From: Methanosarcina sp. DH2
GTDB taxonomy: Archaea; Halobacteriota; Methanosarcinia; Methanosarcinales; Methanosarcinaceae
Assembly: GCF_020804225.1 (NCBI RefSeq)
Contig: NZ_WJBI01000004.1
Location: forward strand, 1-64,000
DNA: 64,000 nt
Direction of reading: 5' to 3'
Part shown: one piece after another, positions 1-64,000 of the stretch
Position numbering within the stretch: the stretch's first letter is position 1
Layout: the number at the start of each line of letters is the position of its first letter
Position numbers and translations under genes: made by a program
Notes under the pieces: generated by a model
Databases searched by the model: none
The model's input: only the letters and a program-made list of their open reading frames with translations
What the model was told of the DNA's origin: nothing

Positions 1-6
1 TATTTA

Positions 7-137
7 GAGCCTATCCGAAAAGTGGTTACCTGCTGTAACTTTTACATTAGGTAATATGCAAAACCGCAACTGGTACTCTGATATCATAGACCTATTATGG
101 CTTTCCAGCATGCATTACTGACTTTTCGGATAGGCAC
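7..137. mobile_element. MITE-like element, copy 1
   Basis: A 131-bp non-coding element has 17-bp terminal inverted repeats (GAGCCTATCCGAAAAGT on the left, its near-perfect reverse complement on the right). It is flanked on both sides by TTA, a likely 3-bp target duplication. A second copy with the same ends and the same TTA flanks lies at 25177-25309. No transposase is encoded, so it is inferred to be a non-autonomous derivative mobilised in trans. Confidence 0.75.
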
Positions 138-325
138 TTAATAGGTATCAGATTTCATCAGGAAAAGTTGCATACTTCTTTTAGCATTTATAATTCCAGA
201 ACGCTACGAAGTCCAGTTTTCTCTTCATCTCCTGATTTTAGCTATCCTTTCGTTATTAGCCCTGCCCAGAGGAACAAAGTGCATGAAGAATGCACACGAA
301 CCATAGAGCAAAGGATACCCCCTGG

Positions 326-453
326 TTATGGGAATACTATCAGTTTCATTCCAAATAAGAATATGAAAACTGCCGCGAAGTTTCTGAATTTTTCATGGGG
401 TATTTTTCAATTCCTTTTCTCCCGATCATTGCCCCTAACTAAAGCATAGGTAT
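326..453 (-). pseudogene. 3' fragment of a TauE/SafE-like permease gene
   Basis: On the minus strand this segment reads the last roughly 40 codons of a TauE-like membrane protein and ends with FGMKLIVFP and a stop. It is closely similar to 5665-5795, the 3' end of the TauE-like gene on the other side of the cooS/ABC operon. Similarity stops abruptly near 453, so the rest of the gene is missing. The two copies act as direct repeats bracketing the operon. Confidence 0.7.
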
Positions 454-606
454 TCCTTCTTTAGTTGGGAGTAAATAAGTTCATAATTTAAGATTCCCGC
501 AAAGTGGGTTTTCACACTTATTATGGCTTTGACGTTTGAGTAGCGGATATGTAAAAAAGGCAAAAAAGGATGAAACAGGGTCGTGCCTCTGAGTCATTGA
601 TCAGAT

Positions 607-1437
607 CTATGAAATGAGTACATCAGAAACACGGTGCTGAATTGGGACTTCTGATCGGGACTGCTGCAAATAGTACTCTGTTTTATCGCTGGATTTTAGT
701 TCAAATTCTCTGAATACTTCATTGCGTATTGCTAAAAAATCATGGCTTGTTCTATCCCTTTTTCTGGCTAAAGGCACATCAATGATTTTTTTCACTCTTC
801 CGGGACCAGCTGTCATGACAACAATTTTATCCGCTAAAAATACTGCTTCTTCAATATCATGCGTAACAAATATGATTGTTTTTTTCTTTTCTTGCCAGAT
901 TCTTTCAATCTCATCCTGCATGGTCATTCTTGTCATTGCATCCAGGGCGCCGAAAGGCTCGTCCATAAAAAGGATTTCCGGGTCAACCGCTAGAGCCCTT
1001 GCGATAGCAGTTCTCTGCTGCATACCTCCGGAAAGCTGGTTGGGGTGATGATTTTTGTATTTCGACAATCCTACCAGTTCGATATATTCCTCTGCGATTT
1101 CTCTACGCTTTTTCTCATCAAATCCTTTTGACTCCAGCCCCAGCTCCACATTTTTGATTACTGTTCTCCATGGCAGCAGACCAAAATTCTGGAATATGGA
1201 AATCCTATCAATTGAAGGCTGGTTAACATCATCTCCGTTAATTTTGATAGCTCCGGTGGAAGGTTTATCAAAACCTGCCATTATGTTCAAGAGCGTTGTT
1301 TTCCCACATCCACTCGGACCAAGCAGGCAGATGAATTTTCCTTCTTCAATCGATAAATCGACTTTTTCCAGAGCAACGGAGTTACTTTTGTCTTTCAGCT
1401 CGTATACTTTTGATACTCCTTCAACAGAAATAAACAT
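607..1437 (-). CDS. ABC transporter ATPase, NitT/TauT (SsuB/TauB-like) family
   Basis: Cytoplasmic ATPase that should power the permease encoded just upstream. Walker A GPSGCGKTT is at residues 40-48, the Q-loop near 83, the LSGGMQ signature at 135-140, Walker B ILFMDEP at 155-161 and the H-loop His at 193. Length (276 aa) and the LLPW motif after the Q-loop are typical of nitrate/sulfonate/taurine importers. It is the last gene of the operon cooS - binding protein - permease - ATPase, with 1 bp to the permease gene. A GGGTGA ribosome site supports the ATG. The substrate cannot be read from the sequence. Confidence 0.9.
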   Translation of the reverse strand: MFISVEGVSKVYELKDKSNSVALEKVDLSIEEGKFICLLGPSGCGKTTLLNIMAGFDKPSTGAIKINGDDVNQPSIDRISIFQNFGLLPWRTVIKNVELGLESKGFDEKKRREIAEEYIELVGLSKYKNHHPNQLSGGMQQRTAIARALAVDPEILFMDEPFGALDAMTRMTMQDEIERIWQEKKKTIIFVTHDIEEAVFLADKIVVMTAGPGRVKKIIDVPLARKRDRTSHDFLAIRNEVFREFELKSSDKTEYYLQQSRSEVPIQHRVSDVLIS

Positions 1438-1438
1438 A

Positions 1439-2221
1439 TTAACTCACCCTTTCCGAGGACATTCCCCATTGCTTTTGTACCCGGTTTTCCAGAAGCCTGA
1501 TTGTCTTATCGAGTAAAAGACCTGTTACTCCTATGCAGATAATACCGGCAAGTACAAGGTCTGATCGAATAGAATTTCTTGCGTCAATTATCAGATACCC
1601 CAGTCCTGATTGAGCTCCAACCATTTCTCCGGCAACCAGAAATACCCAGGCCGACCCCAATGCCATATACAGTCCATTTGTAATCATCGGAAAAGCCGCT
1701 GGGAAGATAATTTTTGGTAATAAATACGGTTGTTTGATGCCGAAATTCTGAGCTACTTTCAGGTATACCGGATCTACCTTTTTAACTCCGGAAATCGTTG
1801 ATAGAAGAACCGGATAAAATGCCGCTATAAAAATGATCACGACCGCGGGCAAATCCCCAATACCAAACCAGAGCACTATAAACGGGAACCATGCAATGGG
1901 CGAAACAGGCCTTAACACCTGCACTACAGGATCGATAAAAGCCCACACTTTTCTATAAGATCCAAGAATCAGGCCTAAAACAATCCCTGCAACTGATGCC
2001 GCCAAATATCCGGTCAGGAACCTCATCAAACTGACCTGGAAATGAGTCGCGAGGGTTCCATCCTTAATTAGTTCGCCTATACCTTCCAGAACCTTAAAGG
2101 GAGAAGGAAGGAGGGATGGTTCATACCTTCCGGTAAGAACCACCATTTGCCAGATTAAAACCAATAAAGTGAGGCTTACAATGATAGTGCCTGCTTTTTT
2201 TATTTTTTCCATTGTTCTCAC
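1439..2221 (-). CDS. ABC transporter permease, NitT/TauT (SsuC/TauC-like) family
   Basis: Integral membrane permease of a binding-protein-dependent importer, with about six hydrophobic segments and the BPD_transp_1 coupling-loop region (AAFYPVLLSTISGVKKVDP, around residues 133-151) that contacts the ATPase. The first codon is GTG overlapping the binding-protein stop; an in-frame ATG three codons later is an equally good start. The tight spacing with both neighbours shows one transcriptional unit. The family takes up nitrate, sulfonates, taurine or vitamin precursors, and the substrate here is unknown. Confidence 0.9.
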   Translation of the reverse strand: MRTMEKIKKAGTIIVSLTLLVLIWQMVVLTGRYEPSLLPSPFKVLEGIGELIKDGTLATHFQVSLMRFLTGYLAASVAGIVLGLILGSYRKVWAFIDPVVQVLRPVSPIAWFPFIVLWFGIGDLPAVVIIFIAAFYPVLLSTISGVKKVDPVYLKVAQNFGIKQPYLLPKIIFPAAFPMITNGLYMALGSAWVFLVAGEMVGAQSGLGYLIIDARNSIRSDLVLAGIICIGVTGLLLDKTIRLLENRVQKQWGMSSERVS

Positions 2222-3189
2222 TTTACCGATTCAATAAACGAATTGTCTACAAACTCCGAGTATTCGGGAGGATTTTTCAATTGCCCCATTTCCACAAGAT
2301 ATTGGGACAGCTCATTGTAATCTTTCTCTTCCAGCTTCAGGTTATTATAGGAAATCCATTGGAGTGAAAGGTCGAGTACTTCAGGTTCGACTTTCATGTA
2401 TTTGGTCGCAGCATCTAATACTTCGGGGTCTTTAGATTCGGCTCTTTCACCCGCCCTGACGTATTCATTTACAAATTCTGCTGCAATTGTCGGATTGTTT
2501 TCAATGAAGTCGTTTCTAAGCACAAGGCCACAGCATACGGAATTATTCCATAAATCCTGTGATTCAAATAATACCTTCCCATTGTCGCTTGCTACAGATA
2601 TTGCACCAAAAGGCTCGGCGACTATGTAACCGGAAATCCTTCCTTCGGAAAGAGCAGCTGGCATTTCGGGTGGTGGGAGCTCTACAATGTTCACGTCATT
2701 AACTGTAAGGCCATTTTCCTTCAGCATCTTGTATAAGAGAACATTGTGAGTTGAGAGCCTGTGAGGGATTGCGAAAGTTTTTCCTTTCAAATCAGCAACC
2801 TGCGTAATATCCTTGGATACTACCACCACATTACCATCTCTATGTCCCAGGGCAACAGTCTTAAGGTCAATCCCCTGCTCCTTAGACTTCATAGCAAGCT
2901 CAATTAACATAGAAGCACCGTCAACCTGACCGGTATTTACTGCATCACTGAGCTCGGTCCAGGAACCAAATTTCACCAGCTCCACTTTGAAATTCCTGGA
3001 ATCATTTGCTGAAAGATCATTTTCAACAAATAACGGAAGAGCATGAGTTAATGGAAGATAGCCGATTTTCACAGTTTTGACTTCATCTTGCGCAGTATTT
3101 TCTTCTTTATTATTGCCCCACCCGGTCAGGCTGAACAGCAAGGACGCTATTATGACCGCCGACACAACTATAACAATTGCTTTTTTCAT
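2218..3189 (-). CDS. ABC transporter substrate-binding protein, NitT/TauT family
   Basis: Extracytoplasmic binding protein. Residues 1-25 form a signal peptide or N-terminal anchor (Lys-rich start, then a hydrophobic stretch). No lipobox Cys is visible (LTGWGNN follows), unlike many archaeal binding proteins. KIGYLPLTHALPLFV (about residues 41-55) and the DLKGKTFAIPHRLSTHN segment match the SsuA/NMT1 fold. It starts about 50 bp after the cooS stop and overlaps the permease gene, so it is co-transcribed with cooS. The pairing suggests that the imported compound is linked to the CooS homologue, but nothing names it. Confidence 0.88.
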   Translation of the reverse strand: MKKAIVIVVSAVIIASLLFSLTGWGNNKEENTAQDEVKTVKIGYLPLTHALPLFVENDLSANDSRNFKVELVKFGSWTELSDAVNTGQVDGASMLIELAMKSKEQGIDLKTVALGHRDGNVVVVSKDITQVADLKGKTFAIPHRLSTHNVLLYKMLKENGLTVNDVNIVELPPPEMPAALSEGRISGYIVAEPFGAISVASDNGKVLFESQDLWNNSVCCGLVLRNDFIENNPTIAAEFVNEYVRAGERAESKDPEVLDAATKYMKVEPEVLDLSLQWISYNNLKLEEKDYNELSQYLVEMGQLKNPPEYSEFVDNSFIESVK

Positions 3190-3239
3190 CCTGCTTACTC
3201 CGATTAAATTTTATTCGTTTTATATATCCAATATAGTCC

Positions 3240-5336
3240 TTACTTCCATCCGAGAGCCTTTCTTTTCTCCTGAATATCCAACAGGATCCTGTCGGCAAGA
3301 TTCGAAGGATCTAACTCCACTACCATTACTGATCCCAGGGTCTCTCTGGTATCTTCATACAGATATCTCATGACATTTTCTGAGCCCTGTACAGGAGGAT
3401 GCACACAGTGGTACGAATTTATGCCCATTAGTCTGAAACCAAGGGCAGCACCCAGACCTTTTTCGTTTGACCATTCCGGGCTTGCAAGCGCAAACGGCAT
3501 GTCTTTGATATCTTTACCCGAAGCGTCAGAAAGGGCTCTGAATAATGCAGAAGCCCTGGAATTGTCAATGCACTCTCCCATATGCCATACCGGGGGAAGA
3601 TCAGGCTCTAAAAACTCTCTCAACTCTCTTCCGGTTTTGTCAAGAGCCGCCTGGCTGCAGAAACCCAGTTTCATTAAGGGGAAAGAAGCACAGCCGTTGG
3701 TGAGAACCAGAATGTTATTTTCGATTAGTTTAGCGGCTACATCAACAACCGCTTTTTCATAAATAACTCTTGTATTGCTGCATCCGACCAGATTTACTAC
3801 ACCTGCGATCTTGCCTTCTTTTAACGCATCTGCGATAACATTTATGCTTCCAAAATGGCTTACAGCGTATTCCAGTGAAAAGCCTATTTCTGCGTTAACT
3901 TCATAATTGGGAATGTAAACCGGGACATCCCTTCTTGCTGCAAAACTTTCAATCGCCTTCCGAATTATTTTTTTCGCCAAATTTTCCGTTTCGTTTAAGT
4001 TTGAATGTGTATGGTCATAGCCGTAATGTTCTGCCCCTGGCAGCCTTGCTGAATCACTGGTCGTAACTACCGTTGTTTTAAAGCATTTAGCCACATCCAT
4101 GATTGTCGGGAAGATATCCTGAACGTCGGCTACCCAGAGGTCAAGCGCACCGGTTCCGAGTATAAGCTCAGCTCCAATGGCATTTGATAAAGGTATTACC
4201 CCGCCATAACGGTACATTGCAGAAAGTCCCGAGCAGCATATACCATAAAACTGAATCCCTTCTGCACCATTTTCTTTTGCAAGACGTACAAACTCCTCAC
4301 TTCTCCCCTGCTTTATAATCTCACTTACGAGGAGGGGAGAGTGCCCGTGAATTGCGATATTTACATAGCCTTCCTTTAAAGCTCCTACATTTGCTCTAAC
4401 CGTGCTTCTCTCCGGCAGGCCGAAAAGACTGTCCATGGCGATTGAAGATCCAAGGGCACTGGTCCAGGCAAAGGCAAGACCGCATCGAAGGAACTGCTGC
4501 ATAACGTTTTTCCAATCCCCATCGGTTCCTGTGGTTGTTCGATGAAGGGCTTCAAAAACTTCGTGATAAGCGCCAACCGGGAGAATGTCCAAATTTTTCC
4601 ATACCTCTATTCGCTCCGGCGTCGCAAAAGCGTTTAATGTTTTATGTTTATCGGGCACTGTTCTGGATAAATCCTCAAGGAGAGCATCGGCAACCTTCAA
4701 AGCGACTGCTTCTATTGTTTTTCCTTCAATATCGATGCCTAATTGAGCAGCTGATTTTCTTAATTTTTCCTCGCCTGCAATCGGTAGTTTCAGAGTACCC
4801 TCAGCGGAAGCTTTTAAGGCAAGCATAATTTCCCTCCCTCTGGCACCATGGGCAGCCACTCCTGCAGCAACCCACCTTAATAGGTTTCTAGCGACAATGA
4901 GGTCTGCATCCGCTCCACATACTCCTCTGGGGCTTTTCCTGGTGATCCTGCACGGTCCGTTATTACAATTGCGGCAGCATACCCCTGCCATGCCGAAGTT
5001 ACAATGTGGCTTCTGTTGATCAAAACGATCAAAAGGAGTTTCACAGCCGATCTTCTGCATCTGCAACAGCATCCCTTTAACCGCTGGATCAGGGGTGTGC
5101 TCTAACACATCTGTCTTAGTTGGAAAACTTTTTTTGTATTCAGACACAGCTTCCATATAATCTGTGAAGTCTCCTCCACCATGATGATGACTGTGGTGAC
5201 CGTGCTCATCATCTCTATGAGAATGATCACTATGAGAAAGATCACTATGAGAAAGATCATTATGAGAAAGATCATTATGAGAAAGATCATTATGAGAATG
5301 ATCATCATTATGATGGTGAATCTCAGGCAACTTCAT
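3240..5336 (-). CDS. cooS: CooS-type anaerobic CO dehydrogenase homologue with His-rich N-terminus and altered C-cluster ligand
   Basis: A 698-aa member of the monofunctional Ni-CODH (CooS) family. Residues 7-53 are a His/Asp-rich extension with repeated NDLSH units, suggestive of metal binding. The D-cluster (C112, C120) and B-cluster (C121, C124, C129, C140) cysteines are present. Putative C-cluster residues by comparison with CODH-II are H332, C368, C519, C549, C589 and Lys626. The position of the remaining core cysteine (Cys333 of CODH-II, in VxDxQCI) is Asp407 here (VADVQDI). CooS proteins lacking one such cysteine are known: CooS-V of Carboxydothermus carries an Fe/S/O hybrid cluster and lacks CODH activity. 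The function is therefore uncertain despite the scaffold. First gene of an operon with a NitT/TauT ABC transporter; ATG preceded by GAGGTC. Confidence 0.9.
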   Translation of the reverse strand: MKLPEIHHHNDDHSHNDLSHNDLSHNDLSHSDLSHSDHSHRDDEHGHHSHHHGGGDFTDYMEAVSEYKKSFPTKTDVLEHTPDPAVKGMLLQMQKIGCETPFDRFDQQKPHCNFGMAGVCCRNCNNGPCRITRKSPRGVCGADADLIVARNLLRWVAAGVAAHGARGREIMLALKASAEGTLKLPIAGEEKLRKSAAQLGIDIEGKTIEAVALKVADALLEDLSRTVPDKHKTLNAFATPERIEVWKNLDILPVGAYHEVFEALHRTTTGTDGDWKNVMQQFLRCGLAFAWTSALGSSIAMDSLFGLPERSTVRANVGALKEGYVNIAIHGHSPLLVSEIIKQGRSEEFVRLAKENGAEGIQFYGICCSGLSAMYRYGGVIPLSNAIGAELILGTGALDLWVADVQDIFPTIMDVAKCFKTTVVTTSDSARLPGAEHYGYDHTHSNLNETENLAKKIIRKAIESFAARRDVPVYIPNYEVNAEIGFSLEYAVSHFGSINVIADALKEGKIAGVVNLVGCSNTRVIYEKAVVDVAAKLIENNILVLTNGCASFPLMKLGFCSQAALDKTGRELREFLEPDLPPVWHMGECIDNSRASALFRALSDASGKDIKDMPFALASPEWSNEKGLGAALGFRLMGINSYHCVHPPVQGSENVMRYLYEDTRETLGSVMVVELDPSNLADRILLDIQEKRKALGWK
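5216..5305. repeat. Coding 15-bp tandem repeat in the cooS N-terminus
   Basis: About five to six copies of a 15-bp unit (GAAAGATCATTATGA and variants) encode the DLSHN/DLSHS pentapeptide repeats of the CooS homologue. The copies are nearly identical at DNA level, which indicates recent slippage expansion; repeat number probably varies between strains. Confidence 0.85.
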
Positions 5337-5474
5337 TGTTCAAAGACCTCTATTTGTAATTTTTACCGAATTCAATGGCGGACATCTTCATTTCCGGCCC
5401 GTTTTCTACCGAATCTCTAAGGCGGCTAAAAATTTTCTAGCTTACATCTGCCTTATGTAATAGCTTTATGTTTA

Positions 5475-5492
5475 AGTTCACAATTGTGAACT
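5475..5492. promoter_or_regulatory. Perfect 18-bp palindrome upstream of cooS, candidate operator
   Basis: AGTTCACAATTGTGAACT is a perfect palindrome about 140 bp upstream of the cooS start. On the minus strand it lies immediately upstream of an AACATAAAG sequence that could be a TATA element. The remaining 5337-5664 region holds no gene. A dimeric repressor or activator of the cooS/ABC operon is the simplest reading. Confidence 0.55.
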
Positions 5493-5664
5493 GGTATAAC
5501 GTCAAACTCACTGCTAATACTTAAACGTTGATTTAGAGGCAAAAATTTCCTGAAAAACTCAGTATAGAGCACAAAGATTACAAAGAATATACAGAAAGCC
5601 AAATACAGAAAGCCAAAAACCACAAAAAACATATAAAAGTTATAGGGGAAAAGCTTCCATCAAA

Positions 5665-6397
5665 CTATGGGAATAACACCAGTTTCATCCCAAATAAGAA
5701 TATGAAAACTGCCACGAAGTTTCTGAACTTTTCCTGGGGTATTTTTTCAATTTCTTTTCTCCCGATCATTGCCCCAATTAAAGATACGGGTATGAAGATT
5801 AAAAAACCTGATAAAATGGCAGGGTCCAGCCTTACGCCACCTTCGATATAGGTTACTATCCTTGTCGAATCGATCAAAAATGATATGGCACCTGCGGTTG
5901 CAATATAAACGGCTTTCTCGAGGTTGAAAGCGCTCAGAGCTACCGCATTTATCTCCCCTCCTATTCCGAAAATACCTGCAAAAAATCCTGTCAGGGCTCC
6001 ACCGGATACTGCCACTGATAATCTCTGGCTAAGCCTGAAGGTCCGGTTGAAGGTGATGAAAAGAACATAGGCTATGAGGAACAATCCCTAAAGCTCTTGA
6101 AAGGATCTCCTGGGAGATTCTCAAGGATAAAGATGATCCTATGAAACTGGTTAAGATACCGGGAAGGCCAAAAGCAAGGAAAAGTTTCCATCTTATGCCC
6201 TTCCGGAATAAGAGCATTTTCCAGATATCGTTAAACCAGTGAATTATGCCCACAAGAAGCAGGGTCTGAGGCAGAGGAAATACCATCAGGAGAATTGGCA
6301 CCATAATTGTGGATATTCCAAATCCGGCCAGAGTCCCGATTATACTTGCCAGAAGCGTGAGCAAAGTTATAAGAATAATTTCCTCATACGCAAGCAT
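5665..6397 (-). pseudogene. TauE/SafE-family membrane permease, frameshifted
   Basis: Two overlapping reading frames together make one TauE/SafE (sulfite exporter-like, DUF81) protein of about 240 aa. The N-terminal half (from 6397, MLAYEEIILITLL) has the glycine-rich GTLAGFGIST motif, and the C-terminal half (to 5665) has GFFAGIFGIGG. The reading frame shifts near 6080-6092, around codons for ALGI-FLIAYV, as expected from a single-base indel. Either the gene is broken or there is a sequence error. Its 3' end is duplicated at 326-453. Confidence 0.75.
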
Positions 6398-6501
6398 ATT
6401 TCTATTATATTGACTTCACTATGGCATTATAATTATGCCAAATAGACCAAATAGAAATAAATTCCTTTACGCAAAAAGAAATTTTCGAACATTTCAGTAT
6501 A

Positions 6502-7152
6502 TTATAGCTTATTATTTATCCCTTTCAATATTATTCCAGCTCCATGTAATACAGTATCTTTTTCTATTATCTCAATTCTATTTTTGTTAAATAGTGCTTC
6601 AAAGTCGGATTTAATAAAATTTTTATAATATTCGGCTTCAAAAAGAGCAATAAAATGATAAATTAAAAATTTACCAATCCTGTTTTTGGGTAAATCATAA
6701 TCAACAATTACTATGATTCCTTCTGGTCTGGTTACCCTGACCATCTCTTTCAATACCTTTTCTCTTATACTCAAAGGCATATCATGTAAAGCGAATGATA
6801 TAGAAGATACGTCAAAACTATTGTCCTCAAATAGTAAATTCGTTGCATCAGCGACTTCAAATTTCGCATTTTTGAATTTATTCTTCTTTTTGGCTACATC
6901 AAGCATGGCTTCAGAGAGGTCAATCCCGATAACTTCATAACCTTTTTTCGCAAATGCGAAAGCCTGTTGTCCTGTACCTGTGGCAATATCTAATATTCTG
7001 GAACCTTTTTGAGCATCTGTGAAGTTCACCACTCTATCCCTCACGCCGGAAAAAGGTGCAGCAACAGTATCATAAAAAGGAGCCAATATAGTAAACGCCT
7101 TTCGTACGAGTAAGTAGTATTCCCTTTCTTCATCGGTTAATTTTTCCACCAC
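6502..7152 (-). CDS. Class I SAM-dependent methyltransferase (UbiE-like)
   Basis: Cytoplasmic methyltransferase of 216 aa. Motif I is ILDIATGTGQQ (residues 53-63), the acidic end of beta 2 is GIDLSEAM, motif II is the ADATNLLFEDNSFDVSS region, and post-motif II is VTRPEGIIVIVDY. The N-terminal FYDTVAAPFSGVRDRVV resembles UbiE/MenG-like enzymes, but methanogens lack classical quinones, so the substrate is open. Monocistronic; stop and start are both separated from neighbours by AT-rich DNA. Confidence 0.85.
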   Translation of the reverse strand: MVEKLTDEEREYYLLVRKAFTILAPFYDTVAAPFSGVRDRVVNFTDAQKGSRILDIATGTGQQAFAFAKKGYEVIGIDLSEAMLDVAKKKNKFKNAKFEVADATNLLFEDNSFDVSSISFALHDMPLSIREKVLKEMVRVTRPEGIIVIVDYDLPKNRIGKFLIYHFIALFEAEYYKNFIKSDFEALFNKNRIEIIEKDTVLHGAGIILKGINNKL

Positions 7153-7431
7153 GATTTTTACCTCGATTTAGACTAATGCTCTCATGAATAATAGAACAAA
7201 TCTAAATAAAAGCATCAATTTTGCCGCTATGAATAAAGTTTAATAATTGTATTTTTTTAATTATTGTAAAAAATAATTTTTGGGTTGTAGAGCAAAAGAG
7301 ACTTTGAGCGAGTTATTGATCATAATAAAATGAGTATAACTCTAGTTTCCAGAAAAATCGTCAAAAAACTCTCCTACATACGGTTCTCATTAAACGACCA
7401 TCCTTACAACTGAAAAAAGGAGAAACTCCTA

Positions 7432-7764
7432 ATGAATGGAGCAAGTTGCAAATCAAGAAGTAATTTCATCGTAAAAGCAATAGTGCTTTTTGGTTTAGCC
7501 ACTATTGCGTTCTATGTCCTGACAGAGCATAAAGCCCATCTTCTGGCATATTCCAGCTACATATTCTTCCTTGGTTATATTCTGCTTCATTTCTTCATGT
7601 GCGGAAGACATGGAAAGCATGGAGGGCACGGAGAACAAGGAGGGTGTTGCGGGCATGGCGCTGGAAAGCACAAGCATAAAGGAGAAGATAAAACGATCCA
7701 ACAGAGTACTGGCGGGTATGAGGATACAGCTCATCCCGAGAACAACCAAGAGAGGTCCAGATGA
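7432..7764 (+). CDS. DUF2933-like small membrane protein with His/Gly-rich tail
   Basis: 110 aa with two hydrophobic helices (about residues 13-30 and 36-55) and then a cytoplasmic or exposed tail rich in His, Gly and Cys (MCGRHGKHGGHGEQGGCCGHG, about 61-81) suited to soft-metal binding. DUF2933 proteins recur in copper and heavy-metal resistance islands. A strong AAAGGAG site precedes the ATG. Its stop overlaps the start of the next gene (ATGA), so the two are translationally coupled. A decayed paralogue lies at 14141-14393. Confidence 0.75.
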   Translation: MNGASCKSRSNFIVKAIVLFGLATIAFYVLTEHKAHLLAYSSYIFFLGYILLHFFMCGRHGKHGGHGEQGGCCGHGAGKHKHKGEDKTIQQSTGGYEDTAHPENNQERSR

Positions 7765-8389
7765 GTAATATCCAGGCATACGGTCTCTGGCCTCTGATCA
7801 TAATTAACTCATTGATCTTTATTATCTTCGTCTTAAGCTTCACGCAACCTAAAACCTCGCGCGACTGGCGCTCTCTTGGAGGATTTGCAGCGTTCATAGT
7901 TGCACTTTTCACTGAAATGTACGGTTTTCCTCTCACCATTTACCTGCTCTCAGGCTGGCTGACAGATCGCTACCCTGAACTGGATATATACTCTCACAAT
8001 TCAGGACATCTCTGGAGCGATCTTCTGGGCATAACAGGGGATCCTCACTTCAGTCTGATTCATATTTTCAGCTATATTCTGATCCTGGAAGGTCTCTTTT
8101 TACTCACCACTTCTTGGAAAGCATTCTATACTTCCCAAAAGAACTATTTGCTAGCGACCACAGGCCCATACGCTTATGTTCATCATCCTCAGTAGACGCA
8201 TTTATCCTGATCACGATAGGGTTTTTGATACAATGGCCCACTATATTGACCTTAATCATGTTCCCGATCCTAGTATGGGTGTATAAAAAGCTGGCAAGAC
8301 GGGAGGAACGGGATACATTGGCAGAATTTGGCGAAGAATATTCCCTATATATGGCAAAAATTCCGGGATTTATACCACGTTTTGGGTAA
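7761..8389 (+). pseudogene. Isoprenylcysteine carboxyl methyltransferase-like membrane protein, one-base frameshift
   Basis: The first frame (7761-8195) encodes several membrane segments and ends GPYAYVHHPQ-stop. The downstream frame continues with DAFILITIGFLIQWPT and the conserved tail EFGEEYSLYMAKIPGFIPRFG, ending at 8389. In the family HHPQ is normally followed by Y-D/G-x-F-I, so loss of one T in CAGTATGAC explains the TAG at 8193-8195. The intact product would be a phospholipid- or ICMT-type methyltransferase of the PEMT/ICMT superfamily. Coupled to the DUF2933 gene. It may make a truncated product. Confidence 0.75.
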
Positions 8390-8500
8390 TTTGCAAAATT
8401 AAATCGTATATTTTAAGCATCGCTTGATAAATAGAAATAATTTGATGTATATTTAATTATTGGGATATTATATTATTGGGATATTATATTATTGGGTATC

Positions 8501-8569
8501 ATGGAGGTCATTGATTCTGTCTATACCGGGATATTTCAATGTGCATTCCATAACAACATAAACTCTTAA
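8501..8569 (+). pseudogene. Remnant of a YHS-domain gene
   Basis: The ATG GAG GTC ATT GAT start matches the beginning of the YHS gene at 12772. The flanking sequence, from the methyltransferase tail onward, also matches 12685-12771. After about six codons the reading frame departs from the YHS family and stops at 8569. Upstream are three copies of a roughly 17-bp ATTATTGGGATATT repeat. Confidence 0.4.
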
Positions 8570-8608
8570 GACAACATGCTCAATGATTTTTAGAAAGGGG
8601 AGAGACAC

Positions 8609-9403
8609 ATAGGATTATTTGCAAGAATGGAAATGGTGTTTAAATCGAAGATGAACAAGATTCTCAATAGAATGGAAGATCCACGGGAAACGCTTGATTA
8701 TTCCTATGAAAGGCAGCTGGAGCTTCTTCAGAATGTTAAGAGAGGAGTTGCAGAGGTTGCAAGTTCAAAAAAGCGCCTTCAGCTTCAGCGTGCAAAATTA
8801 GTGCAAAGTATAGACAAACTTGAAAGTCAGGCAAAAGACGCGATTAGCGCTAACAGAGAGGATCTTGCAAGGCTTGCTCTCGAGAGAAAATCCGCCCTTC
8901 AGCAGCAGATAGAAGTAATTGACAGGGAAATTGGAGAACTCGACCAGCAGCAAGAAAAACTGGTAGAATCAGAAAAGCGCCTTTCAACCAAAGTAGAAAT
9001 TTTCAGGACAAGGAAGGAATCCATCAAAGCTCAGTACTCAGCAGCTGAAGCCCAGGTTAAAATAAATGAATCCGTGACAGGGATCAGTGAGGAAATGGCA
9101 GATGTAGGTCTTGCACTTGAAAGAGCTGAAAATAAAACAGAAGGGATGAAGGCCAGGGCTGAGGCAATTGACGAGCTTATGGAAGCCGGTACACTCGAAG
9201 ACCTAACAGGCGGCAGAGACGAAATCGATAGAGAACTTGCAAAAATCAGTACTCAAACTAATGTCGAATCCGAACTTGCCAGGCTTAAAGCTGAAACTGG
9301 GAAGGGGTCTGCAAAAACAGACACCGGGAAAGAAAGTACAGGTGCAGAAGAAGAAAGGAGGTCTGAAAATGATAATCAGGATCATGGGCGGAGGCCAGTA
9401 TAG
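8609..9403 (+). CDS. pspA: PspA/Vipp1 (ESCRT-III-like) membrane-stress protein, ATA start
   Basis: Coiled-coil membrane-remodelling protein of the PspA/IM30 family. From ATA at 8609 the product begins (I/M)GLFARMEMVFKSKMNKIL, matching the family's M-G-x-F-x-R amphipathic helix. GGGGAG (8597-8602) is 6 nt before the ATA. The first ATG (8627) would delete the conserved start. MEDPRETLDYSYERQ and the long charged heptads that follow are typical; the total is about 264 aa. It overlaps the next gene by 35 bp. Role: membrane maintenance under envelope stress. The start codon is the only unusual part. Confidence 0.88.
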   Translation: MGLFARMEMVFKSKMNKILNRMEDPRETLDYSYERQLELLQNVKRGVAEVASSKKRLQLQRAKLVQSIDKLESQAKDAISANREDLARLALERKSALQQQIEVIDREIGELDQQQEKLVESEKRLSTKVEIFRTRKESIKAQYSAAEAQVKINESVTGISEEMADVGLALERAENKTEGMKARAEAIDELMEAGTLEDLTGGRDEIDRELAKISTQTNVESELARLKAETGKGSAKTDTGKESTGAEEERRSENDNQDHGRRPV

Positions 9404-9647
9404 GGCACCTGAAACCCTCTGCGATGAATTAAACCAGATAGATAACAGGATTGTTACCCTGGTCACGGAAGAAAAAGCCGACGAGTTTAGAAAGGAACTT
9501 GCTAAACTGATTTCCGAAATAAAGGAAAAAGGAGAGGCTATAGGGGCTGAAGAAATTATGAAGTCCGACATTATCGTGCCCCCGGAAGATCTGAGCCTTG
9601 AAGAAGCAAAAACCGTATTTAATGGGTCTGGAGTCTTTAAGGACTAA
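9369..9647 (+). CDS. PspA-associated protein (PspAA-domain)
   Basis: 92 aa beginning MIIRIMGGGQYRAP, the hallmark of the small PspAA partner found beside PspA in archaea and some bacteria. The body is helical and charged. AAAGGAGG at 9354-9361 places the start at ATG 9369, inside the end of pspA, so expression is coupled. Likely binds PspA or helps its oligomerisation; the mechanism is not visible from sequence. Confidence 0.8.
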   Translation: MIIRIMGGGQYRAPETLCDELNQIDNRIVTLVTEEKADEFRKELAKLISEIKEKGEAIGAEEIMKSDIIVPPEDLSLEEAKTVFNGSGVFKD

Positions 9648-9717
9648 AAAATAAGGTGTCTTAAAAAAGAAGTATGAACTAAAAAGAAAGAACAATATAA
9701 TCAGGATTTTATAGAAT

Positions 9718-9969
9718 TTGGGAAGTGGTACAATAACTGGGTATATGGGCGATTACGGTTATGGTATGATGGGGTATGGAGGTATGTTTTTTATGCTCCT
9801 TTTCTGGATTCTCGTTATCGTGGTAGCTTATCTGTTAATAAAAAAGCTTCTTGAGCAGAACAAAACTCATGGTGAAGAGAAATCTGCACTGGATATTGCA
9901 AAAGAAAGATATGCGAAAGGCGAAATTACCGAAGAAGAATTTGAGGAAATAAAAAAGCGTTTAATATGA
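9718..9969 (+). CDS. Small SHOCT-domain membrane protein
   Basis: 83 aa from TTG (or 74 aa from ATG 9745). A Gly/Tyr/Met-rich N-terminus is followed by one transmembrane helix ([18 protein letters not shown], about residues 24-41). The C-terminus, [24 protein letters not shown], is a SHOCT domain. It follows the pspA pair at 70 bp and may belong to the same stress module. SHOCT proteins are common oligomerisation or anchoring modules; no enzymatic role is expected. Confidence 0.75.
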
Positions 9970-9978
9970 AAGACTTCG

Positions 9979-10040
9979 ACCTGCTGCTCAGCAGGTAGGG
10001 ATAGATTCTATTCTGAAAAAAGGCATTCCCTACCTGCCTT
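9979..10040 (+). terminator. Terminator-like hairpin with an alternative pairing
   Basis: ACCTGCT (9979-9985) and AGCAGGT (9990-9996) form a perfect hairpin just after the SHOCT gene. CAGGTAGGGA (9992-10001) can instead pair with TCCCTACCTG (10027-10036), which runs into CCTTT. The two pairings exclude each other. The simplest role is 3'-end formation. Confidence 0.5.
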
Positions 10041-10162
10041 TAACTTGCATTTTTAATCTAAATAGCTCTAGCTAGCCTGCTCATGTAAATGTAAAGTTAT
10101 AAGGAAAAGATTGCATTATTTTTAAGTCATAAATTAAACTTTTGGAACTGAACAATTTTAAT

Positions 10163-10278
10163 TAGGACTTACGCGGTTGAACTGAGAAATAAATTACACT
10201 AAACCTTCAACTGTATAAAAAACATTTAGCCTCAACGTCTATGGTGCTTGATTTTGTACCTCAAGTGCGTAAGTTCTG
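10163..10278. mobile_element. Second type of MITE-like element
   Basis: Short inverted repeats TAGGACTTACGC (10163-10174) and GCGTAAGTTCTG (10267-10278) match at 10 of 12 positions and bound a 116-bp non-coding segment flanked by TAAT on both sides, a possible 4-bp target duplication. These ends resemble those of insertion sequences, but no transposase is present and only one copy is visible. Confidence 0.4.
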
Positions 10279-10349
10279 TAATACAAGACCTAAAGAAACA
10301 AATTTTAAGTTTTTGAAATGATCCCCAAATTCTCCTTTTTTTGGATCAA

Positions 10350-11348
10350 TCAATTTCCTCCTGTTTTCTTCAAACCATCTACATTATTCTTCAGGACACT
10401 CTCCTCAGGACACCCATGAATATACTCAAGAATATCATTTATTTTTGCGCTGGCTAATGATATAGATGTGTCCGCACTTCCATAATAAATACGGAGTTCA
10501 TCATCCACTAACACCCATCCACAAGGGATAACAGCATCACTAAAGTCTCCACTACGTTCATACATTTCACGAGGCCCGAAAACCCATCCTTCTGACCTTC
10601 TGAGCACTTTTCTGGGATCTTCAAGATCAAGAAGGGCCAAACCAACCCGATAATTTATTTTAAGTGTTGTCTGACGTATCCCATGGTACATAATTAACCA
10701 TCCGTCAGGTACGCGGATTGGTTGCGGGCACGTACCTATATTGCTGGCATCCCACCACCCGCCTTCCCGGGCATACAGAAGAACTTCATGTTCTCCCCAG
10801 TATTTCATATCAGGAGAAAAGGATATCCAGATATTTGCTTTCGCACCCACCATACTAGATACTTGTCTGTGCAGTATTGCCCATCTGCCATTAAATCTCA
10901 CAGGAAAAATAGAAGCATCTGTACTTTCAGGCGGTAGTATCGCTCCTACCCGCTCAAAATTGTGGAAATCCTCTGTAAAGGTAAGAGATATTAAAGGACC
11001 GGAATCCGAAAGAGCCGTGTATGCCACAGCCCATTTTCTCATCTCATCAACGTAAGTTATACGCGGGTCTTCAATGCCGTATATTTCTTCAGGATAGTTT
11101 ACAGAATCCGGAAAAAGTGTCGGTTCGCTGTCAATCTCCCAGCCATCAATTCCGTTTTTACTCCTGGCGACTGTAAGATGAGAAAACCCCCTGTGATCTT
11201 CGACACGCACCAGTAGCAGAGTTGTACCATCAACCATAGTTACTGCAGGGTTAAACACTGAGTGGGCCTTATACGGCCAATCTTCAATAGTAAGTATAGG
11301 ATTTTTCTCATACCTTACAAATAATTCACCATGATCTTTCCAGTCCAT
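10350..11348 (-). CDS. Glycoside hydrolase family 130-like beta-mannoside phosphorylase/hydrolase
   Basis: 332 aa. Family features are NPAV near the N-terminus (FNPAVTMVDGTTLLLVRVEDHRG), the GIEDPRIT segment (about residues 91-98), GGWWDASNIGTCPQPI, WLIMYHG and a late RIYYGSADTSISLA strand, consistent with the five-bladed propeller. Such enzymes phosphorolyse or hydrolyse beta-mannosides; the exact linkage cannot be deduced. SD GAGGAAT precedes the ATG. It stands alone between a putative mobile element and a metal-region gene, so it may be transferred cargo. Confidence 0.8.
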   Translation of the reverse strand: MDWKDHGELFVRYEKNPILTIEDWPYKAHSVFNPAVTMVDGTTLLLVRVEDHRGFSHLTVARSKNGIDGWEIDSEPTLFPDSVNYPEEIYGIEDPRITYVDEMRKWAVAYTALSDSGPLISLTFTEDFHNFERVGAILPPESTDASIFPVRFNGRWAILHRQVSSMVGAKANIWISFSPDMKYWGEHEVLLYAREGGWWDASNIGTCPQPIRVPDGWLIMYHGIRQTTLKINYRVGLALLDLEDPRKVLRRSEGWVFGPREMYERSGDFSDAVIPCGWVLVDDELRIYYGSADTSISLASAKINDILEYIHGCPEESVLKNNVDGLKKTGGN

Positions 11349-11478
11349 ACTATTCCTCAGGATCTAGTTTTCAGAATTATATTGGGTTATTACCTTATGT
11401 TTTGAGACAAAATTCCAAGTTTTAAATCTAATGAATATATTATATCGAATCAATATAATTAAATAAAGGGGAAAATTC

Positions 11479-11727
11479 GTGAAGCTAGATGTAAAAGCAT
11501 TTACTCTGGCCAGTGGCATTGTATCGGGTATAAGCAGCCTGGTAGTAGTTCTCTTCGCAGTATTGACTGGGCGTGGGCTTCAATTCTTGGAGATAATTGC
11601 GGCCTTCCATCCCGGATATACGCCTACTGTATTGGGTGCGGTGATCAGCGCCATTTGGATGCTGATTTACGGTTTGATTGTGGGCGCATTGTTTGCTTAT
11701 ATCTACAACTACTTTGCAAAGGAATAA
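11479..11727 (+). CDS. DUF5676-like small membrane protein
   Basis: 82 aa, GTG start with AAGGGGA 6 nt upstream. Two hydrophobic helices (about residues 8-29 and 49-77) flank a GYTPTVLGAVISAIWMLIYG core, as in the DUF5676 proteins found near metal-handling genes in archaea and bacteria. The Gly-rich second helix suggests a membrane role. No catalytic residues are visible. Confidence 0.6.
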   Translation: MKLDVKAFTLASGIVSGISSLVVVLFAVLTGRGLQFLEIIAAFHPGYTPTVLGAVISAIWMLIYGLIVGALFAYIYNYFAKE

Positions 11728-11825
11728 AGATCAGCTAGTAATTTAATTGGCAGGATGGCACGTTAGCAGAGCTTATCTCTATTGAACTTTTTTTACGTTT
11801 TTTGTAGCAGAAGGGGGTTTAGCGA

Positions 11826-12071
11826 TTGAAAAAAGCTGTGGTCAAGATTGATTGGCTCCTTCATCCAGCAGATGCGATGGCGGTTGAAAAGCATCTCCAG
11901 ATGCATCCGGGCGTCAGACGTATCGAGATCAGTCCTGTGAGCGGAGTGGCCATCGTAGAGTACGATGAAAGCCTCATCACCTTAGAAGGAATTCAGTATA
12001 TAGTGGCCGAATGCGGTTATCACTGCCGGGTCTTCAGGCCTCAGGACATTGGAGGAGAGCATGAAACTTGA
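11826..12071 (+). CDS. HMA-fold protein lacking the CxxC metal site
   Basis: 81 aa, TTG start. The beta-alpha-beta-beta-alpha-beta pattern of a heavy-metal-associated domain is clear (VVKIDWLLHPADAMAVEKHLQMHPGVRRIEISPVSG...VAECGYHCRVF), but LHPADA replaces the usual MxCxxC, so it cannot bind metal as CopZ does. It overlaps the 5' end of the broken CopB-like gene by 11 bp, so it was probably the regulatory or N-terminal partner of that ATPase. Confidence 0.65.
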   Translation: MKKAVVKIDWLLHPADAMAVEKHLQMHPGVRRIEISPVSGVAIVEYDESLITLEGIQYIVAECGYHCRVFRPQDIGGEHET

Positions 12072-12512
12072 TCATGGAAAGAGCGCTCACGGGGAGCATG
12101 GAGCTCCAGGAGATGACTTATCTCAATCCATGCTTGGAGGGAACGAGGGAATGCATGGCGATATTGAATCCATGGCCGAAGATTGTACCACAGGTTATTG
12201 GTTTCAATTCCCTTTACGCTGCTCATTCTGCCTTTCTCTATGCTAGTGAAAGAGCTGACCGGAATAGAGCTGCCCGTTCCCTTTGGACTGGATCCTAATG
12301 TCTTTATGCTCTTGTTGGCCACGCCTGTCGTCTTCTATGGCGGTTGGATGTTCTACGTGGACGCGATGCATGCCATAAAAAATCGAACTCCAAATTTGGC
12401 ATTACTTGTTACTATCTCTGTGCTTTCTGCTTGCATATTCAACGTTGGAGCAACATTCTTCTTCAAGGCTGAAACCTTTTCTGAAGCCGCAACCGTGCTT
12501 ATGATATCATGA
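12061..12512 (+). pseudogene. N-terminal remnant of a CopB-like P1B-type ATPase
   Basis: Starts ATG at 12061 with a His/Met-rich leader (DHGKSAHGEHGAPGDD, then MHGDIESMAED), typical of CopB-type ATPases. A 2-base insertion near 12184 (GAAGATTGTACCAC for an expected GAAGATTACCAC) shifts the frame. The downstream frame gives VSIPFTLLILPFSML, FGLDPNVFMLLLATPVVFYGGWMF and EAATVLM, the first membrane helices. It then joins a methyltransferase tail. Catalytic domains (CPC/CPH, DKTGT) are absent, so it is non-functional. Confidence 0.8.
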
Positions 12513-12685
12513 TAGGGTTTTTGATCCAATGGCCCACAATATTGACTCTAATCATGTTTCCGATCCTCGTATGGATGTATAAGAAGCTGGCTAAAAGCGA
12601 GGAACGGGAGGTATTGGCGGAGTTTGGTGAAGAATATTCTCATTACATGGAAACAGTTCCGAGATTTATTCCACGCTTTAGATGA
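12509..12685 (+). pseudogene. C-terminal remnant of the ICMT-like methyltransferase, second copy
   Basis: Reads MIGFLIQWPTILTLIMFP and ends FGEEYSHYMETVPRFIPRFR, nearly identical to the 3' end of the gene at 7761-8389. It is fused to the truncated CopB remnant through the sequence at about 12500-12512. A 58-aa product from ATG 12509 is possible but would be a fragment. Similarity with the first copy continues into the 3' flank. Confidence 0.75.
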
Positions 12686-12771
12686 CTTGCAAAATTACAA
12701 TTGTATCTTTTAAGCATCGGCTGATAAAATAGAAATAACTTAACGCTTCTTTAATTATTGGGGGTATTATT

Positions 12772-12921
12772 ATAGAGGTAATTGATCCTGTTTGCAAGAT
12801 GAAATTAGAAGAAAAGGACGCGAGATTCAAGAGTGAATACAAAGGAAAAACTTACTACTTCTGTGCCCTTTCGGACAAAAAGAAGTTTGATGAAAATCCG
12901 GAAAAGTACATTGAGCCCTGA
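12772..12921 (+). CDS. YHS-domain protein, ATA start
   Basis: 49 aa: EVIDPVCKMKLEEKDA, then YKGKTYYFCALSDKKKFDENPEKY, a complete YHS domain with its DPVCxM motif and second Cys. YHS domains occur in copper-translocating ATPases and metal or redox enzymes. No ATG, GTG or TTG precedes the domain in frame. The position equivalent to ATG in the copy at 8501 is ATA here. A ribosome-binding site is weak (GGGGGT at 12760-12765). Probably expressed poorly or recently inactivated. Confidence 0.6.
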   Translation: MEVIDPVCKMKLEEKDARFKSEYKGKTYYFCALSDKKKFDENPEKYIEP

Positions 12922-12940
12922 AGAATTTTAGGGGTGGCTT

Positions 12941-13900
12941 ATGAAAATAGTAGTAGCAGACCCTATATTTCTGACGGAAGAGTACAAAAAGCGGCTCGAA
13001 GCGTTGGGTGAACTCGAAATTTACAAAAATGTGCCTCTCTCTAATGACGAATTCATTGAAAGAATAAAAGATGCTGAAATTGTAATAGTAGGAAGATACG
13101 GAGTTGACGCCAAGGCTATAAGCTCTGCGCTCAAGCTAAAGCTGATCTCTCTGTGGCAGACTGGCTTCGATAATGTGGACGTAGAGACAGCGACAGAACG
13201 TGGAGTAATCGTATCAAACGTCCCTAGTTACGCATTCGACTCGGTGGCGGAGTTTGTCTTTGCCTTATCCCTGAACCTTCTCAGAAGAGTCCATATAGCA
13301 GATATGAACCTGCGAGAAGGATTATTCGATTGGAGGTACTATGTGGGCAACCAGCTCATGAGCAAGACTATAGGCGTACTAGGAACAGGTGAAATCGGTA
13401 AGAGGGTGATACAGATCGCACACGGGTTCAATATGAATGTGCTCTCTGTAACGGCTCACCCCAGTCCTGAGAAAGCAAAAGCACTGGGAGTAAAATTTGT
13501 AGATCTGGATACGTTGCTCTCAGAGAGTGACATAGTTACATTGCATGTGCCTCTTACAACCGAAACAGAGCATATGATAGGTGCCCGGGAACTGGCAAAG
13601 ATGAAACCCACTGCTGTGCTTATCAACACTGCCAGGGGAAAAGTGGTTGATGAAGCTGCACTTATAGAAGCTCTTAAAGAGAAAAAGATTGCCGGGGCAG
13701 GGCTGGATGTCTTCGAAAAAGAGCCTCTACCAACGAATAGTCCGCTTCTAGTGATGGATAGTGTAGTGTTGACTCCGCATATTGCATTTTTGTCTGAAGA
13801 ATCTCTGGATGAGTGTACTTATATCAGTATTGAGAACGTGCAGATGTTTATGCAGGGTAAACCTCAGAATGTGGTGAATCCCAAGGTGTTAGAAGGTTGA
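12941..13900 (+). CDS. D-isomer-specific 2-hydroxyacid dehydrogenase
   Basis: 319 aa NAD-dependent oxidoreductase. Nucleotide-binding motif GTGEIG is at 148-153, the substrate Arg is in NTARGKVVDE (R232), catalytic Glu is E261 in FEKEPL, and catalytic His is H280 in LTPHIAF. Acts on a 2-hydroxy acid such as glycerate, phosphoglycerate or a related compound; length is short of SerA (no ACT domain). AGGGGTGG precedes the ATG. It is the only intact metabolic gene between metal-region remnants. Confidence 0.88.
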   Translation: MKIVVADPIFLTEEYKKRLEALGELEIYKNVPLSNDEFIERIKDAEIVIVGRYGVDAKAISSALKLKLISLWQTGFDNVDVETATERGVIVSNVPSYAFDSVAEFVFALSLNLLRRVHIADMNLREGLFDWRYYVGNQLMSKTIGVLGTGEIGKRVIQIAHGFNMNVLSVTAHPSPEKAKALGVKFVDLDTLLSESDIVTLHVPLTTETEHMIGARELAKMKPTAVLINTARGKVVDEAALIEALKEKKIAGAGLDVFEKEPLPTNSPLLVMDSVVLTPHIAFLSEESLDECTYISIENVQMFMQGKPQNVVNPKVLEG

Positions 13901-13996
13901 GGCAGTGCAGATGGGTTGTAGTTCTTTGGGCTTTTGGAGTTGAGTGATTCATTTACGGAAAGAATTAAGACTAATTAAACAGGCTCATTCAATAAG

Positions 13997-14075
13997 TTGA
14001 AGGTATGTCCTGATGGCACTGTGAGAAGATTAAAACCAGTTGAAGCTGCGGAAGGTGTACGGAAAGCGAAAGTTT
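13997..14075 (+). pseudogene. HMA-domain (CopZ-like) remnant
   Basis: The DNA aligns with the copZ gene at 15934-16010. GTTGAAGGTATGTCCTG is shared, then the codons for Cys-Gly have become TGA TGG, and later GAAGGTGTACGGAAAGCG matches the GxEGVKKV region. Stops and indels prevent translation. Confidence 0.6.
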
Positions 14076-14140
14076 CTACAAGCTTGTACTAACTATTGTC
14101 TTCTGTTTTTATCCCCTGTAAAAAAGAGGAAGATTTCCTG

Positions 14141-14393
14141 ATGAATGAGGCAAATCTCAGTTCAAGAAGTAAATTCATCGTAAAAGCAGCTTTGCTCTTT
14201 GTTCTATCTACTATTGCATTTCATATCTTGACATATCACAGAGCTCACCTTCTGGCATATTCCAGCTACATATTCTCCTTGCTCACATCCTGCTTCATTT
14301 TTTATGTGTGGAAGACAGGGGAAACATGGAGAACATGGGGGGCATTGCGGGCATGGTGACGGAAAGCACGGGCATAAAGAAGAGGATAAATAG
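14141..14393 (+). pseudogene. DUF2933-like gene, frameshifted paralogue
   Basis: ATG 14141 with AAGAGGAAG upstream begins MNEANLSSRSKFIVKAALLF and follows the 7432 gene through LLAYSSYIFSL. The frame then shifts; after a second shift the sequence resumes MCGRQGKHGEHGGHCGHG and stops at 14391-14393. The His/Gly-rich tail is thus out of frame with the membrane part. Two indels separate it from the intact copy. Confidence 0.7.
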
Positions 14394-14449
14394 ATTGAGC
14401 AAGGCTCAGGAAAGCAAAAAGTAGAAGCCCAATGATCAAATGTGGAAAA

Positions 14450-14590
14450 TCACATGAGCTGCTTATCATTAGCCCCTCACCCTTATTACCATCAATCTCT
14501 GATATTCATTGTACTCACTTTCCCCACATCGGGCTCAGAGTATCTCAGGACTGGCACTTTTAAGAGCCTTCCTGGTATTTGACTGCCTAT
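14450..14590 (+). pseudogene. Degenerate N-terminus of the ICMT-like methyltransferase
   Basis: Follows the DUF2933 pseudogene in the same order as 7761 follows 7432. One frame reads SLIFIV and other short matches to the start of the 7761 gene (SLIFII, then the GGF region), but it is heavily mutated. Evidence is positional plus weak similarity. The rest to 14760 holds no gene. Confidence 0.3.
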
Positions 14591-14762
14591 TTTCCAGAAA
14601 TTTATCTTATATTATAGCATAGAGTCATTTTTTCATGTAATAAAGAATAATCTCACGATTTTCAATACCTTTTTTAATTTAGCTCATTTTTAAAGCCCCT
14701 TCAATTGTAAAAGAGTATTTGGGGACGGTTCTTATTATAATAAGACTTTTATGTTACTGGAA

Positions 14763-14770
14763 TATATAAA
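14763..14770 (+). promoter_or_regulatory. TATA box of the Met/Cys-rich repeat gene
   Basis: TATATAAA about 60 bp upstream of the ATG at 14825, in the typical archaeal consensus. The GGGGGGAA ribosome site lies just before the start. Confidence 0.6.
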
Positions 14771-14824
14771 ATATAGCCCGAATATTTAAACTTATTAAAT
14801 TCGGTCCATAACGGGGGGAATAAG

Positions 14825-15514
14825 ATGATTAAAGCTGGAACAATAAAGTCAGTATTTTTGCTGGCATTAGGAATTGTAGCAATTGCACTGGTAGGGTCCG
14901 CTGCAGGAGATACCATGGGTAAGGAGAATATGATGGGACAAGAAAACATAACGACTGCTTGTCCTGATAATGAGACCCATGATAAGATGCACTGTATGAT
15001 GCATTGCTGTATGATGGGAAACCACTCGGCCAACGGGACCATGATGATGGAAGATGACTCATTCAACGAAACCATGATGCATTGCTGTATGATGGGAGAT
15101 CATTCGGCCAACGGAACCATTATGATGGAAGATCATTTGGCAAATGAAACCATGATACACTGCTGTATGATGGGAGATCATTCGGCAAATGAAACTATGA
15201 ATGAAACTATGACACACTGCTGTATGATGGGAGAGCATCCGGCTGACGGAAGCTACTGTACAGTCGAGATGGATCAAAATGCCAGTGCAGCCCAGGCCAA
15301 GCTTGAATGCGCTCGCTTCTGGCTGGAGCAGGCTATAGAGCTGCACGAGCTTCACATGAAGGACCCCAGCACGGCAACGAATGAGTCCCAGTTGGAGATG
15401 ATGGAGCAGATGATGCAGGCCTATGAATGCATGACAGGAGAAAATATGACAATGGGGATGATGAACAACACAACAGGGGTACAGTTCTCGGAAGAATATG
15501 AACACAGGTGTTAA
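14825..15514 (+). CDS. Secreted Met/Cys/His-rich repeat protein, probable copper binder
   Basis: 229 aa. Residues 1-27 are a signal peptide (Lys, hydrophobic core, GSAAG). Residues about 38-142 hold five copies of a unit with core MHCCMMGDHSANGT (variants THCCMMGEH), separated by Met- and Asn-rich linkers. CC, MM and H in each unit make a dense soft-metal site. The C-terminal third is helical (ARFWLEQAIELHELHM) and Met-rich (MMEQMMQAYECM). N-x-S/T sequons recur in the linkers, compatible with surface glycosylation. It lies upstream of CopZ/CopA genes, so copper sequestration is the likely role. I know no named family. Confidence 0.8.
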   Translation: MIKAGTIKSVFLLALGIVAIALVGSAAGDTMGKENMMGQENITTACPDNETHDKMHCMMHCCMMGNHSANGTMMMEDDSFNETMMHCCMMGDHSANGTIMMEDHLANETMIHCCMMGDHSANETMNETMTHCCMMGEHPADGSYCTVEMDQNASAAQAKLECARFWLEQAIELHELHMKDPSTATNESQLEMMEQMMQAYECMTGENMTMGMMNNTTGVQFSEEYEHRC

Positions 15515-15545
15515 ACCTGATAAGAAACCTATAATTGAAACCAAT

Positions 15546-15575
15546 GGGGGTCCACCCCCTATTATCTTTTGGTCG
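15546..15575 (+). terminator. GC-rich hairpin terminator
   Basis: GGGGG-TCCA-CCCCC (15546-15559) followed by a TATTATCTTTT tract, 32 bp after the Met/Cys-rich gene. The rest of 15576-15900 holds no gene; TTTTATAAA near 15853 may be the promoter of the next gene. Confidence 0.55.
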
Positions 15576-15909
15576 CTCGTGTACGTCCATGTAGAATGAC
15601 GTTTGGTAATATATAATTAGTTCTTAACCGATTAAGCCTATAATTTCCAGACACCTGCAGGTCTTATGAATTTCTGCAGATATAAAGGATAAGGATATGT
15701 GGTAAACAGTATGCTTCTGCAGGGTCAGATGTATTCACATTTTTTGTTCGGAATCTTCTATCAGTTCCTTGAAAAATTATTATAATAACTGTTATTGTTA
15801 AGATTAACCTGGACTGATTTAACAGGGTTTTATCTATTTCCTGTAGAGAACACTTTTATAAAGCTGGCAATCCAAGTTATTTCAGATAAACATACTGGAG
15901 GTTGAAACA

Positions 15910-16116
15910 ATTACTCAGGAAACCATAAAAGTTGAAGGTATGTCCTGCGGGCACTGCGTTATGAGGGTTAAAAAAGCAATTGAAGGTCTGGAAGGCGTAA
16001 AAAAAGTAGATGTCAATCTTGAGAACAAACAGGCTGTTGTTGAATTTGATGAAGGAAAGACAGATGTAGAAAAAATAAAGGCTGCAGTACGGGAAACAGG
16101 GTATGAGCCAGTCTGA
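15910..16116 (+). CDS. copZ: CopZ-like copper chaperone, ATT start
   Basis: 68 aa HMA domain: TQETIKVEGMSCGHCVMRV with MxCxxC, then GVKKVDVNLENKQAVVEFD and a GY near the C-terminus. Length and pattern equal bacterial CopZ. GGAGG at 15897-15901 lies 8 nt before ATT 15910, exactly the codon aligned with the CopZ initiator Met. No ATG, GTG or TTG occurs in frame upstream of the metal site within reach; the first ATG is the Met of MSC. It would deliver Cu(I) to the CopA encoded downstream. Confidence 0.8.
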   Translation: MTQETIKVEGMSCGHCVMRVKKAIEGLEGVKKVDVNLENKQAVVEFDEGKTDVEKIKAAVRETGYEPV

Positions 16117-16290
16117 GCCGGAATAATGTATTTACTGAGCCTCAAAATAATTTGTCTCAGAAGACTTTGTTTATTGGTCTAGACTTCATTTATTGGTATC
16201 GAGGAATTCATTATATAGTAAAAGTACAGATTTTTATAATATAGGTGAAGCGCCTGTTTAAAAAGTAGCTGATGATCCGGGGGTGAAGAT

Positions 16291-16518
16291 ATCGGGGAGA
16301 CAACACTTATAGTAGATGATATGATTTGCAGGTACTGCAAAGACACGGTTACCAGGCTTATTACCTCTATTAACGGGGTTTCCCGTGTAAACGTAAACGT
16401 TCCTGAAAGAACAGTAAATGTGACTTATGACAGCCGGATAACTGATGCACATGTTATAAGGATGACCCTGCTAGAAGCCGGTTATAAAAATATAAAAGAG
16501 CCTGTAAACGCTTTTTAA
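16291..16518 (+). CDS. HMA-domain protein, second CopZ-like chaperone, ATC start
   Basis: 75 aa. GETTLIVDDMICRYCKDTVTRL carries a CxxC (C-R-Y-C) in the HMA position. Later VSRVNVNVPERTVNVTYD and EAGYKNI complete the fold. The in-frame stop upstream and lack of ATG, GTG or TTG leave ATC 16291 (4 nt after GGGGGTGA) or the internal ATG 16321, which would remove the first beta strand. ATC aligns with the CopZ initiator. Lies 40 bp before copA, so likely same operon. Confidence 0.7.
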   Translation: MGETTLIVDDMICRYCKDTVTRLITSINGVSRVNVNVPERTVNVTYDSRITDAHVIRMTLLEAGYKNIKEPVNAF

Positions 16519-16558
16519 GTAGTCGGGAAGTCTGAAAAATCTGAAAGGCGGCATACCG

Positions 16559-19441
16559 ATGGAAATCACGATAGAAGTTTATGGCATGACCTGTGGTCAC
16601 TGCCAGAAAAGAGTAGCGGATGCTATTTCTTCTCTTGGGGGTGTGGAGTCTGTAGATGTCAATCTTGAAGCCGAGCGTGCAACTGTTAGTTATGATCCTG
16701 AACAGGTAAGCCTTGAAGATATTAAAGAAGCCGTTCGGAAGGCAGGATATTCTACAGAACGCGAAGAAGAGCCCAGAGAGGAAGAAGTCCAGACAGAAAC
16801 CCATGAACCTGCCCGGAAAGAAGAGCCAGCAGGTCTGGTTTCAGAATCTACAGGCAGGGTTTCAGAAGAAACAGAAGAGGGAGTGGAAAAGGGTCAGGCA
16901 TGCCCTCTGACCGAAGCATGTAAAGCGGCAGAAAAAGAAGCGGTCCACATCTCAAGCCAGAAATCGGGCTCAAAAGAAATCACTCTCGGAGTTTCCGGGA
17001 TGACCTGCTCGGCATGTGCCCTGAATATCGAGAAAGTCTTGAAGAAAAAAGAGGGCGTTGATTCCGTAGCTGTTAATCTCGAACTTGGCAGAGCAAAGGT
17101 TAGCTTTGATCCTTCCGTGATTTCTCCTCCGGAAATTGAGGACACTATTGAATCCATCGGTTACAGGGTAGAAAAAGATACTGTAACTCTCAATCTTGAG
17201 GGTATGAGCTGCGCCTCCTGTGCTGCAAATATCGAGAAGATCCTCAATAAAACCGAAGGCGTAATCTCGGCTTCTGTAAACTTCCCACTTGAAAAAGCAG
17301 TTGTGGAATTTGATTCAGCCCGCATTTCTGTCAGGGAGATCATTGCTGCAGTAAAGGGCATAGGTTATGGGGCATCAGTAAAAGCTGAGACTGTGGAATA
17401 TGAAGATAGAGAACAGATGTCAAGAGATGCCGAGATCCGGAGGCAAAGAAATAACCTGATAATTGCTGCGGTTCTTGGGATTCCGATATCTATCGGAAAC
17501 ATGAGCATGCTTTTTCCTTCCCTCTCTATTGTGCCCGCTTTCCTCATGGATCCTATCGTACTTTTTGTACTGTCTACCCTTGTACTTCTTTTCCCGGGAA
17601 GGCAGTTTTTTGTCGGGACTTTGAAAGGCTTCAAGCATGGCGTAACCGATATGGATCTGCTGATAGCCGGAGGAACAGGGTCAGCCTACCTTATCAGTGT
17701 AGCAGCTACATTTTTTGATCTGGGCCCTGGATATGACACCCTTTACTACGATACAGTAGGTCTTCTAATACTCTTCATTGTTCTTGGCAGATATCTAGAA
17801 GTAAGGGCGAGAGGTAAGACTTCAGAAGCCATCCGGAAATTGATGGGGCTCAGGGCAAAAACCTCCAGAATTCTTGTAGACGGCATCGAGAAAGAGGTTC
17901 CTGTAGAAGAAGTAGTAGTTGGCGATGTTGTTATTGTCCGTCCAGGAGAGAAAATTCCGGTTGACGGAGTTGTTGTAGAAGGTAATTCGGCAGTAGACGA
18001 GTCAATGCTCACCGGTGAGAGCATCCCAGTAGAGAAAGGTCCCGGAAGTACGGTTATCGGGGCTACTTTAAATAAAACAGGATCTTTTAATTTTCGGGCT
18101 ACAAAGGTAGGTGCCGATACCGCTCTTGCTCAGATTGTGAGGCTTGTTGAAACTGCCCAGACCACTAAAGCCCCCATCCAGAGGGTTGCAGATGTATTTG
18201 CCGGCAACTTCATAGTAGCCGTCCATATTCTTACCCTTTTTGCCTTTTTCTTCTGGTTTCTCATAGGTTACTGGCGCTATGGAGTAGGGGAATCAGTAGC
18301 TATGGGGGGAATCAGTCCATTCCTTTTCTCCCTGCTTATTGGCATTACTATCCTTGTAATTTCGTGCCCGTGTGCTGTCGGGCTTGCAACTCCTGCAGCC
18401 ATCATGGTGGGTACAGGCAGAGGTGCGGAAAACGGAGTTCTTATAAAAGGTGGGGAGGCCCTTGAAAGGGCGCATAAACTTGATACTATAGTTTTTGACA
18501 AAACAGGAACCCTTACAGAAGGGACTCCAAAACTCACAGATCTGTTTGCAGCTCATGGTCACGAAGAAAAGGAGGTGCTATTTATTGCTGCAACGGCTGA
18601 AAAGGGATCCGAACATCCTCTCGGGGAAGCTATCGTAAGAGGGGCTGAGGAAAGGGGTATTAGCCTCGAAAAGGCAGGAAATTTCCGTTCCATCCCGGGA
18701 AAAGGAGTAGAAGCTTACCTTGGAGAAAAAAAAATTTTACTCGGCACTCGCAAGCTTATGGACGAAAATGGGATCCCCTTCGAGGATCTTGAGCCGAGAA
18801 TGCGCGCATTTGAGGAAAATGGTAAAACTGCAATGCTTGCAGCTCTTGAAAACGAAATAATAGGTCTTGTTGCAGTTGCCGATACCCTGAAGGAAAACTC
18901 CAAGGAAGCAGTTGAGACCCTGATAAAAATGGGAATCGAAGTGGTTATGATTACCGGAGACAATGCTATTACAGCCGGTGCAATTGCAAAAGAAGTAGGC
19001 ATCCCCAGAGTGCTTGCCGAGGTGCTGCCCGAAGATAAAGCAAATGAAATTAAGAAGCTTCAAGAAGAGGGCAAACTTGTCGGAATGGTGGGTGACGGCA
19101 TTAATGACGCTCCTGCGTTGATTCAGTCCGATGTGGGGATCGCAATGGGAGCAGGCACTGACGTGGCAATGGAATCCGCAGAAATTGTACTTATAAAGAA
19201 TGATCCCAGGGATGTGGTTATAGCTCTTAAGTTGAGTCGGCTTACTATCAACAAAATCAAACAGAACCTTTTCTGGGCTTTTGGATACAATACAATAGGT
19301 ATCCCGATTGCAGCAGGAATTCTTTACCCGGTTTTTCACCGAATTCTGATCACGCCGGAACTGGCTGCTGCTTTCATGGCATTGAGTTCGGTTTCTGTAA
19401 CAACGAATTCCCTGCTAATGAAAAGAAGCAGAATTAAATAA
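16559..19441 (+). CDS. copA: Copper-exporting P1B-type ATPase with three HMA domains
   Basis: 960 aa membrane pump. HMA1 has C12/C15, HMA2 C150/C153, HMA3 C218/C221. A long acidic linker (about 66-140, with an extra CPLTEAC motif) separates HMA1 from HMA2. The eight-helix core has the CPC metal motif (C603-P-C605), phosphorylation DKTGT (D647), SEHP with the nucleotide His, and GDGINDAP (845 on). The CPC motif points to Cu(I) export. SD AAAGGCGG precedes the ATG. It follows two HMA chaperone genes and so forms a copper module with them. Confidence 0.95.
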
Positions 19442-19497
19442 GTTCAGAGCAGATACTTTTAAAGCTTCTATGTCAAGGTATACGTGAAAACTCGAAA

Positions 19498-19545
19498 ACC
19501 GCATGCTTTGGAAGGCTGCTAGCAGAACTTTCCTGCATGCGGGCT
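19498..19545 (+). terminator. Hairpin after copA
   Basis: CCGCATGC and GCATGCGG form the base of an imperfect stem-loop 57 bp after the copA stop. A following T-run is short, so assignment as a terminator is tentative. Confidence 0.4.
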
Positions 19546-19655
19546 TCAAAGGCTCTCTGGCTGAACCTTTTAAAGGTTAAGTTAGGGAATTCTGAACACC
19601 CAGTCATTCTTAACATTTAGTCACTCTGAACATCTGGTTATTGATGGTGAATCAT

Positions 19656-19907
19656 ATGGTAAAATTTGGATCCAAAGACAAAAGGACCAGAGTTGTGCTT
19701 CTCTCAAGTATTGCCACCTCAATAGTATTAATGAACCTCTTCCTGCTTGGGACTCTATTAACCAACATGTACCGGGGAGAAGCATCCTACACTCTGGTAG
19801 ATCTCGCAGCAGGTTCTATTTTCGTTTTTGTGATTACCATGATTATCTCATTGTCCCTGTGGCCCAGGGTAATGGACTGGCTTGAAAGCAAAGAAAAAAA
19901 CAAGTAA
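19656..19907 (+). CDS. Small two-helix membrane protein, unknown
   Basis: 83 aa from ATG 19656, chosen because GGTGA lies 5 nt upstream. Start MVKFGSKDKRTRVVLLSS, with hydrophobic segments at about residues 13-36 and 49-71 and a charged tail. No motif recognised. Downstream of copA by about 210 bp with a hairpin between them. Confidence 0.6.
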   Translation: MVKFGSKDKRTRVVLLSSIATSIVLMNLFLLGTLLTNMYRGEASYTLVDLAAGSIFVFVITMIISLSLWPRVMDWLESKEKNK

Positions 19908-20013
19908 TGGACATAATCAATAATATCAATCTTTTATGAATGTCAATTTTTTAAATAGATATCATTTTTTTAAAAACGTACTGATTTATATAACAATGAA
20001 TTTACCTTCTGCC

Positions 20014-20211
20014 ATGAACAACGGCAGTGTCAGAGCAAATATCAAAGAAGGATTAAAAGTAGGAATTGTTTTAAAGCAGGACCAGCGAACAGGGAAAATA
20101 ACCCAGGGCGTTGTAAAGCGCATTTTAACCAATTCTTCAACTCATCCTCATGGGATCAAAGTCCAGTTGACGGATGGGCAGGTTGGAAGGGTTAAGGAAA
20201 TTTATTTGTAA
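20014..20211 (+). CDS. YwbE-like (DUF2196) protein
   Basis: 65 aa: RANIKEGLKVGIVLKQDQRT, then THPHGIKVQLTDGQVGRV, the full conserved YwbE pattern of a small beta protein. The longer frame from 19936 adds residues absent from the family. TTATATA at 19985 places a transcript start very near 20014, so the mRNA may be almost leaderless; no clear SD is seen. Function of the family is unknown. Confidence 0.8.
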   Translation: MNNGSVRANIKEGLKVGIVLKQDQRTGKITQGVVKRILTNSSTHPHGIKVQLTDGQVGRVKEIYL

Positions 20212-20268
20212 GCTGAAGAGTAAGCCGTGTTTGAAAGAAGAGTTTCTCTTTCTCAAGCTCTACTCAGC

Positions 20269-20817
20269 TCATCCCCTCTTTATCTTCGACATAACATTTT
20301 GCTTTATTAGTTGCTCGTACTTTCGCCAGCTGTCTTCATCAACTTCTGGCATGGATACGATTTGAGCTTCAATTCTTTTCGGGCCGGTACAGGAATCGAT
20401 TACTTTCTGGATAGCAACAGGGTCTTTGTTTCCAACAAGGTCTACAACTTTTATTTCCCTAAGGAATCGGGAGATTGCAGTCATCGGTATCTCATTTAAG
20501 TAAGGCAGAGAGGCGTTTGAGCCGGCTATTTTTCTAGAGCCTGCCATGGTAGAAACTCCATTTTCGGCTAGTGCGATCAAAGATTGGCCCGCCAGGTGGC
20601 CGCTGTCTTCTCCGCAGACAATCAGGCAGTGTATGTTCGGGTTTGCAAGCACATTCACAATTATTTTTTCAATCCCGAAGTTCTCACTAAAACAGGTCCC
20701 ACAAATTGCATAATTCTTAAGTTCCCATGCAGTGTAGTCAGAGGCAAGAGTTACTACAGCTACGCTTGAATTCGTATCTCCTATTATATAGTCTCCGGAA
20801 GTTAAAGGCCATTCCAT
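20269..20817 (-). CDS. MtrA-like corrinoid protein (Mtr subunit A paralogue without membrane anchor)
   Basis: 182 aa. WPLTSGDYIIGD, YAICGTCFSENFGIEKIIVNVLANPNI and VCGEDSGHLAGQS match MtrA, including His74 at the position of the Co-ligand His. KIAGSNASLPYLNEIP also fits. The C-terminal membrane helix of MtrA is missing, so the protein should be soluble, and no other mtr gene is nearby. It is probably a corrinoid carrier for a different methyl transfer, as suggested for MtrA homologues outside the Mtr complex. ATG preceded by GGAGAG. Confidence 0.85.
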   Translation of the reverse strand: MEWPLTSGDYIIGDTNSSVAVVTLASDYTAWELKNYAICGTCFSENFGIEKIIVNVLANPNIHCLIVCGEDSGHLAGQSLIALAENGVSTMAGSRKIAGSNASLPYLNEIPMTAISRFLREIKVVDLVGNKDPVAIQKVIDSCTGPKRIEAQIVSMPEVDEDSWRKYEQLIKQNVMSKIKRG

Positions 20818-20999
20818 ACTGTTTCTCTCCTAACTCGAAAGAGATTATTCAAAATACATTCTCTAATTCATCCTATTAATTCTCACTGAATAATATCTAT
20901 AACTGTCTTTTTATTTCTCTTTATTTTTTCTTTAATGCTCTTTTAAAAGGGGTTTTATCAAAATTTGCAAACACTTAATCCTCTTTCGAGAATTTCCGC

Positions 21000-22343
21000 T
21001 TATATTTCCTCAACTGCCGTTTCAGCTAATCTCTCTTTTTCAATTTTTACGAGTCTGAAAGAGAGAAAGACAACCAGATATATGATTGCGGCTGCTATCA
21101 GGAAGGATATTACTCCAAGCTGCGTATAAAGCAGGCCTCCTGCAAGAAGCCCTATTATACTTGCAAGGCTGCTCGCGCTCATGGCAAAGCCCTGGACCGA
21201 GCCCTGGTATTTTTTTCCTGCGAATTTCGAGAGAATGGAGAGAATAGAGGGCCACATAATCCCGTTTCCGAACGCAAAGAAGACAGCTGCCAAATATAAG
21301 AGGAAGATGTTTCCCGAGATTATCAGGATAAACTGCAGGCCCAGAATAAAGCCGCCGGCGACGACAAGAATCGACTCCCGATATCTCTTGGCAAGTTTTG
21401 CCAGTACGGGACCCTGTACAAAAGCCATAAGCGCACTGATTACGGAAAAGTAAATGCCTAGCTCGGCAGGGCTCCATTCAAGGGCAACGACAGCAAAGAC
21501 CGGGAATGCAGTATAATATATATTAAAGCTCAGAAAGATAAGGAAGTAAACAATCAGCATAAAAGGAATATATTCAAGCTTGAACACTTCGCCGAACGTT
21601 GTTTTGCTTCCTGCCTCAATCTGATAACACTCTTTTTGTTCCTGTCCTAGTACTTTTCTGATGCCAGTAGATTCCGGGTATTCTTCAATTTCACAGGGCT
21701 TTGAGTCCGGAAGCAGAAAAAGCACAATAAGAGTCCCTATGATTGAAATCACGAGAGCTACAGATACGGGCAGAAGTTCGCCATAGACCGTTGCTCCAAG
21801 GAGTCCGGCAAGGGCGGGACCAAAGACGTACCCCAGATTTGAGGCAACAGACATCCTGCCATAGTTTTTATTTCTCTCTTCTTCGGAGGTGAGGTCAGCG
21901 AGGTATGCGTTGGCAACAGATACATTTCCTCCTGTAATGCCGTCAAGAGCCCTTGCAAAAAAGAGTGCGAGCAGAGGGAGAGTAACTGTAAAAATGCCCA
22001 GCAGGTCGGATCTGACTTCTATCAGCGGGATAACTGGAAAGAATAGGGCGACAAGAAAAATAACCCAGGCAAGAAGGGTCCCTGCCTGGCTCAGTAACAG
22101 AATCTTTTTCCTTCCGTAAAGGTCAGACCACCGCCCCAGAATAGGAGCTCCAATAAGCTGAAAGGCAGGATAGGTGGAGGCTAAAATACCGTAGATGAGG
22201 GCATTTCCCCCATAGTCTGTTACAAGAAATACGAGAAAAGTAAGTATGATACCGAACCCTAGGGTTCCGATGAATGTTATAGTATACAAAGGAAAAAGTG
22301 CCTTACCATCTGTAGAGGAAGTTCCCGAATCCGTCTCCATCAC
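21000..22343 (-). CDS. MFS transporter
   Basis: 447 aa with 12 predicted membrane helices and the MFS motif A (GRWSDLYGRKKILL) after helix 2. A charged central loop (about residues 208-243) separates the halves. Resembles multidrug or tetracycline-type (DHA1) exporters; the substrate is unknown. First codon GTG with ATG immediately after. Monocistronic. Confidence 0.88.
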   Translation of the reverse strand: MMETDSGTSSTDGKALFPLYTITFIGTLGFGIILTFLVFLVTDYGGNALIYGILASTYPAFQLIGAPILGRWSDLYGRKKILLLSQAGTLLAWVIFLVALFFPVIPLIEVRSDLLGIFTVTLPLLALFFARALDGITGGNVSVANAYLADLTSEEERNKNYGRMSVASNLGYVFGPALAGLLGATVYGELLPVSVALVISIIGTLIVLFLLPDSKPCEIEEYPESTGIRKVLGQEQKECYQIEAGSKTTFGEVFKLEYIPFMLIVYFLIFLSFNIYYTAFPVFAVVALEWSPAELGIYFSVISALMAFVQGPVLAKLAKRYRESILVVAGGFILGLQFILIISGNIFLLYLAAVFFAFGNGIMWPSILSILSKFAGKKYQGSVQGFAMSASSLASIIGLLAGGLLYTQLGVISFLIAAAIIYLVVFLSFRLVKIEKERLAETAVEEI

Positions 22344-23056
22344 AGGATAATATGCCGATTCTGTGCCTTATAGTATTTCTCTTCCAGAATTTCGAGAAAA
22401 TTGACATCGATTTATTTCAGATATGCTGCAGTAAGGCGGGCTCAACCACTAAGAAAAAGTCATATTCTTCTTCCCGCCCAGGCTCGTACATTATTACCAT
22501 AAAGTCTTCCTGCGGTTATTCGGCCTTAAGCAGCTTGTCAGTCTCTTTTGGGATTTTAAAGCCTGAAATGAGTATTTTAAACATTTTAAAATGTTTAAAA
22601 CACCTTCCTTGTTCTTACAGCTCGTTTTAAATCTTTAACAGTAAATCAAAGGGCGATAAGGGATTAAAAAATTGTCTTCTTTTTTAAGGCAGCCCTTGTA
22701 TATCTAATAAAGAGAGTTATATACGTTATTTTTCTAAGATAAATGGTGCAGATCTTTTATCAAGGAAAATAAAGCGTTATCAAGCTTTAAAAGCATCTAT
22801 TCAATCAGGTAACAGAACTACTGCAAAAAGTATACTTATATTCTAATTTTACAATATGAAATTCTAGTCCCAAATTGTTTTCAAGCAAAAACGAAACTAA
22901 AAGTTTTGAAACAATCCATGGGAATTAAAAGATCTTTATAAAAGTGAAGGAAATAAAGATCTCAAAAAAACACGAAGGAATAAAGGTCTCAAAAACAGAA
23001 CGGAACTAATCTCCAAAAAGTAAGTACTCCAAAAAAGATTGAGAAAAACCTGAATG
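22344..23056. other. Intergenic region without a supportable gene
   Basis: Only short, low-complexity frames are present. An AAAGATCTCAAAAA-type imperfect repeat occurs at about 22930-23020. Confidence 0.5.
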
Positions 23057-23200
23057 TTAAGGGCATTTCCATCCTGAAGCAGTGGCACCTGTTGCATCCA
23101 CATTGATGTCAACGATCCGATTCCTTCCGGAAATTGCAGCAGAAGCCACTGTGTTATCCCGCGAAGATAAGTATCTTGCGACCTTGGCAGGTAATGTCAT
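23057..23200 (-). CDS. Possible 47-aa small protein or gene remnant
   Basis: ATG 23200 to stop 23057 encodes a protein of ordinary composition (MTLPAKVARYLSSRDNTVAS...) with a C-terminal GWKCP. The plus strand of the same segment is also open for 37 codons. No SD is obvious. Could be a small gene or the tail of a lost gene; I recognise no family. Confidence 0.25.
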   Translation of the reverse strand: MTLPAKVARYLSSRDNTVASAAISGRNRIVDINVDATGATASGWKCP

Positions 23201-23297
23201 AGGGCTGTTGCGGGATTAAATACCCTGTATGAAACGGTACTGAGGCGGTGTCAAAGTCCGTCTTAACGGGGTTAACCCTTAACAATAAGCATATTTT

Positions 23298-23341
23298 TCA
23301 GGCAACGCCTGTAGGGCGGATTCAGGAGTTGCCTGAAATAT
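23298..23341. other. Perfect inverted repeat
   Basis: TTCAGGCAAC and GTTGCCTGAA bound a 24-nt loop. It is followed by direct repeats of a TTTGTTCCCTACGTTATTTATT unit at about 23395-23470. It may be an RNA hairpin or a decayed mobile-element end; no gene lies in 23201-23990. Confidence 0.35.
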
Positions 23342-23990
23342 CTTTATTGTTTCATTCACTTCCAAATGATTATCTACCCCTTTTTATTTTTTTCACCTTC
23401 TTGTTCCCTACGTTATTTATTTTTTCACTTTTTGTTCCCTACGTTATTTATTTTTTCACCTTTTTGTTCCCTGCCATCTTTTTCTCTCCTGATTCCTTTT
23501 GCTTTATCCTTTCGACCCTTCTTCTGGCTCTTCTTCCAGCTTTTTTGTCTACCATTCCTCTCATTTCCGGTTCCTTTTTCTTCCTGTTTACTGCCAGTGC
23601 CGAGTTCTTCTCGGCATGAAAAAAACGGTCTTTGTCCCCGAAAACCGCTTTTCAGTTCATCCTCATATGAATGCCTGCTCCAAGCTATCTGGTGTTCAGC
23701 CGAAATTAAGCAGAAATAAAGATAAACAAAAAATAAACTGAAATAAAAAATGGAAGATAGATTCGAAAAAGAGCATTTTGAGGTAGAATTTATTCTGTTT
23801 TATTTACCTTCTACCTATTTTTATGTATATTTACTTACAGGTTTTTCTCCTGATTTCGCTTTCTGGCTTTTCTCTTCTTCGCAGTACACTCCTGCCTTTC
23901 CTTTACTTATCCATTTACCCAAAGCTAACAACTCAGAGCATTTTATGGGTTTAGGAATATTCTTTATTCTTTACCTGTATCTGGTTCTTT

Positions 23991-24674
23991 ATGTCTAAAT
24001 CATACTGGGAAACTGTGTCTGGAAAGAATATACCCTCAAGCCTTGAGCTTTACCCCATAATTTACAATTATCTGCAGGATGGTGATAATGTTCTCGACAT
24101 CGGATGCGGGTTCGGGAAAATTAGTCTTGAACTTGCTTCCCTCAGATACCTGGTAACAGGGATAGATATAAATCCAGAAGCTGTAAAGCTTTCAAAAGCT
24201 GCTGCAAATAGCCTGGAACTGGATCGAAAGATTGAAGGGAGGGCTGAATTTCAGGTTGGAAATGCTTCTTTTCTTCCTTTTCACAGGTCAAGTTTCAATT
24301 TTGCAGTCATGCAGGCTTTTCTGACCTCTGTACCTGACCCACAGGAAAGAGCCAGGATAATTCAGGAAGCTTTCAGAGTACTGAAACCTGAAGGTTACCT
24401 TTATCTTGTTGAATTCAGCCAGAACTGGCACCTCAAGCTTTATAGAAAGCGCTACCTTCAGGACTTTCCAGTTACAAAAGAAGAAGGTTCTTTCTTTGCC
24501 CTTAACCCTGAAACAGGAGAGGCTGAATTTATTGCACACCATTTTTCCGAGAAAGAGCTCGTGTTCCTGCTTGTAGATTGCGGGTTTGAGATTGATTATT
24601 TCAGAGTTGAAGAGCTCAAAACCAGGACAGGCAACAAAATTAACGGGTTTGTAATTGTGGCTAAAAAACTTTAA
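23991..24674 (+). CDS. Class I SAM-dependent methyltransferase
   Basis: 227 aa. Motif I DIGCGFGKIS (residues 36-45), beta 2 acidic GIDINPEA, motif II around RSSFNFAVMQAFLTSV and post-motif LKPEGYLYLVEFSQNW. The C-terminal extension (FFALNPETGEAEFIAHHFSEKEL) resembles a group of methanogen small-molecule methyltransferases. Substrate unknown. ATG chosen; SD is weak. Confidence 0.85.
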   Translation: MSKSYWETVSGKNIPSSLELYPIIYNYLQDGDNVLDIGCGFGKISLELASLRYLVTGIDINPEAVKLSKAAANSLELDRKIEGRAEFQVGNASFLPFHRSSFNFAVMQAFLTSVPDPQERARIIQEAFRVLKPEGYLYLVEFSQNWHLKLYRKRYLQDFPVTKEEGSFFALNPETGEAEFIAHHFSEKELVFLLVDCGFEIDYFRVEELKTRTGNKINGFVIVAKKL

Positions 24675-24782
24675 AACCCGGACAGCAGAAATTCTTTCTG
24701 CCATGAACCGGAAAACTTCAAAGCCCTGGCTCCTGTTTACATAAACTTATTTCAATCAGGTTAATCTGGTCAGACATGTCGA

Positions 24783-25112
24783 TTATGTGGCTCTATTGCT
24801 GAGGTGAAGCCCGATAACTCCTGTAATTACAACGACAAGGGAAATAATTTTTAGGGCGGTGGCAGGCTCCTTGAACCAGAAAATTCCGACTGACGTGATA
24901 AGAGCAATTCCGAGCCCGGCCCATATTGCATATGCAATGCTAACATCTATTCCTTTAAGGGCAAGGGTAAAGAAGAAAAAACTGATTGCATAAAATACGA
25001 AGATCAAAACTGATGGAGCCAGTTTTGAAAAACCATCGGATAATTTCATACAGGTGGTTCCACATACTTCAAATGCTATTGCGAGTAATAGCAGGAAATA
25101 ATAGTTCATCAA
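24783..25112 (-). CDS. SMR-family small multidrug transporter
   Basis: 109 aa with four membrane helices. The membrane-embedded Glu of helix 1 (FEVCGTTCMKLSDGF, Glu15) and the SIAYAIWAGLG motif of helix 3 are diagnostic for EmrE/SugE-type proteins. Works as a dimer exporting cations. Single gene here rather than the paired form. Confidence 0.9.
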   Translation of the reverse strand: MMNYYFLLLLAIAFEVCGTTCMKLSDGFSKLAPSVLIFVFYAISFFFFTLALKGIDVSIAYAIWAGLGIALITSVGIFWFKEPATALKIISLVVVITGVIGLHLSNRAT

Positions 25113-25176
25113 TGATTATTTTACTCCAATTTATTAATCAGTTTCCTATTTTTATCATTAATCAGTTCCCCATTTA

Positions 25177-25309
25177 GAGTCTATCCGAAAAGTCAATAAT
25201 GACATCTTGTAGAAATTACACTAGGTCATAATATCGAGTATCTGCTCCAGTCGTATATATTGCCAACTGTAAAAATTACAGTAGGTCAGAACACTTTTCG
25301 GATAGGCTC
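25177..25309. mobile_element. MITE-like element, copy 2
   Basis: 133 bp with the same terminal repeats as 7-137 (GAGTCTATCCGAAAAGT and its complement) and TTA on both sides. Internally it has two related GTAGAAATTACACTAGGTCA / GTAAAAATTACAGTAGGTCA units. No coding capacity. Confidence 0.75.
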
Positions 25310-25384
25310 TTAATCAGTTCCTAATCAGTTCCCGGTTTCATTATATCATCCGTCTATTTCCCTTATCGAGTCTGTCAGTTTATT

Positions 25385-25490
25385 ATTTTATTCATTTTAT
25401 TTATTTACTATTTTACTTATTTACTATTTTACTTATTTTGTTTATTTTATTTATTTTGTTTATTTGTTTATTTTGTTTATTTTATTTTAT
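25385..25490. repeat. AT-rich low-complexity tract
   Basis: Run of TTTATTT/TTTACTT and TTTATTTTG units on the plus strand between the MITE and the first CxxC-x17-CxxC gene. No gene. Confidence 0.7.
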
Positions 25491-25691
25491 CAAATACCCC
25501 GGTTCATTCTTTTAAAGTTCACTGAGATGTCAAAACATTAGAAGTTTGATGTGTAAATAAGAAAAATCAGGCACAAACCGAGAAATTTGAAGTCAAGCTT
25601 CTTCCTTCTGAAAAAAGATCGTATTTAAGGCGGAATAGGGCTTTAAAGGTTCATAAAGCTCTTTTCTCATGCTTCTTCTCACTTGAGATAG

Positions 25692-25701
25692 TTTTATATA
25701 T
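25692..25701 (+). promoter_or_regulatory. TATA box of CxxC-x17-CxxC gene 1
   Basis: TTTTATATAT; the equivalent TTTATATA precedes each of the four paralogues (26240, 28361, 28940) at a similar distance from the shared leader. Confidence 0.7.
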
Positions 25702-25721
25702 CATAATGCCTTGGGACGTAT

Positions 25722-25853
25722 TTGCAGTAAAAATAAAGAATCATATAATCTGTTATTAAAAACAGAAATGAGGTTTTTAATAAAAGAATTGTATAGAATC
25801 TTATTTTTATAGCAGCCTAGAGGGTATCCGCTGTAAGCGGAGGTGAAACAAGA
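25722..25853 (+). promoter_or_regulatory. Conserved structured 5' leader, copy 1
   Basis: Shared by four genes. Element A is TATAATCTGTTATTAAAAAC, whose last part pairs with GTTTTTAATA (25754-25763 with 25773-25782, 10 bp). Element B is an ATCTTATTTTTA block. Element C is the hairpin TCCGCT-GTA-AGCGGA (25827-25841). The SD GGAGGTGA (25839-25846) begins inside its 3' arm. Inferred to be a cis-acting RNA switch on translation. Confidence 0.75.
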
Positions 25854-26075
25854 GTGAGTTTTAATGACAGAGGGAATTCCTTCCGGGGGAGAGACAGCAA
25901 CCGGGGTGGCAGAGACAGCAATCGCGGAGGTTTCAGAGGAGGCAATAGTGGTCCCCGAGAAATGCACCCTGCAGTTTGTTCAGACTGCGGTGTTGAGACC
26001 CAGGTCCCGTTTAAGCCGACTGAAGGAAGACCTGTTTACTGCAGGGACTGCCTTCCAAACCACAGGAAGTTCTAA
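25854..26075 (+). CDS. RGG-box / CxxC-x17-CxxC zinc-ribbon small protein 1
   Basis: 73 aa, GTG start 7 nt after the SD. Residues 1-35 are a Gly/Arg/Asp/Asn-rich RGG-like arm (FRGRDSNRGGRDSNRGG). The C-terminal half is CSDCGVETQVPFKPTEGRP then CRDCLPNHRKF, with two CxxC knuckles separated by 17 residues, a zinc-ribbon type named for Methanosarcina. RGG arms bind RNA, so a nucleic-acid role such as an RNA chaperone is inferred. Paralogues at 26392, 28512 and 29089. Confidence 0.85.
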   Translation: MSFNDRGNSFRGRDSNRGGRDSNRGGFRGGNSGPREMHPAVCSDCGVETQVPFKPTEGRPVYCRDCLPNHRKF

Positions 26076-26111
26076 CTCTCATCGAATCTAATATTTTCTA
26101 TTTCAAGCTTT

Positions 26112-26140
26112 ATCCTGGAAGCCTGCTATAACAGGATTTT
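26112..26140 (+). terminator. Terminator after small protein 1
   Basis: ATCCTG (26112-26117) pairs with CAGGAT (26132-26137), which runs into TTTT. Confidence 0.5.
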
Positions 26141-26267
26141 CCAACTTTACTCATTTATTTTCGGGCCAGGTTTTTTTCATTTCACCTCACCTCTCTTAAG
26201 GGAGGTACCTCCCTGTTTTCTCAGATTCCATAGATTAACTTTATATAGCATAAAAAGATTGTAGAAT

Positions 26268-26391
26268 TAGTAAAAATAATGAGAAATATAATCTGTTATT
26301 AAAAACTCCGCTTTTGTTTTTAAATAATAAATTATATCCAATCATATTTTTATGAGCATGTGTATCCGCTGAAAGCGGAGGTGAAATAAAA
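26268..26391 (+). promoter_or_regulatory. Conserved structured 5' leader, copy 2
   Basis: Same architecture as copy 1: ATTAAAAAC with GTTTTTAAATAA (one bulge), the ATATTTTTA block, and hairpin TCCGCT-GAA-AGCGGA (26365-26379) whose arm enters the SD GGAGGTGA (26377-26384). The loop sequence differs while the stem is kept. TATA box TTTATATA at 26240-26247. Confidence 0.75.
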
Positions 26392-26625
26392 ATGGGTTTT
26401 AATGACAGAGGAAGCTCCTTCAGGGGAAGAGACAGCGGCCGCGGTGGCAGCAGAGATGGTAACCGTGGTGGTGGCGGTGGTTTCAGAGGCGGCAACAGCG
26501 GCCCCAGAGAAATGCACAAGGTTATTTGTTCTGACTGCGGTGTTGAAACTGAAGTCCCCTTCAAGCCAACTGAAGGCCGGCCAGTTTACTGCAGGGACTG
26601 CCTCCCAAACCACAGGAAATTCTAA
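26392..26625 (+). CDS. RGG-box / CxxC-x17-CxxC zinc-ribbon small protein 2
   Basis: 77 aa, ATG 7 nt after SD. The RGG arm is expanded (RGRDSGRGGSRDGNRGGGGG). The zinc ribbon CSDCGVETEVPFKPTEGRP-CRDCLPNHRKF is almost identical to copies 1 and 4. Its own promoter, leader and terminator make it an independent unit. Confidence 0.87.
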   Translation: MGFNDRGSSFRGRDSGRGGSRDGNRGGGGGFRGGNSGPREMHKVICSDCGVETEVPFKPTEGRPVYCRDCLPNHRKF

Positions 26626-26645
26626 ATTTTAAATTTCTCAATACA

Positions 26646-26685
26646 AGTGTTGTCCTGTAAGATATTACAGCAACACTACTACACT
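26646..26685 (+). terminator. Terminator after small protein 2
   Basis: AGTGTTG (26646-26652) and CAACACT (26671-26677) enclose an inner TGTAA/TTACA stem; a CTTTTTAAT tract follows. Beyond it to 27100 no gene is seen; TTATATAT at 26804 may be the promoter of the aIF1A gene. Confidence 0.6.
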
Positions 26686-27104
26686 TTTTAATCTGTGTTT
26701 TTTGCCTCATACTCAGGTGAAGGGCATCGGAATCCTAAATTATTACGAACCTGTTCATTGAGTGCCGAATTACTTATAACTGTCGCTCAGATTTCAATCA
26801 AAGGTTATATATCAGTAAAAATTTATTAATACTTATAGTCCGGATAGTTTCAAACCTCTCTGATCAGGAGATTACAAATTGGGTCATGGGATCTCTAAAG
26901 AGCAGTTTTATGAGGTTTCAGATTTATGGTAATTTTCAAGCCTTTTATATTTTTTATAGGTTTTTAACTTCCTATCCATTTATGAACCATTAGACCAAAG
27001 TACGTAAGGAATCGACAAACGTAGAAGGTTTCAATATATAATAAGAAAGTTGTAGAAGAATTTAAAGTAGCTAGTTATAACCAGAATTCAATACAGATAT
27101 TTAA

Positions 27105-27210
27105 AATTAAAAATTGAAAATCAAAAATTGAAAATCAAAAATTCAAAATCAAAAATTCAAAATCAAAAATTGAAAATCAAAAATTCAAAATCAAAAATTC
27201 AAAATCAAAA
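27105..27210. repeat. AAAATCAAAAATTGAAAATC-type tandem repeat
   Basis: About nine copies of a 10-14 bp AAATCAAAAATTC/AAATTGAAAATC unit directly upstream of the aIF1A start. Probably within the 5' UTR; the array keeps an open frame by chance, which can mislead gene callers into an N-terminal extension. Confidence 0.8.
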
Positions 27211-27226
27211 TAAACGAGGAATCAAC

Positions 27227-27571
27227 CTGGCTAACTATAGAAGCAATATGAGGAAGAGAAGGGAAGGATCAGCAAGCTCTGCACCCAGTACTCAGGAAGT
27301 TACAAGGGTACGTACTCCACGTAAGGAGAACCATGAAGTACTGGCAACGGTAGGAAGTCTTCTGGGCTCAAAGAGGGTCAATTTACAGTGCATGGACGGC
27401 GTTGTCCGAATGGGGCGAATTCCGGGGTCAAAGAATAAAAAAATGTGGATCCGTGAAGGAGATGTTGTAATCGCGACTCCGTGGGAAGTTCAGGATACTA
27501 AAGCCGATGTTATATGGAAATATACAAGGCCTCAGATAGAATGGCTCGAGCGCAAAGGTTACCTGAAATAA
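27227..27571 (+). CDS. eif1a: Translation initiation factor aIF1A, paralogue 1, CTG start
   Basis: 114 aa from CTG 27227: (L/M)[14 protein letters not shown], then the S1/OB-fold core [43 protein letters not shown] and C-terminal WERKGYLK-like tail. GAGGA (27216-27220) is 6 nt before CTG. ATG 27248 is a possible internal start but has no SD and would drop ANYRS, which paralogue 2 also keeps. aIF1A works with aIF1 in start-codon selection and subunit joining on the 30S. The unusual start suggests autoregulation. Confidence 0.88.
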
Positions 27572-27758
27572 TTCATGGTAAATTATAAGACTCAGTTCAC
27601 AAAAATACTTTCTTAACACTTATTTGGTTTTAACCAGTGCCACGGTTAAACCTTTTATTCCTCTTTTCAATAATAGTTCTCTTAAGAGCCATCTTAACAA
27701 ATCTCTGCTCTTTTCATCATCCCAGCTATATCTTTCCTCAGGTTGCGCTAGACCTATT

Positions 27759-27790
27759 TAACCGGTTATTCAGATCGGTTTAACCGGTTA
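27759..27790. promoter_or_regulatory. Two TAACCGGTTA palindromes 22 bp apart, candidate operator
   Basis: TAACCGGTTA occurs at 27759-27768 and 27781-27790, each followed by T-CAGAT-like sequence, so a direct repeat of a palindrome at two helical turns. About 190 bp upstream of the DUF4177 gene and 190 bp after the aIF1A gene. Typical of a cooperatively bound dimeric regulator; the target gene is uncertain. Confidence 0.45.
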
Positions 27791-27979
27791 TGCAGATTAT
27801 ACTTACCTGTAGAGTCCACTCTTTGTAGAGTTTATTCTTCGTGCACTGCATTCCTGCTTATGGATTGATTATGCCAGTTGCTTAAATATTATCCACTTCT
27901 GACTATGGTATGATTTTCTACAAGCTCGATTTAATATCATCAAGGTTTGTTGAAAAACATTAAACCCAGGAGGGATTAC

Positions 27980-28126
27980 GTGAAAAAATTTGAATATAAA
28001 TGCGTCTCTATCCTTAAAATGGGAAGGGGAACGACAGAAGATCTCAGCAGATATGGTGCTGATGGCTGGGAACTGGTTTGTGTATGGGCTTTCTGGCATT
28101 ACTTGAAAAGAGAAATTGAGACTTAA
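27980..28126 (+). CDS. DUF4177-like small protein
   Basis: 48 aa, GTG start with CAGGAGGG upstream. Sequence KKFEYKCVSILK, then LSRYGADGWELVCVWAFWHYLKRE matches the DUF4177 pattern (F-E-Y-K ... G-x-x-GWELV ... KR). Below usual gene-calling length. Family function is unknown. Lies among translation-related small genes. Confidence 0.75.
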   Translation: MKKFEYKCVSILKMGRGTTEDLSRYGADGWELVCVWAFWHYLKREIET

Positions 28127-28204
28127 TAAGTTAGATTTCGTTGTTTCCTGAAAAATAGCCTGATTACAGGCAGTTAAGTTTAAGATTTAATCATCAGATC
28201 TCAA

Positions 28205-28280
28205 GAGACAATTCATAATAGACGAATCATAATAGGCGAATCATAATAGATGAATCATAATAGATGAATCATAATAGACG
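28205..28280. repeat. 14-bp tandem repeat
   Basis: Five copies of AATCATAATAGATG and close variants, intergenic. Confidence 0.8.
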
Positions 28281-28390
28281 ACTCTGGAAAATTAGACTTA
28301 AATGCATGCGACTTCAGATGAAAATATTTTTAAGATTCTTTTTAATTTTTATGAGTAAAATTTATATAATTTGACTGTATAGTAGAAGCG

Positions 28391-28511
28391 TTAAAAATAA
28401 AGAGAAGTATAATCTGTTATTAAAAACTAATTTCTGTTTTTAATCAAAGAGTTCTATACAATCTTATTTTTAAGCAAATGACTATCCGCTGTAAGCGGAG
28501 GTGAAAAGAAA
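28391..28511 (+). promoter_or_regulatory. Conserved structured 5' leader, copy 3
   Basis: ATTAAAAAC (28419-28427) pairs with GTTTTTAAT (28436-28444), then the ATCTTATTTTTA block, then hairpin TCCGCT-GTA-AGCGGA (28485-28499) entering SD GGAGGTGA (28497-28504). TATA TTTATATAAT at 28361-28370. Confidence 0.78.
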
Positions 28512-28712
28512 ATGGCTTTTAATGACAGAAATTCCTTCCGGGGAAGAGACAGCAACCGGGGAGGTTTTGGAGCCCCTAGGGAAATGCATAACGCAACCTG
28601 TTCTGATTGCGGCGCTGAAACTCAGGTTCCTTTCAAACCTGATCCCGACAGACCGGTCTACTGCAGAGACTGCCTTCCAAACCACAGGAAGCCCAGAGAG
28701 AACCGCTATTAA
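28512..28712 (+). CDS. RG-rich / CxxC-x17-CxxC zinc-ribbon small protein 3
   Basis: 66 aa, the most divergent copy. The RGG arm is short (FRGRDSNRGGFGAP). The zinc ribbon is CSDCGAETQVPFKPDPDRP-CRDCLPNHRKP with a basic tail PRENRY. Same leader, SD and start spacing as the other copies. Confidence 0.85.
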   Translation: MAFNDRNSFRGRDSNRGGFGAPREMHNATCSDCGAETQVPFKPDPDRPVYCRDCLPNHRKPRENRY

Positions 28713-28752
28713 TCCGAAATTCACTTCGGAATTCTTACTTTTATAGAGTGTG

Positions 28753-28795
28753 TCCGTTCTGCCTGATTTAAAAGGCAGACGGAGATTCTTTTTCT
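28753..28795 (+). terminator. Terminator after small protein 3
   Basis: TCCGTTCTGCCT (28753-28764) pairs with AGGCAGACGGA (28773-28783), about 10 bp with one mismatch, then GATTCTTTTTC. Confidence 0.7.
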
Positions 28796-28969
28796 ACAAA
28801 GTTCCTTTAAGATTTTTGTTAAGTTCCAATATTTTAGGTTTACTTCCAATTTTACTCTAATTATAAGTTTGAGCCGAGTAGTTTTGCCCTTAAAATATCA
28901 AAGTTTTCATCTCTATAGATTAACTTTTCCATGGGAACGTTTATATAATTTGGATGTCTTTTTGGAGTT

Positions 28970-29088
28970 GAAAATAAAGAGAAGTATAATCTGTTATTAA
29001 AAACCAATTTTTGTTTTTAATCAAAGAGCTCTATACCATCTTATTTTTAAACTATCGAATATCCGCTATAAGCGGAGGTGAAACAAAA
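28970..29088 (+). promoter_or_regulatory. Conserved structured 5' leader, copy 4
   Basis: Nearly identical to copy 3 in the first 80 nt (ATTAAAAAC 28996-29004 with GTTTTTAAT 29013-29021). The last hairpin is TCCGCT-ATA-AGCGGA (29062-29076) entering SD GGAGGTGA (29074-29081). TATA TTTATATA at 28940-28947. Confidence 0.78.
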
Positions 29089-29307
29089 ATGGGTTTTAAT
29101 GACAGAGGAAATTCCGGAGGTTTCCGCGGTAACAGAGATGGTAACCGTGGTGGCGGCGGTGGCTTCAGAGGCGGCAACAGCGGCCCCAGAGAAATGACCA
29201 AAGTAACCTGTTCTGACTGCGGTGTTGAGACCGAAGTTCCGTTCAAGCCAACAGAAGGACGTCCGGTTTACTGCAGAGATTGCCTTCCTAACCACAGGAA
29301 GTTCTAA
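29089..29307 (+). CDS. RGG-box / CxxC-x17-CxxC zinc-ribbon small protein 4
   Basis: 72 aa from ATG 29089, set by the SD of the shared leader; a longer frame upstream is leader sequence. The arm is FRGNRDGNRGGGGGFRGG. The ribbon is CSDCGVETEVPFKPTEGRP-CRDCLPNHRKF. Followed 360 bp later by the second aIF1A gene, repeating the order zinc-ribbon gene(s) then aIF1A seen at 26-27.6 kb, so part of the region probably arose by duplication. Confidence 0.87.
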   Translation: MGFNDRGNSGGFRGNRDGNRGGGGGFRGGNSGPREMTKVTCSDCGVETEVPFKPTEGRPVYCRDCLPNHRKF

Positions 29308-29670
29308 TAATAATGACAATAATTTGCGTTGAGTGTTAATTTTTGCAACTTATATTGCGTAATACTCAATTCATTTTTCACTTTTTGTTTTGTCTCCTTG
29401 TTTTCGCTTCATTTTCTGCGAACCTGCTTGGAATCGAGTACATCTCATTCAGTTAGAGTAATATAATGGGGATCTCTTTTTCCAGTAGTTCTGAAAGGAA
29501 AAAGCAGTCGGGGATTGAATGATGAATGTCCGTGGCAGTAATCATTGAGATAATATATATAAATAGAGCTTATAAAAATAGAGCTTGAAAAACAAAAGTG
29601 AAAAAGGCTAAAATGGGATCAATAAGCCATCAAAGAATTACAGAATAAAGTCAACAAAGGAGGAATTAGT

Positions 29671-30021
29671 CTGGCTAATTATAGAAGCGTTGTTAGAAAA
29701 AGACAATCAGGATCAAACAAGCCCGTATACTCGGGTGATAACCCAGAAATAACAAGAGTCCGTACTCCCCGTAAGGATAGAAATGAAGTCCTTGCAACGG
29801 TAGCAAGTTTACTTGGTTCAAAAAGAGTTACACTGCAGTGTATGGACGGTACTGTCCGTATGGGCAGAATTCCTGGCTCCAAAAATAAGAAAATGTGGAT
29901 TCGTGAAGGCGATGTTGTAATCGCAAACCCCTGGGAAGTTCAGGATTCAAAAGCTGATGTCATCTGGAAATATACCAGACCGCAGGTAGATTGGCTTGAG
30001 AGAAAAGGGTACCTTAATTAA
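29671..30021 (+). CDS. eif1a: Translation initiation factor aIF1A, paralogue 2, CTG start
   Basis: 116 aa: (L/M)[14 protein letters not shown], then [37 protein letters not shown] and [20 protein letters not shown] ends 7 nt before CTG 29671. An in-frame TAA lies at 29623. Between it and the OB-fold there is no ATG, GTG or TTG, so a near-cognate start is forced by the sequence. Shares the ANYRS start with paralogue 1. Missed by ATG/GTG/TTG gene callers. Confidence 0.9.
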
Positions 30022-30058
30022 GGGTCACCTCAAAAAAACCTTTTACTTTAATATTTCA

Positions 30059-30163
30059 CTTAACTTTACATATCTCACTTAACTTTACATATCTCACTTA
30101 ACTTTACATATCTCACTTAACTTTACATATCTCACTTAACTTTACATATCTCACTTAACTTTA
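30059..30163. repeat. 19-bp tandem repeat
   Basis: Five and a half identical copies of CTTAACTTTACATATCTCA, 37 bp after the aIF1A stop. Confidence 0.9.
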
Positions 30164-31258
30164 ACCAACTTAATTTAACCTTTAATCTTTAAGAATCTTT
30201 ACATTATTTATATAGAGTATTTTATGTAAAACTCGTAAATAATAGATTATCAATTTGGGAAAACTTCTCTCTAGTAGCTTTTTTTTTATCAGTTGTTCCT
30301 TTACATTATTATTTACGTTTTCCGGCAAGTATCTGTACCCTACGTTCAGCATTTTAGGCGCATAAAGGTCCCCTTATGTTGAATTATGCGCTTAAAATAT
30401 AAGCACATAATTTTTTGGACTGAATTTCAAAATCGGCATCAATTGAGATTATATATTTGTAATAATGCTTTTAATATGCGCTTAAAATATGGGAACTAAG
30501 GCTGTATAGCCTGTAATATTTTGTGTAGCCTTAGAGTCTGTCTGGAATTTATTCTGGAATTTGTTCTGGAATCTACTCTGGAATCTACTCTGGATACTCC
30601 TAAATCAAGTCTTTTTTAATAACCTTTCATTTTTTAGCTTCTCAGCCTCTTTTTTGCTCAACATCCATTTTTATTATTGCAATTTCCTTAACATATAATT
30701 TTTATCCACGGCTTCATTTGCTATTTTCGCAGAGTTAAGATACTCTATTTTTGGAGGAAGGAAAGTTGCCAGGACAGGGTTAAGTTCGAGATAGGCTCAG
30801 CACCTGCCTTCATGAACTTCGATTCCTTCTGCACAACGCTTCAGAAAGATCGGCAGATAATTAGCGGGCAAGCCAACGGACTCAAAGATATTGGAGGTTA
30901 TACAGGAGTCACAAGATTGAGGTCCGATTGCCCTGCCCGGGCAGCAAGCGTGACTGTAGTATCATTTTCAACAATCTGGAAACTATCATATCCAGACACT
31001 CAGCAACTACAGAGTTATATTTCCCTGGCAGCATGGACGCCCCAGGGGCTGTACAGGTGGGAAGCTCAATTTTCGGAAATTCCGGCAGTAGGGCCCGCCT
31101 TGAGGAGACTGAGATGTTTGCCATCCGTATAAGTTCAATTGCAACTTTCTTAAGAATGTCCGAAAAAGCCGAAAGTCGAGACCTGCTCTTCAGGAAATCC
31201 CTTTCAATTCGGGTTTTCAGAATAATAGATTCGCCTCAGAAATACAGGAATTTTATTA
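30164..31258. other. Long intergenic region with a possible gene relic
   Basis: 30164-30730 is AT-rich with short TCTGGAATCTACT repeats near 30540. 30760-31240 is more GC-rich and has protein-like stretches in several frames (for example KFEIGSAPAFMNFDSF and IISRHSATTELYFPGSM on plus), separated by frame changes. This looks like a decayed gene that I cannot identify; no intact CDS is claimed. Confidence 0.3.
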
Positions 31259-32893
31259 TCAGAATTTACATACAAGATTTCCGAGCTCGACCGAGAAAGT
31301 TTCATAGTTTACAGAGTAATCGATAGGGCACTCAATAACCACTACTTTATTCAGGGAGAAGGCTTTTTCGAGAACTTCTGTAAGGTCATCGGTTTCTTTA
31401 ACCTTCAAACCTGCTGCCCCGAAACTTTCGGCAAAGAGGACAAAGTCAGGGTTTCCGTAGTCCAGGGCAAAATCTTCAAAGTGCATCTTCTTCTGCTTCC
31501 ATTTGATGAAGCCAAAGGCATTGTCGTTCAGGATAAGGACAACGAGAGGAATCCTGTAGCGGACTGCCGTCTCAAGCTCCTGGCAGTTCATCATAAAACC
31601 GCCGTCCCCACAAATGGCAAGTACGCGGCGTTCCGGGTGAAGAAGTTTTGCGGTGAGCCCTGCAGAGAATCCTGCACCCATCGTAGCAAGGGCATTATCC
31701 AGTAGCACGGTATTGGGGGCGTAGGTCTTATAGAGCCGGGAGAACCATAGCTTGTATATTCCGTTATCAAGAGCGATGATGTCTTGACGTCCAAGCACTC
31801 TTCTCACACTCTGTACAACTGCCTGCGGGAGGGGAGGATAGCTTTTCCTGGCAGGAGAATTGATTTTTTCTTCAATGAAGGTTCTTGTGTTTTCGAATAC
31901 AGCAAACTTCCTCTTTCCCGGAAGTCTTGAAGCAAGCTGCCGGATAGAGGAGGAAATATCTCCTATCACTTCTACTGTCGGGTTAAAGTACCTGTCAGGT
32001 ACTGACTCCACAAAATCGATATTTATTATCTTTTTATCCAGCAGCCCGTTCCAGAGGTAAGGGGGGTATTCCACTATATCGTAGCCCACAGTAATTATCA
32101 GGTCTGATCCGTCAATTCCGCAGTTTACATAATCCCTTGCATGAATTCCGGTAGCAAAAAGGCTGTAAGGGCAGTCATCAGGGACAACACCTTTTCCCAT
32201 CTGTGTATGGACAAGGTAGATGCCTGTCCTGTTTGCAAAATTCCCGAGCTCTTCAGCGACCGCCTTCCGGTTAGCCCCGGAAGAGACTATGATAAGGGGA
32301 TTTTTAGCTTCGTAAATCATGCTTGCTGCCATTTCTACAGCTTCAGGGTCAGGACAGGGAATTTTGATCTTGCTCCTCTTTTGTATAACTGCATCTGTCT
32401 CTTCTCCGGCTACATCTTCAGGTAGCTCAATGTGTACAGCTCCAGGTCTTTCGGCTTCAGCATGTTTGAAGGCGTTTCGGAGCACTGTAGGGATCATCCC
32501 GGGATCGGTAATGGATACGGCTTTTTTGCAGAGCGGTTCCATCATCCTGACAACGTCTACAAGCTGGAAACGGCCCTGCCAGTTGTCAATCAGGGCCTTT
32601 TGTCCCGATATGGAGATTAAAGGAGCCCCTATAAGCTGTGCCTGGGCAACCCCTGTGACAAGATTAGTAGCACCTGGCCCAAGAGTTGAAAAACAAACTC
32701 CTGGTTTTCCTGTCAGCCTTCCATAAGCTGCAGCCATAAATGCCGCAGCTTGTTCATGTCTTGTTATGATCAGTTTAATCTCTGAGTTTCGCAAAGATTC
32801 GAGAAGGTCAAGGTTTTCTTCTCCAGGGAGGCCGAAAATATATTCCACACCTTCCTCTTTAAGCTGGGCGACAAAAAGGTCCGAAGCTTTCAT
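31259..32893 (-). CDS. Thiamine diphosphate-dependent enzyme, acetolactate synthase (catabolic AlsS-like) family
   Basis: 544 aa with the three domains of the POX/ALS family: PYR domain with catalytic E47 (TRHEQAAAFMAAAYGR), central FAD/DHS-like domain, and PP domain with the ThDP motif GDGGFMMNCQELETA ... NDNAFG. No separate regulatory subunit is nearby, which favours a catabolic acetolactate synthase or related 2-oxoacid enzyme over the biosynthetic IlvBN. The aldehyde dehydrogenase gene lies 185 bp upstream on the same strand, so they may act on successive intermediates. Confidence 0.85.
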   Translation of the reverse strand: MKASDLFVAQLKEEGVEYIFGLPGEENLDLLESLRNSEIKLIITRHEQAAAFMAAAYGRLTGKPGVCFSTLGPGATNLVTGVAQAQLIGAPLISISGQKALIDNWQGRFQLVDVVRMMEPLCKKAVSITDPGMIPTVLRNAFKHAEAERPGAVHIELPEDVAGEETDAVIQKRSKIKIPCPDPEAVEMAASMIYEAKNPLIIVSSGANRKAVAEELGNFANRTGIYLVHTQMGKGVVPDDCPYSLFATGIHARDYVNCGIDGSDLIITVGYDIVEYPPYLWNGLLDKKIINIDFVESVPDRYFNPTVEVIGDISSSIRQLASRLPGKRKFAVFENTRTFIEEKINSPARKSYPPLPQAVVQSVRRVLGRQDIIALDNGIYKLWFSRLYKTYAPNTVLLDNALATMGAGFSAGLTAKLLHPERRVLAICGDGGFMMNCQELETAVRYRIPLVVLILNDNAFGFIKWKQKKMHFEDFALDYGNPDFVLFAESFGAAGLKVKETDDLTEVLEKAFSLNKVVVIECPIDYSVNYETFSVELGNLVCKF

Positions 32894-33078
32894 AAAGGAC
32901 TCCAGGTATTACCATATCCTAAGTATTACTCGATCTTTAGTTTCAACTTTTATTCTTTTTAATGCTTTTTCTTTAAAGAGATTTTTCTCTAAAGGGATTT
33001 TTTATTAGCTTTCAATGATGTTTCTTAACCTGGATTTTGTCAGGCTCTCAACTACCTGTTTTTCCCGGCTATTTGTTT

Positions 33079-34443
33079 TTATTTGTTGACCACGACAGTC
33101 TTTATGTTTACAAATTCCTTAAGCCCGTAATGAGAAAGCTCCCTTCCGATTCCCGATTTTTTTACCCCTCCAAAAGGCAGTCTTGGATCGGACTTGACCC
33201 TCCCATTGATAGCTACAAAACCTGACCTGATTCTTTTTGCCAGCCGCTCGGCTCTCTCCAGGTCTGCAGACCAGACTTCGGCTCCAAGCCCGAAATCCGT
33301 GGAGTTTGCAATTTCCACTGCTTCATCTTCATCCTTTACCATAATTACCGGCGCAATAGGCCCGAAGACTTCTACGTTGAAGGCCTTCATGTCAGTACTG
33401 GCTGCAGGGATAAGGGTCGGCCTGAAGAAAAAGCCTTTCTCATGCGCTTCCCCGTAAACGTGAGGTTCTGCTCCCTTCTTTTTTGCATCCTTCAAAATTT
33501 TCTCAAGGCTGTCAACAAATTCTTTTTTTGCAACTGGTCCGATGTCAGTTTCCTCGTCCATAGGATCTCCGATTTTCAACTCCTGCATATGGAGTTCGAA
33601 TGCCTCGATAAAATCCACAACAACGTCTTCGATCACAATGAACCTCTTGGCAGCAATACAGCTCTGTCCGGCATTCAGGAAACGGGATCTTACCGCGACC
33701 TGTGCAGCCCGATCTATGTCCGCATCTTCAAGCACGATGAAAGGGTCAGAACCCCCAAGTTCCAGCACTAAAGGCTTAATCATCCTTCCGGCAAGCTCTC
33801 CGATCTCAGACCCGGCTTCCACGCTTCCGGTGAGCGAAACCCCGTCCACTAGGTCCTCATCAATAATTTCCATGGCAGTTTTAGAGTCTATCAGCAGGGT
33901 CTTAAACACGTCTTCAGGCAACCCGGCTTCAGTAAAGACCTTTTCGATCTCAAGAGCTGACCCGGGTACATTGGATGCATGTTTTAGCAGGCATACGTTT
34001 CCTGCAGTCAGTGTGGGCACTGCAAACCTGAAAGCCTGCCAGAAAGGGAAATTCCAGGGCATGATCCCGAGAATAATTCCCAGAGGCTCAAAGGTGACAT
34101 AACTCTTTTCAGCTTCTGTTTCCACAACTTCGTCTTTCAGAAACTCTGCCGCACTTCCTGCATAATGGTCACAAAGCCATGCGCATTTTTCAATCTCTGC
34201 AAGTGACTGCCTGATCGGCTTTCCCATTTCTTTTGTAATAATCTCGGCATAAATTTGCTTGTTCCGCCTGAGTACCTCAGCTGTCCTCGCAATATATCTC
34301 GTTCTTTCCTCAACCGAAAGAGAGCTCCACCCTGAAAAAGCAGCCCTGGATTTTTCAATCTGGTCCTCGCAGTTTCCGAAAGATAACGCATCGTAAGTCC
34401 AGTTTACTTCTTCAGTATAAGGATTAATGGATTTGATTTTCAT
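33079..34443 (-). CDS. NAD(P)-dependent aldehyde dehydrogenase (succinate-semialdehyde/lactaldehyde type)
   Basis: 454 aa. IMPWNFPFWQ, GSVEAGSEIG, catalytic Glu in LELGGSDPFIV, catalytic Cys in NAGQSCIAAKRF, and FGPIAPVI near the C-terminus all match class 3 ALDHs of the GabD group. Length equals short archaeal lactaldehyde/semialdehyde dehydrogenases. SD GGGGGGAGG before ATG. First gene of a likely two-gene unit with the ThDP enzyme. Confidence 0.9.
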   Translation of the reverse strand: MKIKSINPYTEEVNWTYDALSFGNCEDQIEKSRAAFSGWSSLSVEERTRYIARTAEVLRRNKQIYAEIITKEMGKPIRQSLAEIEKCAWLCDHYAGSAAEFLKDEVVETEAEKSYVTFEPLGIILGIMPWNFPFWQAFRFAVPTLTAGNVCLLKHASNVPGSALEIEKVFTEAGLPEDVFKTLLIDSKTAMEIIDEDLVDGVSLTGSVEAGSEIGELAGRMIKPLVLELGGSDPFIVLEDADIDRAAQVAVRSRFLNAGQSCIAAKRFIVIEDVVVDFIEAFELHMQELKIGDPMDEETDIGPVAKKEFVDSLEKILKDAKKKGAEPHVYGEAHEKGFFFRPTLIPAASTDMKAFNVEVFGPIAPVIMVKDEDEAVEIANSTDFGLGAEVWSADLERAERLAKRIRSGFVAINGRVKSDPRLPFGGVKKSGIGRELSHYGLKEFVNIKTVVVNK

Positions 34444-34617
34444 AACCTCCCCCCGAAAAAGAGTCCTTTAGTAATATTAGAATTCCAGGTATTATAATTT
34501 AAGGACAGGTAAAACCCTAAAAAGGAAAAAAATGCTTTGAATTGCCTTCAGTTACCTGTTCCCTGGATGAATTCAGATTTCATCCGATAGATTGAAAGTT
34601 AACTAGATAACTGAGAT

Positions 34618-34772
34618 GTGTTCAGAAACTGGTAGTAATAGTTATAATACCAGAATATTAATTATAAAGCACTCAATTGATAAAAAATGAACTAAATAAA
34701 GGAACTGTGTTCAGAAACTGGTAGTAATAATTATAAAACCAGAATATTAATTATAAAGCACTCAATTTTACA
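34618..34772 (+). promoter_or_regulatory. Tandemly duplicated promoter segment upstream of lipoprotein 1
   Basis: A segment of about 60 bp (TTCAGAAACTGGTAGTAAT...ATTATAAAGCACTCAATT) occurs twice, at about 34620-34676 and 34710-34768. The AATTATAAAGC core, a likely TATA box, is also found before the second lipoprotein gene (near 35862-35872). The two genes may therefore share control. Confidence 0.55.
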
Positions 34773-34784
34773 TGGGGGGAAAAT

Positions 34785-35228
34785 ATGAGAAAAGCATTGC
34801 TTATTTTAATAGTTCTGTTCGGCGTGTTCCTAGCAATAGGATGCGCTGAGGATGGTGCTGAAGAACCAGCTGAAGAAGGAGAACCAGTTGAGGAAGTAAC
34901 TGAAGTTGAAGTAGTAACCGGAGTTGAAGCCGTAACTCCAGTTCAGGAAGTAGTAGAAGTAACTGAAGTGATAGAGGAAACTCCAGTTGAAGCCGTAACT
35001 CCAGTTCAGGAAGTAGTAGAAGTAACTGAAGTGATAGAGGAAACTCCAGTTGAAGCCGTAACTCCGGCTGAAGCATTTACTCCAGCTGAGGATGAGACTC
35101 CAATGGAAGACGAGACACCATTTGAGGACGAGACTCCAATGGAAGACGAGACTCCAATGGAAGACGAGACTCCGGCAGGTAACGTTACAGAAAGAGAAGG
35201 AGTAATCAGAGTAACTCCTACCCAGTGA
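34785..35228 (+). CDS. Acidic repeat lipoprotein
   Basis: 147 aa. Lipobox LAIGC with Cys20 gives a membrane-anchored surface protein. After the signal it is Glu/Val/Thr/Pro-rich with 21-residue repeats (core TPVQEVVEVTEVIEE, two exact copies) and then 5-7 residue DETPMEDE repeats. No folded domain is visible. The N-terminus is homologous to the next two lipoproteins, so it looks like a version where the cupredoxin domain was replaced by, or lost to, repeats. GGGGGGAAA precedes the ATG. Confidence 0.8.
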   Translation: MRKALLILIVLFGVFLAIGCAEDGAEEPAEEGEPVEEVTEVEVVTGVEAVTPVQEVVEVTEVIEETPVEAVTPVQEVVEVTEVIEETPVEAVTPAEAFTPAEDETPMEDETPFEDETPMEDETPMEDETPAGNVTEREGVIRVTPTQ

Positions 35229-35860
35229 TGAATTATTTAAGTAATAGTTCAGGACTCTGCCTGATTTATAATCCTCTACGCTGTACTTCGGTATTACTAT
35301 GTGAACTTCAAATCCATAACTACAGTTATGATCCTGAATCTGACAGTCAGGAAAGAGAATACGAGTTCACATTACTGGAAAAGGAACTTCATTGCCCAGA
35401 CTCGGTTCACCCGACATGGTAATAGGAATTCAATAGTGAGGGAGTAAGATCGATACGAAAATGAATGGTAATCTCGATACCTGAAATACCGGAATTGCTC
35501 GGAAATCTCATTTCAACGAGAATGCCTTTAAAAACGGTCTTATTTTTTTTAGATCCACTTTTATCCTGTTTATCCTGTCCTGTTTATCCTGTCCCTTTAT
35601 CCTTTCCTGTTTATTCTATCCTGTTAGCCTTGTCCTATTTATTTTGTCCTGTTAACCCTGTCCTTTTATATTTTTCCAATAACTCTACTTTGAAAATTTA
35701 TTTGCCGTTGTTTAGAACAGTAAAAACTGAGTAACTAACTGAGTATGCAAATACCTTAAGTCGACGCTATATTTCAAGTTTTAAAATACCTGCTTAGGTT
35801 CTAAACTGTAGGAGGAACCATATTCAGAATTAGATAGGAACTATTATAAAATCAAAATGT
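35229..35860. other. Intergenic region with CCTGTTTATCCTGT repeats
   Basis: 35565-35665 consists of imperfect CCTGTTTATCCTGTCC units on plus. No gene supported. Confidence 0.6.
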
Positions 35861-35897
35861 TAATTATAAAGCATCTGATTTTGCATGGGGGGAAATT

Positions 35898-36356
35898 ATG
35901 AGAAGAGAATTGGTTATTTTGCTAGTCTTATGTAGTGTATTCCTGGCAATAGGTTGCGCTGATAATGGTACTGAAGAACCAGGTGATGCTGTAACTCCAG
36001 TTGAAGAACCTGTAGAACCGGTTAGAGAAGAGGCAGCTCCAGAAGAAACACCTATACTTCCAGTTCAAGGTGAAATACCTGGCATTTCCGATGATGAGTC
36101 CGAAGCTGTTGATGTGTCAATTGTTAATTCATCCTTTAGCCCGGACACAATCACAATATCCACCGGTCAAACCGTAAGATGGACTAACATGGACCCTGAA
36201 GCCCATACGGTTAAAGGTACAGGTACCAGTTTCGGTTCCCCATCCCTTGCACAGGGAGGTTCGTATGAGTTCCTGTTTACTGATCCAGGCGCCTATGAGT
36301 ACTATTGCTCGATTCATCCTTCTATGAGAGGAACCGTAGTAGTGGTGGAGGAATGA
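35898..36356 (+). CDS. Cupredoxin (plastocyanin-like) lipoprotein
   Basis: 152 aa. Lipobox LAIGC (Cys20), an acidic Pro-rich spacer (about 21-68), and a blue-copper domain (70-152). Type 1 copper ligands are H103 (EAHTV), C137, H140 and M143 (CSIHPSM). Such proteins carry electrons at the cell surface. SD GGGGGGAAA. Preceded by the same promoter-like segment as lipoprotein 1. Confidence 0.9.
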   Translation: MRRELVILLVLCSVFLAIGCADNGTEEPGDAVTPVEEPVEPVREEAAPEETPILPVQGEIPGISDDESEAVDVSIVNSSFSPDTITISTGQTVRWTNMDPEAHTVKGTGTSFGSPSLAQGGSYEFLFTDPGAYEYYCSIHPSMRGTVVVVEE

Positions 36357-36492
36357 GGGTTTAGCCCTACTGGAGTGCTGAGATTCAAGAATCCAGTTTT
36401 CTGGAGGTTTTCATTCAAAGAATACAGTCTTTTAAAAAACAGTCTTTTTCTTTTTAGATAGAATAATCCGCTTTTTTGAATGAGGGAAAGCA

Positions 36493-36885
36493 ATGAGAAG
36501 AGAATCTGTTATTTTCATAATCCTGCTCGGGATATTCCTATCCGCAGGCTGTGCAGAAAACGGTGCTGAAGAACCTGAACCTGTATCTCCAGTAGAAACA
36601 CCTGTAAATCCGGCCGAAGTGCCTCAACCTCCAGCTGAAATAGTTGAAACTCCAGAAAATACTCCTGACCCCACTCCCATTGAAAACCTGACACTCGCCG
36701 AACCTGAAACTTCGCCCGAAACCCCGGCTGAAACGCCTGACACTCAAGCAAAAGCCAGAGTGGTTGAAGTTAGAATTGAAAACTTTACCTTTAACCCTGA
36801 TCCGGTTACGATATCTTCCGGCGAGCATAAACGGTCACCGGGGCTAAAAGTAAGGGAATTTCTTTGCGTAAAACAAAAAAGTTAA
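36493..36885 (+). pseudogene. Cupredoxin lipoprotein with deleted copper domain
   Basis: Signal and lipobox (SAGC), Pro/Glu/Thr-rich spacer, and the first cupredoxin strand (VRIENFTFNPDPVTISSGE) are intact. At about 36822 the sequence jumps to codons for TVTGAKSKG, equivalent to the segment after the first copper His, in another frame. The read-through protein ends EFLCVKQKS and has no copper ligands. An internal deletion with frameshift explains this; the truncated lipoprotein may still be made. Confidence 0.65.
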
Positions 36886-36890
36886 TCTCC

Positions 36891-37796
36891 TTATTTTTCT
36901 CTCACTTTTTCTCTCACAAAATCATAAATCATCCCTGCAACATTAATCCCGCAGCACTCTTCTAGCCCTTCGAAGCCTGGGGAAGAATTAGCCTCGCAGA
37001 CTTTGAAGTGGTCGCCGTCGAAGAGGAGGTCGATGCCGGCTATGTCGAGTCCGAAGGTGCGGGCGGTTTCGGTTGCAAGCTGCTCTATTTCGGGAGTCAT
37101 ATCGAATTTGCGGACTTCTCCGCCTCTGGAATAGTTGGACTTGAAACTTCCGGCTGGGGCTATTCGTTCCATGCAGGCAACTGCACGGCCTCCGATTACC
37201 AGGACGCGGAGGTCTCTTCCAAGGCTGGATTTTATAAATTCCTGGAGGATGATGTTTGCGTTGGGGTTGGTTATGTGGATCAATTCCATGAGGTCGCGGA
37301 AGTTGTCATGGGTTTCCGAAAGGAAGATTCCTTTACCCATGGAGCCGGAGAGGGCTTTTACTATGAGGGGGAAGCCCAGATATTTTTCAACCAGGTTTAT
37401 GTTGACAGGGTTTTTGGCAAACATTGTATTGGGATAGGAAATTCCTCTTTCTGCCAGGATTTGCTGGGAGTAAAGCTTGTCCTTTACGGTATCAATACTC
37501 TGAGAGGAGTTAATAACATGGACCCCGAGGCGTTCAAGGTGGCGGATAACCGCAAGCGCGAAGTAGGTTGTGCCTGCCCCCATTCTAGGCAGGAGAAAGT
37601 CAGGCAGGGGAACCACTTCTCCGTCGAGGAGTATGCTTTTTCTGTCATCCCTTGTTACAATCAGGTCGAACTGGTCGGGTTTCACAACCCTGAGCTCTAT
37701 TCCCTTCTCACCCGCAACCTCGATGAAGCGGTGAATTTCGTACAGGTCGGGCCTTAATTCGGCAGCAATACTCTTGTAAAGAATCCATCCTTTCAT
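36891..37796 (-). CDS. RimK-like ATP-grasp ligase
   Basis: 301 aa. ATP-grasp fold with KDKLYSQQILAERGI, VKALSGSMGKGIFL (nucleotide-binding loop), LQEFIKSSLGRDLRVLVIGG and catalytic metal-binding EANSSPGFEGLE near the C-terminus. Family members add amino acids, often glutamate, to a carboxylate: RimK, CofF (F420) and MptN. Which one this is cannot be fixed here. The AstE/AspA-like hydrolase gene 450 bp away is a frequent partner. Confidence 0.85.
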   Translation of the reverse strand: MKGWILYKSIAAELRPDLYEIHRFIEVAGEKGIELRVVKPDQFDLIVTRDDRKSILLDGEVVPLPDFLLPRMGAGTTYFALAVIRHLERLGVHVINSSQSIDTVKDKLYSQQILAERGISYPNTMFAKNPVNINLVEKYLGFPLIVKALSGSMGKGIFLSETHDNFRDLMELIHITNPNANIILQEFIKSSLGRDLRVLVIGGRAVACMERIAPAGSFKSNYSRGGEVRKFDMTPEIEQLATETARTFGLDIAGIDLLFDGDHFKVCEANSSPGFEGLEECCGINVAGMIYDFVREKVREK

Positions 37797-38029
37797 TATT
37801 TCATCCGCTCTATCCGTAGGGGAGTGCTTCTATATTTAATGGAAGAGATACATCTATTTGAAGAGTGTTTCCGATATATAGAGATATGCTTTTCGCTTCG
37901 GAATCCTGTTTTTGGCCAGACCTTTCCTTTTACTATTTCTGGACTTTTCGGTTTTGTCGGGCACTCAAGAAGTCAGGAAATGAGTCTGAAAAAGAGTTAC
38001 AGGATAAGATCAGTGTAAATTACAGGTAA

Positions 38030-38155
38030 TAAGCAACTGCAGGTGACAAGTAATTGCAGATGAATAGTGACTGCAGGTGACAAGTAATTGCAGATGAATA
38101 GTGACTGCAGGTGAAAAGTAACTGCAGATGAAAAGTGACTACAGGTGAAAAGTTA
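38030..38155. repeat. 18-bp tandem repeat
   Basis: About seven imperfect copies of GTGACTGCAGGTGACAAG / TAATTGCAGATGAATA units between the RimK-like and AstE-like genes. The remainder of 37797-38247 has no gene. Confidence 0.75.
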
Positions 38156-38247
38156 AACATAATCAAATAAATAAGACGTTTCGGCAGCAAATACTGGCAT
38201 CAATCCGGGGAGAAGGTCCAGGTCCTGTCAGAATTAACTATAGTTCC

Positions 38248-39276
38248 TCAATCATGATCCCGAGGACGCTCTTTCAGGCTCATAAATTCTTCAAGCTGGG
38301 ACTCTACAATCCCTATCCTCTCAAAACGGGCTATATGGAAAAGGGCATCCCCTTCATTTACCAGTGGAAGGTTGTTTTTTCCGATTACGATGCCGTCATC
38401 TTCAGTCTTTACCGGTGTTCCTCCCGGGCCGCCAAAGGGATCTACAATGAGCCCTATGATTTCCCCTTCCTTTACCTTATCTCCTAACTTCTTAAGAGGG
38501 TGGACAATTCCGCTTTTAGGGGCGCGGGTCCATATACTTGAATGCGCAATGACAGGTAGAATGCTCTTCCTTTTTGGCTGGTGAGGTGCGTGAAGCATTC
38601 CCAGTGACTCCATAACACGTCTTATGCCACGAACTCCCATTCTTGCAGCGAGCTCATTAAACCGCAGGGCTTCTCCGCCTTCATAGACCAGGACAGGGAT
38701 TCCAAAACTGCTTGCAGCTTCTCTCAGGGACCCGTCCCGAAGTCTTGAATCAAGGATCACAGGCACATTGAAAGCTTTTCCAAGGTTCTCCGAACCTTCT
38801 GCATCCAGGTTTACTCGGACATGGGGCAGGTTTGGGCGGTGGACAGCACCAGTATGTAGGTCGATTCCGCAATCGCATTTAGTTACAATTTCATTCATAA
38901 GGATGTGCGCCAGGCGGGAAGCAAGAGAACCTTTAGGGCTTCCCGGAAAAGAACGGTTAAGGTCTCTTCTGTCCGGAAGGTAGCGGGAAAGCGAAATGAA
39001 CCCGTAAACATTTACCACGGGTACGGTAATGAGGGTTCCGTGAATGTGCCTGACTGCAGGTAATTCAAGTAGTCTCCGGATAATCTCAACCCCATTGATC
39101 TCATCTCCGTGAATTGCAGCCGTAACAAAAATACAGGGACCTGGCTTTGTGCCCCGGATAACACGAACCTGAATATTCATAGGGGTTTGCGTGTAAAGTT
39201 GAGCTGCAGGAAGTTCTATGCATTTTCTTTCTCCGGGCCTGATCTCAATACCTGCAATTTTAAAAGGTTCGGTCAT
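38248..39276 (-). CDS. Succinylglutamate desuccinylase/aspartoacylase (AstE/AspA) family zinc hydrolase
   Basis: 342 aa. Zn ligands are HGDE (AAIHGDEINGVEI) and the later His of DLHTGAVHRPNLPH. RDLNRSFPG carries the substrate Arg residues. A C-terminal biotinyl-lipoyl-like beta segment (GIVHPLKKLGDKVKEGEIIGLI) is typical of the group. Cleaves an N-acyl or amide bond of an acidic amino acid derivative. Near the RimK-like ligase, and the pair may make and trim a glutamyl or acyl modification. Confidence 0.88.
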   Translation of the reverse strand: MTEPFKIAGIEIRPGERKCIELPAAQLYTQTPMNIQVRVIRGTKPGPCIFVTAAIHGDEINGVEIIRRLLELPAVRHIHGTLITVPVVNVYGFISLSRYLPDRRDLNRSFPGSPKGSLASRLAHILMNEIVTKCDCGIDLHTGAVHRPNLPHVRVNLDAEGSENLGKAFNVPVILDSRLRDGSLREAASSFGIPVLVYEGGEALRFNELAARMGVRGIRRVMESLGMLHAPHQPKRKSILPVIAHSSIWTRAPKSGIVHPLKKLGDKVKEGEIIGLIVDPFGGPGGTPVKTEDDGIVIGKNNLPLVNEGDALFHIARFERIGIVESQLEEFMSLKERPRDHD

Positions 39277-39643
39277 ACATTATCCCTTTCTCCTGGATCG
39301 AATCTGGCAGTTCTGTGCATATTTCCTAGGTACTCAATAATCATGCTACAAGTCCTCTGCCTCTAACACTACACAGATGAGAGCAAAACCTGCCTGCAGG
39401 TAAATATCGGATTACAGTAAGCGGAACTAACGCGCAGTAATATTATTTTATTTTTGTATTATTTCATCCTGCTTGTAGATAAGATATCAGGGGAGAATGC
39501 AAAAAGGAAAAATGAAATAATTATAGTAAGAAAAAAATGAGGATGAACTACATGAAGATGAATTGAAGGGATAAAGAATATAGAAGAAATAAGGATAAAA
39601 AAGGAGAGAAATTAAAATTCGATGAGGAAAGATTTTACCGGAT

Positions 39644-40840
39644 TTACTGAACATTCCCTCCGATCTCAGCATATCTGGGGTCAATTTCCACAGCTTTCAG
39701 GTACGCGTCCTCAGCTTCGTCTTCACGCCCGAGGAAACTCAGGCAGACAGCTTTTCCAAACCAGGAGTCGGCAGCATCCGGATCAAGCTTAAGTGCCTTA
39801 TCGTAGGTTTCCAGGGCTTCTTCAAAGCGTTTGAGCTGAGCCAGAACAAAACCGAGGCTCGAGTAGGCTTCCAGATATTCGGGGTCAAGCTGTGTGGCTT
39901 TTCTGTAAGCTTCAACAGCTTCTTCAAACCTCTGCACCTGGCTGAGGGTAAAGCCTTTGTTATACCAGACATCGGAGTTTTCGGCATTGATTTCGATTGC
40001 TTTTCCAAAAGCATTAATTGCTTCTTCATACCTCTCCAGGTTTTCCAGATCTATCCCCATATTATTCCAGGCGTCATCATTTTTAGGGTCAATTTCCACA
40101 GCTTTTTCATAGGCTTTCAGAGCTTGCTTGTAACTGCCAAGGCTATCAAGGTCCACTCCTTTATAATACCAGGCTTCAAGAAAACCGGGGTCAATCTCGA
40201 GTGCTTTATCGTATGCAATTATTGCTTCGTCGTAATTTCCCATCTGTCCGAGAGCTATACCTTTTCCTGCCCATGCTTCTTTATAATCCGGATCTTCCTT
40301 CAGGACTTTCTCATAAGCCTCAACAGCCTCTTCGTATTTTCCTGCCTGGCTGAGGTTCAGGGCTTTTCCATACCATGCATTAGGATAGTCCGGCTTGAGC
40401 TCAAGAGCCTTCCCATAGGCTTCGACTGCCTTTTCGTATTCTCCTACCTGGGAGTAAGAAAAAGCCATATTATTCCAGAGGTCCGCATCCTCAGAACTGA
40501 TCTCAATAGCTTCCTGATAGAGTTTGAGAGCTTCCTCAAACTTTCCAAGGCTTTCAAGAGCCGCAGCTTTATTATTTAAAAGGTAAATATTCCTCGGGTC
40601 TTTTTCAATCGCTTTGTCAAAGGCAACTACTGCCTCGTTAAACTTACCAAGCCTGAGAAGATCAAGACCACATTCATTAAGTTCGGCTGCAAGAATTTCG
40701 TTGCTGACTTCCTCCTTTGCCACACTCTCCGAGTCGTCCAGCACGTACATATCCCCGGAAACCGGTCCCTCTCCGGTTTCAGTTTTCTCTCCTTTTCCTT
40801 CTCCTGTGAAGGATTCGTCCTTTGGTTCTCCAGAATTCAT
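39644..40840 (-). CDS. TPR-repeat protein 1
   Basis: 398 aa from ATG 40840 (an upstream GTG/ATG frame start at 40882 is possible). After a Gly/Glu-rich, disordered N-terminus there are about ten 34-residue TPR units, each with the W-x-x-G/N-x-A-x-x-x-x-x-x-x-Y-x-x-A pattern. Likely scaffold for protein-protein contacts. A second TPR protein lies at 42053. Confidence 0.88.
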   Translation of the reverse strand: MNSGEPKDESFTGEGKGEKTETGEGPVSGDMYVLDDSESVAKEEVSNEILAAELNECGLDLLRLGKFNEAVVAFDKAIEKDPRNIYLLNNKAAALESLGKFEEALKLYQEAIEISSEDADLWNNMAFSYSQVGEYEKAVEAYGKALELKPDYPNAWYGKALNLSQAGKYEEAVEAYEKVLKEDPDYKEAWAGKGIALGQMGNYDEAIIAYDKALEIDPGFLEAWYYKGVDLDSLGSYKQALKAYEKAVEIDPKNDDAWNNMGIDLENLERYEEAINAFGKAIEINAENSDVWYNKGFTLSQVQRFEEAVEAYRKATQLDPEYLEAYSSLGFVLAQLKRFEEALETYDKALKLDPDAADSWFGKAVCLSFLGREDEAEDAYLKAVEIDPRYAEIGGNVQ

Positions 40841-41060
40841 GTCAAAATTTCCTTTAATGTCTTTTACAATTAAGACCCACAATTTTTCGAGTATTCGTGT
40901 TCGTTATCTACTTAAGTTTATTGTTCTTTATGACCTATACATCTGTCCTTTATGGCTTTTATAGCCTCTCCCCAAAAAGTAGTCTAAAAAGTCTGGAAAA
41001 AGAGAATAAAATAAGAAGAAGATCAGAAAGATCCCAAAAATGTAAAATAGATCCGAAAAA

Positions 41061-41831
41061 ATGAAACTAATCAGGGAAACCATGGAAAATTTCCGGAAGA
41101 ACGTACAGCAAAATCATCATACTCTGAAAGCGGTACTCTTTGATATGGATAATACTCTTTTTGATTTCGTAGCCGTAAAACTCATAGCGTGCAGGGAAAT
41201 CCTTACCTATCTCGGAAAAGGAGATGGGGACCTTAAGAAGGAGCCTGCAGAACTTTTCAGTTATTTCCTCAGGGGAACATATGGTTTTGAAGACTATGAA
41301 AACATAAGGGACTACATGCAGGAGAGAAGGCTTTTCACGGCGCAGAGATACAGATACTGTTGTGAGATCTATGACAGGGAAAAACTGCAAAACCTCGAAC
41401 TATATCCCGGGGTAAGGGATACCCTTGAAGGACTGAAGAAACTTGGTCTCAGGCTTGCAGTAATAACAGACGCTGACAGGTATCACGCCCATGCGAGGCT
41501 TACGAGAGTAGGGCTTCTTGATTCCTTTGAATTCCTTGTGTCTGCAGATATGACAGGTACGAAAAAGCCTGATCCTGCCCATTTTCTCTTTGCTCTTGAT
41601 GCCCTTGGACTAAAACCAGAAGAAAGCCTGGTCGTGGGGGATAGCATCAAAAGGGATATAGTTCCTGCCCGCAGGTTAGGCTTAAAAACTGCATATGCTT
41701 CCTATGGAGACTGGAGGTCAACCGAGGAAATAGAACAGTGCTTTGACTTTCAGCTCAATGCATTTCAGGATTTGATTGGATATATCGGCACGTTGAATGG
41801 CACTTATGTCCAGGCAGATTCCCGAAGTTAA
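41061..41831 (+). CDS. HAD-superfamily hydrolase
   Basis: 256 aa. Motif I FDMDNTLFDF with nucleophile Asp, motif II VITDAD, motif III Lys in GTKKPDP, and motif IV VVGDSIKRDI are all present. A helical cap (about residues 48-110) gives subfamily I. Probable small-molecule phosphatase. ATG 41061 is followed by ATG 41082 with a better AGGGAAA site, so the protein may be 7 residues shorter. Confidence 0.88.
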   Translation: MKLIRETMENFRKNVQQNHHTLKAVLFDMDNTLFDFVAVKLIACREILTYLGKGDGDLKKEPAELFSYFLRGTYGFEDYENIRDYMQERRLFTAQRYRYCCEIYDREKLQNLELYPGVRDTLEGLKKLGLRLAVITDADRYHAHARLTRVGLLDSFEFLVSADMTGTKKPDPAHFLFALDALGLKPEESLVVGDSIKRDIVPARRLGLKTAYASYGDWRSTEEIEQCFDFQLNAFQDLIGYIGTLNGTYVQADSRS

Positions 41832-42052
41832 AAGGTAGATTCTTAAAACTAATATTTAATTAATCAGTATGCGAAAGTCAGGATACGAGAAGATAAGGAA
41901 AGGTAAGAGAAAATAAGAGAATATAAAGGAAAATAAAAGAAAAAGATTATTTTAGCCGTTATGCCCTCAATTCCTGAATGAATTTTAATGGCGAACGGCT
42001 TTTTCTGTCTCCTTATGCAGTTTCTCTGGAAAGATGCTCTAATTAAGGCTGC

Positions 42053-42997
42053 TTAAATAAGATCCGAGTATATCGGGTTTATATCGACTGCTCTTTCGTA
42101 TGCTTCCATTGCTTTCTGGTGTTTTTTAACCCTGTCATATACTATTCCTTTGCCAATCCAGGCTTTTGTGAAGCTCGGGTTGATGTCTATAGCCTTTTCG
42201 AAAGCTTCAAGCGCTTCTTTGTATTTCTCAAGGTCCCTCAGGGCAATTCCTTTGTTGTACCAGAACCTTGCGTTTTCGGGATTTGCTTTGATTTTGTTGT
42301 CAAAAATCTCCACGGCTTTCTCAATGTATAATTTTGCTTCATCATTCTTCCCGAGCCAGCGCAGAGCAACCCCTTTATTGTAAAGGGATTTTCCGTTAGT
42401 CGGGTTTAACTCAAGTGCCCTGTTAAAAGCATCAAGAGCTTCCTGGTAACTCTTTATTTTGCAGAGCCCCATTCCTTTCTTGCACCATTCGCTTGCGCTC
42501 ATAGCGCTCATATCGTAATTCTTTGAATATAGCCGGATAGCTTTCTCAAGGTCATCCATTGCATCTTCGTATGCTCTCATCTCCCTGAGAGCCATTCCCC
42601 GCCTGTACCAGACTTCCGGGTCTTCAGGAGCTAAGGATATAGCCCGGTAGAATGCATCCAGAGCTTCCTCGTACTGCATCAGACCCAGGAGAAGTTCAGC
42701 TTTGAAGCACCAGGTTTTAGCGTCAGCAGGGTTTATCTCAAGAGACCTGTCAAAAGCATCAAGAGCCTCCTCGTACTTCATGAGGCTTTTGAGGACAATC
42801 CCTTTGCTAAACAGGATTTTCGCATTATCAGGGCTTATTTCCAGAGCCTTATTGTATGCATCCAGAGCTTCTGTAAACCTTTTTAGTTCATGGAGTGCAA
42901 CGCCTTTGTTATACCATTCATTCGAAGTCATAACTTTACCACACCTTTTTTGGACTACATTTTTCCACTGCTTTACCACATCTACCTTGAACAACAA
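42053..42997 (-). CDS. TPR-repeat protein 2
   Basis: 314 aa with about eight TPR units (for example EWYNKGVALHELKRF ... ALDAYNKALEI). The likely start is ATG 42931, just before the first repeat (MTSNEWYNKG); the upstream part from 42997 does not look like TPR and is Lys/Val/Cys-rich. Divergent from TPR protein 1 but same architecture. Scaffold role inferred. Confidence 0.85.
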   Translation of the reverse strand: MLFKVDVVKQWKNVVQKRCGKVMTSNEWYNKGVALHELKRFTEALDAYNKALEISPDNAKILFSKGIVLKSLMKYEEALDAFDRSLEINPADAKTWCFKAELLLGLMQYEEALDAFYRAISLAPEDPEVWYRRGMALREMRAYEDAMDDLEKAIRLYSKNYDMSAMSASEWCKKGMGLCKIKSYQEALDAFNRALELNPTNGKSLYNKGVALRWLGKNDEAKLYIEKAVEIFDNKIKANPENARFWYNKGIALRDLEKYKEALEAFEKAIDINPSFTKAWIGKGIVYDRVKKHQKAMEAYERAVDINPIYSDLI

Positions 42998-43383
42998 TAT
43001 TATATGCTTTCAGAACATTAAATCGGTTTTGTACTTTAGTTCCTTATCCTGAATAAGGGCAGATACACAGTTACGCATAATAATTTACGTTTTATTCTTT
43101 TTTAAACATTTTGAAATATTCATAAACATTATTATTTTAAAAATAGAGTTTTCAAAGCAGATTTATGAACCGAGCCGATATTTAACAAGCATATGATATA
43201 GAAGGAAACCAACGTATAAGTTTAATATTATTTGAATAGAATATAATTATTAAAGATCATTAATTTTCTTTTTCTCCCATTGATAGTAACTGTGTTCTGC
43301 TTTCGCCAAAGTCTCCTCTTTTAAGAGTCAATAGTTAAAAGCCGGGCAGATATTCTCTGAATAAAAATAATCTGGATTTTACG

Positions 43384-43480
43384 CGCGACTCGTATGAGGT
43401 CATTACCTGTTACTCAAATGTCGAAGTCGCGGCAAAGTCCTCAGGAAACTTCCAGCAAAGTATGTGATTTTGCTGGAAAA
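43384..43480 (+). ncRNA. Candidate structured RNA
   Basis: In the 950-bp gap after TPR protein 2, CGCGACT (43384-43390) pairs with AGTCGCG (43425-43431). TTCCAGCAAA (43450-43459) pairs perfectly with TTTGCTGGAA (43469-43478), followed by AATTTGATTTT. GAATAAAAATA about 25 bp upstream could be a weak TATA. GC content rises locally. No ORF covers it. Confidence 0.35.
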
Positions 43481-43943
43481 TTTGATTTTAACAGATAAAT
43501 TTGATTCAAATGGGGGATGTAATTTTTAAAGGATCTTTAATTTTAATGAAGAAACTCATTTTAAGAGGTTATGTAGGGGGACTTGTAAAAAGTGATCTTT
43601 ATTAAAATAATTAAAAACTAAACCGAATATATCTGGAGAACTACACAACTAAATTCATCCAGATGGATTTCAAGCGATTTTTGAGAAAAACAATAAACAG
43701 AATTGATAAGCATATTAACAGGATATAGGTAAAGAGGGCGTCTTAAGAAGTGAGTAAATAAAAATCTTAAGATGCCTCAAAGAAATTTGATGGATTTCAA
43801 ACCCGGAATAGTTTCTTAGATATTCGGATCCTGAAAAGGAAAACAAAAAGGAAATTTTGCCTTTTAATATGTCTGCTTTCCTTAAGAGGGTATTATTGCT
43901 GATCACAAAGACTGCTTATCAGAAAGTAAATCTCCTCATCGAG

Positions 43944-44456
43944 TCAAATACGGTTACGTCTCAGAACCATTCCGACCCTTGCTTTCAATTCAAGAGGATT
44001 AAAAGGTGCAGCAACGTAATCATCAGCTCCTGATTTAAAGGCCTTAAAACTGTCTTCTGCTTTATTCTTTTCACTCAGCATCATTACAGGAACTCCCCAG
44101 CTCCTTGGGTTAGCTTTAAGCTGTCTGCAAATTTCAAAACCATCTTTACTCAGAAAAGCTGTATCAAGGAGTACCAGATCCGGTCTTTCCGCATTTACTG
44201 TCTCAAGGACTGATAAGCTTTCCGAGACGTTAACAACATTGTAGTTTTCAGCTTCAAGAGCCTTCTTAAGGTTATGATGGGCATTGTGCTCATTACCCAT
44301 AATCAGGATTTTTTCCCTGATATCATGAAGATTTGCAATTCGAACTTTTACTGACTCTTCCGAAATCGAAAGAGTGTGGGCAATGTCTCTTTCACTTATG
44401 TCAGGCTGTTCTTCTATAAGCTTTAAAATTTCACGGTCAAGATTAATGTTATGCAT
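43944..44456 (-). CDS. HTH - response-regulator receiver domain protein
   Basis: 170 aa from ATG 44456 (GAGGTGGAGG upstream). An N-terminal helix-turn-helix (REILKLIEEQPDISERDIAHTLSISEESVKVRI) precedes a CheY-like receiver with phospho-acceptor Asp in LVLLDTAFLSKDG and conserved Lys in LSEKNKAED. The order HTH then REC is reversed from most regulators. No sensor kinase is adjacent, so it is an orphan. Confidence 0.82.
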   Translation of the reverse strand: MHNINLDREILKLIEEQPDISERDIAHTLSISEESVKVRIANLHDIREKILIMGNEHNAHHNLKKALEAENYNVVNVSESLSVLETVNAERPDLVLLDTAFLSKDGFEICRQLKANPRSWGVPVMMLSEKNKAEDSFKAFKSGADDYVAAPFNPLELKARVGMVLRRNRI

Positions 44457-44692
44457 TTCCCTCCACCTCATACAGTATATATTTTCTTAGGTATTAAACA
44501 TTTCTCAAATATTAAAACGAAGAGAATAGCTAAAAATGTACACAGTGAATCGGGAGGGCGCGGAGTTCCCCAAATATTTAGAAGATTTTGTATGAATCGC
44601 CTGACTAACCAATAATGAGATAAGTTTATAACCGTAAATAGCAAGTTAATATTGGAAATAAGAATCACTTACGGAGAACAGCCACCTCTGAG

Positions 44693-44983
44693 ATGATAAC
44701 AATGGATCCACTTGAAAAAATCTTTGGAAAAACCGCACAGATGACCGTACTTAAAAATCTGATCGAGCACCAGAACGAATCAACCTACCTATCAGGGATA
44801 GCAGAAGAAACAGGTCTGTCTCATTCCAGCGTATCAAGAGTTATTACCCCACTAATAGAGTCGGGTATTGTTATAGAAAAACCTCTTGGAAAGCAGATCA
44901 GGACCTTCCAGTTGAATATGGAAAGCGACGCTACAAAATTGATTATAGATTTTTACAATAAAATTAACCAGATGCTGGAATAA
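44693..44983 (+). CDS. Winged-helix DNA-binding protein (MarR/ArsR-like)
   Basis: 96 aa. LEKIFGKTAQMTVLKNLIEHQNESTYLSGIAEETGLSHSSVSRVI is a winged HTH; the wing is IVIEKPLGKQIRTFQL. No metal-binding Cys. Divergently oriented from the HTH-REC gene 237 bp away and could control it. Confidence 0.8.
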   Translation: MITMDPLEKIFGKTAQMTVLKNLIEHQNESTYLSGIAEETGLSHSSVSRVITPLIESGIVIEKPLGKQIRTFQLNMESDATKLIIDFYNKINQMLE

Positions 44984-45184
44984 GCCTTAAAGCGAATTCC
45001 GGAATGCATATTCGGGGGCAAAGGAACCTTATTGTCCCGTTTTTAATTTTCGCATAACTAGTTTTGGCTATGAACCTTTCTTACTTCTGGCTTTGACAGA
45101 ACCATAGCTGGAAAAGCTATGACCTGAATAACCAGATTTCAGTTTAAGGTTATTCAGGTCAAATATCCTGAAATCAAAGTTCCG

Positions 45185-45255
45185 GATATTTTTTCAATTG
45201 CTCTTTCAATTGCTCTTTCAATTGCTCTTTCAACCGCTTCTTTCAATTGCTTCTT
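45185..45255. repeat. TTTCAATTGCTC tandem repeat
   Basis: Three exact CAATTGCTCTTT units and two variants downstream of the trxB gene. 44984-45304 has no gene. Confidence 0.75.
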
Positions 45256-45304
45256 AAACGGATTTTCAGCCCGGCTTCTAGTTCGAGCCCTTCTATGGTA
45301 TTTT

Positions 45305-46222
45305 TTATTTAAGGGTTTCGATATATTCGTTTGCAGCGGTGGCTGCGATTGCCCCGTCTCTTACCGCTGCTACAAGCTGCCAGATGAGGGTATCGCTGCA
45401 ATCTCCTGCGGCATAAATTCCTTTCTCGGAGGTTTCCATCCAGCGGTCGGTCTTGATAAAGCCTTCACTATTTTTTTGCACGTTAATGAATTCGGTATTC
45501 GGGTGGATTCCTACATAGATAAAAATTCCGTTAGTATAAAGTTCACGGATTTCTTTGCTATTGAGGTCTTGCAGGATAATTTTCTCAACTTTTTTGACTC
45601 CTTCCTTACTTCCGGCTATTTCCAGGACAAGAGTATTGAGGATGAGCTCAATATTTGGAGTTGCAGACATCCGGTCCTGAAGGATTTTTGCAGCTCTCAA
45701 ACGGTCCCGCCTGTGGATAAGGTATACCTTCTGAGCAATCTTTGATAGAAAAAGAGCATCTGTAACTGCAGAATTGCCGCCTCCTACGACAACTACTGTC
45801 TTGTTTTTGAAAAAAGGCCCGTCGCAGATCGCACAGTAAGAGACTCCCTTACTGATAAATTCCTTCTCCCCGGGAACGCCCAGATGCTTTGGATTTGCGC
45901 CTGTGGCAATAATCAAGGCTTTCGCTTCAAGGTCCCCACTATCCGTTGAGACGATTTTTTTTGCACCTTCGGTCCGGACCGAGATAACTTCAGTAATTTT
46001 GGTCTTAACCCCTGCTTCCTGAGCGTGTGTCCTGTATTTTTCCATCAGCTCAACTCCCGTAATGGATGGAAAGCCAGGATAGTTTTCTACGATATCTGCC
46101 ATCGAGATCTGGCCACTTATCTCGCTCCTCTCCAGAATAAGGGTGTCAAGCCCGGAACGCACGGCATAAATTCCCGCTGCAAGTCCCGCAGGTCCCCCTC
46201 CTATTATAATCAGGTCGTACAT
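45305..46222 (-). CDS. trxB: Thioredoxin reductase
   Basis: 305 aa FAD enzyme. GGGPAG (residues 8-13), redox CAIC (C130, C133) in SYCAICDGPF, GGGNSAV for NAD(P)H, and GIYAAGDC for FAD. Reduces the thioredoxin encoded 54 bp upstream. Length matches low-molecular-weight bacterial/archaeal TrxR. SD GGGAGATAAG. Confidence 0.95.
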   Translation of the reverse strand: MYDLIIIGGGPAGLAAGIYAVRSGLDTLILERSEISGQISMADIVENYPGFPSITGVELMEKYRTHAQEAGVKTKITEVISVRTEGAKKIVSTDSGDLEAKALIIATGANPKHLGVPGEKEFISKGVSYCAICDGPFFKNKTVVVVGGGNSAVTDALFLSKIAQKVYLIHRRDRLRAAKILQDRMSATPNIELILNTLVLEIAGSKEGVKKVEKIILQDLNSKEIRELYTNGIFIYVGIHPNTEFINVQKNSEGFIKTDRWMETSEKGIYAAGDCSDTLIWQLVAAVRDGAIAATAANEYIETLK

Positions 46223-46276
46223 ACTTATCTCCCAGAAATAGAAAATGAGTTCAAAAAATAAAGTTTTAGCGCATCT

Positions 46277-46519
46277 TCACTTAATGCGGGCTATAGCATC
46301 GGCTTTTTTAGGAAGACCTGTAAAAGCAGGCTCTCCATCGATAAGAGTTGTAGGGACACCAACTATTCCATGCTTCTCAGTAAGTACCTGCCCCTCCGGG
46401 CTCTCTACATCAATTTCCTCATACTCGAAATCGTATTCCGATTTAAGGTCTTTCCATAACCTGCGTGTTGACGGGCATGCCGTACACCAGTTGGCGTGAA
46501 TAAGCGTAACTTTAACCGT
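46277..46519 (-). CDS. Thioredoxin/glutaredoxin-like protein, possible ACG start
   Basis: 80 aa when started right after the SD: VKVTLIHANWCTACPSTRRLW with redox CTAC (C12, C15) and cis-Pro in GVPTTLIDGEP. GGAGGTG (46526-46532) is 6 nt before an ACG (46517-46519). The alternatives are a GTG inside the SD itself (46526-46528) or TTG 46534 upstream of it. Operon with trxB, so it is the likely substrate of that reductase. Confidence 0.85.
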   Translation of the reverse strand, partial: TVKVTLIHANWCTACPSTRRLWKDLKSEYDFEYEEIDVESPEGQVLTEKHGIVGVPTTLIDGEPAFTGLPKKADAIARIK

Positions 46520-46682
46520 AAAAAACACCTCCAAAAATTGAGATTGTAAGCCTCATTCCTATTATTAATTTCTAGATATAAATACGTTGAGCGTATCCGT
46601 AAACCTGAAAATAAAGCCACAGATTCCCCGAATGAGCCTGCGGCGCCAAAAGCTTTAAACCAATAAGCTCCTAAAGCGGGAT

Positions 46683-47483
46683 ATGCTCACATTTATAGGG
46701 CTGGGCCTTTTCGATGAATATGATATTTCCTTAAAAGGACTTGAGGCTGTCAGGGAAGCTGACCTGGTGTACGCTGAGTTCTATACTTCCTGCCTGATGG
46801 GAACAAACCCTGAAAAAATGGAAAAACTCTATGGAAAGAAAGTCCATTTACTCACAAGGGAAGATGTAGAACAGCAGCCTGACTGGTTGGAGGAAGCAAA
46901 AGACAAAAAAGTTGCTTTCCTCACAGGTGGGGATACAATGGTTTCCACAACCCACGTTGACCTGCGCCTCAGGGCTGAGAAGCTCGGGATAGAAACCCGC
47001 CTGGTTCACGGGGCATCAATTGCCTCAGCCGTTTCAGGGCTCACAGGGTTGCAGAACTATCGTTTCGGCAAATCTGCAAGTATTCCTTATCCTTACGAAA
47101 GCAGGCGAGGTACCAGGGTCATTTCAGAAACCCCTTACGATATCATAAAGCAAAACTCCGGACTTGGCCTTCATACTCTTGTTTTTCTGGACATTGATAA
47201 AGAAAAAGGATATATGACCGTTAACCTTGCTCTTGAACTTCTTCTTGAAGTTGAAAGAAAAAGAGGAGAAGGAGTGATGGACAGAACTGTTGCTGTGGGG
47301 ATAGCAAGGGCAGGTTCGGAAAAGCCAGTAGTAAAAGCTGACTACGCAGAAAACCTGAAGGGTTTTAATTTTGGAAAACCTCTTCATATCCTTCTAGTTC
47401 CAGGAAAACTGCATTTTCTTGAAGCCGAAGCCCTTGTGAAACTTGCAGCCGGTCCTGAAGGAATCATGGAAGAGACAGAATAA
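46683..47483 (+). CDS. dphB: Diphthine synthase
   Basis: 266 aa. SAM-binding tetrapyrrole-methylase fold: MLTFIGLGLFDEYDISLKGLEAVR, LTGGDTMVSTTH, SIPYPYESRRGT and VGIARAG are diagnostic of archaeal DphB. Methylates the precursor of diphthamide on elongation factor aEF2. Start ATG at the conserved ML. No other diphthamide gene is adjacent, but a Dph6-like gene is at 50156. Confidence 0.95.
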   Translation: MLTFIGLGLFDEYDISLKGLEAVREADLVYAEFYTSCLMGTNPEKMEKLYGKKVHLLTREDVEQQPDWLEEAKDKKVAFLTGGDTMVSTTHVDLRLRAEKLGIETRLVHGASIASAVSGLTGLQNYRFGKSASIPYPYESRRGTRVISETPYDIIKQNSGLGLHTLVFLDIDKEKGYMTVNLALELLLEVERKRGEGVMDRTVAVGIARAGSEKPVVKADYAENLKGFNFGKPLHILLVPGKLHFLEAEALVKLAAGPEGIMEETE

Positions 47484-47544
47484 GCTGGAAAAAAGAGCGA
47501 GATCAAATAAAAACCAGTTGAATCAATAAACGCTAAATGGCTCT

Positions 47545-47838
47545 ATGGTGGTCAAAATGCCTGCCGATTTGAATGAAAAGGTTAACCGATACGAGGATAT
47601 GTTGAAAAGAGCACTGCAGAAAGCAAAGTATGCTCCAATCCCGAACTCCCATATGCATGCGGTAGCAGAGGATTACTATACAATGGCAGAAGCCTATTAT
47701 AAAGACGGAACCTATTTTCTTGAAAACGGAGACCCTGTAAACGCCCTTGCTTCCTTTAGCTATGGGCATGCCTGGCTTGATGCCGGAGCGAAACTCGGGG
47801 TTTTTGCAGTGGACGACGAGACCCTTTTTACGATATAA
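47545..47838 (+). CDS. DUF357 archaeal protein
   Basis: 97 aa helical protein with the DUF357 pattern (AVAEDYYTMAEAYYKDGTYFLENGDPVNALASFSYGHAWLDAGAKLG). Often linked to dphB in methanogen genomes. Function unknown. About 60 bp after dphB, so probably same operon. Confidence 0.88.
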   Translation: MVVKMPADLNEKVNRYEDMLKRALQKAKYAPIPNSHMHAVAEDYYTMAEAYYKDGTYFLENGDPVNALASFSYGHAWLDAGAKLGVFAVDDETLFTI

Positions 47839-47999
47839 GGGACTGAAGAAAAGATTGGATAAATTATCATATAAATGATTATAAAGACCTCGGAAGTATG
47901 GCAACCCTTACATAGATACAGGAATAGAAGGTAAGGAATCCTGAAAAAGGATCCGAAAGGTTGAAAAGCCAATAATTAGAAAATATCGATAAAGCCAAA

Positions 48000-48200
48000 A
48001 GTTGAGGACTAAAATCTAAACTGAAATTTAAACTAAAATCTAAACTGAAATTTAAACTAAAATCTAAACTAAAACTAAAAACTTATATTAAAAGTCGAAA
48101 TTAAAAACTTAGAACTAAAAGCTGAAAAATTAGTAAAAAATAAAATGAGAAGCTAAAACTTATAAACTAAAATTGAGAATCTAAAAGCTTAAACTGAAAA
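48000..48200. repeat. AAACTAAAATCTAAACTGAA repeats
   Basis: Imperfect repeats of an ACTAAAATCTAAACTGAAATTTAA unit between the DUF357 and DUF555 genes; no gene in 47839-48347. Confidence 0.75.
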
Positions 48201-48347
48201 ACCATATAATACGTAAAACTTATAAATATAAACATTCATTCGAAGCGGAAACAATTAATATACTTTACTTATTCTTTAGGTTTCAATAACTTTTCCCTAT
48301 CCGGGAATATTCTTAAAAACGTATACTAATATCTACGGTGGATAATT

Positions 48348-48740
48348 ATGAAGAACTTTCATGTGGTACTTGAAGCAGCTTGGTTGGTTAGAGATGTAAA
48401 AACGGCTGATGATGCAATAGGGGTTGCGATTTCTGAGGCTGGAAAACGCCTGAACCCCAAACTCGATTTTGTAGAGGTTGATGTGGGAACAACTTCCTGT
48501 CCGGCATGCGGTGAGCCTTTCAGCAGTGTTTTCATAGCGGCAAATACAGCTCTTGTAGGGCTTATTTTTGAGATGAAGGTCTTTGATGCCGAATCTGCGG
48601 AACACGCAGAAAGGATTGCAAAATCCGTCATAGGAAAATCTCTGCGCGATATTCCGTTGACAGTTGTCGAGGTCACGGAATTCGAAAGGACAGGTGAAAA
48701 AGGCGAACAGCAGCAGCAGAAAGGCAAGACAAATAAATAA
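48348..48740 (+). CDS. DUF555 (UPF0212) archaeal protein
   Basis: 130 aa. [57 protein letters not shown] with a CPxCG zinc knuckle is characteristic of UPF0212. Conserved in Euryarchaeota; function unknown. The Gln/Lys tail ([11 protein letters not shown]) is lineage-specific. Confidence 0.88.
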
Positions 48741-48904
48741 ACAGGTTTCTTTCCTTAAATGTGTTAAGAATGCCGGATCAGAGAAAGGCTTACCTGTACG
48801 ATTTCTTATTGCGGAAAGTTTCATATAGCCAGGGTTAAAAGAATCTCTGGCTAAAAAAGAACATATAGGGAGCATCTGTCACGGCAGAATGGACACAATC
48901 GGTA

Positions 48905-48987
48905 ATTTTACCTTAATCAGTAATTTTACCTTAATCAGTAATTTTACCTTAATCAGTAATTTTACCTTAATCAGTAATTTTATCTTT
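48905..48987. repeat. 18-bp tandem repeat
   Basis: Four to five copies of TTAATCAGTAATTTTACC upstream of the PfkB gene. Confidence 0.85.
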
Positions 48988-49080
48988 TCCTGAGTCTTTT
49001 ATTTTACTCAACTTTTAAGAATGTATGTGATTCCAAAAACTTCCGGGTTTCTTCCAGACCCACAAAAAAGAGGAAACTGC

Positions 49081-49980
49081 ATGGACAAAATGATCTCCGT
49101 AGTGGGGCATATTGCCCTTGATTACATCGTAGATGTTGAAAAAATAGCAGGAAAAAACGAGTCTTCTCCTATAATTGACTATGAAGAATATCCTGGCGGA
49201 GGGGCTGCAAATATTGCAGTTGCCATTGCAAAGCTGGGAGGAAAAAGTCAGCTGATATCTCCGGCTGGTACGGATTTTTCAAGCTCAGGATATGAGAAGC
49301 TCCTTAAAGAAGCGTGTGTTGACCTCTCCCACCTTTATAGTATTGAAGACCTGAAGCTTTCAAAGGCTTTTATTTTCACTGATAGGGAAGATAACCAGAC
49401 TACCTATTTTTACTGGGGTTCCTCTTCAAAATTCAAAGAGCTGGAACCCGAACCTGTGGACTTTGTCCATCTCGCAACAGCAGACTGCGTTTACAATGCA
49501 AAGATATCTCAAGTTGCCGGTTTTGTCTCCTTTGATCCCGGACAGGACCTGGTCACTTATTCAAAAGAGAATCTAGAGATAATTCTTGCCCACACCGATA
49601 TTCTCTTTGCAAACAGGCATGAAATCAGTCGGGTTTCAGAGATGACCGGGAAGAGCTTTACCGAACTTAAGGCTATGATTGATGTTATTGTCGTTACCTA
49701 TGACGCGGAAGGCAGCAGGATCTATACAGGCAATGAAGAATGGGCAATTCCCGTTGTTTCCGTAAAAGCTGTAGACCCCACCGGAGCAGGAGATGCTTAC
49801 AGAGCAGGTTTTCTGCTGGCGTACACTAGAGGGTATTCTCTTCCCACCTGCGGGAAGATAGGATCAACAGTAGCTTCCTTTGTCGTACAGACTAGAGGCT
49901 GCCAGACCAGTCTTCCAACCTGGGATGAAATGAAGTTCCGCTACGAGGTCAATTTTGGAATTCTGGAAGCAGAGAACTGA
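49081..49980 (+). CDS. PfkB-family carbohydrate kinase
   Basis: 299 aa from ATG 49081 (GAGGAAAC upstream; the longer frame from 49021 has no SD). EYPGGGAANIAVAIAKLGG is PfkB signature 1 and DPTGAGDAYRAGFL signature 2 with catalytic Asp. Ribokinase fold; substrate could be a sugar or nucleoside and is not decidable from sequence. Confidence 0.9.
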   Translation: MDKMISVVGHIALDYIVDVEKIAGKNESSPIIDYEEYPGGGAANIAVAIAKLGGKSQLISPAGTDFSSSGYEKLLKEACVDLSHLYSIEDLKLSKAFIFTDREDNQTTYFYWGSSSKFKELEPEPVDFVHLATADCVYNAKISQVAGFVSFDPGQDLVTYSKENLEIILAHTDILFANRHEISRVSEMTGKSFTELKAMIDVIVVTYDAEGSRIYTGNEEWAIPVVSVKAVDPTGAGDAYRAGFLLAYTRGYSLPTCGKIGSTVASFVVQTRGCQTSLPTWDEMKFRYEVNFGILEAEN

Positions 49981-50155
49981 GGTCATAAAGATCCGTAGCA
50001 AGCGGGATGCTGAAAAGGAAAAAACATGTAAAATGTTATTTAGTGGTCCGCGAACTATAATCTGCAAATTCTAATCATAAAGTACCAAAAATAATTAGGG
50101 ATTATGAAAAACAATCCGGAAGTACGAAAAAATAGCGTTAAAGAAGAGGATGCAA

Positions 50156-50827
50156 ATGAAACTCGCAGCACTGATTTCTGGCGGCAAGGACTCGGTCTTT
50201 GCCATTCACAAAGCCCTTGAAGAGGGGCATGAGGTCACCCACCTCATAAATATTATCCCTGCAAGGGATGACTCCTATATGTATCACTCAATCAATCTCC
50301 ATATGGTAGAATTGATTTCTGCTGCCAGTGAAATCCCGCTGATTCAGCAGCAGTCCAGCGGAATCAAGGAACTTGAACTGGACGACCTTACTCTCGCTTT
50401 GAAGAAAGTAGATGTGGACGGGGTATCCGTAGGCGCTATTGAATCGCAGTATCAGGCAAGCAGAGTGCAGAAGATCTGTGATTCCCTCGGACTTAAAATG
50501 TATGCTCCTCTCTGGCACAGGGACCCTGAAGAACTCCTGAATGAGATGGCAAAAGTTCTCGATATAAGGATTGTCAAAGTTGCAGCCGATGGCCTGGATC
50601 AGTCCTGGCTTGGCCGCCCTATTAATGTGAACTCAATAGAAAACCTCAAAGCCCTGAACCGCAGGTATATGGTCCATATGGCAGGAGAAGGCGGAGAATA
50701 CGAAACAGTGGTCCTCGATGCTCCTTTCTTCAAAAAGCGAATAGAGATCGTAAAAAGCGAAGTCGAATGGGAAGGTGACATTGGCTCTTTAAAGATTCTG
50801 GATGCAAGATTGGTCGAAAAGACCTGA
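50156..50827 (+). CDS. Dph6-like diphthine-ammonia ligase / PP-loop ATPase
   Basis: 223 aa. PP-loop SGGKDS near the N-terminus, EGHEVTHLINIIP, SVGAIESQYQASRV, PLWHRDPEELL and GEGGEYETVVLDAPFF are diagnostic of the MJ0570/Dph6 family, which makes the final amidation of diphthamide. Start ATG 50156: GAGG (50146-50149) is 6 nt before it and overlaps the earlier ATG 50150. Confidence 0.88.
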   Translation: MKLAALISGGKDSVFAIHKALEEGHEVTHLINIIPARDDSYMYHSINLHMVELISAASEIPLIQQQSSGIKELELDDLTLALKKVDVDGVSVGAIESQYQASRVQKICDSLGLKMYAPLWHRDPEELLNEMAKVLDIRIVKVAADGLDQSWLGRPINVNSIENLKALNRRYMVHMAGEGGEYETVVLDAPFFKKRIEIVKSEVEWEGDIGSLKILDARLVEKT

Positions 50828-50861
50828 TTTCTCACAAGCAATTATTTTCTCATGACTGGCA

Positions 50862-50970
50862 GAGTCCCGAAGCAGGCGCACTCCTCATTCGGGTCTCCTG
50901 TCTCATCTAACCTGTGCAGGCAGAGTCCTATGAAACCCTCTGAGCATGCATACCAATTAAGCATGCTTTT
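50862..50970 (+). terminator. Structured 3' region after the Dph6-like gene
   Basis: GAGTCCCGAA (50862-50871) pairs with TTCGGGTCTC (50888-50897). GCATGC (50944-50949) pairs with GCATGC (50961-50966), which is followed by TTTT. GGCAGAGTCC occurs twice. Could be an extended terminator or a small RNA. Confidence 0.4.
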
Positions 50971-51104
50971 CTGGTACGTGCTTTTCCGTCCGGATTGAAA
51001 GGTTGCTGTAAAAAATATCTGGATCAGGGATTATTTTTTAACTTCTTTAGCCTGATTTTGTGTGCCCGTACTTTTAAGCTGTAGTTTACACAATATATCA
51101 TTAC

Positions 51105-51116
51105 TTTTATATATAA
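51105..51116 (+). promoter_or_regulatory. TATA box of candidate sRNA 1
   Basis: TTTTATATATAA, centred 26 bp before the 5' stem at 51136, the spacing expected between TATA and transcript start in archaea. Confidence 0.65.
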
Positions 51117-51135
51117 GAGCTTATATTATTAGATT

Positions 51136-51240
51136 GGCGTCTGAGAAACTGTGTTCTACAGGAAGATCCCTTCTCCAGATATTCCCCAGATCAGATTTCC
51201 CAAATCAGATGCCTGTTCATGCCACATTCTTTTATTTTTT
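51136..51240 (+). ncRNA. Candidate small RNA, copy 1 of a tandem pair
   Basis: The predicted transcript starts with GGCGTCTGA (51136-51144), which pairs with TCAGATGCC (51205-51213, one G-U). This is followed by a T-rich tail (CTTTTATTTTTTTC, to about 51240). The enclosed ~60 nt is pyrimidine-rich and includes TTCTCC and TTCCCC, able to pair with SD sequences. No coding frame is supported. Copy 2 is 420 bp downstream with the same promoter and 5' stem. Confidence 0.6.
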
Positions 51241-51534
51241 TCATCTTTTTATTCTTGCTAATTTCCGTTATCTCTCTGTTACTCATTATTATCTTTTCCT
51301 TAGTTTTGGATATGATTTTTGTCTCCATTTTGCTTCTATTCTGGCATTTAGCTCGGGCACTTTACCTTCCAGTGACTAATTACTCTACTCACTAGAAATC
51401 TCACAGGGGACACTTAAATAAATCCGAGATATCCTCTGAATTCGAGATACTCCTGTGATAACTTATTAGAATAATTAGAGTAGAATAATAAGAGTACTTC
51501 AAAAAAGTCCTGAAATCTATCAGCATATCATCAA

Positions 51535-51544
51535 TTTTATATAT
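51535..51544 (+). promoter_or_regulatory. TATA box of candidate sRNA 2
   Basis: TTTTATATAT, centred 27 bp before 51567. The segment between TATA and stem is similar to copy 1. Confidence 0.65.
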
Positions 51545-51566
51545 GATCTTTTATATTTGTAGAATC

Positions 51567-51700
51567 GGGCATCTGAGAACACATATCTTTTCTTATTGCA
51601 AACCTCAGCCAATTCTTTTACCTCCCAATTCCCACACCCCCAACACTCGGATGCCCTATCCCCCAATACATTTATAGATTATCCTGTGCCCTTTTCCGTT
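51567..51700 (+). ncRNA. Candidate small RNA, copy 2 of a tandem pair
   Basis: GGGCATCTGAG (51567-51577) pairs with CTCGGATGCCC (51646-51656) over 11 bp with one U-G. Compared with copy 1 the stem sequence changes on both arms while pairing is kept. The interior is unstructured and C-rich (ACCTCCC, ACACCCCC), with an exact anti-SD core CCTCC. The 3' end is uncertain, between 51656 and about 51710. Confidence 0.6.
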
Positions 51701-51835
51701 CTGGTTTCTCCATTCGTAGCCTGCTTTTTCTTCCTCGAGCTTGCCTGTGACTCTTCCATAAAACAAATAAAAGAGTATAAAAATATTCCTTGAAGAAACA
51801 AAACAGCGGTTGAAAATGAGTTTTTCAGATAACAC

Positions 51836-52102
51836 CTAATTCTGTCTCTGTCTTGTCGTATCCTTATGGACTTGTTCGATTACTTTACTTGTTTTCTTTC
51901 GTTGATCTCTTACGGCTCCCCTGTCACTTCTACCTGTTAATTTCTTACTGGTATCGTCATTCTTTTTAGCGGCTATTTTTTCTCTTTCTTCGCGGTAAAG
52001 ACTGTTTATAGGCGAGTGCGGCAAGAAAGGCTTAAAATAGCGAATGGCGTTGTACGGATCAAAATATTTATGATTTAATCCTTTTTTAGCCCTCCTGAGC
52101 AA
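51836..52102 (-). CDS. Hypothetical basic protein, doubtful
   Basis: 88 aa, rich in Lys/Arg (HKYFDPYNAIRYFKPFLP, then KKLTGRSDRGAVRDQRKK). The initiation region overlaps the edge of the 37-bp repeat array. No SD or motif recognised. May be a remnant of a mobile element or a small real gene. Confidence 0.3.
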   Translation of the reverse strand: MLRRAKKGLNHKYFDPYNAIRYFKPFLPHSPINSLYREEREKIAAKKNDDTSKKLTGRSDRGAVRDQRKKTSKVIEQVHKDTTRQRQN

Positions 52103-52159
52103 AGCTCACTCCTATTCCGCAAAATTAGTCCTCTTGAGCGAAACGAAGTGGAGCGAAAA

Positions 52160-52318
52160 GGACTGCGTACTCCCGAGGCGCAATTCGGGGCGAAGAGGAC
52201 TGCGTACTCCCGAGGCGCAATTCGGGGCGAAGAGGACTGCGTACTCCCGAGGCGCAATTCGGAGCGAAGAGGACTGCGTACTCCCGAGGCGCAATTCGGG
52301 CGAGGCGCAATTCGAGTG
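52160..52318. repeat. 37-bp GC-rich tandem repeat
   Basis: Three full copies and one partial copy of a 37-bp unit (starting GGACTGCGTACTCCCGAGGC), 52160-52300, then a degenerate end. Over 60 percent GC in an AT-rich gap. Units are directly adjacent, with no spacers. Contains inverted parts (GCGCAATTCG/CGAATTGCGC-like). AGTCCT at 52127 and AGGACT at 52159 may form a hairpin at the edge. Confidence 0.85.
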
Positions 52319-52414
52319 CCGAAGAATATGAGAAAAAATGTAAAAATATGAAAAATAAGTTCCGGGAATTTAACTCCCATAGAGAACAAATTAAAATCAG
52401 AATTCTTAAAAATA

Positions 52415-52810
52415 TTACGGATTTTCGATTAAATCCAGAATTCTCAGGGCAAGGTATGCGCCGTTTGCCCCATTGTCAATTCCTACACTCCCTACAGGTA
52501 CACCTGGGGGCATCTGGGCTATGGAGAGAAGGGCATCAAGCCCGCCGAGTTTTGCGCTTACAGGTACGCCTATTACAGGTTTTTTCGTCCTGGAAGCGAC
52601 AACCCCAGGAAGGGCTGCCGATAAACCTGCTATTGTGATAAAGACCTTTGCATCTGTACTCGCGACGTAGCTGTCAAGCTCGTCAGGGTTTCTGTGGGCA
52701 GAGATAACCATTACTTCGTAAGTGTATTTGCTCTTTTCAAGTACAGAAACTGCGCGATTGGCAATTGATCTGTCGGACTCAGAGCCCATAATTAGTGAGA
52801 TATCGACCAT
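52415..52810 (-). CDS. purE: AIR carboxylase / N5-CAIR mutase-like PurE
   Basis: 131 aa. MGSESD (GSxSD motif), [13 protein letters not shown] and [37 protein letters not shown] match PurE. Carries out the carboxylation step of purine synthesis. SD is weak (AAGGAGCG). Next gene, chorismate mutase, is upstream by 21 bp, so a mixed biosynthetic operon. Confidence 0.93.
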
Positions 52811-52831
52811 TTTTCGCTCCTTTGAGGCAGG

Positions 52832-53119
52832 TCAGGGCAGGTTTCCCTTTCCGCTTAATTCGTTCTGGCGTTCGATGCTCATTCTGATAAGAATTTCAAA
52901 AATTTCCTTTATCGATCCTATATCAAGGTTGAGCTCTGTTGCAGTATTTAATGCCCTGTTAATTACAACCTCGTTTTGCTTACGGTCATTTATGGAAGTT
53001 CCATTTATCCTTTTTGATTCAAGCACTTTTTCAGCAAGGTTAACCCTTCTGTCAATGAGGGAAAGGATTTCCCTGTCAATCTCTTCGATTTCTTTGCGGA
53101 CAGATTCAAGTTCACTCAA
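52832..53119 (-). CDS. Chorismate mutase, AroQ type
   Basis: 95 aa three-helix protein: ELESVRKEIEEIDREILSLIDRRVNLAEKVLESKR with catalytic Arg and Lys, and a later IKEIFEILIRMSIERQNEL. Converts chorismate to prephenate. Overlaps the shikimate kinase stop by 4 bp (53116-53119), so translation is coupled. Confidence 0.92.
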   Translation of the reverse strand: MSELESVRKEIEEIDREILSLIDRRVNLAEKVLESKRINGTSINDRKQNEVVINRALNTATELNLDIGSIKEIFEILIRMSIERQNELSGKGNLP

Positions 53120-54000
53120 GAGGACCCCTCCCTGTTAAAGGATATCGCATCTCTGTTATTTATACTGGTCTCTATAACCTTTCCTTCCATGCCGCAGCTT
53201 TCCCAGGCGGATTTAAGTTCTTTTACCTGCTCAGCCTTCACCAGGGCTGCGTAAGCAGGTCCGGTTCCGGAAAGGCTGACTCCTTTTACCCCACATTCCA
53301 GAGCCCTTAGCATGTACTCCGTATCAAATCCAAGGGCTCCGCAGTAGAGAAAGCCATTAAGCGTCATTGCGCGTTCATATTCTCCTTTGAGGGCAAGCTC
53401 ATATGCCATTTCCACATATGGGGCGATCAGCCGTGAACGTTTAACATTCGTGTCCGCACTGAAAGCCTTTTTTGCCGGGGCAAATATCAGGACTTTTGAA
53501 TCGGCTTCTTCGCGCCTGACAAGTTCCATTTTTCGGTTATCGGTGACAACAATTCCACCTAAAAAGGAGGCACATGCATCGTCAAAAGCTCCTGTTACCG
53601 TAACTCCCACCTCTTTTGCAGCCCTTACACCCAGTTTTACGATCTCCAGGGGGGGCAGAGTCTCGTTGACTGCACGGAGGGTCGCAAGGACTGAAGCGTT
53701 TGCCGCGGCACTGCTGCTCTTGAGTCCTCCTGCAAGAGGGATTTCACTTCCTGTCTTTATCGTACCTCCGAGTTCAAGCCCGAATCTTTCCAGGACAAGT
53801 TCTACGCAGCGTTCTATAAGGTGAGTGTCTCCTTCAGGCATCTCTTCAATTGAGCCCATAATACCCGAATTACCCTCTGAGAGTTCCACCTCTGCAAAGG
53901 TTTTTAAGTCTATCCCGAATGCTGCACCTTTCCAGGTAGCTATGGCGTTTATTATGGTTCCAGCCCCGAAAGCGCAGGCGTGCCCTTCAAATGTCATCAC
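53116..54000 (-). CDS. aroK: Shikimate kinase, archaeal GHMP type
   Basis: 294 aa GHMP kinase. The ATP loop is PLAGGLKSSSAAANA. GHACAFGAGTIINAIATWKGAAFGIDLKT and GVTVTGAFDDACASFLGGIVVTDN are diagnostic of the archaeal shikimate kinase, unrelated to bacterial AroK. SGTGPAYAAL is the third GHMP motif. Coupled to chorismate mutase in an aromatic amino-acid unit. Confidence 0.93.
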   Translation of the reverse strand: MMTFEGHACAFGAGTIINAIATWKGAAFGIDLKTFAEVELSEGNSGIMGSIEEMPEGDTHLIERCVELVLERFGLELGGTIKTGSEIPLAGGLKSSSAAANASVLATLRAVNETLPPLEIVKLGVRAAKEVGVTVTGAFDDACASFLGGIVVTDNRKMELVRREEADSKVLIFAPAKKAFSADTNVKRSRLIAPYVEMAYELALKGEYERAMTLNGFLYCGALGFDTEYMLRALECGVKGVSLSGTGPAYAALVKAEQVKELKSAWESCGMEGKVIETSINNRDAISFNREGSS

Positions 54001-54240
54001 GTCCTGAATGCTCTGCTCTTTAATATTTTTTACCTCTCTTCATAGCAGAAAGCAAGGTAAACTTAAATACAGGACTCCGGAATTTATTCCCAAAAAGGAA
54101 GAAGTCTCAGAATATAAATAGTAAAGCCAAATTGTATATACATTAAGTAGTTATCTAAACACTGATCAATACTATACATATGGAGTAAGTATCATCTAAC
54201 TTCCAGGCCTGGCCTGAGCGACTAAAAACGGGGAATTCAC

Positions 54241-55236
54241 ATAGAAACCAGAAAAGTACAGCAGACAGGCGGATCCACTTACATTATTTCTCTCCCGAAA
54301 CAGTGGGCCGAAAAAGTAGGAATCAAAACCGGGACAAGAGTATCTATTCAGGCTCAGCCAGACGGAAAACTTTTAATTGACCCTATTCTTGAGGGGCGCA
54401 CGATAAAAACGAAGAGGATTGATGTGGCAGGTTATGAGGCAAAAGCTCTGGAAAGAGACATCATTGCTGCATATCTTTATGGCTATGACAGAATGGAGTT
54501 TACCGCAAAAAGAATACTTGCAGAGCAAAAACAGGTTATCCGAAAGGTCTGTTACAAACTCATAGGTCCTGAAATTATTGAGGAAAGCTCAAACTGCGTG
54601 GTCATTCAGGATCTTCTTAATCCCAATGAACTCCATATAAAAAAAGGCATACACAGAATGTTCCTTATTACAGGTTCCATGCAAAAGGATGCCATACGAG
54701 CTCTCAAAACTGGTGACCACGACCTTGCTCTCGATGTAAGTCAGAGGGACGACGAGGTCGACAGGTTATGTCTCATGATTTCTAAACAATTTCGTTCCAT
54801 TCTCTGCGGAGGAAGGATGCCTGATTCCTCAGAAACAAGTATCGAAGAATACCATGATTTCAGAATGGCAGCAGGTCCTATTGAAAGAATTGCAGACCAT
54901 TCACAGAGGATTGCAAACGTTATCTCAAAAATGCAGGAGCCAGTCAGGGAAGATGTGATGCAGGTCATAGAGGATCTCAGTAATACTTACATGGAACTTG
55001 TTCAGCAGGCAGTAGATGCCCTGTATAACTCCGACACTTCTCTTGCAAACCAGGTAATAGACAGTATAGACAACATGCGTTCACGTGTGACGGAACTGCA
55101 TGCATCCATTCTCAAACTCGAGTCACATGAAACCATGATATATCTAGGGATGGTAGTAGATAGCCTCTCAAGAATAGGAGACCTTGGCTCTAACATAGCC
55201 GAGATAGCCATAAATTCCGCGATAAGAGATAAATGA
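54241..55236 (+). CDS. AbrB/SpoVT domain - PhoU domain regulator, ATA start
   Basis: 331 aa. N-terminal SpoVT-AbrB DNA-binding domain (ETRKVQQTGGSTYIISLPKQWAEKVGIKTGTRVSI, about residues 2-50) followed by two PhoU helical bundles. An in-frame TAA lies at 54223. No ATG, GTG or TTG lies before 54424, which would delete the DNA-binding domain. ATA 54241, 7 nt after CGGGGA, aligns with the family's initial Met (M-E-T-R). Probable phosphate-responsive transcription regulator. No pst genes are adjacent. Confidence 0.85.
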   Translation: METRKVQQTGGSTYIISLPKQWAEKVGIKTGTRVSIQAQPDGKLLIDPILEGRTIKTKRIDVAGYEAKALERDIIAAYLYGYDRMEFTAKRILAEQKQVIRKVCYKLIGPEIIEESSNCVVIQDLLNPNELHIKKGIHRMFLITGSMQKDAIRALKTGDHDLALDVSQRDDEVDRLCLMISKQFRSILCGGRMPDSSETSIEEYHDFRMAAGPIERIADHSQRIANVISKMQEPVREDVMQVIEDLSNTYMELVQQAVDALYNSDTSLANQVIDSIDNMRSRVTELHASILKLESHETMIYLGMVVDSLSRIGDLGSNIAEIAINSAIRDK

Positions 55237-56541
55237 ATATTCTGCGGAAAAGTTGTGAAGCTCCTGACAAATTGGTTGATGTTATTCAGATATCAAAAGT
55301 GAAATTTTCAGACCTTCTCCCCTGCCACAGGAGCTTTAGCCGGCCTGTCAGACAGATGAGAAAAACGACACGCGGCTGCATTCAGAGAAACCGGTAATGT
55401 GGATAAAGTACCTATGGCTTGAGAAATAATTTTCTTTTCCCGGGAAACCTGATTTTAGTCTGCAGTTTATAAGACGTCTCTATCAGCTTGCCTGGCAGTG
55501 CCTGCCAAAAAGAAATAAAAAAAGAAAAGAATGAATAGAGTACAAAAAGAAACGTTACTAATAGAAAATAAATAGTTTCCTCTTTTTAACGAAAAACATC
55601 TCTCTTTTTGTCCTGAGGAATAGTAACTAATCTTTGTTTCAGAATCAGATGACTGAATATATCTATTTTTTTAACAAAATAACTCTAATTGGATAAGGAA
55701 ACTACTGTCCTGACAAATTAATTATGGGGCATTAATATTTAGATTACCCCTCATACGTAGTCTTTTTTCGTAATTATGATAGCTCATAAATAAATTTCCT
55801 GGACACTAGCTGCATGTTTTTTTTGAAATCAGGGAAACAAGCCAGCTTTTGATTCTCTTGCTCATCAAAAGGGTCATAAGACTGGATAGAGGGACACATG
55901 GAGGGACTTTACCTGAAGTAGTTTCAGGGAGGTTAAATAGAAAATGTTCAGAGTAGCGAAAAGCAGTCAGTGATGAATGCGGTGAGGTAAATAAGGAGAT
56001 TAAGGTCCAGCAGTTCAGGTTTTTCGGAGTATGACGGCAAAAGAGACTGGAAAAAATAAAAGGAATGACAGCCTGCGAAGTACTTAAGAGGATAAGAACC
56101 ATTTATATTTTTAAGATATGATGAATAAAAATAGGAAAAAATATAAAGGAAAGTACAGAACATCAGTACAAACATAAAAATTTAATGGAAAATGAAAAGA
56201 GTTACAGATGGACTGAAAATTTTCATTATAAAAAAGTTTTTTATTAAACATATCCGGGAATCAGGCGATAAGAAGTAATTTATTTATATTCTGGTGTTAT
56301 TTCACGGAGGCACTTTCTATTTTCACATGGAAAGAATGCAAGATTTGCTATTTATTCCAGGTATATTGAAAAGGAGAAGACAGTATCTCCATTTTCTCTG
56401 ATTCCCACAGCTTGACAAGTGGAAATTATTTATATGCAAGGATCAATTAAATAAAAAGGTCACGAAAACACCAGTAAACCCATAAAGGAAAGCAATCCGA
56501 GAAATCCTTTGGTGTTATGCTTTTCCCAATGGAGGGAAGCC
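55237..56541. other. 1.3-kb gap without supportable gene
   Basis: AT-rich with a few short frames that show no motif or SD. GATATTCAGATATC-type inverted sequence near 55290 is small. I see nothing else. Confidence 0.5.
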
Positions 56542-57183
56542 ATGAATATGATAAAACGATTTAAGGTAAGCTTTTCAAAAATGTTCAATAAACTGTTCAA
56601 GAAAAAAGGAGCATGCATAGGTATCTACGGACCCCCCAATGCCGGCAAGACAACCCTTAGCAATCGCATCCTTAGAGACTGGGTCGGAAACGAGGAAACA
56701 ATGGGCTCTGTTTCACATATCGCCCACGAAACCAGGCATGCAAAAAGAAGGAATGCAGTCACTATCGAGACTAATGGGCATACTATCAGCCTTGATATTG
56801 TGGACACTCCCGGGCTTGCAACAAAGATCGATTTCCATGACTTCATGGAACAGGGAATGAGTGACGTTGAATCGAAGAAAAGGTCCAAAGAAGCAACAGA
56901 GGGCGTAATTGAGGCTGTCAAATGGCTGGATGACCTTGACGGAGTCATACTGGTTATGGATTCCACAGAAAATCCCTATACTCAGGTTAACGTAACTGTG
57001 ATAGGAAATATGGAAGCCAGAAACCTTCCGCTTCTCATTGTAGCAAATAAAGTGGACCTTCCTGATGCCGACCCCGGAGTCATAAAGGAAGCCTTCCCTC
57101 AGCACCCTATGGTACCTGTCTCGGCTCTTGAAGGAGTGGGAATGGACTCATTCTACGAAGCTCTGGCCAAACAGTTCGGGTGA
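56542..57183 (+). CDS. Era-like GTPase (Obg-HflX/TrmE class)
   Basis: 213 aa from ATG 56542 (GGAGGGAAG upstream). G1 GPPNAGKTT (residues 30-38), G3 DTPG (VDTPGLATKID), G4 NKVD (ANKVDLPDAD), and G5 SALEG. Archaeal conserved GTPase encoded ahead of DUF2073; its stop overlaps the next start. Likely in ribosome or RNA metabolism, inferred from the operon. Confidence 0.88.
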   Translation: MNMIKRFKVSFSKMFNKLFKKKGACIGIYGPPNAGKTTLSNRILRDWVGNEETMGSVSHIAHETRHAKRRNAVTIETNGHTISLDIVDTPGLATKIDFHDFMEQGMSDVESKKRSKEATEGVIEAVKWLDDLDGVILVMDSTENPYTQVNVTVIGNMEARNLPLLIVANKVDLPDADPGVIKEAFPQHPMVPVSALEGVGMDSFYEALAKQFG

Positions 57184-57548
57184 TCAAAATGCAGGGAATC
57201 CAACTTGATCTTATATCCGAAGCCAAAATCTCTCAAATGGCTTCTATGGAAAAAGTCCGGTACATAATCGATGAGGTACGGAAAGGCAAAATCCTTGTGC
57301 TTGAAAAGGGTCTCAACCCTATGGAGGAAGCAAAACTCATTGAGATGACAATGTCAGCAATTCAGCCTGACGTGTTTTCAGGAATCGAGATGCAAAGCTA
57401 CCCTGCAAACGCGGACGCTTCCTTGCTGGGAAAGTTTTTTAAAAAACAGAGCAGCAAGAGACTTACGGTTATAGGGCCCGCAAATCAGCTCAAAACCCTT
57501 AAAAAAGACAGGAATCTGATCAGTGCACTTGTCTCTGCAAGTAAGTAA
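57180..57548 (+). CDS. DUF2073 archaeal protein
   Basis: 122 aa (GTG 57180, or ATG 57189). QLDLISEAKISQMASMEKVRYIIDEVRKGKILVLEKGLNP and IGPANQLKTLKKDRNLISAL match DUF2073, always next to the Era-like GTPase in Euryarchaeota. Function unknown. The 4-bp overlap with the GTPase supports one complex or pathway. Confidence 0.88.
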   Translation: MIKMQGIQLDLISEAKISQMASMEKVRYIIDEVRKGKILVLEKGLNPMEEAKLIEMTMSAIQPDVFSGIEMQSYPANADASLLGKFFKKQSSKRLTVIGPANQLKTLKKDRNLISALVSASK

Positions 57549-57553
57549 ACGAA

Positions 57554-58075
57554 GTGGAAACAATGTGTGCCCAGAAGACCCAAGACCTGGAAGCAAAAAT
57601 ATCCCCTCCCCAGTCCCTCGGCTCCTTTGAGATGGGCAGGAACGACGTTAACGTAGTCTGTACCTACGGGAAAATTGCAGTATGGTTCGGACGAAAGGTT
57701 CCTGATTATATTATAGCGCAGGTACTCCTAGGAATCTCAAAGGTAGACCAGTCTACAGTTCATGAATTTGAGATTATCTGCGACTTTGATGAGATTACGG
57801 AGTATGAAAGCAAAGGGTATATACTGGTGTCCTATGGCAAAACAGCCGGCGGTTATCGTGTAAATTACAGTATTCCGTTTTCCAATAAAAAAGCCCTCTT
57901 CCATCTATCCAGATTTGTCCTTGAAGAGCTCCAGAAAGGAGAGGTACGCAAGGACTTCTACTGGAACGGGAGTGACTGCGATATCCAGCGGCTCTACCAG
58001 GAATTCAGAAACAATATCGATAGCTGGGAATTAAAAGCTATTAATTATAAGACTGAGCCGCAAACAAGCCGATAA
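57554..58075 (+). CDS. Uncharacterised protein downstream of DUF2073
   Basis: 173 aa, GTG 57554 or ATG 57563. Mixed alpha/beta, with QSLGSFEMGRNDVNVVCTYGKIAVWFGRKVPDYIIAQVLLGIS and KKALFHLSRFVLEELQKGEVRKDFYWNGSDCD as recognisable conserved-looking blocks. I do not recognise a family. Spacing of 5 bp places it in the GTPase-DUF2073 operon. Confidence 0.75.
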   Translation: METMCAQKTQDLEAKISPPQSLGSFEMGRNDVNVVCTYGKIAVWFGRKVPDYIIAQVLLGISKVDQSTVHEFEIICDFDEITEYESKGYILVSYGKTAGGYRVNYSIPFSNKKALFHLSRFVLEELQKGEVRKDFYWNGSDCDIQRLYQEFRNNIDSWELKAINYKTEPQTSR

Positions 58076-58179
58076 TGGTCTCCGGCACAGCAGCGGGATA
58101 AAAAGAAGCTTCCAGAAATTTGTCCTGAGATCCTCACCAATAAGTTTAAGAAATTGAAAAAAGGTTATCTGGAAGGGAT

Positions 58180-58305
58180 TTCAGGAGTTTTTATTTCAAT
58201 ATTTACATTTAATATTTACATTTAATATTTACATTTAATACTTCCAGTTATTATTTATAGTCGATATTCATAGTCAGTGTTTATAGTCAATATTTATAGT
58301 CAATA
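58180..58305. repeat. TTAATATTTACATT and TTTATAGTCAATA repeats
   Basis: Two short arrays in the gap before the hexulose-phosphate isomerase gene, which otherwise has no gene. Confidence 0.75.
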
Positions 58306-58419
58306 GTCTCAGGAGCTCTGCCCTTATTTTGGGACTGTAATCCTTATTTGGTAGAAGTAAGTAAAAGGTCAATTGATTGTTTATTGAGAATTTAACTCAA
58401 TGCTTTTTGGAGAACTTAT

Positions 58420-59034
58420 ATGAAAAAAGATCAGGTAAAAGACTGCGAAGATGTAGTATTATCAATGGAACTTATAGTGGAAAACCTCAACGAGGTGGTT
58501 AAGATGCTTGACCGCGAAGCCATAAAACACATGCTTCAGAATATACTGGAAGGGGAAAGGGTCTTCGTAATGGGGGCAGGGCGGTCCGGGCTTGTTGCCA
58601 AAGCCTTTGCAATGAGACTGATGCATCTCGGGTTTACTGTGTATGTCGTGGGAGAAACTACCACCCCTGCTGTTCATCCACAGGACGTCGTGATTGCCAT
58701 TTCAGGGTCAGGAGAAACCCGTTCCATAGCAGATCTCGGCAGAATAGTAAAGGACATCGGTTCAACCCTCATAACTGTCACCTCCAAAAGGGAGTCAACA
58801 CTCGGCAGAATTTCTGATATAACTATGGTTCTTCCGAGCAAGACCAAAAATGATCATGATGCAGGCGGCTACCTTGAAAAAAACATGCGAGGAGATTATA
58901 AGAACTTACCTCCCCTGGGCACGGCTTTCGAAATCACCTCACTGGTCTTCCTTGACTCGGTAATTGCCCAGCTGATAACACTTACAGGTGCTTCGGAAGC
59001 AGAACTCAAGTCCAGGCATACAAATATCGAATAA
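58420..59034 (+). CDS. 6-phospho-3-hexuloisomerase (SIS domain)
   Basis: 204 aa. SIS fold: GAGRSGLVAKAFAMRLMHLGFTVYVVGETTTPAV, ISGSGETRSI, ITVTSKRESTLGRISD and a C-terminal LITLTGASEAELKSRHTNIE match the Phi/HxlB family. Interconverts hexulose-6-P and fructose-6-P in the ribulose monophosphate route used by archaea to make pentoses. Its synthase partner is not in the window. Confidence 0.9.
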   Translation: MKKDQVKDCEDVVLSMELIVENLNEVVKMLDREAIKHMLQNILEGERVFVMGAGRSGLVAKAFAMRLMHLGFTVYVVGETTTPAVHPQDVVIAISGSGETRSIADLGRIVKDIGSTLITVTSKRESTLGRISDITMVLPSKTKNDHDAGGYLEKNMRGDYKNLPPLGTAFEITSLVFLDSVIAQLITLTGASEAELKSRHTNIE

Positions 59035-59170
59035 CGGATTGAACATTCAATAATGGGTTCAAAATAACTTTTAAAGTTAACCGTTAAAATAATATGGATC
59101 GGAACAGTGGGTAACTCAGAAATTCAGGATTTAAAGGATACAATTTTGAGGGATATAAGGAGGGCTCAAT

Positions 59171-60283
59171 TTGAAGGAAATTCAGTTTTCAGAAAGTGTA
59201 TCCCGGATAGATACATCCGGAATCAGAAAGATTTTCGAAGCTGCAGGCTCAAATGCCATCAACCTCGGGCTCGGGCAGCCTGACTTCGATACTCCTGAAC
59301 ATATAAAAACTGCAGCAATCAAAGCAATAAATGAAGGCTTTACAGGCTATACCGTAGGTCCCGGAATCCCTGAACTGAGGGAAGCCCTGAGCCATAAATT
59401 CCAGGAGGAAAACGGGTTTTCAGTCTCTCCCCAGGAAATAATCGTAACATCAGGAGCATCTGAAGCCCTCACCATTGCCCTCGCAGCCCTTCTCAATACG
59501 GGAGACGAGGTTCTTATCTCAAACCCCGGATTTGTATCCTACAACGCCCTGACTGAAATCCTTAACGGAAAGGTAGTAAGTGTCCCTCTTGCAGAAGACC
59601 TTACCATGAAGCCGGATTCCGTGCTTGAGAGAATTACCCCGAAAACAAAAGCCGTTATCCTTAACTCTCCGTCCAATCCCACTGGTGCTGTCTCAAGCAG
59701 GGCAGACATCAAAGCTCTTGCCGAGATTGCAGACGACCATAACATAACCATTATTTCTGACGAGGTCTACGAGTACTTCATTTACGAAGGCGAGCATGTG
59801 AGCCCTGCGAGTTATTCGGATAATGTAGTCACTGTAAATGCAACCTCTAAAAGTTATGCTATGACAGGATGGAGGCTCGGGTACCTTGCAGCTAGAAAAG
59901 AGTATATAGCCCAGATGCTCAAAGTGCACCAGTATATACAGGCATGTGCAAACTCAGTCGCTCAGAAAGCTGCCTATGCCGCAGTAACCGGACCGAAAGA
60001 CTCTGTCAATATAATGCGTGAAGAGTTCCGGAAACGCAGGGATGTGCTTGTAAAAGGTCTTAATGACCTGGGGATGGAGTGTGCTCTTCCGAAAGGGGCT
60101 TTCTATGCCTTCCCGAAAGTCTCAAACTCCGCAGAGATCGCCTCAAAAATGATCTCAAATGGCGTTGTTGTTGTCCCGGGAACAGCCTTCGGAAGCGATG
60201 GGGACGGCCACATAAGAATTTCTTACGCAGCTTCGATGAAAGATCTTGAAAAAGCCCTGAGCATCATGGAAAAATTGCTCTGA
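59171..60283 (+). CDS. Class I/II aminotransferase (aspartate aminotransferase-like)
   Basis: 370 aa PLP enzyme. NLGLGQPDFDTPEHIK, NSPSNPTGAV, ISDEVYEYFIYEG, Schiff-base Lys in NATSKSYAMTGWRLGY and C-terminal HIRISYAAS. TTG start supported by AAGGAGGG 8 nt upstream. Family includes AspC and aromatic enzymes. The hairpin at 60294 ends the unit. Confidence 0.92.
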   Translation: MKEIQFSESVSRIDTSGIRKIFEAAGSNAINLGLGQPDFDTPEHIKTAAIKAINEGFTGYTVGPGIPELREALSHKFQEENGFSVSPQEIIVTSGASEALTIALAALLNTGDEVLISNPGFVSYNALTEILNGKVVSVPLAEDLTMKPDSVLERITPKTKAVILNSPSNPTGAVSSRADIKALAEIADDHNITIISDEVYEYFIYEGEHVSPASYSDNVVTVNATSKSYAMTGWRLGYLAARKEYIAQMLKVHQYIQACANSVAQKAAYAAVTGPKDSVNIMREEFRKRRDVLVKGLNDLGMECALPKGAFYAFPKVSNSAEIASKMISNGVVVVPGTAFGSDGDGHIRISYAASMKDLEKALSIMEKLL

Positions 60284-60293
60284 GCCTTTTTAC

Positions 60294-60335
60294 AGAGAAG
60301 GATCTTTCCCTTCTCTTCCTTTTTTCAATTTTTTC
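60294..60335 (+). terminator. Terminator after the aminotransferase gene
   Basis: AGAGAAGG (60294-60301) pairs with CCTTCTCT (60309-60316), followed by TCCTTTTTTC. 60336-60669 has no gene. Confidence 0.75.
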
Positions 60336-60669
60336 TCCTTTTTAACTTTTACTTCTCTGTATTCCTTTATTTTTCTATTCGATTAACCTGTTTTCTGAAA
60401 AATGCCGTTAACTTTGGGAGAATTTATATTGAGGCATCCAGATACCTTGACATACCGAAAAAGAGCTTTTTGCAATTGTTCCGATGCTTACTAATCCATA
60501 TTATCTTGCAATGAGCCTTTTTTTAACCAGTAATATTTTTCCAAAAGCAGTCCTGTTCATTGAAAGTATACACTGAAGTACACCGAAAACTGTCCGTATC
60601 AAAAATATGCATCACCGATTTAAGGGGAATTTCTGGATGTTTCCACAAATATAGCTTCGGAAAAGAGAT

Positions 60670-61605
60670 ATGAAAAAGCGATTCGTAAAACCACAGTTTG
60701 TAACTAAAGGAACACTTGTGTTCATATCTATTTTTTTGTTGCTGAGCCCTGCTTCCGGTTCGGTCATTCTGGCAGGAAACAGATCAAACGGTTATTTTTA
60801 CGGAAGCGCAAATACAATAGAGATTCTTCTGCTGGGAACTTTCGAAACTTCGGCTTTGCTTTTTACCCCGGAATCTTCATACCTTCTAACAGGAAGCAGA
60901 GAAGGGAAAAATAAACATCTTGAGAGAGTGAGCCCCTTTTTAATCCTGGCTATAGGTATCCTTGCCGGTTTTAATCCCTGCCTGCTTGCAGTAATGGCTT
61001 TCCTGGCTTCTATCACCCTTGCTCAGCAGGGAGGACGAAAAGAGATGCTCAAAATCACCCTGGGATTTTCTGCAGGAATTTTCACGATGTATATGTTTGC
61101 AGGGATAAGCATTTTGAGTACTGTCAGTTTGCTGCCTGAAGTCCGGAGACATTTTACCGCAATTACGATCCTGCTGACTGCACTGCTTGGTCTCTGGCAC
61201 ATTTATGATGCCTACTGGCTGAAAACTCATGCAAAGTCAACCTTCAGGACCCCTAAATCTCTGAAGGATTTTATGAGCAGGATGGGTGAAAAAAACCTTC
61301 TGCTTCTTTCTTTCCTTGCAGGGGGCATGTTCTCTCTGGTCAAAGCTCCCTGTGTCGGGGCAATCTATCTCTCAATCCTGAGTGTGCTGGCAATAAGAAC
61401 CGATATAGTAAAAGGAATAGCATACATGGGAATATACAATCTTGGACTTCTATTGCCTGTAGTGTGCCTTGGGCTTTTATTGGCCTTCGGATTGAGCCCG
61501 AAAAAAGTCACTGAGTTCAGAGAAAAAAGAAGAGTGGAGATAAGGCTGACAACAGGGCTGATACTTATTGCCCTTGCCCTGCTGATGCAGTTCAGGATAC
61601 TCTGA
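60670..61605 (+). CDS. CcdA/DsbD-like thiol-redox membrane protein
   Basis: 311 aa. Hydrophobic N-terminal segment, short exported region, then about six membrane helices with the two redox Cys motifs of CcdA: GFNPCLLAVMAFLAS and VKAPCVGAIYLSIL. Carries electrons across the membrane to extracytoplasmic thiols. A thioredoxin system is at 45-46 kb but not adjacent. Partner protein not seen. Confidence 0.85.
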   Translation: MKKRFVKPQFVTKGTLVFISIFLLLSPASGSVILAGNRSNGYFYGSANTIEILLLGTFETSALLFTPESSYLLTGSREGKNKHLERVSPFLILAIGILAGFNPCLLAVMAFLASITLAQQGGRKEMLKITLGFSAGIFTMYMFAGISILSTVSLLPEVRRHFTAITILLTALLGLWHIYDAYWLKTHAKSTFRTPKSLKDFMSRMGEKNLLLLSFLAGGMFSLVKAPCVGAIYLSILSVLAIRTDIVKGIAYMGIYNLGLLLPVVCLGLLLAFGLSPKKVTEFREKRRVEIRLTTGLILIALALLMQFRIL

Positions 61606-61624
61606 GCAGCCAGGTATCTGAAAA

Positions 61625-61705
61625 TCGGATAACTAAAAATCGGATAACTAAAAATCGGATAACTAAAAATCGGATAACTAAAAATCGGATCTCTTAAAAT
61701 CGGAT
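61625..61705. repeat. 15-bp tandem repeat
   Basis: Five copies of AAAATCGGATAACTA, then degenerate AAATCGGAT units. Gap before the NOG1-like gene on minus. Confidence 0.85.
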
Positions 61706-61833
61706 ACTAAAAAATCAGATTCTAACTAAAAATCTGGATTCTAATTAAAACCAGACTCTGGTCAAAACAAATCCTGCAGGCACAGAGTTCTGGCTAAAAC
61801 AGGTTCTGAAGCTAAATATAGTTAGATAAGGAA

Positions 61834-62847
61834 TTAGAAAGTGAATTCCTCATCCGGTTCTTCCGAAGCTGTCTCTTCTAAAGACTTAAGGCGCTTTTCT
61901 TCAATCATCTCAAGAAGTCTTTCCATTACCTCTTCGATTCCTTCTTCGGTAATTGTGGATATATTCAGATCTATTCCGTCCATTTTCCTGAACTCAGGCC
62001 TGTCAGCTTTGTTAGCAACCACGAGCAGGGGAAGGTTAAAATTTTCCCTGATTTCAGCAAGAAGGCGTTTCTGATCCTCAATCTCGTATCCGCAGCTTTC
62101 ACTGGGGTCAATCATGAACATTACAACTGCATCCAGGTAGTGGATTGCTGTAATTGCCTGCCGTTCAATATTGTTTCTCTCAGCCATGGGACGGTCAAGG
62201 AGACCCGGGGTGTCCATAACCTGATAACGGACTCCTTTCCGTGTGAAGTGGCCAATGGTTACTCCTTTTGTCGTGAAAGGATAAGGGGCAATTTCAGGGG
62301 TTGCACCGGTAATTTTTGTAACAAAACTTGACTTTCCTACATTGGGATAGCCAGCGATTACAACTGTAGGTTCATCCTGGACATCAGGAAGTTTCCTGAG
62401 GATGTTTCTGGCTTCATTCAGAAAGAGAAGGTCCTTATTGATGGACTTGACAATGGATGCAAGCCTTCCGAAAGCTTCTTTTCTGACAGGTTCTGGGAGG
62501 TCTGAATCCCGGATTTTTCCTACGTAGCTCCTTGCAACTTCATGGATCTTCCTGCTCGCCCAGTCCACGGATGCAAGGGACATCTTAAGTTTCTCTACAC
62601 CTACCAGGATGTCAGTCAATTCATAATAGAATCTGGGTAACTGCTCAAAGCTCGGAAAACGCCTGACTATATTAGCAAGGTTATCCGTGAAAATGTTTGC
62701 AGCTGTCAGTACCATGGACTCATTGGCTCTGAGCCGGCTGTCTCTCCCCTCAATAGTTTTCCCGGACATAGCTCTTGCTGCCCGTTTAAAAGCTTTATTA
62801 GTTAACTCGTCGGAAGTAGGGACGGTGTGAATTTTTTCAAAGATCAT
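61834..62847 (-). CDS. NOG1-family GTPase
   Basis: 337 aa. An N-terminal helical domain (residues 1-155) precedes an Obg-type G domain: G1 GYPNVGKSS, FTTKGVTIGHF, G3 DTPGLLDRP, G4 NKADRPE. Matches archaeal NOG1, a large-subunit ribosome assembly GTPase. Length equals archaeal members. TATA (ATATAAAGG complement region near 62880) upstream. Confidence 0.92.
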   Translation of the reverse strand: MIFEKIHTVPTSDELTNKAFKRAARAMSGKTIEGRDSRLRANESMVLTAANIFTDNLANIVRRFPSFEQLPRFYYELTDILVGVEKLKMSLASVDWASRKIHEVARSYVGKIRDSDLPEPVRKEAFGRLASIVKSINKDLLFLNEARNILRKLPDVQDEPTVVIAGYPNVGKSSFVTKITGATPEIAPYPFTTKGVTIGHFTRKGVRYQVMDTPGLLDRPMAERNNIERQAITAIHYLDAVVMFMIDPSESCGYEIEDQKRLLAEIRENFNLPLLVVANKADRPEFRKMDGIDLNISTITEEGIEEVMERLLEMIEEKRLKSLEETASEEPDEEFTF

Positions 62848-63445
62848 AATTTTCTAACCCTCTGGGGGCTCTTTTCATCTATATAAAGGTTTTTCTGAGT
62901 AAAGAAGTTTAACAGAAAAATCTAAAGTCCGCAAGCAAAAGTTTCGCAAAAGTTCCTGAGCGGAGTTTCTTTGCTTTTCTTGTCTGGATTTTCTGAACAG
63001 CTTCTGTCCAATTTTTTCTGCCCAAAACTTACAATGCCGGAAAGATTGCCCGGAAAAATAATTAAGCCCTGGTTTTACACTGCCGCAATATCCGAAACTT
63101 AATATGTTTGAGATATTCTGATTTACTTCTCTTAAAATCGATCTGGAGCAGTATTATGGTACTATATAATTAACGTTTAATTTACTTTTATCAATTACAT
63201 GATCAGTAGTTAATTTATAATCTGGTTCTATCAGAGTTTTAATGTAAATTATTATAATTACCTAAATACAGGCATGAAAACAGCTGTATTTCTTCAAAGA
63301 ACCGGACTTTATTTATATTTGTAATTATAATTTGTATTAGGAATTTATAATCATTAATTATGGTAAATTAAAGGATACACTATTCTCGATGTATAGATAT
63401 TATACATCATCCTGATACAAGGTATATGAAATTGATGGTGGTAGT
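62848..63445. other. Intergenic region
   Basis: AT-rich upstream region of the divergently oriented NOG1-like and HTH genes. I see no gene; the TTATTTATATTTG near 63308 may be the HTH gene promoter. Confidence 0.5.
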
Positions 63446-64000
63446 ATGGAACTCACTCCGATTCAAAAAGACATTATCATTGCATTAATCAACCTTCAGC
63501 GGCAAAAAGACAGGGCAATTAAAGGGGAAGAAATTGCCGAAGTTATCCAGCGAAACCCTGGAACAGTCCGCAACCAGATGCAGTTATTAAAGGCTCTTGG
63601 ACTGGTTGAAGGGGTACCCGGACCAAAGGGGGGATATAAACCAACAGGGGCAGCATATGATTCGTTACGCATTCAGCAGTTGAAAAACGAATCCGTAGTC
63701 CCTCTCTACAGGAATAACGTGATAGTTAACGGGGCAACAGCTGCAGAAATCAGCTTTACGACCGTCCGGAATCCCGATGCCTGCAACGGGGTAATCAGGG
63801 TAATAGGAAATATCAAGGACTTTGTAATGGACGATAAGCTTCAGGTAGGTCCGACACCTGTAAACCGCCTCATAGTCCGTGGTGAAGTTACAGGAAGGGA
63901 CGATACCAATAATGCAATTCTTTTTAATATCACAGAGATGATCTCTCTGCCTAAAAAACATGTCAAACATTACATGAAGTATCCACCACTGCTTGTGAAC
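63446..64000 (+). CDS. HTH transcription regulator (probable CBS-type), cut by window end
   Basis: 185 codons are visible. MELTPIQKDIIIALINLQRQKDRAIKGEEIAEVIQRNPGTVRNQMQLLKALGLVEGVPGPKGGYKPTGAAYDSLRI is a winged-HTH. The following domain (VVPLYRNNVIVNGATAAEISFTTVRNPDACNGVIRV) resembles the middle domain of the archaeal HTH-CBS regulators. Start ATG 63446 after GGTGGTAGT. C-terminal part is beyond the window. Confidence 0.8.
   Translation, partial: MELTPIQKDIIIALINLQRQKDRAIKGEEIAEVIQRNPGTVRNQMQLLKALGLVEGVPGPKGGYKPTGAAYDSLRIQQLKNESVVPLYRNNVIVNGATAAEISFTTVRNPDACNGVIRVIGNIKDFVMDDKLQVGPTPVNRLIVRGEVTGRDDTNNAILFNITEMISLPKKHVKHYMKYPPLLVN

Follow-up and report, generated by a model that had tools for sequence, protein, structure and literature searches.

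Two units with paired ends, each led by a TATA box, occupy positions 51105-51700 of the window, the whole 64,000-nt stretch of Methanosarcina sp. DH2 analyzed here. Unit 1 (51135-51214) and unit 2 (51567-51656) both lie on the + strand, in an intergenic stretch of about 1.6 kb bounded on one side by a ribokinase-like/diphthamide-synthase gene pair and on the other by a convergent purE. The terminal helix of unit 1 is 9 bp long with one G-U pair, and that of unit 2 is 11 bp long with one U-G pair; re-examination of the sequence reproduced the coordinates, stem lengths and wobble pairs that a sequence-only reading of the same DNA had given for the two TATA-led units. The features are as follows:

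51105-51116, + strand: TATA box of unit 1, TTTTATATATAA, recognized from the sequence; it starts at -29 in 4 of 4 type A genes of the genus.
51135-51214, + strand: unit 1, predicted lasso sRNA of type A (paired core); covariance model match of 46.7 bits (model R1).
51136-51144, + strand: 5' strand of the unit 1 closing helix, GGCGTCTGA (RNA GGCGUCUGA), pairing with 51205-51213, with covariation.
51169-51179, + strand: conserved core of unit 1, CCUUCUCCAGA, anti-SD-like, identical in 7 of 7 type A sequences from two genera.
51205-51213, + strand: 3' strand of the unit 1 closing helix, TCAGATGCC (RNA UCAGAUGCC), partner of 51136-51144.
51215-51260, + strand: tail of unit 1, conserved GTTCATGCCACATTC and then a T-rich stretch, kept in relatives; probably the 3' end region, within which termination would fall.
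51493-51527, + strand: upstream element of unit 2, AGTACTTC-N20-CAGCATA, present in 25 of 28 type B genes (position about -74) and also in types C and C'.
51535-51544, + strand: TATA box of unit 2, TTTTATATAT; a TATA match of at least 7/8 is present in 28 of 28 type B genes.
51567-51656, + strand: unit 2, predicted lasso sRNA of type B (paired core); covariance model match of 73.3 bits (model R1).
51567-51577, + strand: 5' strand of the unit 2 closing helix, GGGCATCTGAG (RNA GGGCAUCUGAG), pairing with 51646-51656.
51597-51607, + strand: unit 2 segment UGCAAACCUCA, the equivalent of consensus UGUAAACCUCA, complementary to the cdhD ribosome-binding site.
51615-51625, + strand: unit 2 segment CUUUUACCUCC, for which pairing is possible with GGAGGUAAA of the cdhA ribosome-binding site.
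51646-51656, + strand: 3' strand of the unit 2 closing helix, CTCGGATGCCC (RNA CUCGGAUGCCC), partner of 51567-51577.
51657-51720, + strand: 3' flank of unit 2, UAUCCCCC and what follows, then T-tracts, with similarity to relatives reaching about 51719; probably the rest of the transcript and its presumed end.

The TATA box of unit 1 is also aligned in a second genus, and the T-rich tail that had been noticed after this unit is a real feature, conserved in relatives. Farther downstream, between unit 2 and purE (52130-52320), a unit of about 40 bp (GAGGCGCAATTCGGGGCGAAGAGGACTGCGTACTCCC) is present in tandem copies; similar text is found upstream of the type B gene of another genome (G001).

Both units belong to a wider family. 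In a DNA similarity search, unit 1 with its promoter showed 87% identity over 164 nt in G001 (E 5.8e-52), and unit 2 matched at least 20 other Methanosarcina genomes (best E 2.2e-43). When named genomes were scanned for a TATA box followed by GGCRTCTG ... CRGAYGCC, this pattern returned 43 stretches, nearly all from Methanosarcina or Methanosarcinaceae; the exceptions outside this family look like chance matches in coding sequence or lie on a probably mis-binned contig. With a covariance model built from 56 sequences, members were found in 31 of 31 Methanosarcina genomes, at 2-11 matches each. Strong members are also present in genera g4 and g5 of the same taxonomic family, and single weaker ones in g11. 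Weak matches in other families (E of about 1e-4 to 1e-2) mostly disappeared with a second model and were not counted. The stem conservation in related genomes on which the first reading had staked its proposal, and for which it had suggested a covariance search, is thus found throughout the genus. Its view of a small RNA family with paired ends and anti-SD interiors stands, while the notion of a two-copy family does not: the family is larger and older, and the genome itself (G000) holds about 7 strong members (contig C28 at 51135, 51567, 92065, 93152 and 94033; contig C7 at 63275 and 67054). No Rfam 15 model matched at its gathering threshold in the window, nor at E<=1 over 51000-51760, and a search for tRNA and tmRNA found none. 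The family is absent from Rfam and appears to be previously unrecognized.

Clustering of the loops divided the members into types A (unit 1), B (unit 2), C/C', D, F/E and H, with synteny in A, B, C, F and H but only partly in D. Type B is syntenic throughout the genus and in genus g5. Where the diphthamide-synthase gene and purE are both visible in the flanks, type B is placed between them in most genomes, and it adjoins one or both of them in nearly all cases with visible neighbours; the exception is a divergent member (L114 13147) within a cluster of genes for a GNAT acetyltransferase and a carboxymuconolactone-decarboxylase-like protein (CMD). Type A is conserved in three other Methanosarcina genomes and beyond: it stands beside B in G001, G027 and the present genome, alone in G007, and upstream of B in genus g5. 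In G001 the type A and B genes appear to be located at 1,642,192 and 1,643,046. Since the A-B order and the invariant core CCUUCUCCAGA are both kept in genus g5, the tandem must be old. Types F/E, C/C' and H cluster with the GNAT and CMD genes, and the order F-GNAT-C-CMD-H, in which sRNA and protein genes alternate, is kept in several genomes.

Such a cluster can be seen elsewhere in the present genome, at C28 92065-94112 (L105 4066-6113), where three further members, F, C' and H, alternate with two protein genes, one of the GNAT type and one carboxymuconolactone-decarboxylase-like. On C7 (63275-67142, L106), two type D members are separated by 3.8 kb and enclose the gene for an 800-aa protein that has an ATPase-like region; a SprT-like metalloprotease gene often occurs about 2 kb from type D.

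The closing helix, GGGCAUCUGAG/CUCAGAUGCCC in the family, covaries. Among 102 distinct sequences found by the model, 97% of helix cells are paired, and two-sided changes occur in 7 of 10 pairs and in 45 cells, which agrees with the earlier remark that pairing persists where the stem bases of the two copies differ. The covariation score was reached by 0 of 500 shuffles, and controls with the strands slid against each other pair in only 16-42% of cells. Sequences entered the first alignment (A1) partly by virtue of their stem sequence, so its invariant core should not be over-read. Outside the genus, the stem core changes in step, to AGGCAUGUGG/CCACAUGCCU (L275), AGGUAUGUGA/UCACAUACCU (L276) and GGGCAUCCGG/CCGGAUGCCC (L291).

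C-rich, lasso-like sequences with a GAGCGGG/CCCGCUC stem were also observed as weak matches (L134, L285, L296 and, in shorter form, L277), in Methanosarcina, in genus g4 and in another family of the order. They are suggestive of a possible sister RNA family.

The loops enclosed by the helix average 4.3% G and 36.4% C, and with so little G and so much C most of them fold only at their ends. The loop of unit 2 follows this pattern; type A, including unit 1, departs from it in having 14-17% G and a degree of inner pairing. G-poverty is not distinctive by itself, as 36 such 60-mers occur in 464 kb on both strands. The loops carry conserved anti-Shine-Dalgarno segments that are specific to each paralog.

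The promoter is equally regular. In 100 of the 102 members the TATA box begins about 30 nt ahead of the RNA, and a TATA box at this distance upstream of a covarying terminal helix, by which the family is defined, is present in both units. A second element at about -74, AGTACTKC-N20-GCAGTATA, is found in 25 of 28 type B genes, in all C', in most C and in only some F. In seven whole genomes the exact AGTACT element with its spacing is nearly exclusive to lasso sRNA genes, which points to joint control of some family members; the element is a candidate operator for a common regulator of types B, C and C'.

Acetyl-CoA decarbonylase/synthase (ACDS) makes or splits acetyl-CoA. The enzyme's operon was identified by Pfam and comprises Prismane/CODH alpha, epsilon, CdhC, a ParA-like ATPase and two CdhD-family proteins, whose genes were named cdhD and cdhE by their order in the operon. 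It was chosen for the target test since reviews report that the M. mazei sRNA41 masks ribosome-binding sites in polycistronic ACDS mRNAs (Buddeweg et al. 2018, as described in passages of PMC5867862 and PMC6560208). The 16S rRNA of relatives ends in GGATCACCTCC, so that initiation of the SD type applies. The cdhD site reads exactly GGTGAGGTTTACATGG in 25 of 31 genomes, and the proteins checked downstream of it start with MAKK.KLS, as does the Pfam-confirmed cdhD of the present genome; the cdhE site is nearly invariant. Short cdhD-like frames of 71-101 aa with the start region AAAGTGAGGTTTACATG were also seen away from the ACDS operon (L230, L231, L233) and are apparently remnants or paralogs of cdhD.

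The type B consensus UGUAAACCUCA is an exact 11-bp complement of the cdhD ribosome-binding site UGAGGUUUACAUG and ranks among the top two windows of the type B loop for conservation. In a comparison of 27 type B members, from which the divergent L114 was excluded, pairing with the invariant cdhD site is retained in 291 of 297 cells, and 8 of 14 substitutions keep it as G-U. In unit 2 itself, a C-A mismatch within the 11-mer leaves 8 contiguous pairs with cdhD. By duplex energy, cdhD is only the 16th target of unit 2. The cdhA site holds rank 17 of 374 for this unit, in a ranking made over 374 ribosome-binding sites from parts of the genome. On the same list, cdhE takes rank 1 of 374 for the type F member of this genome, and cdhD, with a 9-bp match, takes rank 6 for type C'. 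Median p values against shuffles are modest for 42 type-by-site pairs tested, at 0.015 for B-cdhD and 0.033 for F-cdhE. Coverage of the cdhD ribosome-binding site by the type B loop segment is supported, by conservation and the prior from the literature and not by energy alone, and the pairings F-cdhE and C'-cdhD are suggestive.

These results refine the earlier proposal of repression by SD pairing through CCTCC. Such repression is plausible, given that conserved loop segments match particular sites, above all that of cdhD, but CCTCC is not the conserved element: this motif is indeed present in unit 2 (51615-51625), yet it is peculiar to the present genome, and relatives read CCCCC there. The target prediction that had been recommended gave matches for type B with cdhD and type F with cdhE, and no convincing one for type A, to which unit 1 belongs. 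Searches of gene-start sites across genomes gave no consistent target for types A, D and H.

Several specific candidates were discarded. Type H was considered as an antisense RNA to a single gene start (GGTGGATATGAGTTTG), but the exact sites turned out to be the type H loops themselves, with no shared gene. Matches to an extended type B target, TTGGYTGAGGT...ATG, were scattered and had no gene in common. For the type A target CTGGAGAAGG...ATG, the candidates were inconsistent across genomes; they include an XRE-like regulator (G000 and G007) and a sensor-like protein (G001).

The best explanation, to which we assign a probability of roughly 0.6, is that both units are natural paired-termini antisense sRNAs that would mask ribosome-binding sites of ACDS and other genes. 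Each unit would be a trans-acting sRNA gene transcribed from its own TATA box, as its conservation strongly suggests, and the RNA would start at the 5' strand of the closing helix, with the first G of GGCAUCUG. The terminal helix, supported by covariation, would tie the ends of the RNA together, and the loop of about 50-70 nt, mostly G-poor and C-rich and predicted to be largely single-stranded in most types, would show one or more anti-Shine-Dalgarno segments, different in each paralog. Unit 2 most likely pairs UGUAAACCUCA with UGAGGUUUACA, the cdhD site of the polycistronic ACDS mRNA, and would block translation there; type F/E most likely blocks the neighbouring cdhE site likewise. In unit 1, the core CCUUCUCCAGA should cover a candidate site reading UCUGGAGAAGG. 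Repression of translation, in response to whatever physiological signal may govern it, is proposed on the model of sRNA41 and of engineered paired-termini antisense RNAs.

The known systems resemble the family to different degrees. Like sRNA41, an intergenic sRNA of Methanosarcina that acts on ACDS sites, types B and F are complementary to the cdhD and cdhE sites; the complementarity to ACDS-operon ribosome-binding sites that characterizes sRNA41 is thus found in the type B consensus (11 bp) and in type F. For sRNA41, compared here by its published description, lower abundance under nitrogen limitation is reported, and the passages on it describe no multi-paralog family with a closing helix. 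One of the lasso types may be sRNA41. Equating it with type B calls for caution, since one genome (G009) has two copies of the cdhD site but no type B match, with F, C' and H present. Two other trans-acting sRNAs of M. mazei, sRNA154 and sRNA162, also occlude ribosome-binding sites (passages of PMC5867862, PMC3510493 and PMC6560208). As described there, neither fits a terminal helix around a C-rich loop: sRNA162, encoded next to MM2441/MM2442 and with sRNA171 as a homolog, is a 191-nt RNA that contains three stem-loops and a linker, whereas sRNA154 uses two stem-loops for its action and also contains a 20-aa ORF. Paired-termini antisense RNAs have been made artificially (Nakashima, Tamura and Good 2006, as cited in PMC6114898), with antisense to a ribosome-binding site placed between stabilizing paired ends. 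The build and the proposed mode are the same, with a terminal helix enclosing antisense to a ribosome-binding site; the artificial RNAs, however, were engineered for E. coli, form no natural family and are not homologous, and common descent is not claimed.

Other readings of the two units must be weighed. They could be real sRNAs that act mainly as a scaffold or sponge for proteins, such as an Sm-like protein at U-runs or a binder of C-rich RNA, with pairing to ribosome-binding sites secondary. A constant helix, a CUUUU motif and C-rich loops do recur across paralogs whose loops otherwise differ, and over all ribosome-binding sites the affinity of the loops is hardly above that of shuffled loops (z of about 0 to 2.4). 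Conserved blocks specific to each paralog would not be expected of a pure sponge, however, and the type B block coincides with the cdhD site, including changes that keep G-U pairs; we consider this reading unlikely. Rather improbable, too, is a role as broad anti-SD RNAs of low specificity, which would damp many mRNAs when abundant and have no single main target. Several anti-SD stretches per RNA, and the many sites that score like those of ACDS, would fit such a role, but conservation in type B peaks in an extended block of 11-14 nt, whereas the generic CCUCC/CCCCC runs vary.

MITE-like DNA elements would share with the family the inverted-repeat ends, the several copies per genome and the occurrence of type D at several places in one genome. 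Such elements should be dispersed and non-syntenic, yet the units keep orthologous positions in different genomes and in two genera, the TATA box stands at a fixed distance outside the repeat, the loop is strand-asymmetric (G 4%, C 36%) and the helix pairs covary, so that this origin is very improbable. Least credible are leaders or small ORFs of protein-coding genes: the 105-aa GTG frame that overlaps unit 1 is interrupted by stops in relatives, in line with the earlier judgement that no ORF is supported, T-rich stretches follow the units, and unit 2 faces the convergent purE.

The reading as natural paired-termini antisense sRNAs may be extended, more tentatively and with the odds somewhat against it, to a modular system of the Methanosarcinales, in which a constant helix would carry exchangeable anti-RBS loops. 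Paralogs, many of them led by AGTACT, might jointly silence the ACDS genes and other mRNAs, and the GAGCGGG/CCCGCUC lassos would carry the same principle into other families of the order. Very few trans-acting sRNAs of archaea have known targets. If the main reading is true, a covarying, syntenic family of many paralogs that is not in Rfam and follows a simple anti-RBS logic would provide a testable rule for the choice of sRNA targets in methanogens, with a predicted target, ACDS, in the central pathway from acetate to methane, and nature would have its own equivalent of an engineered silencing design.
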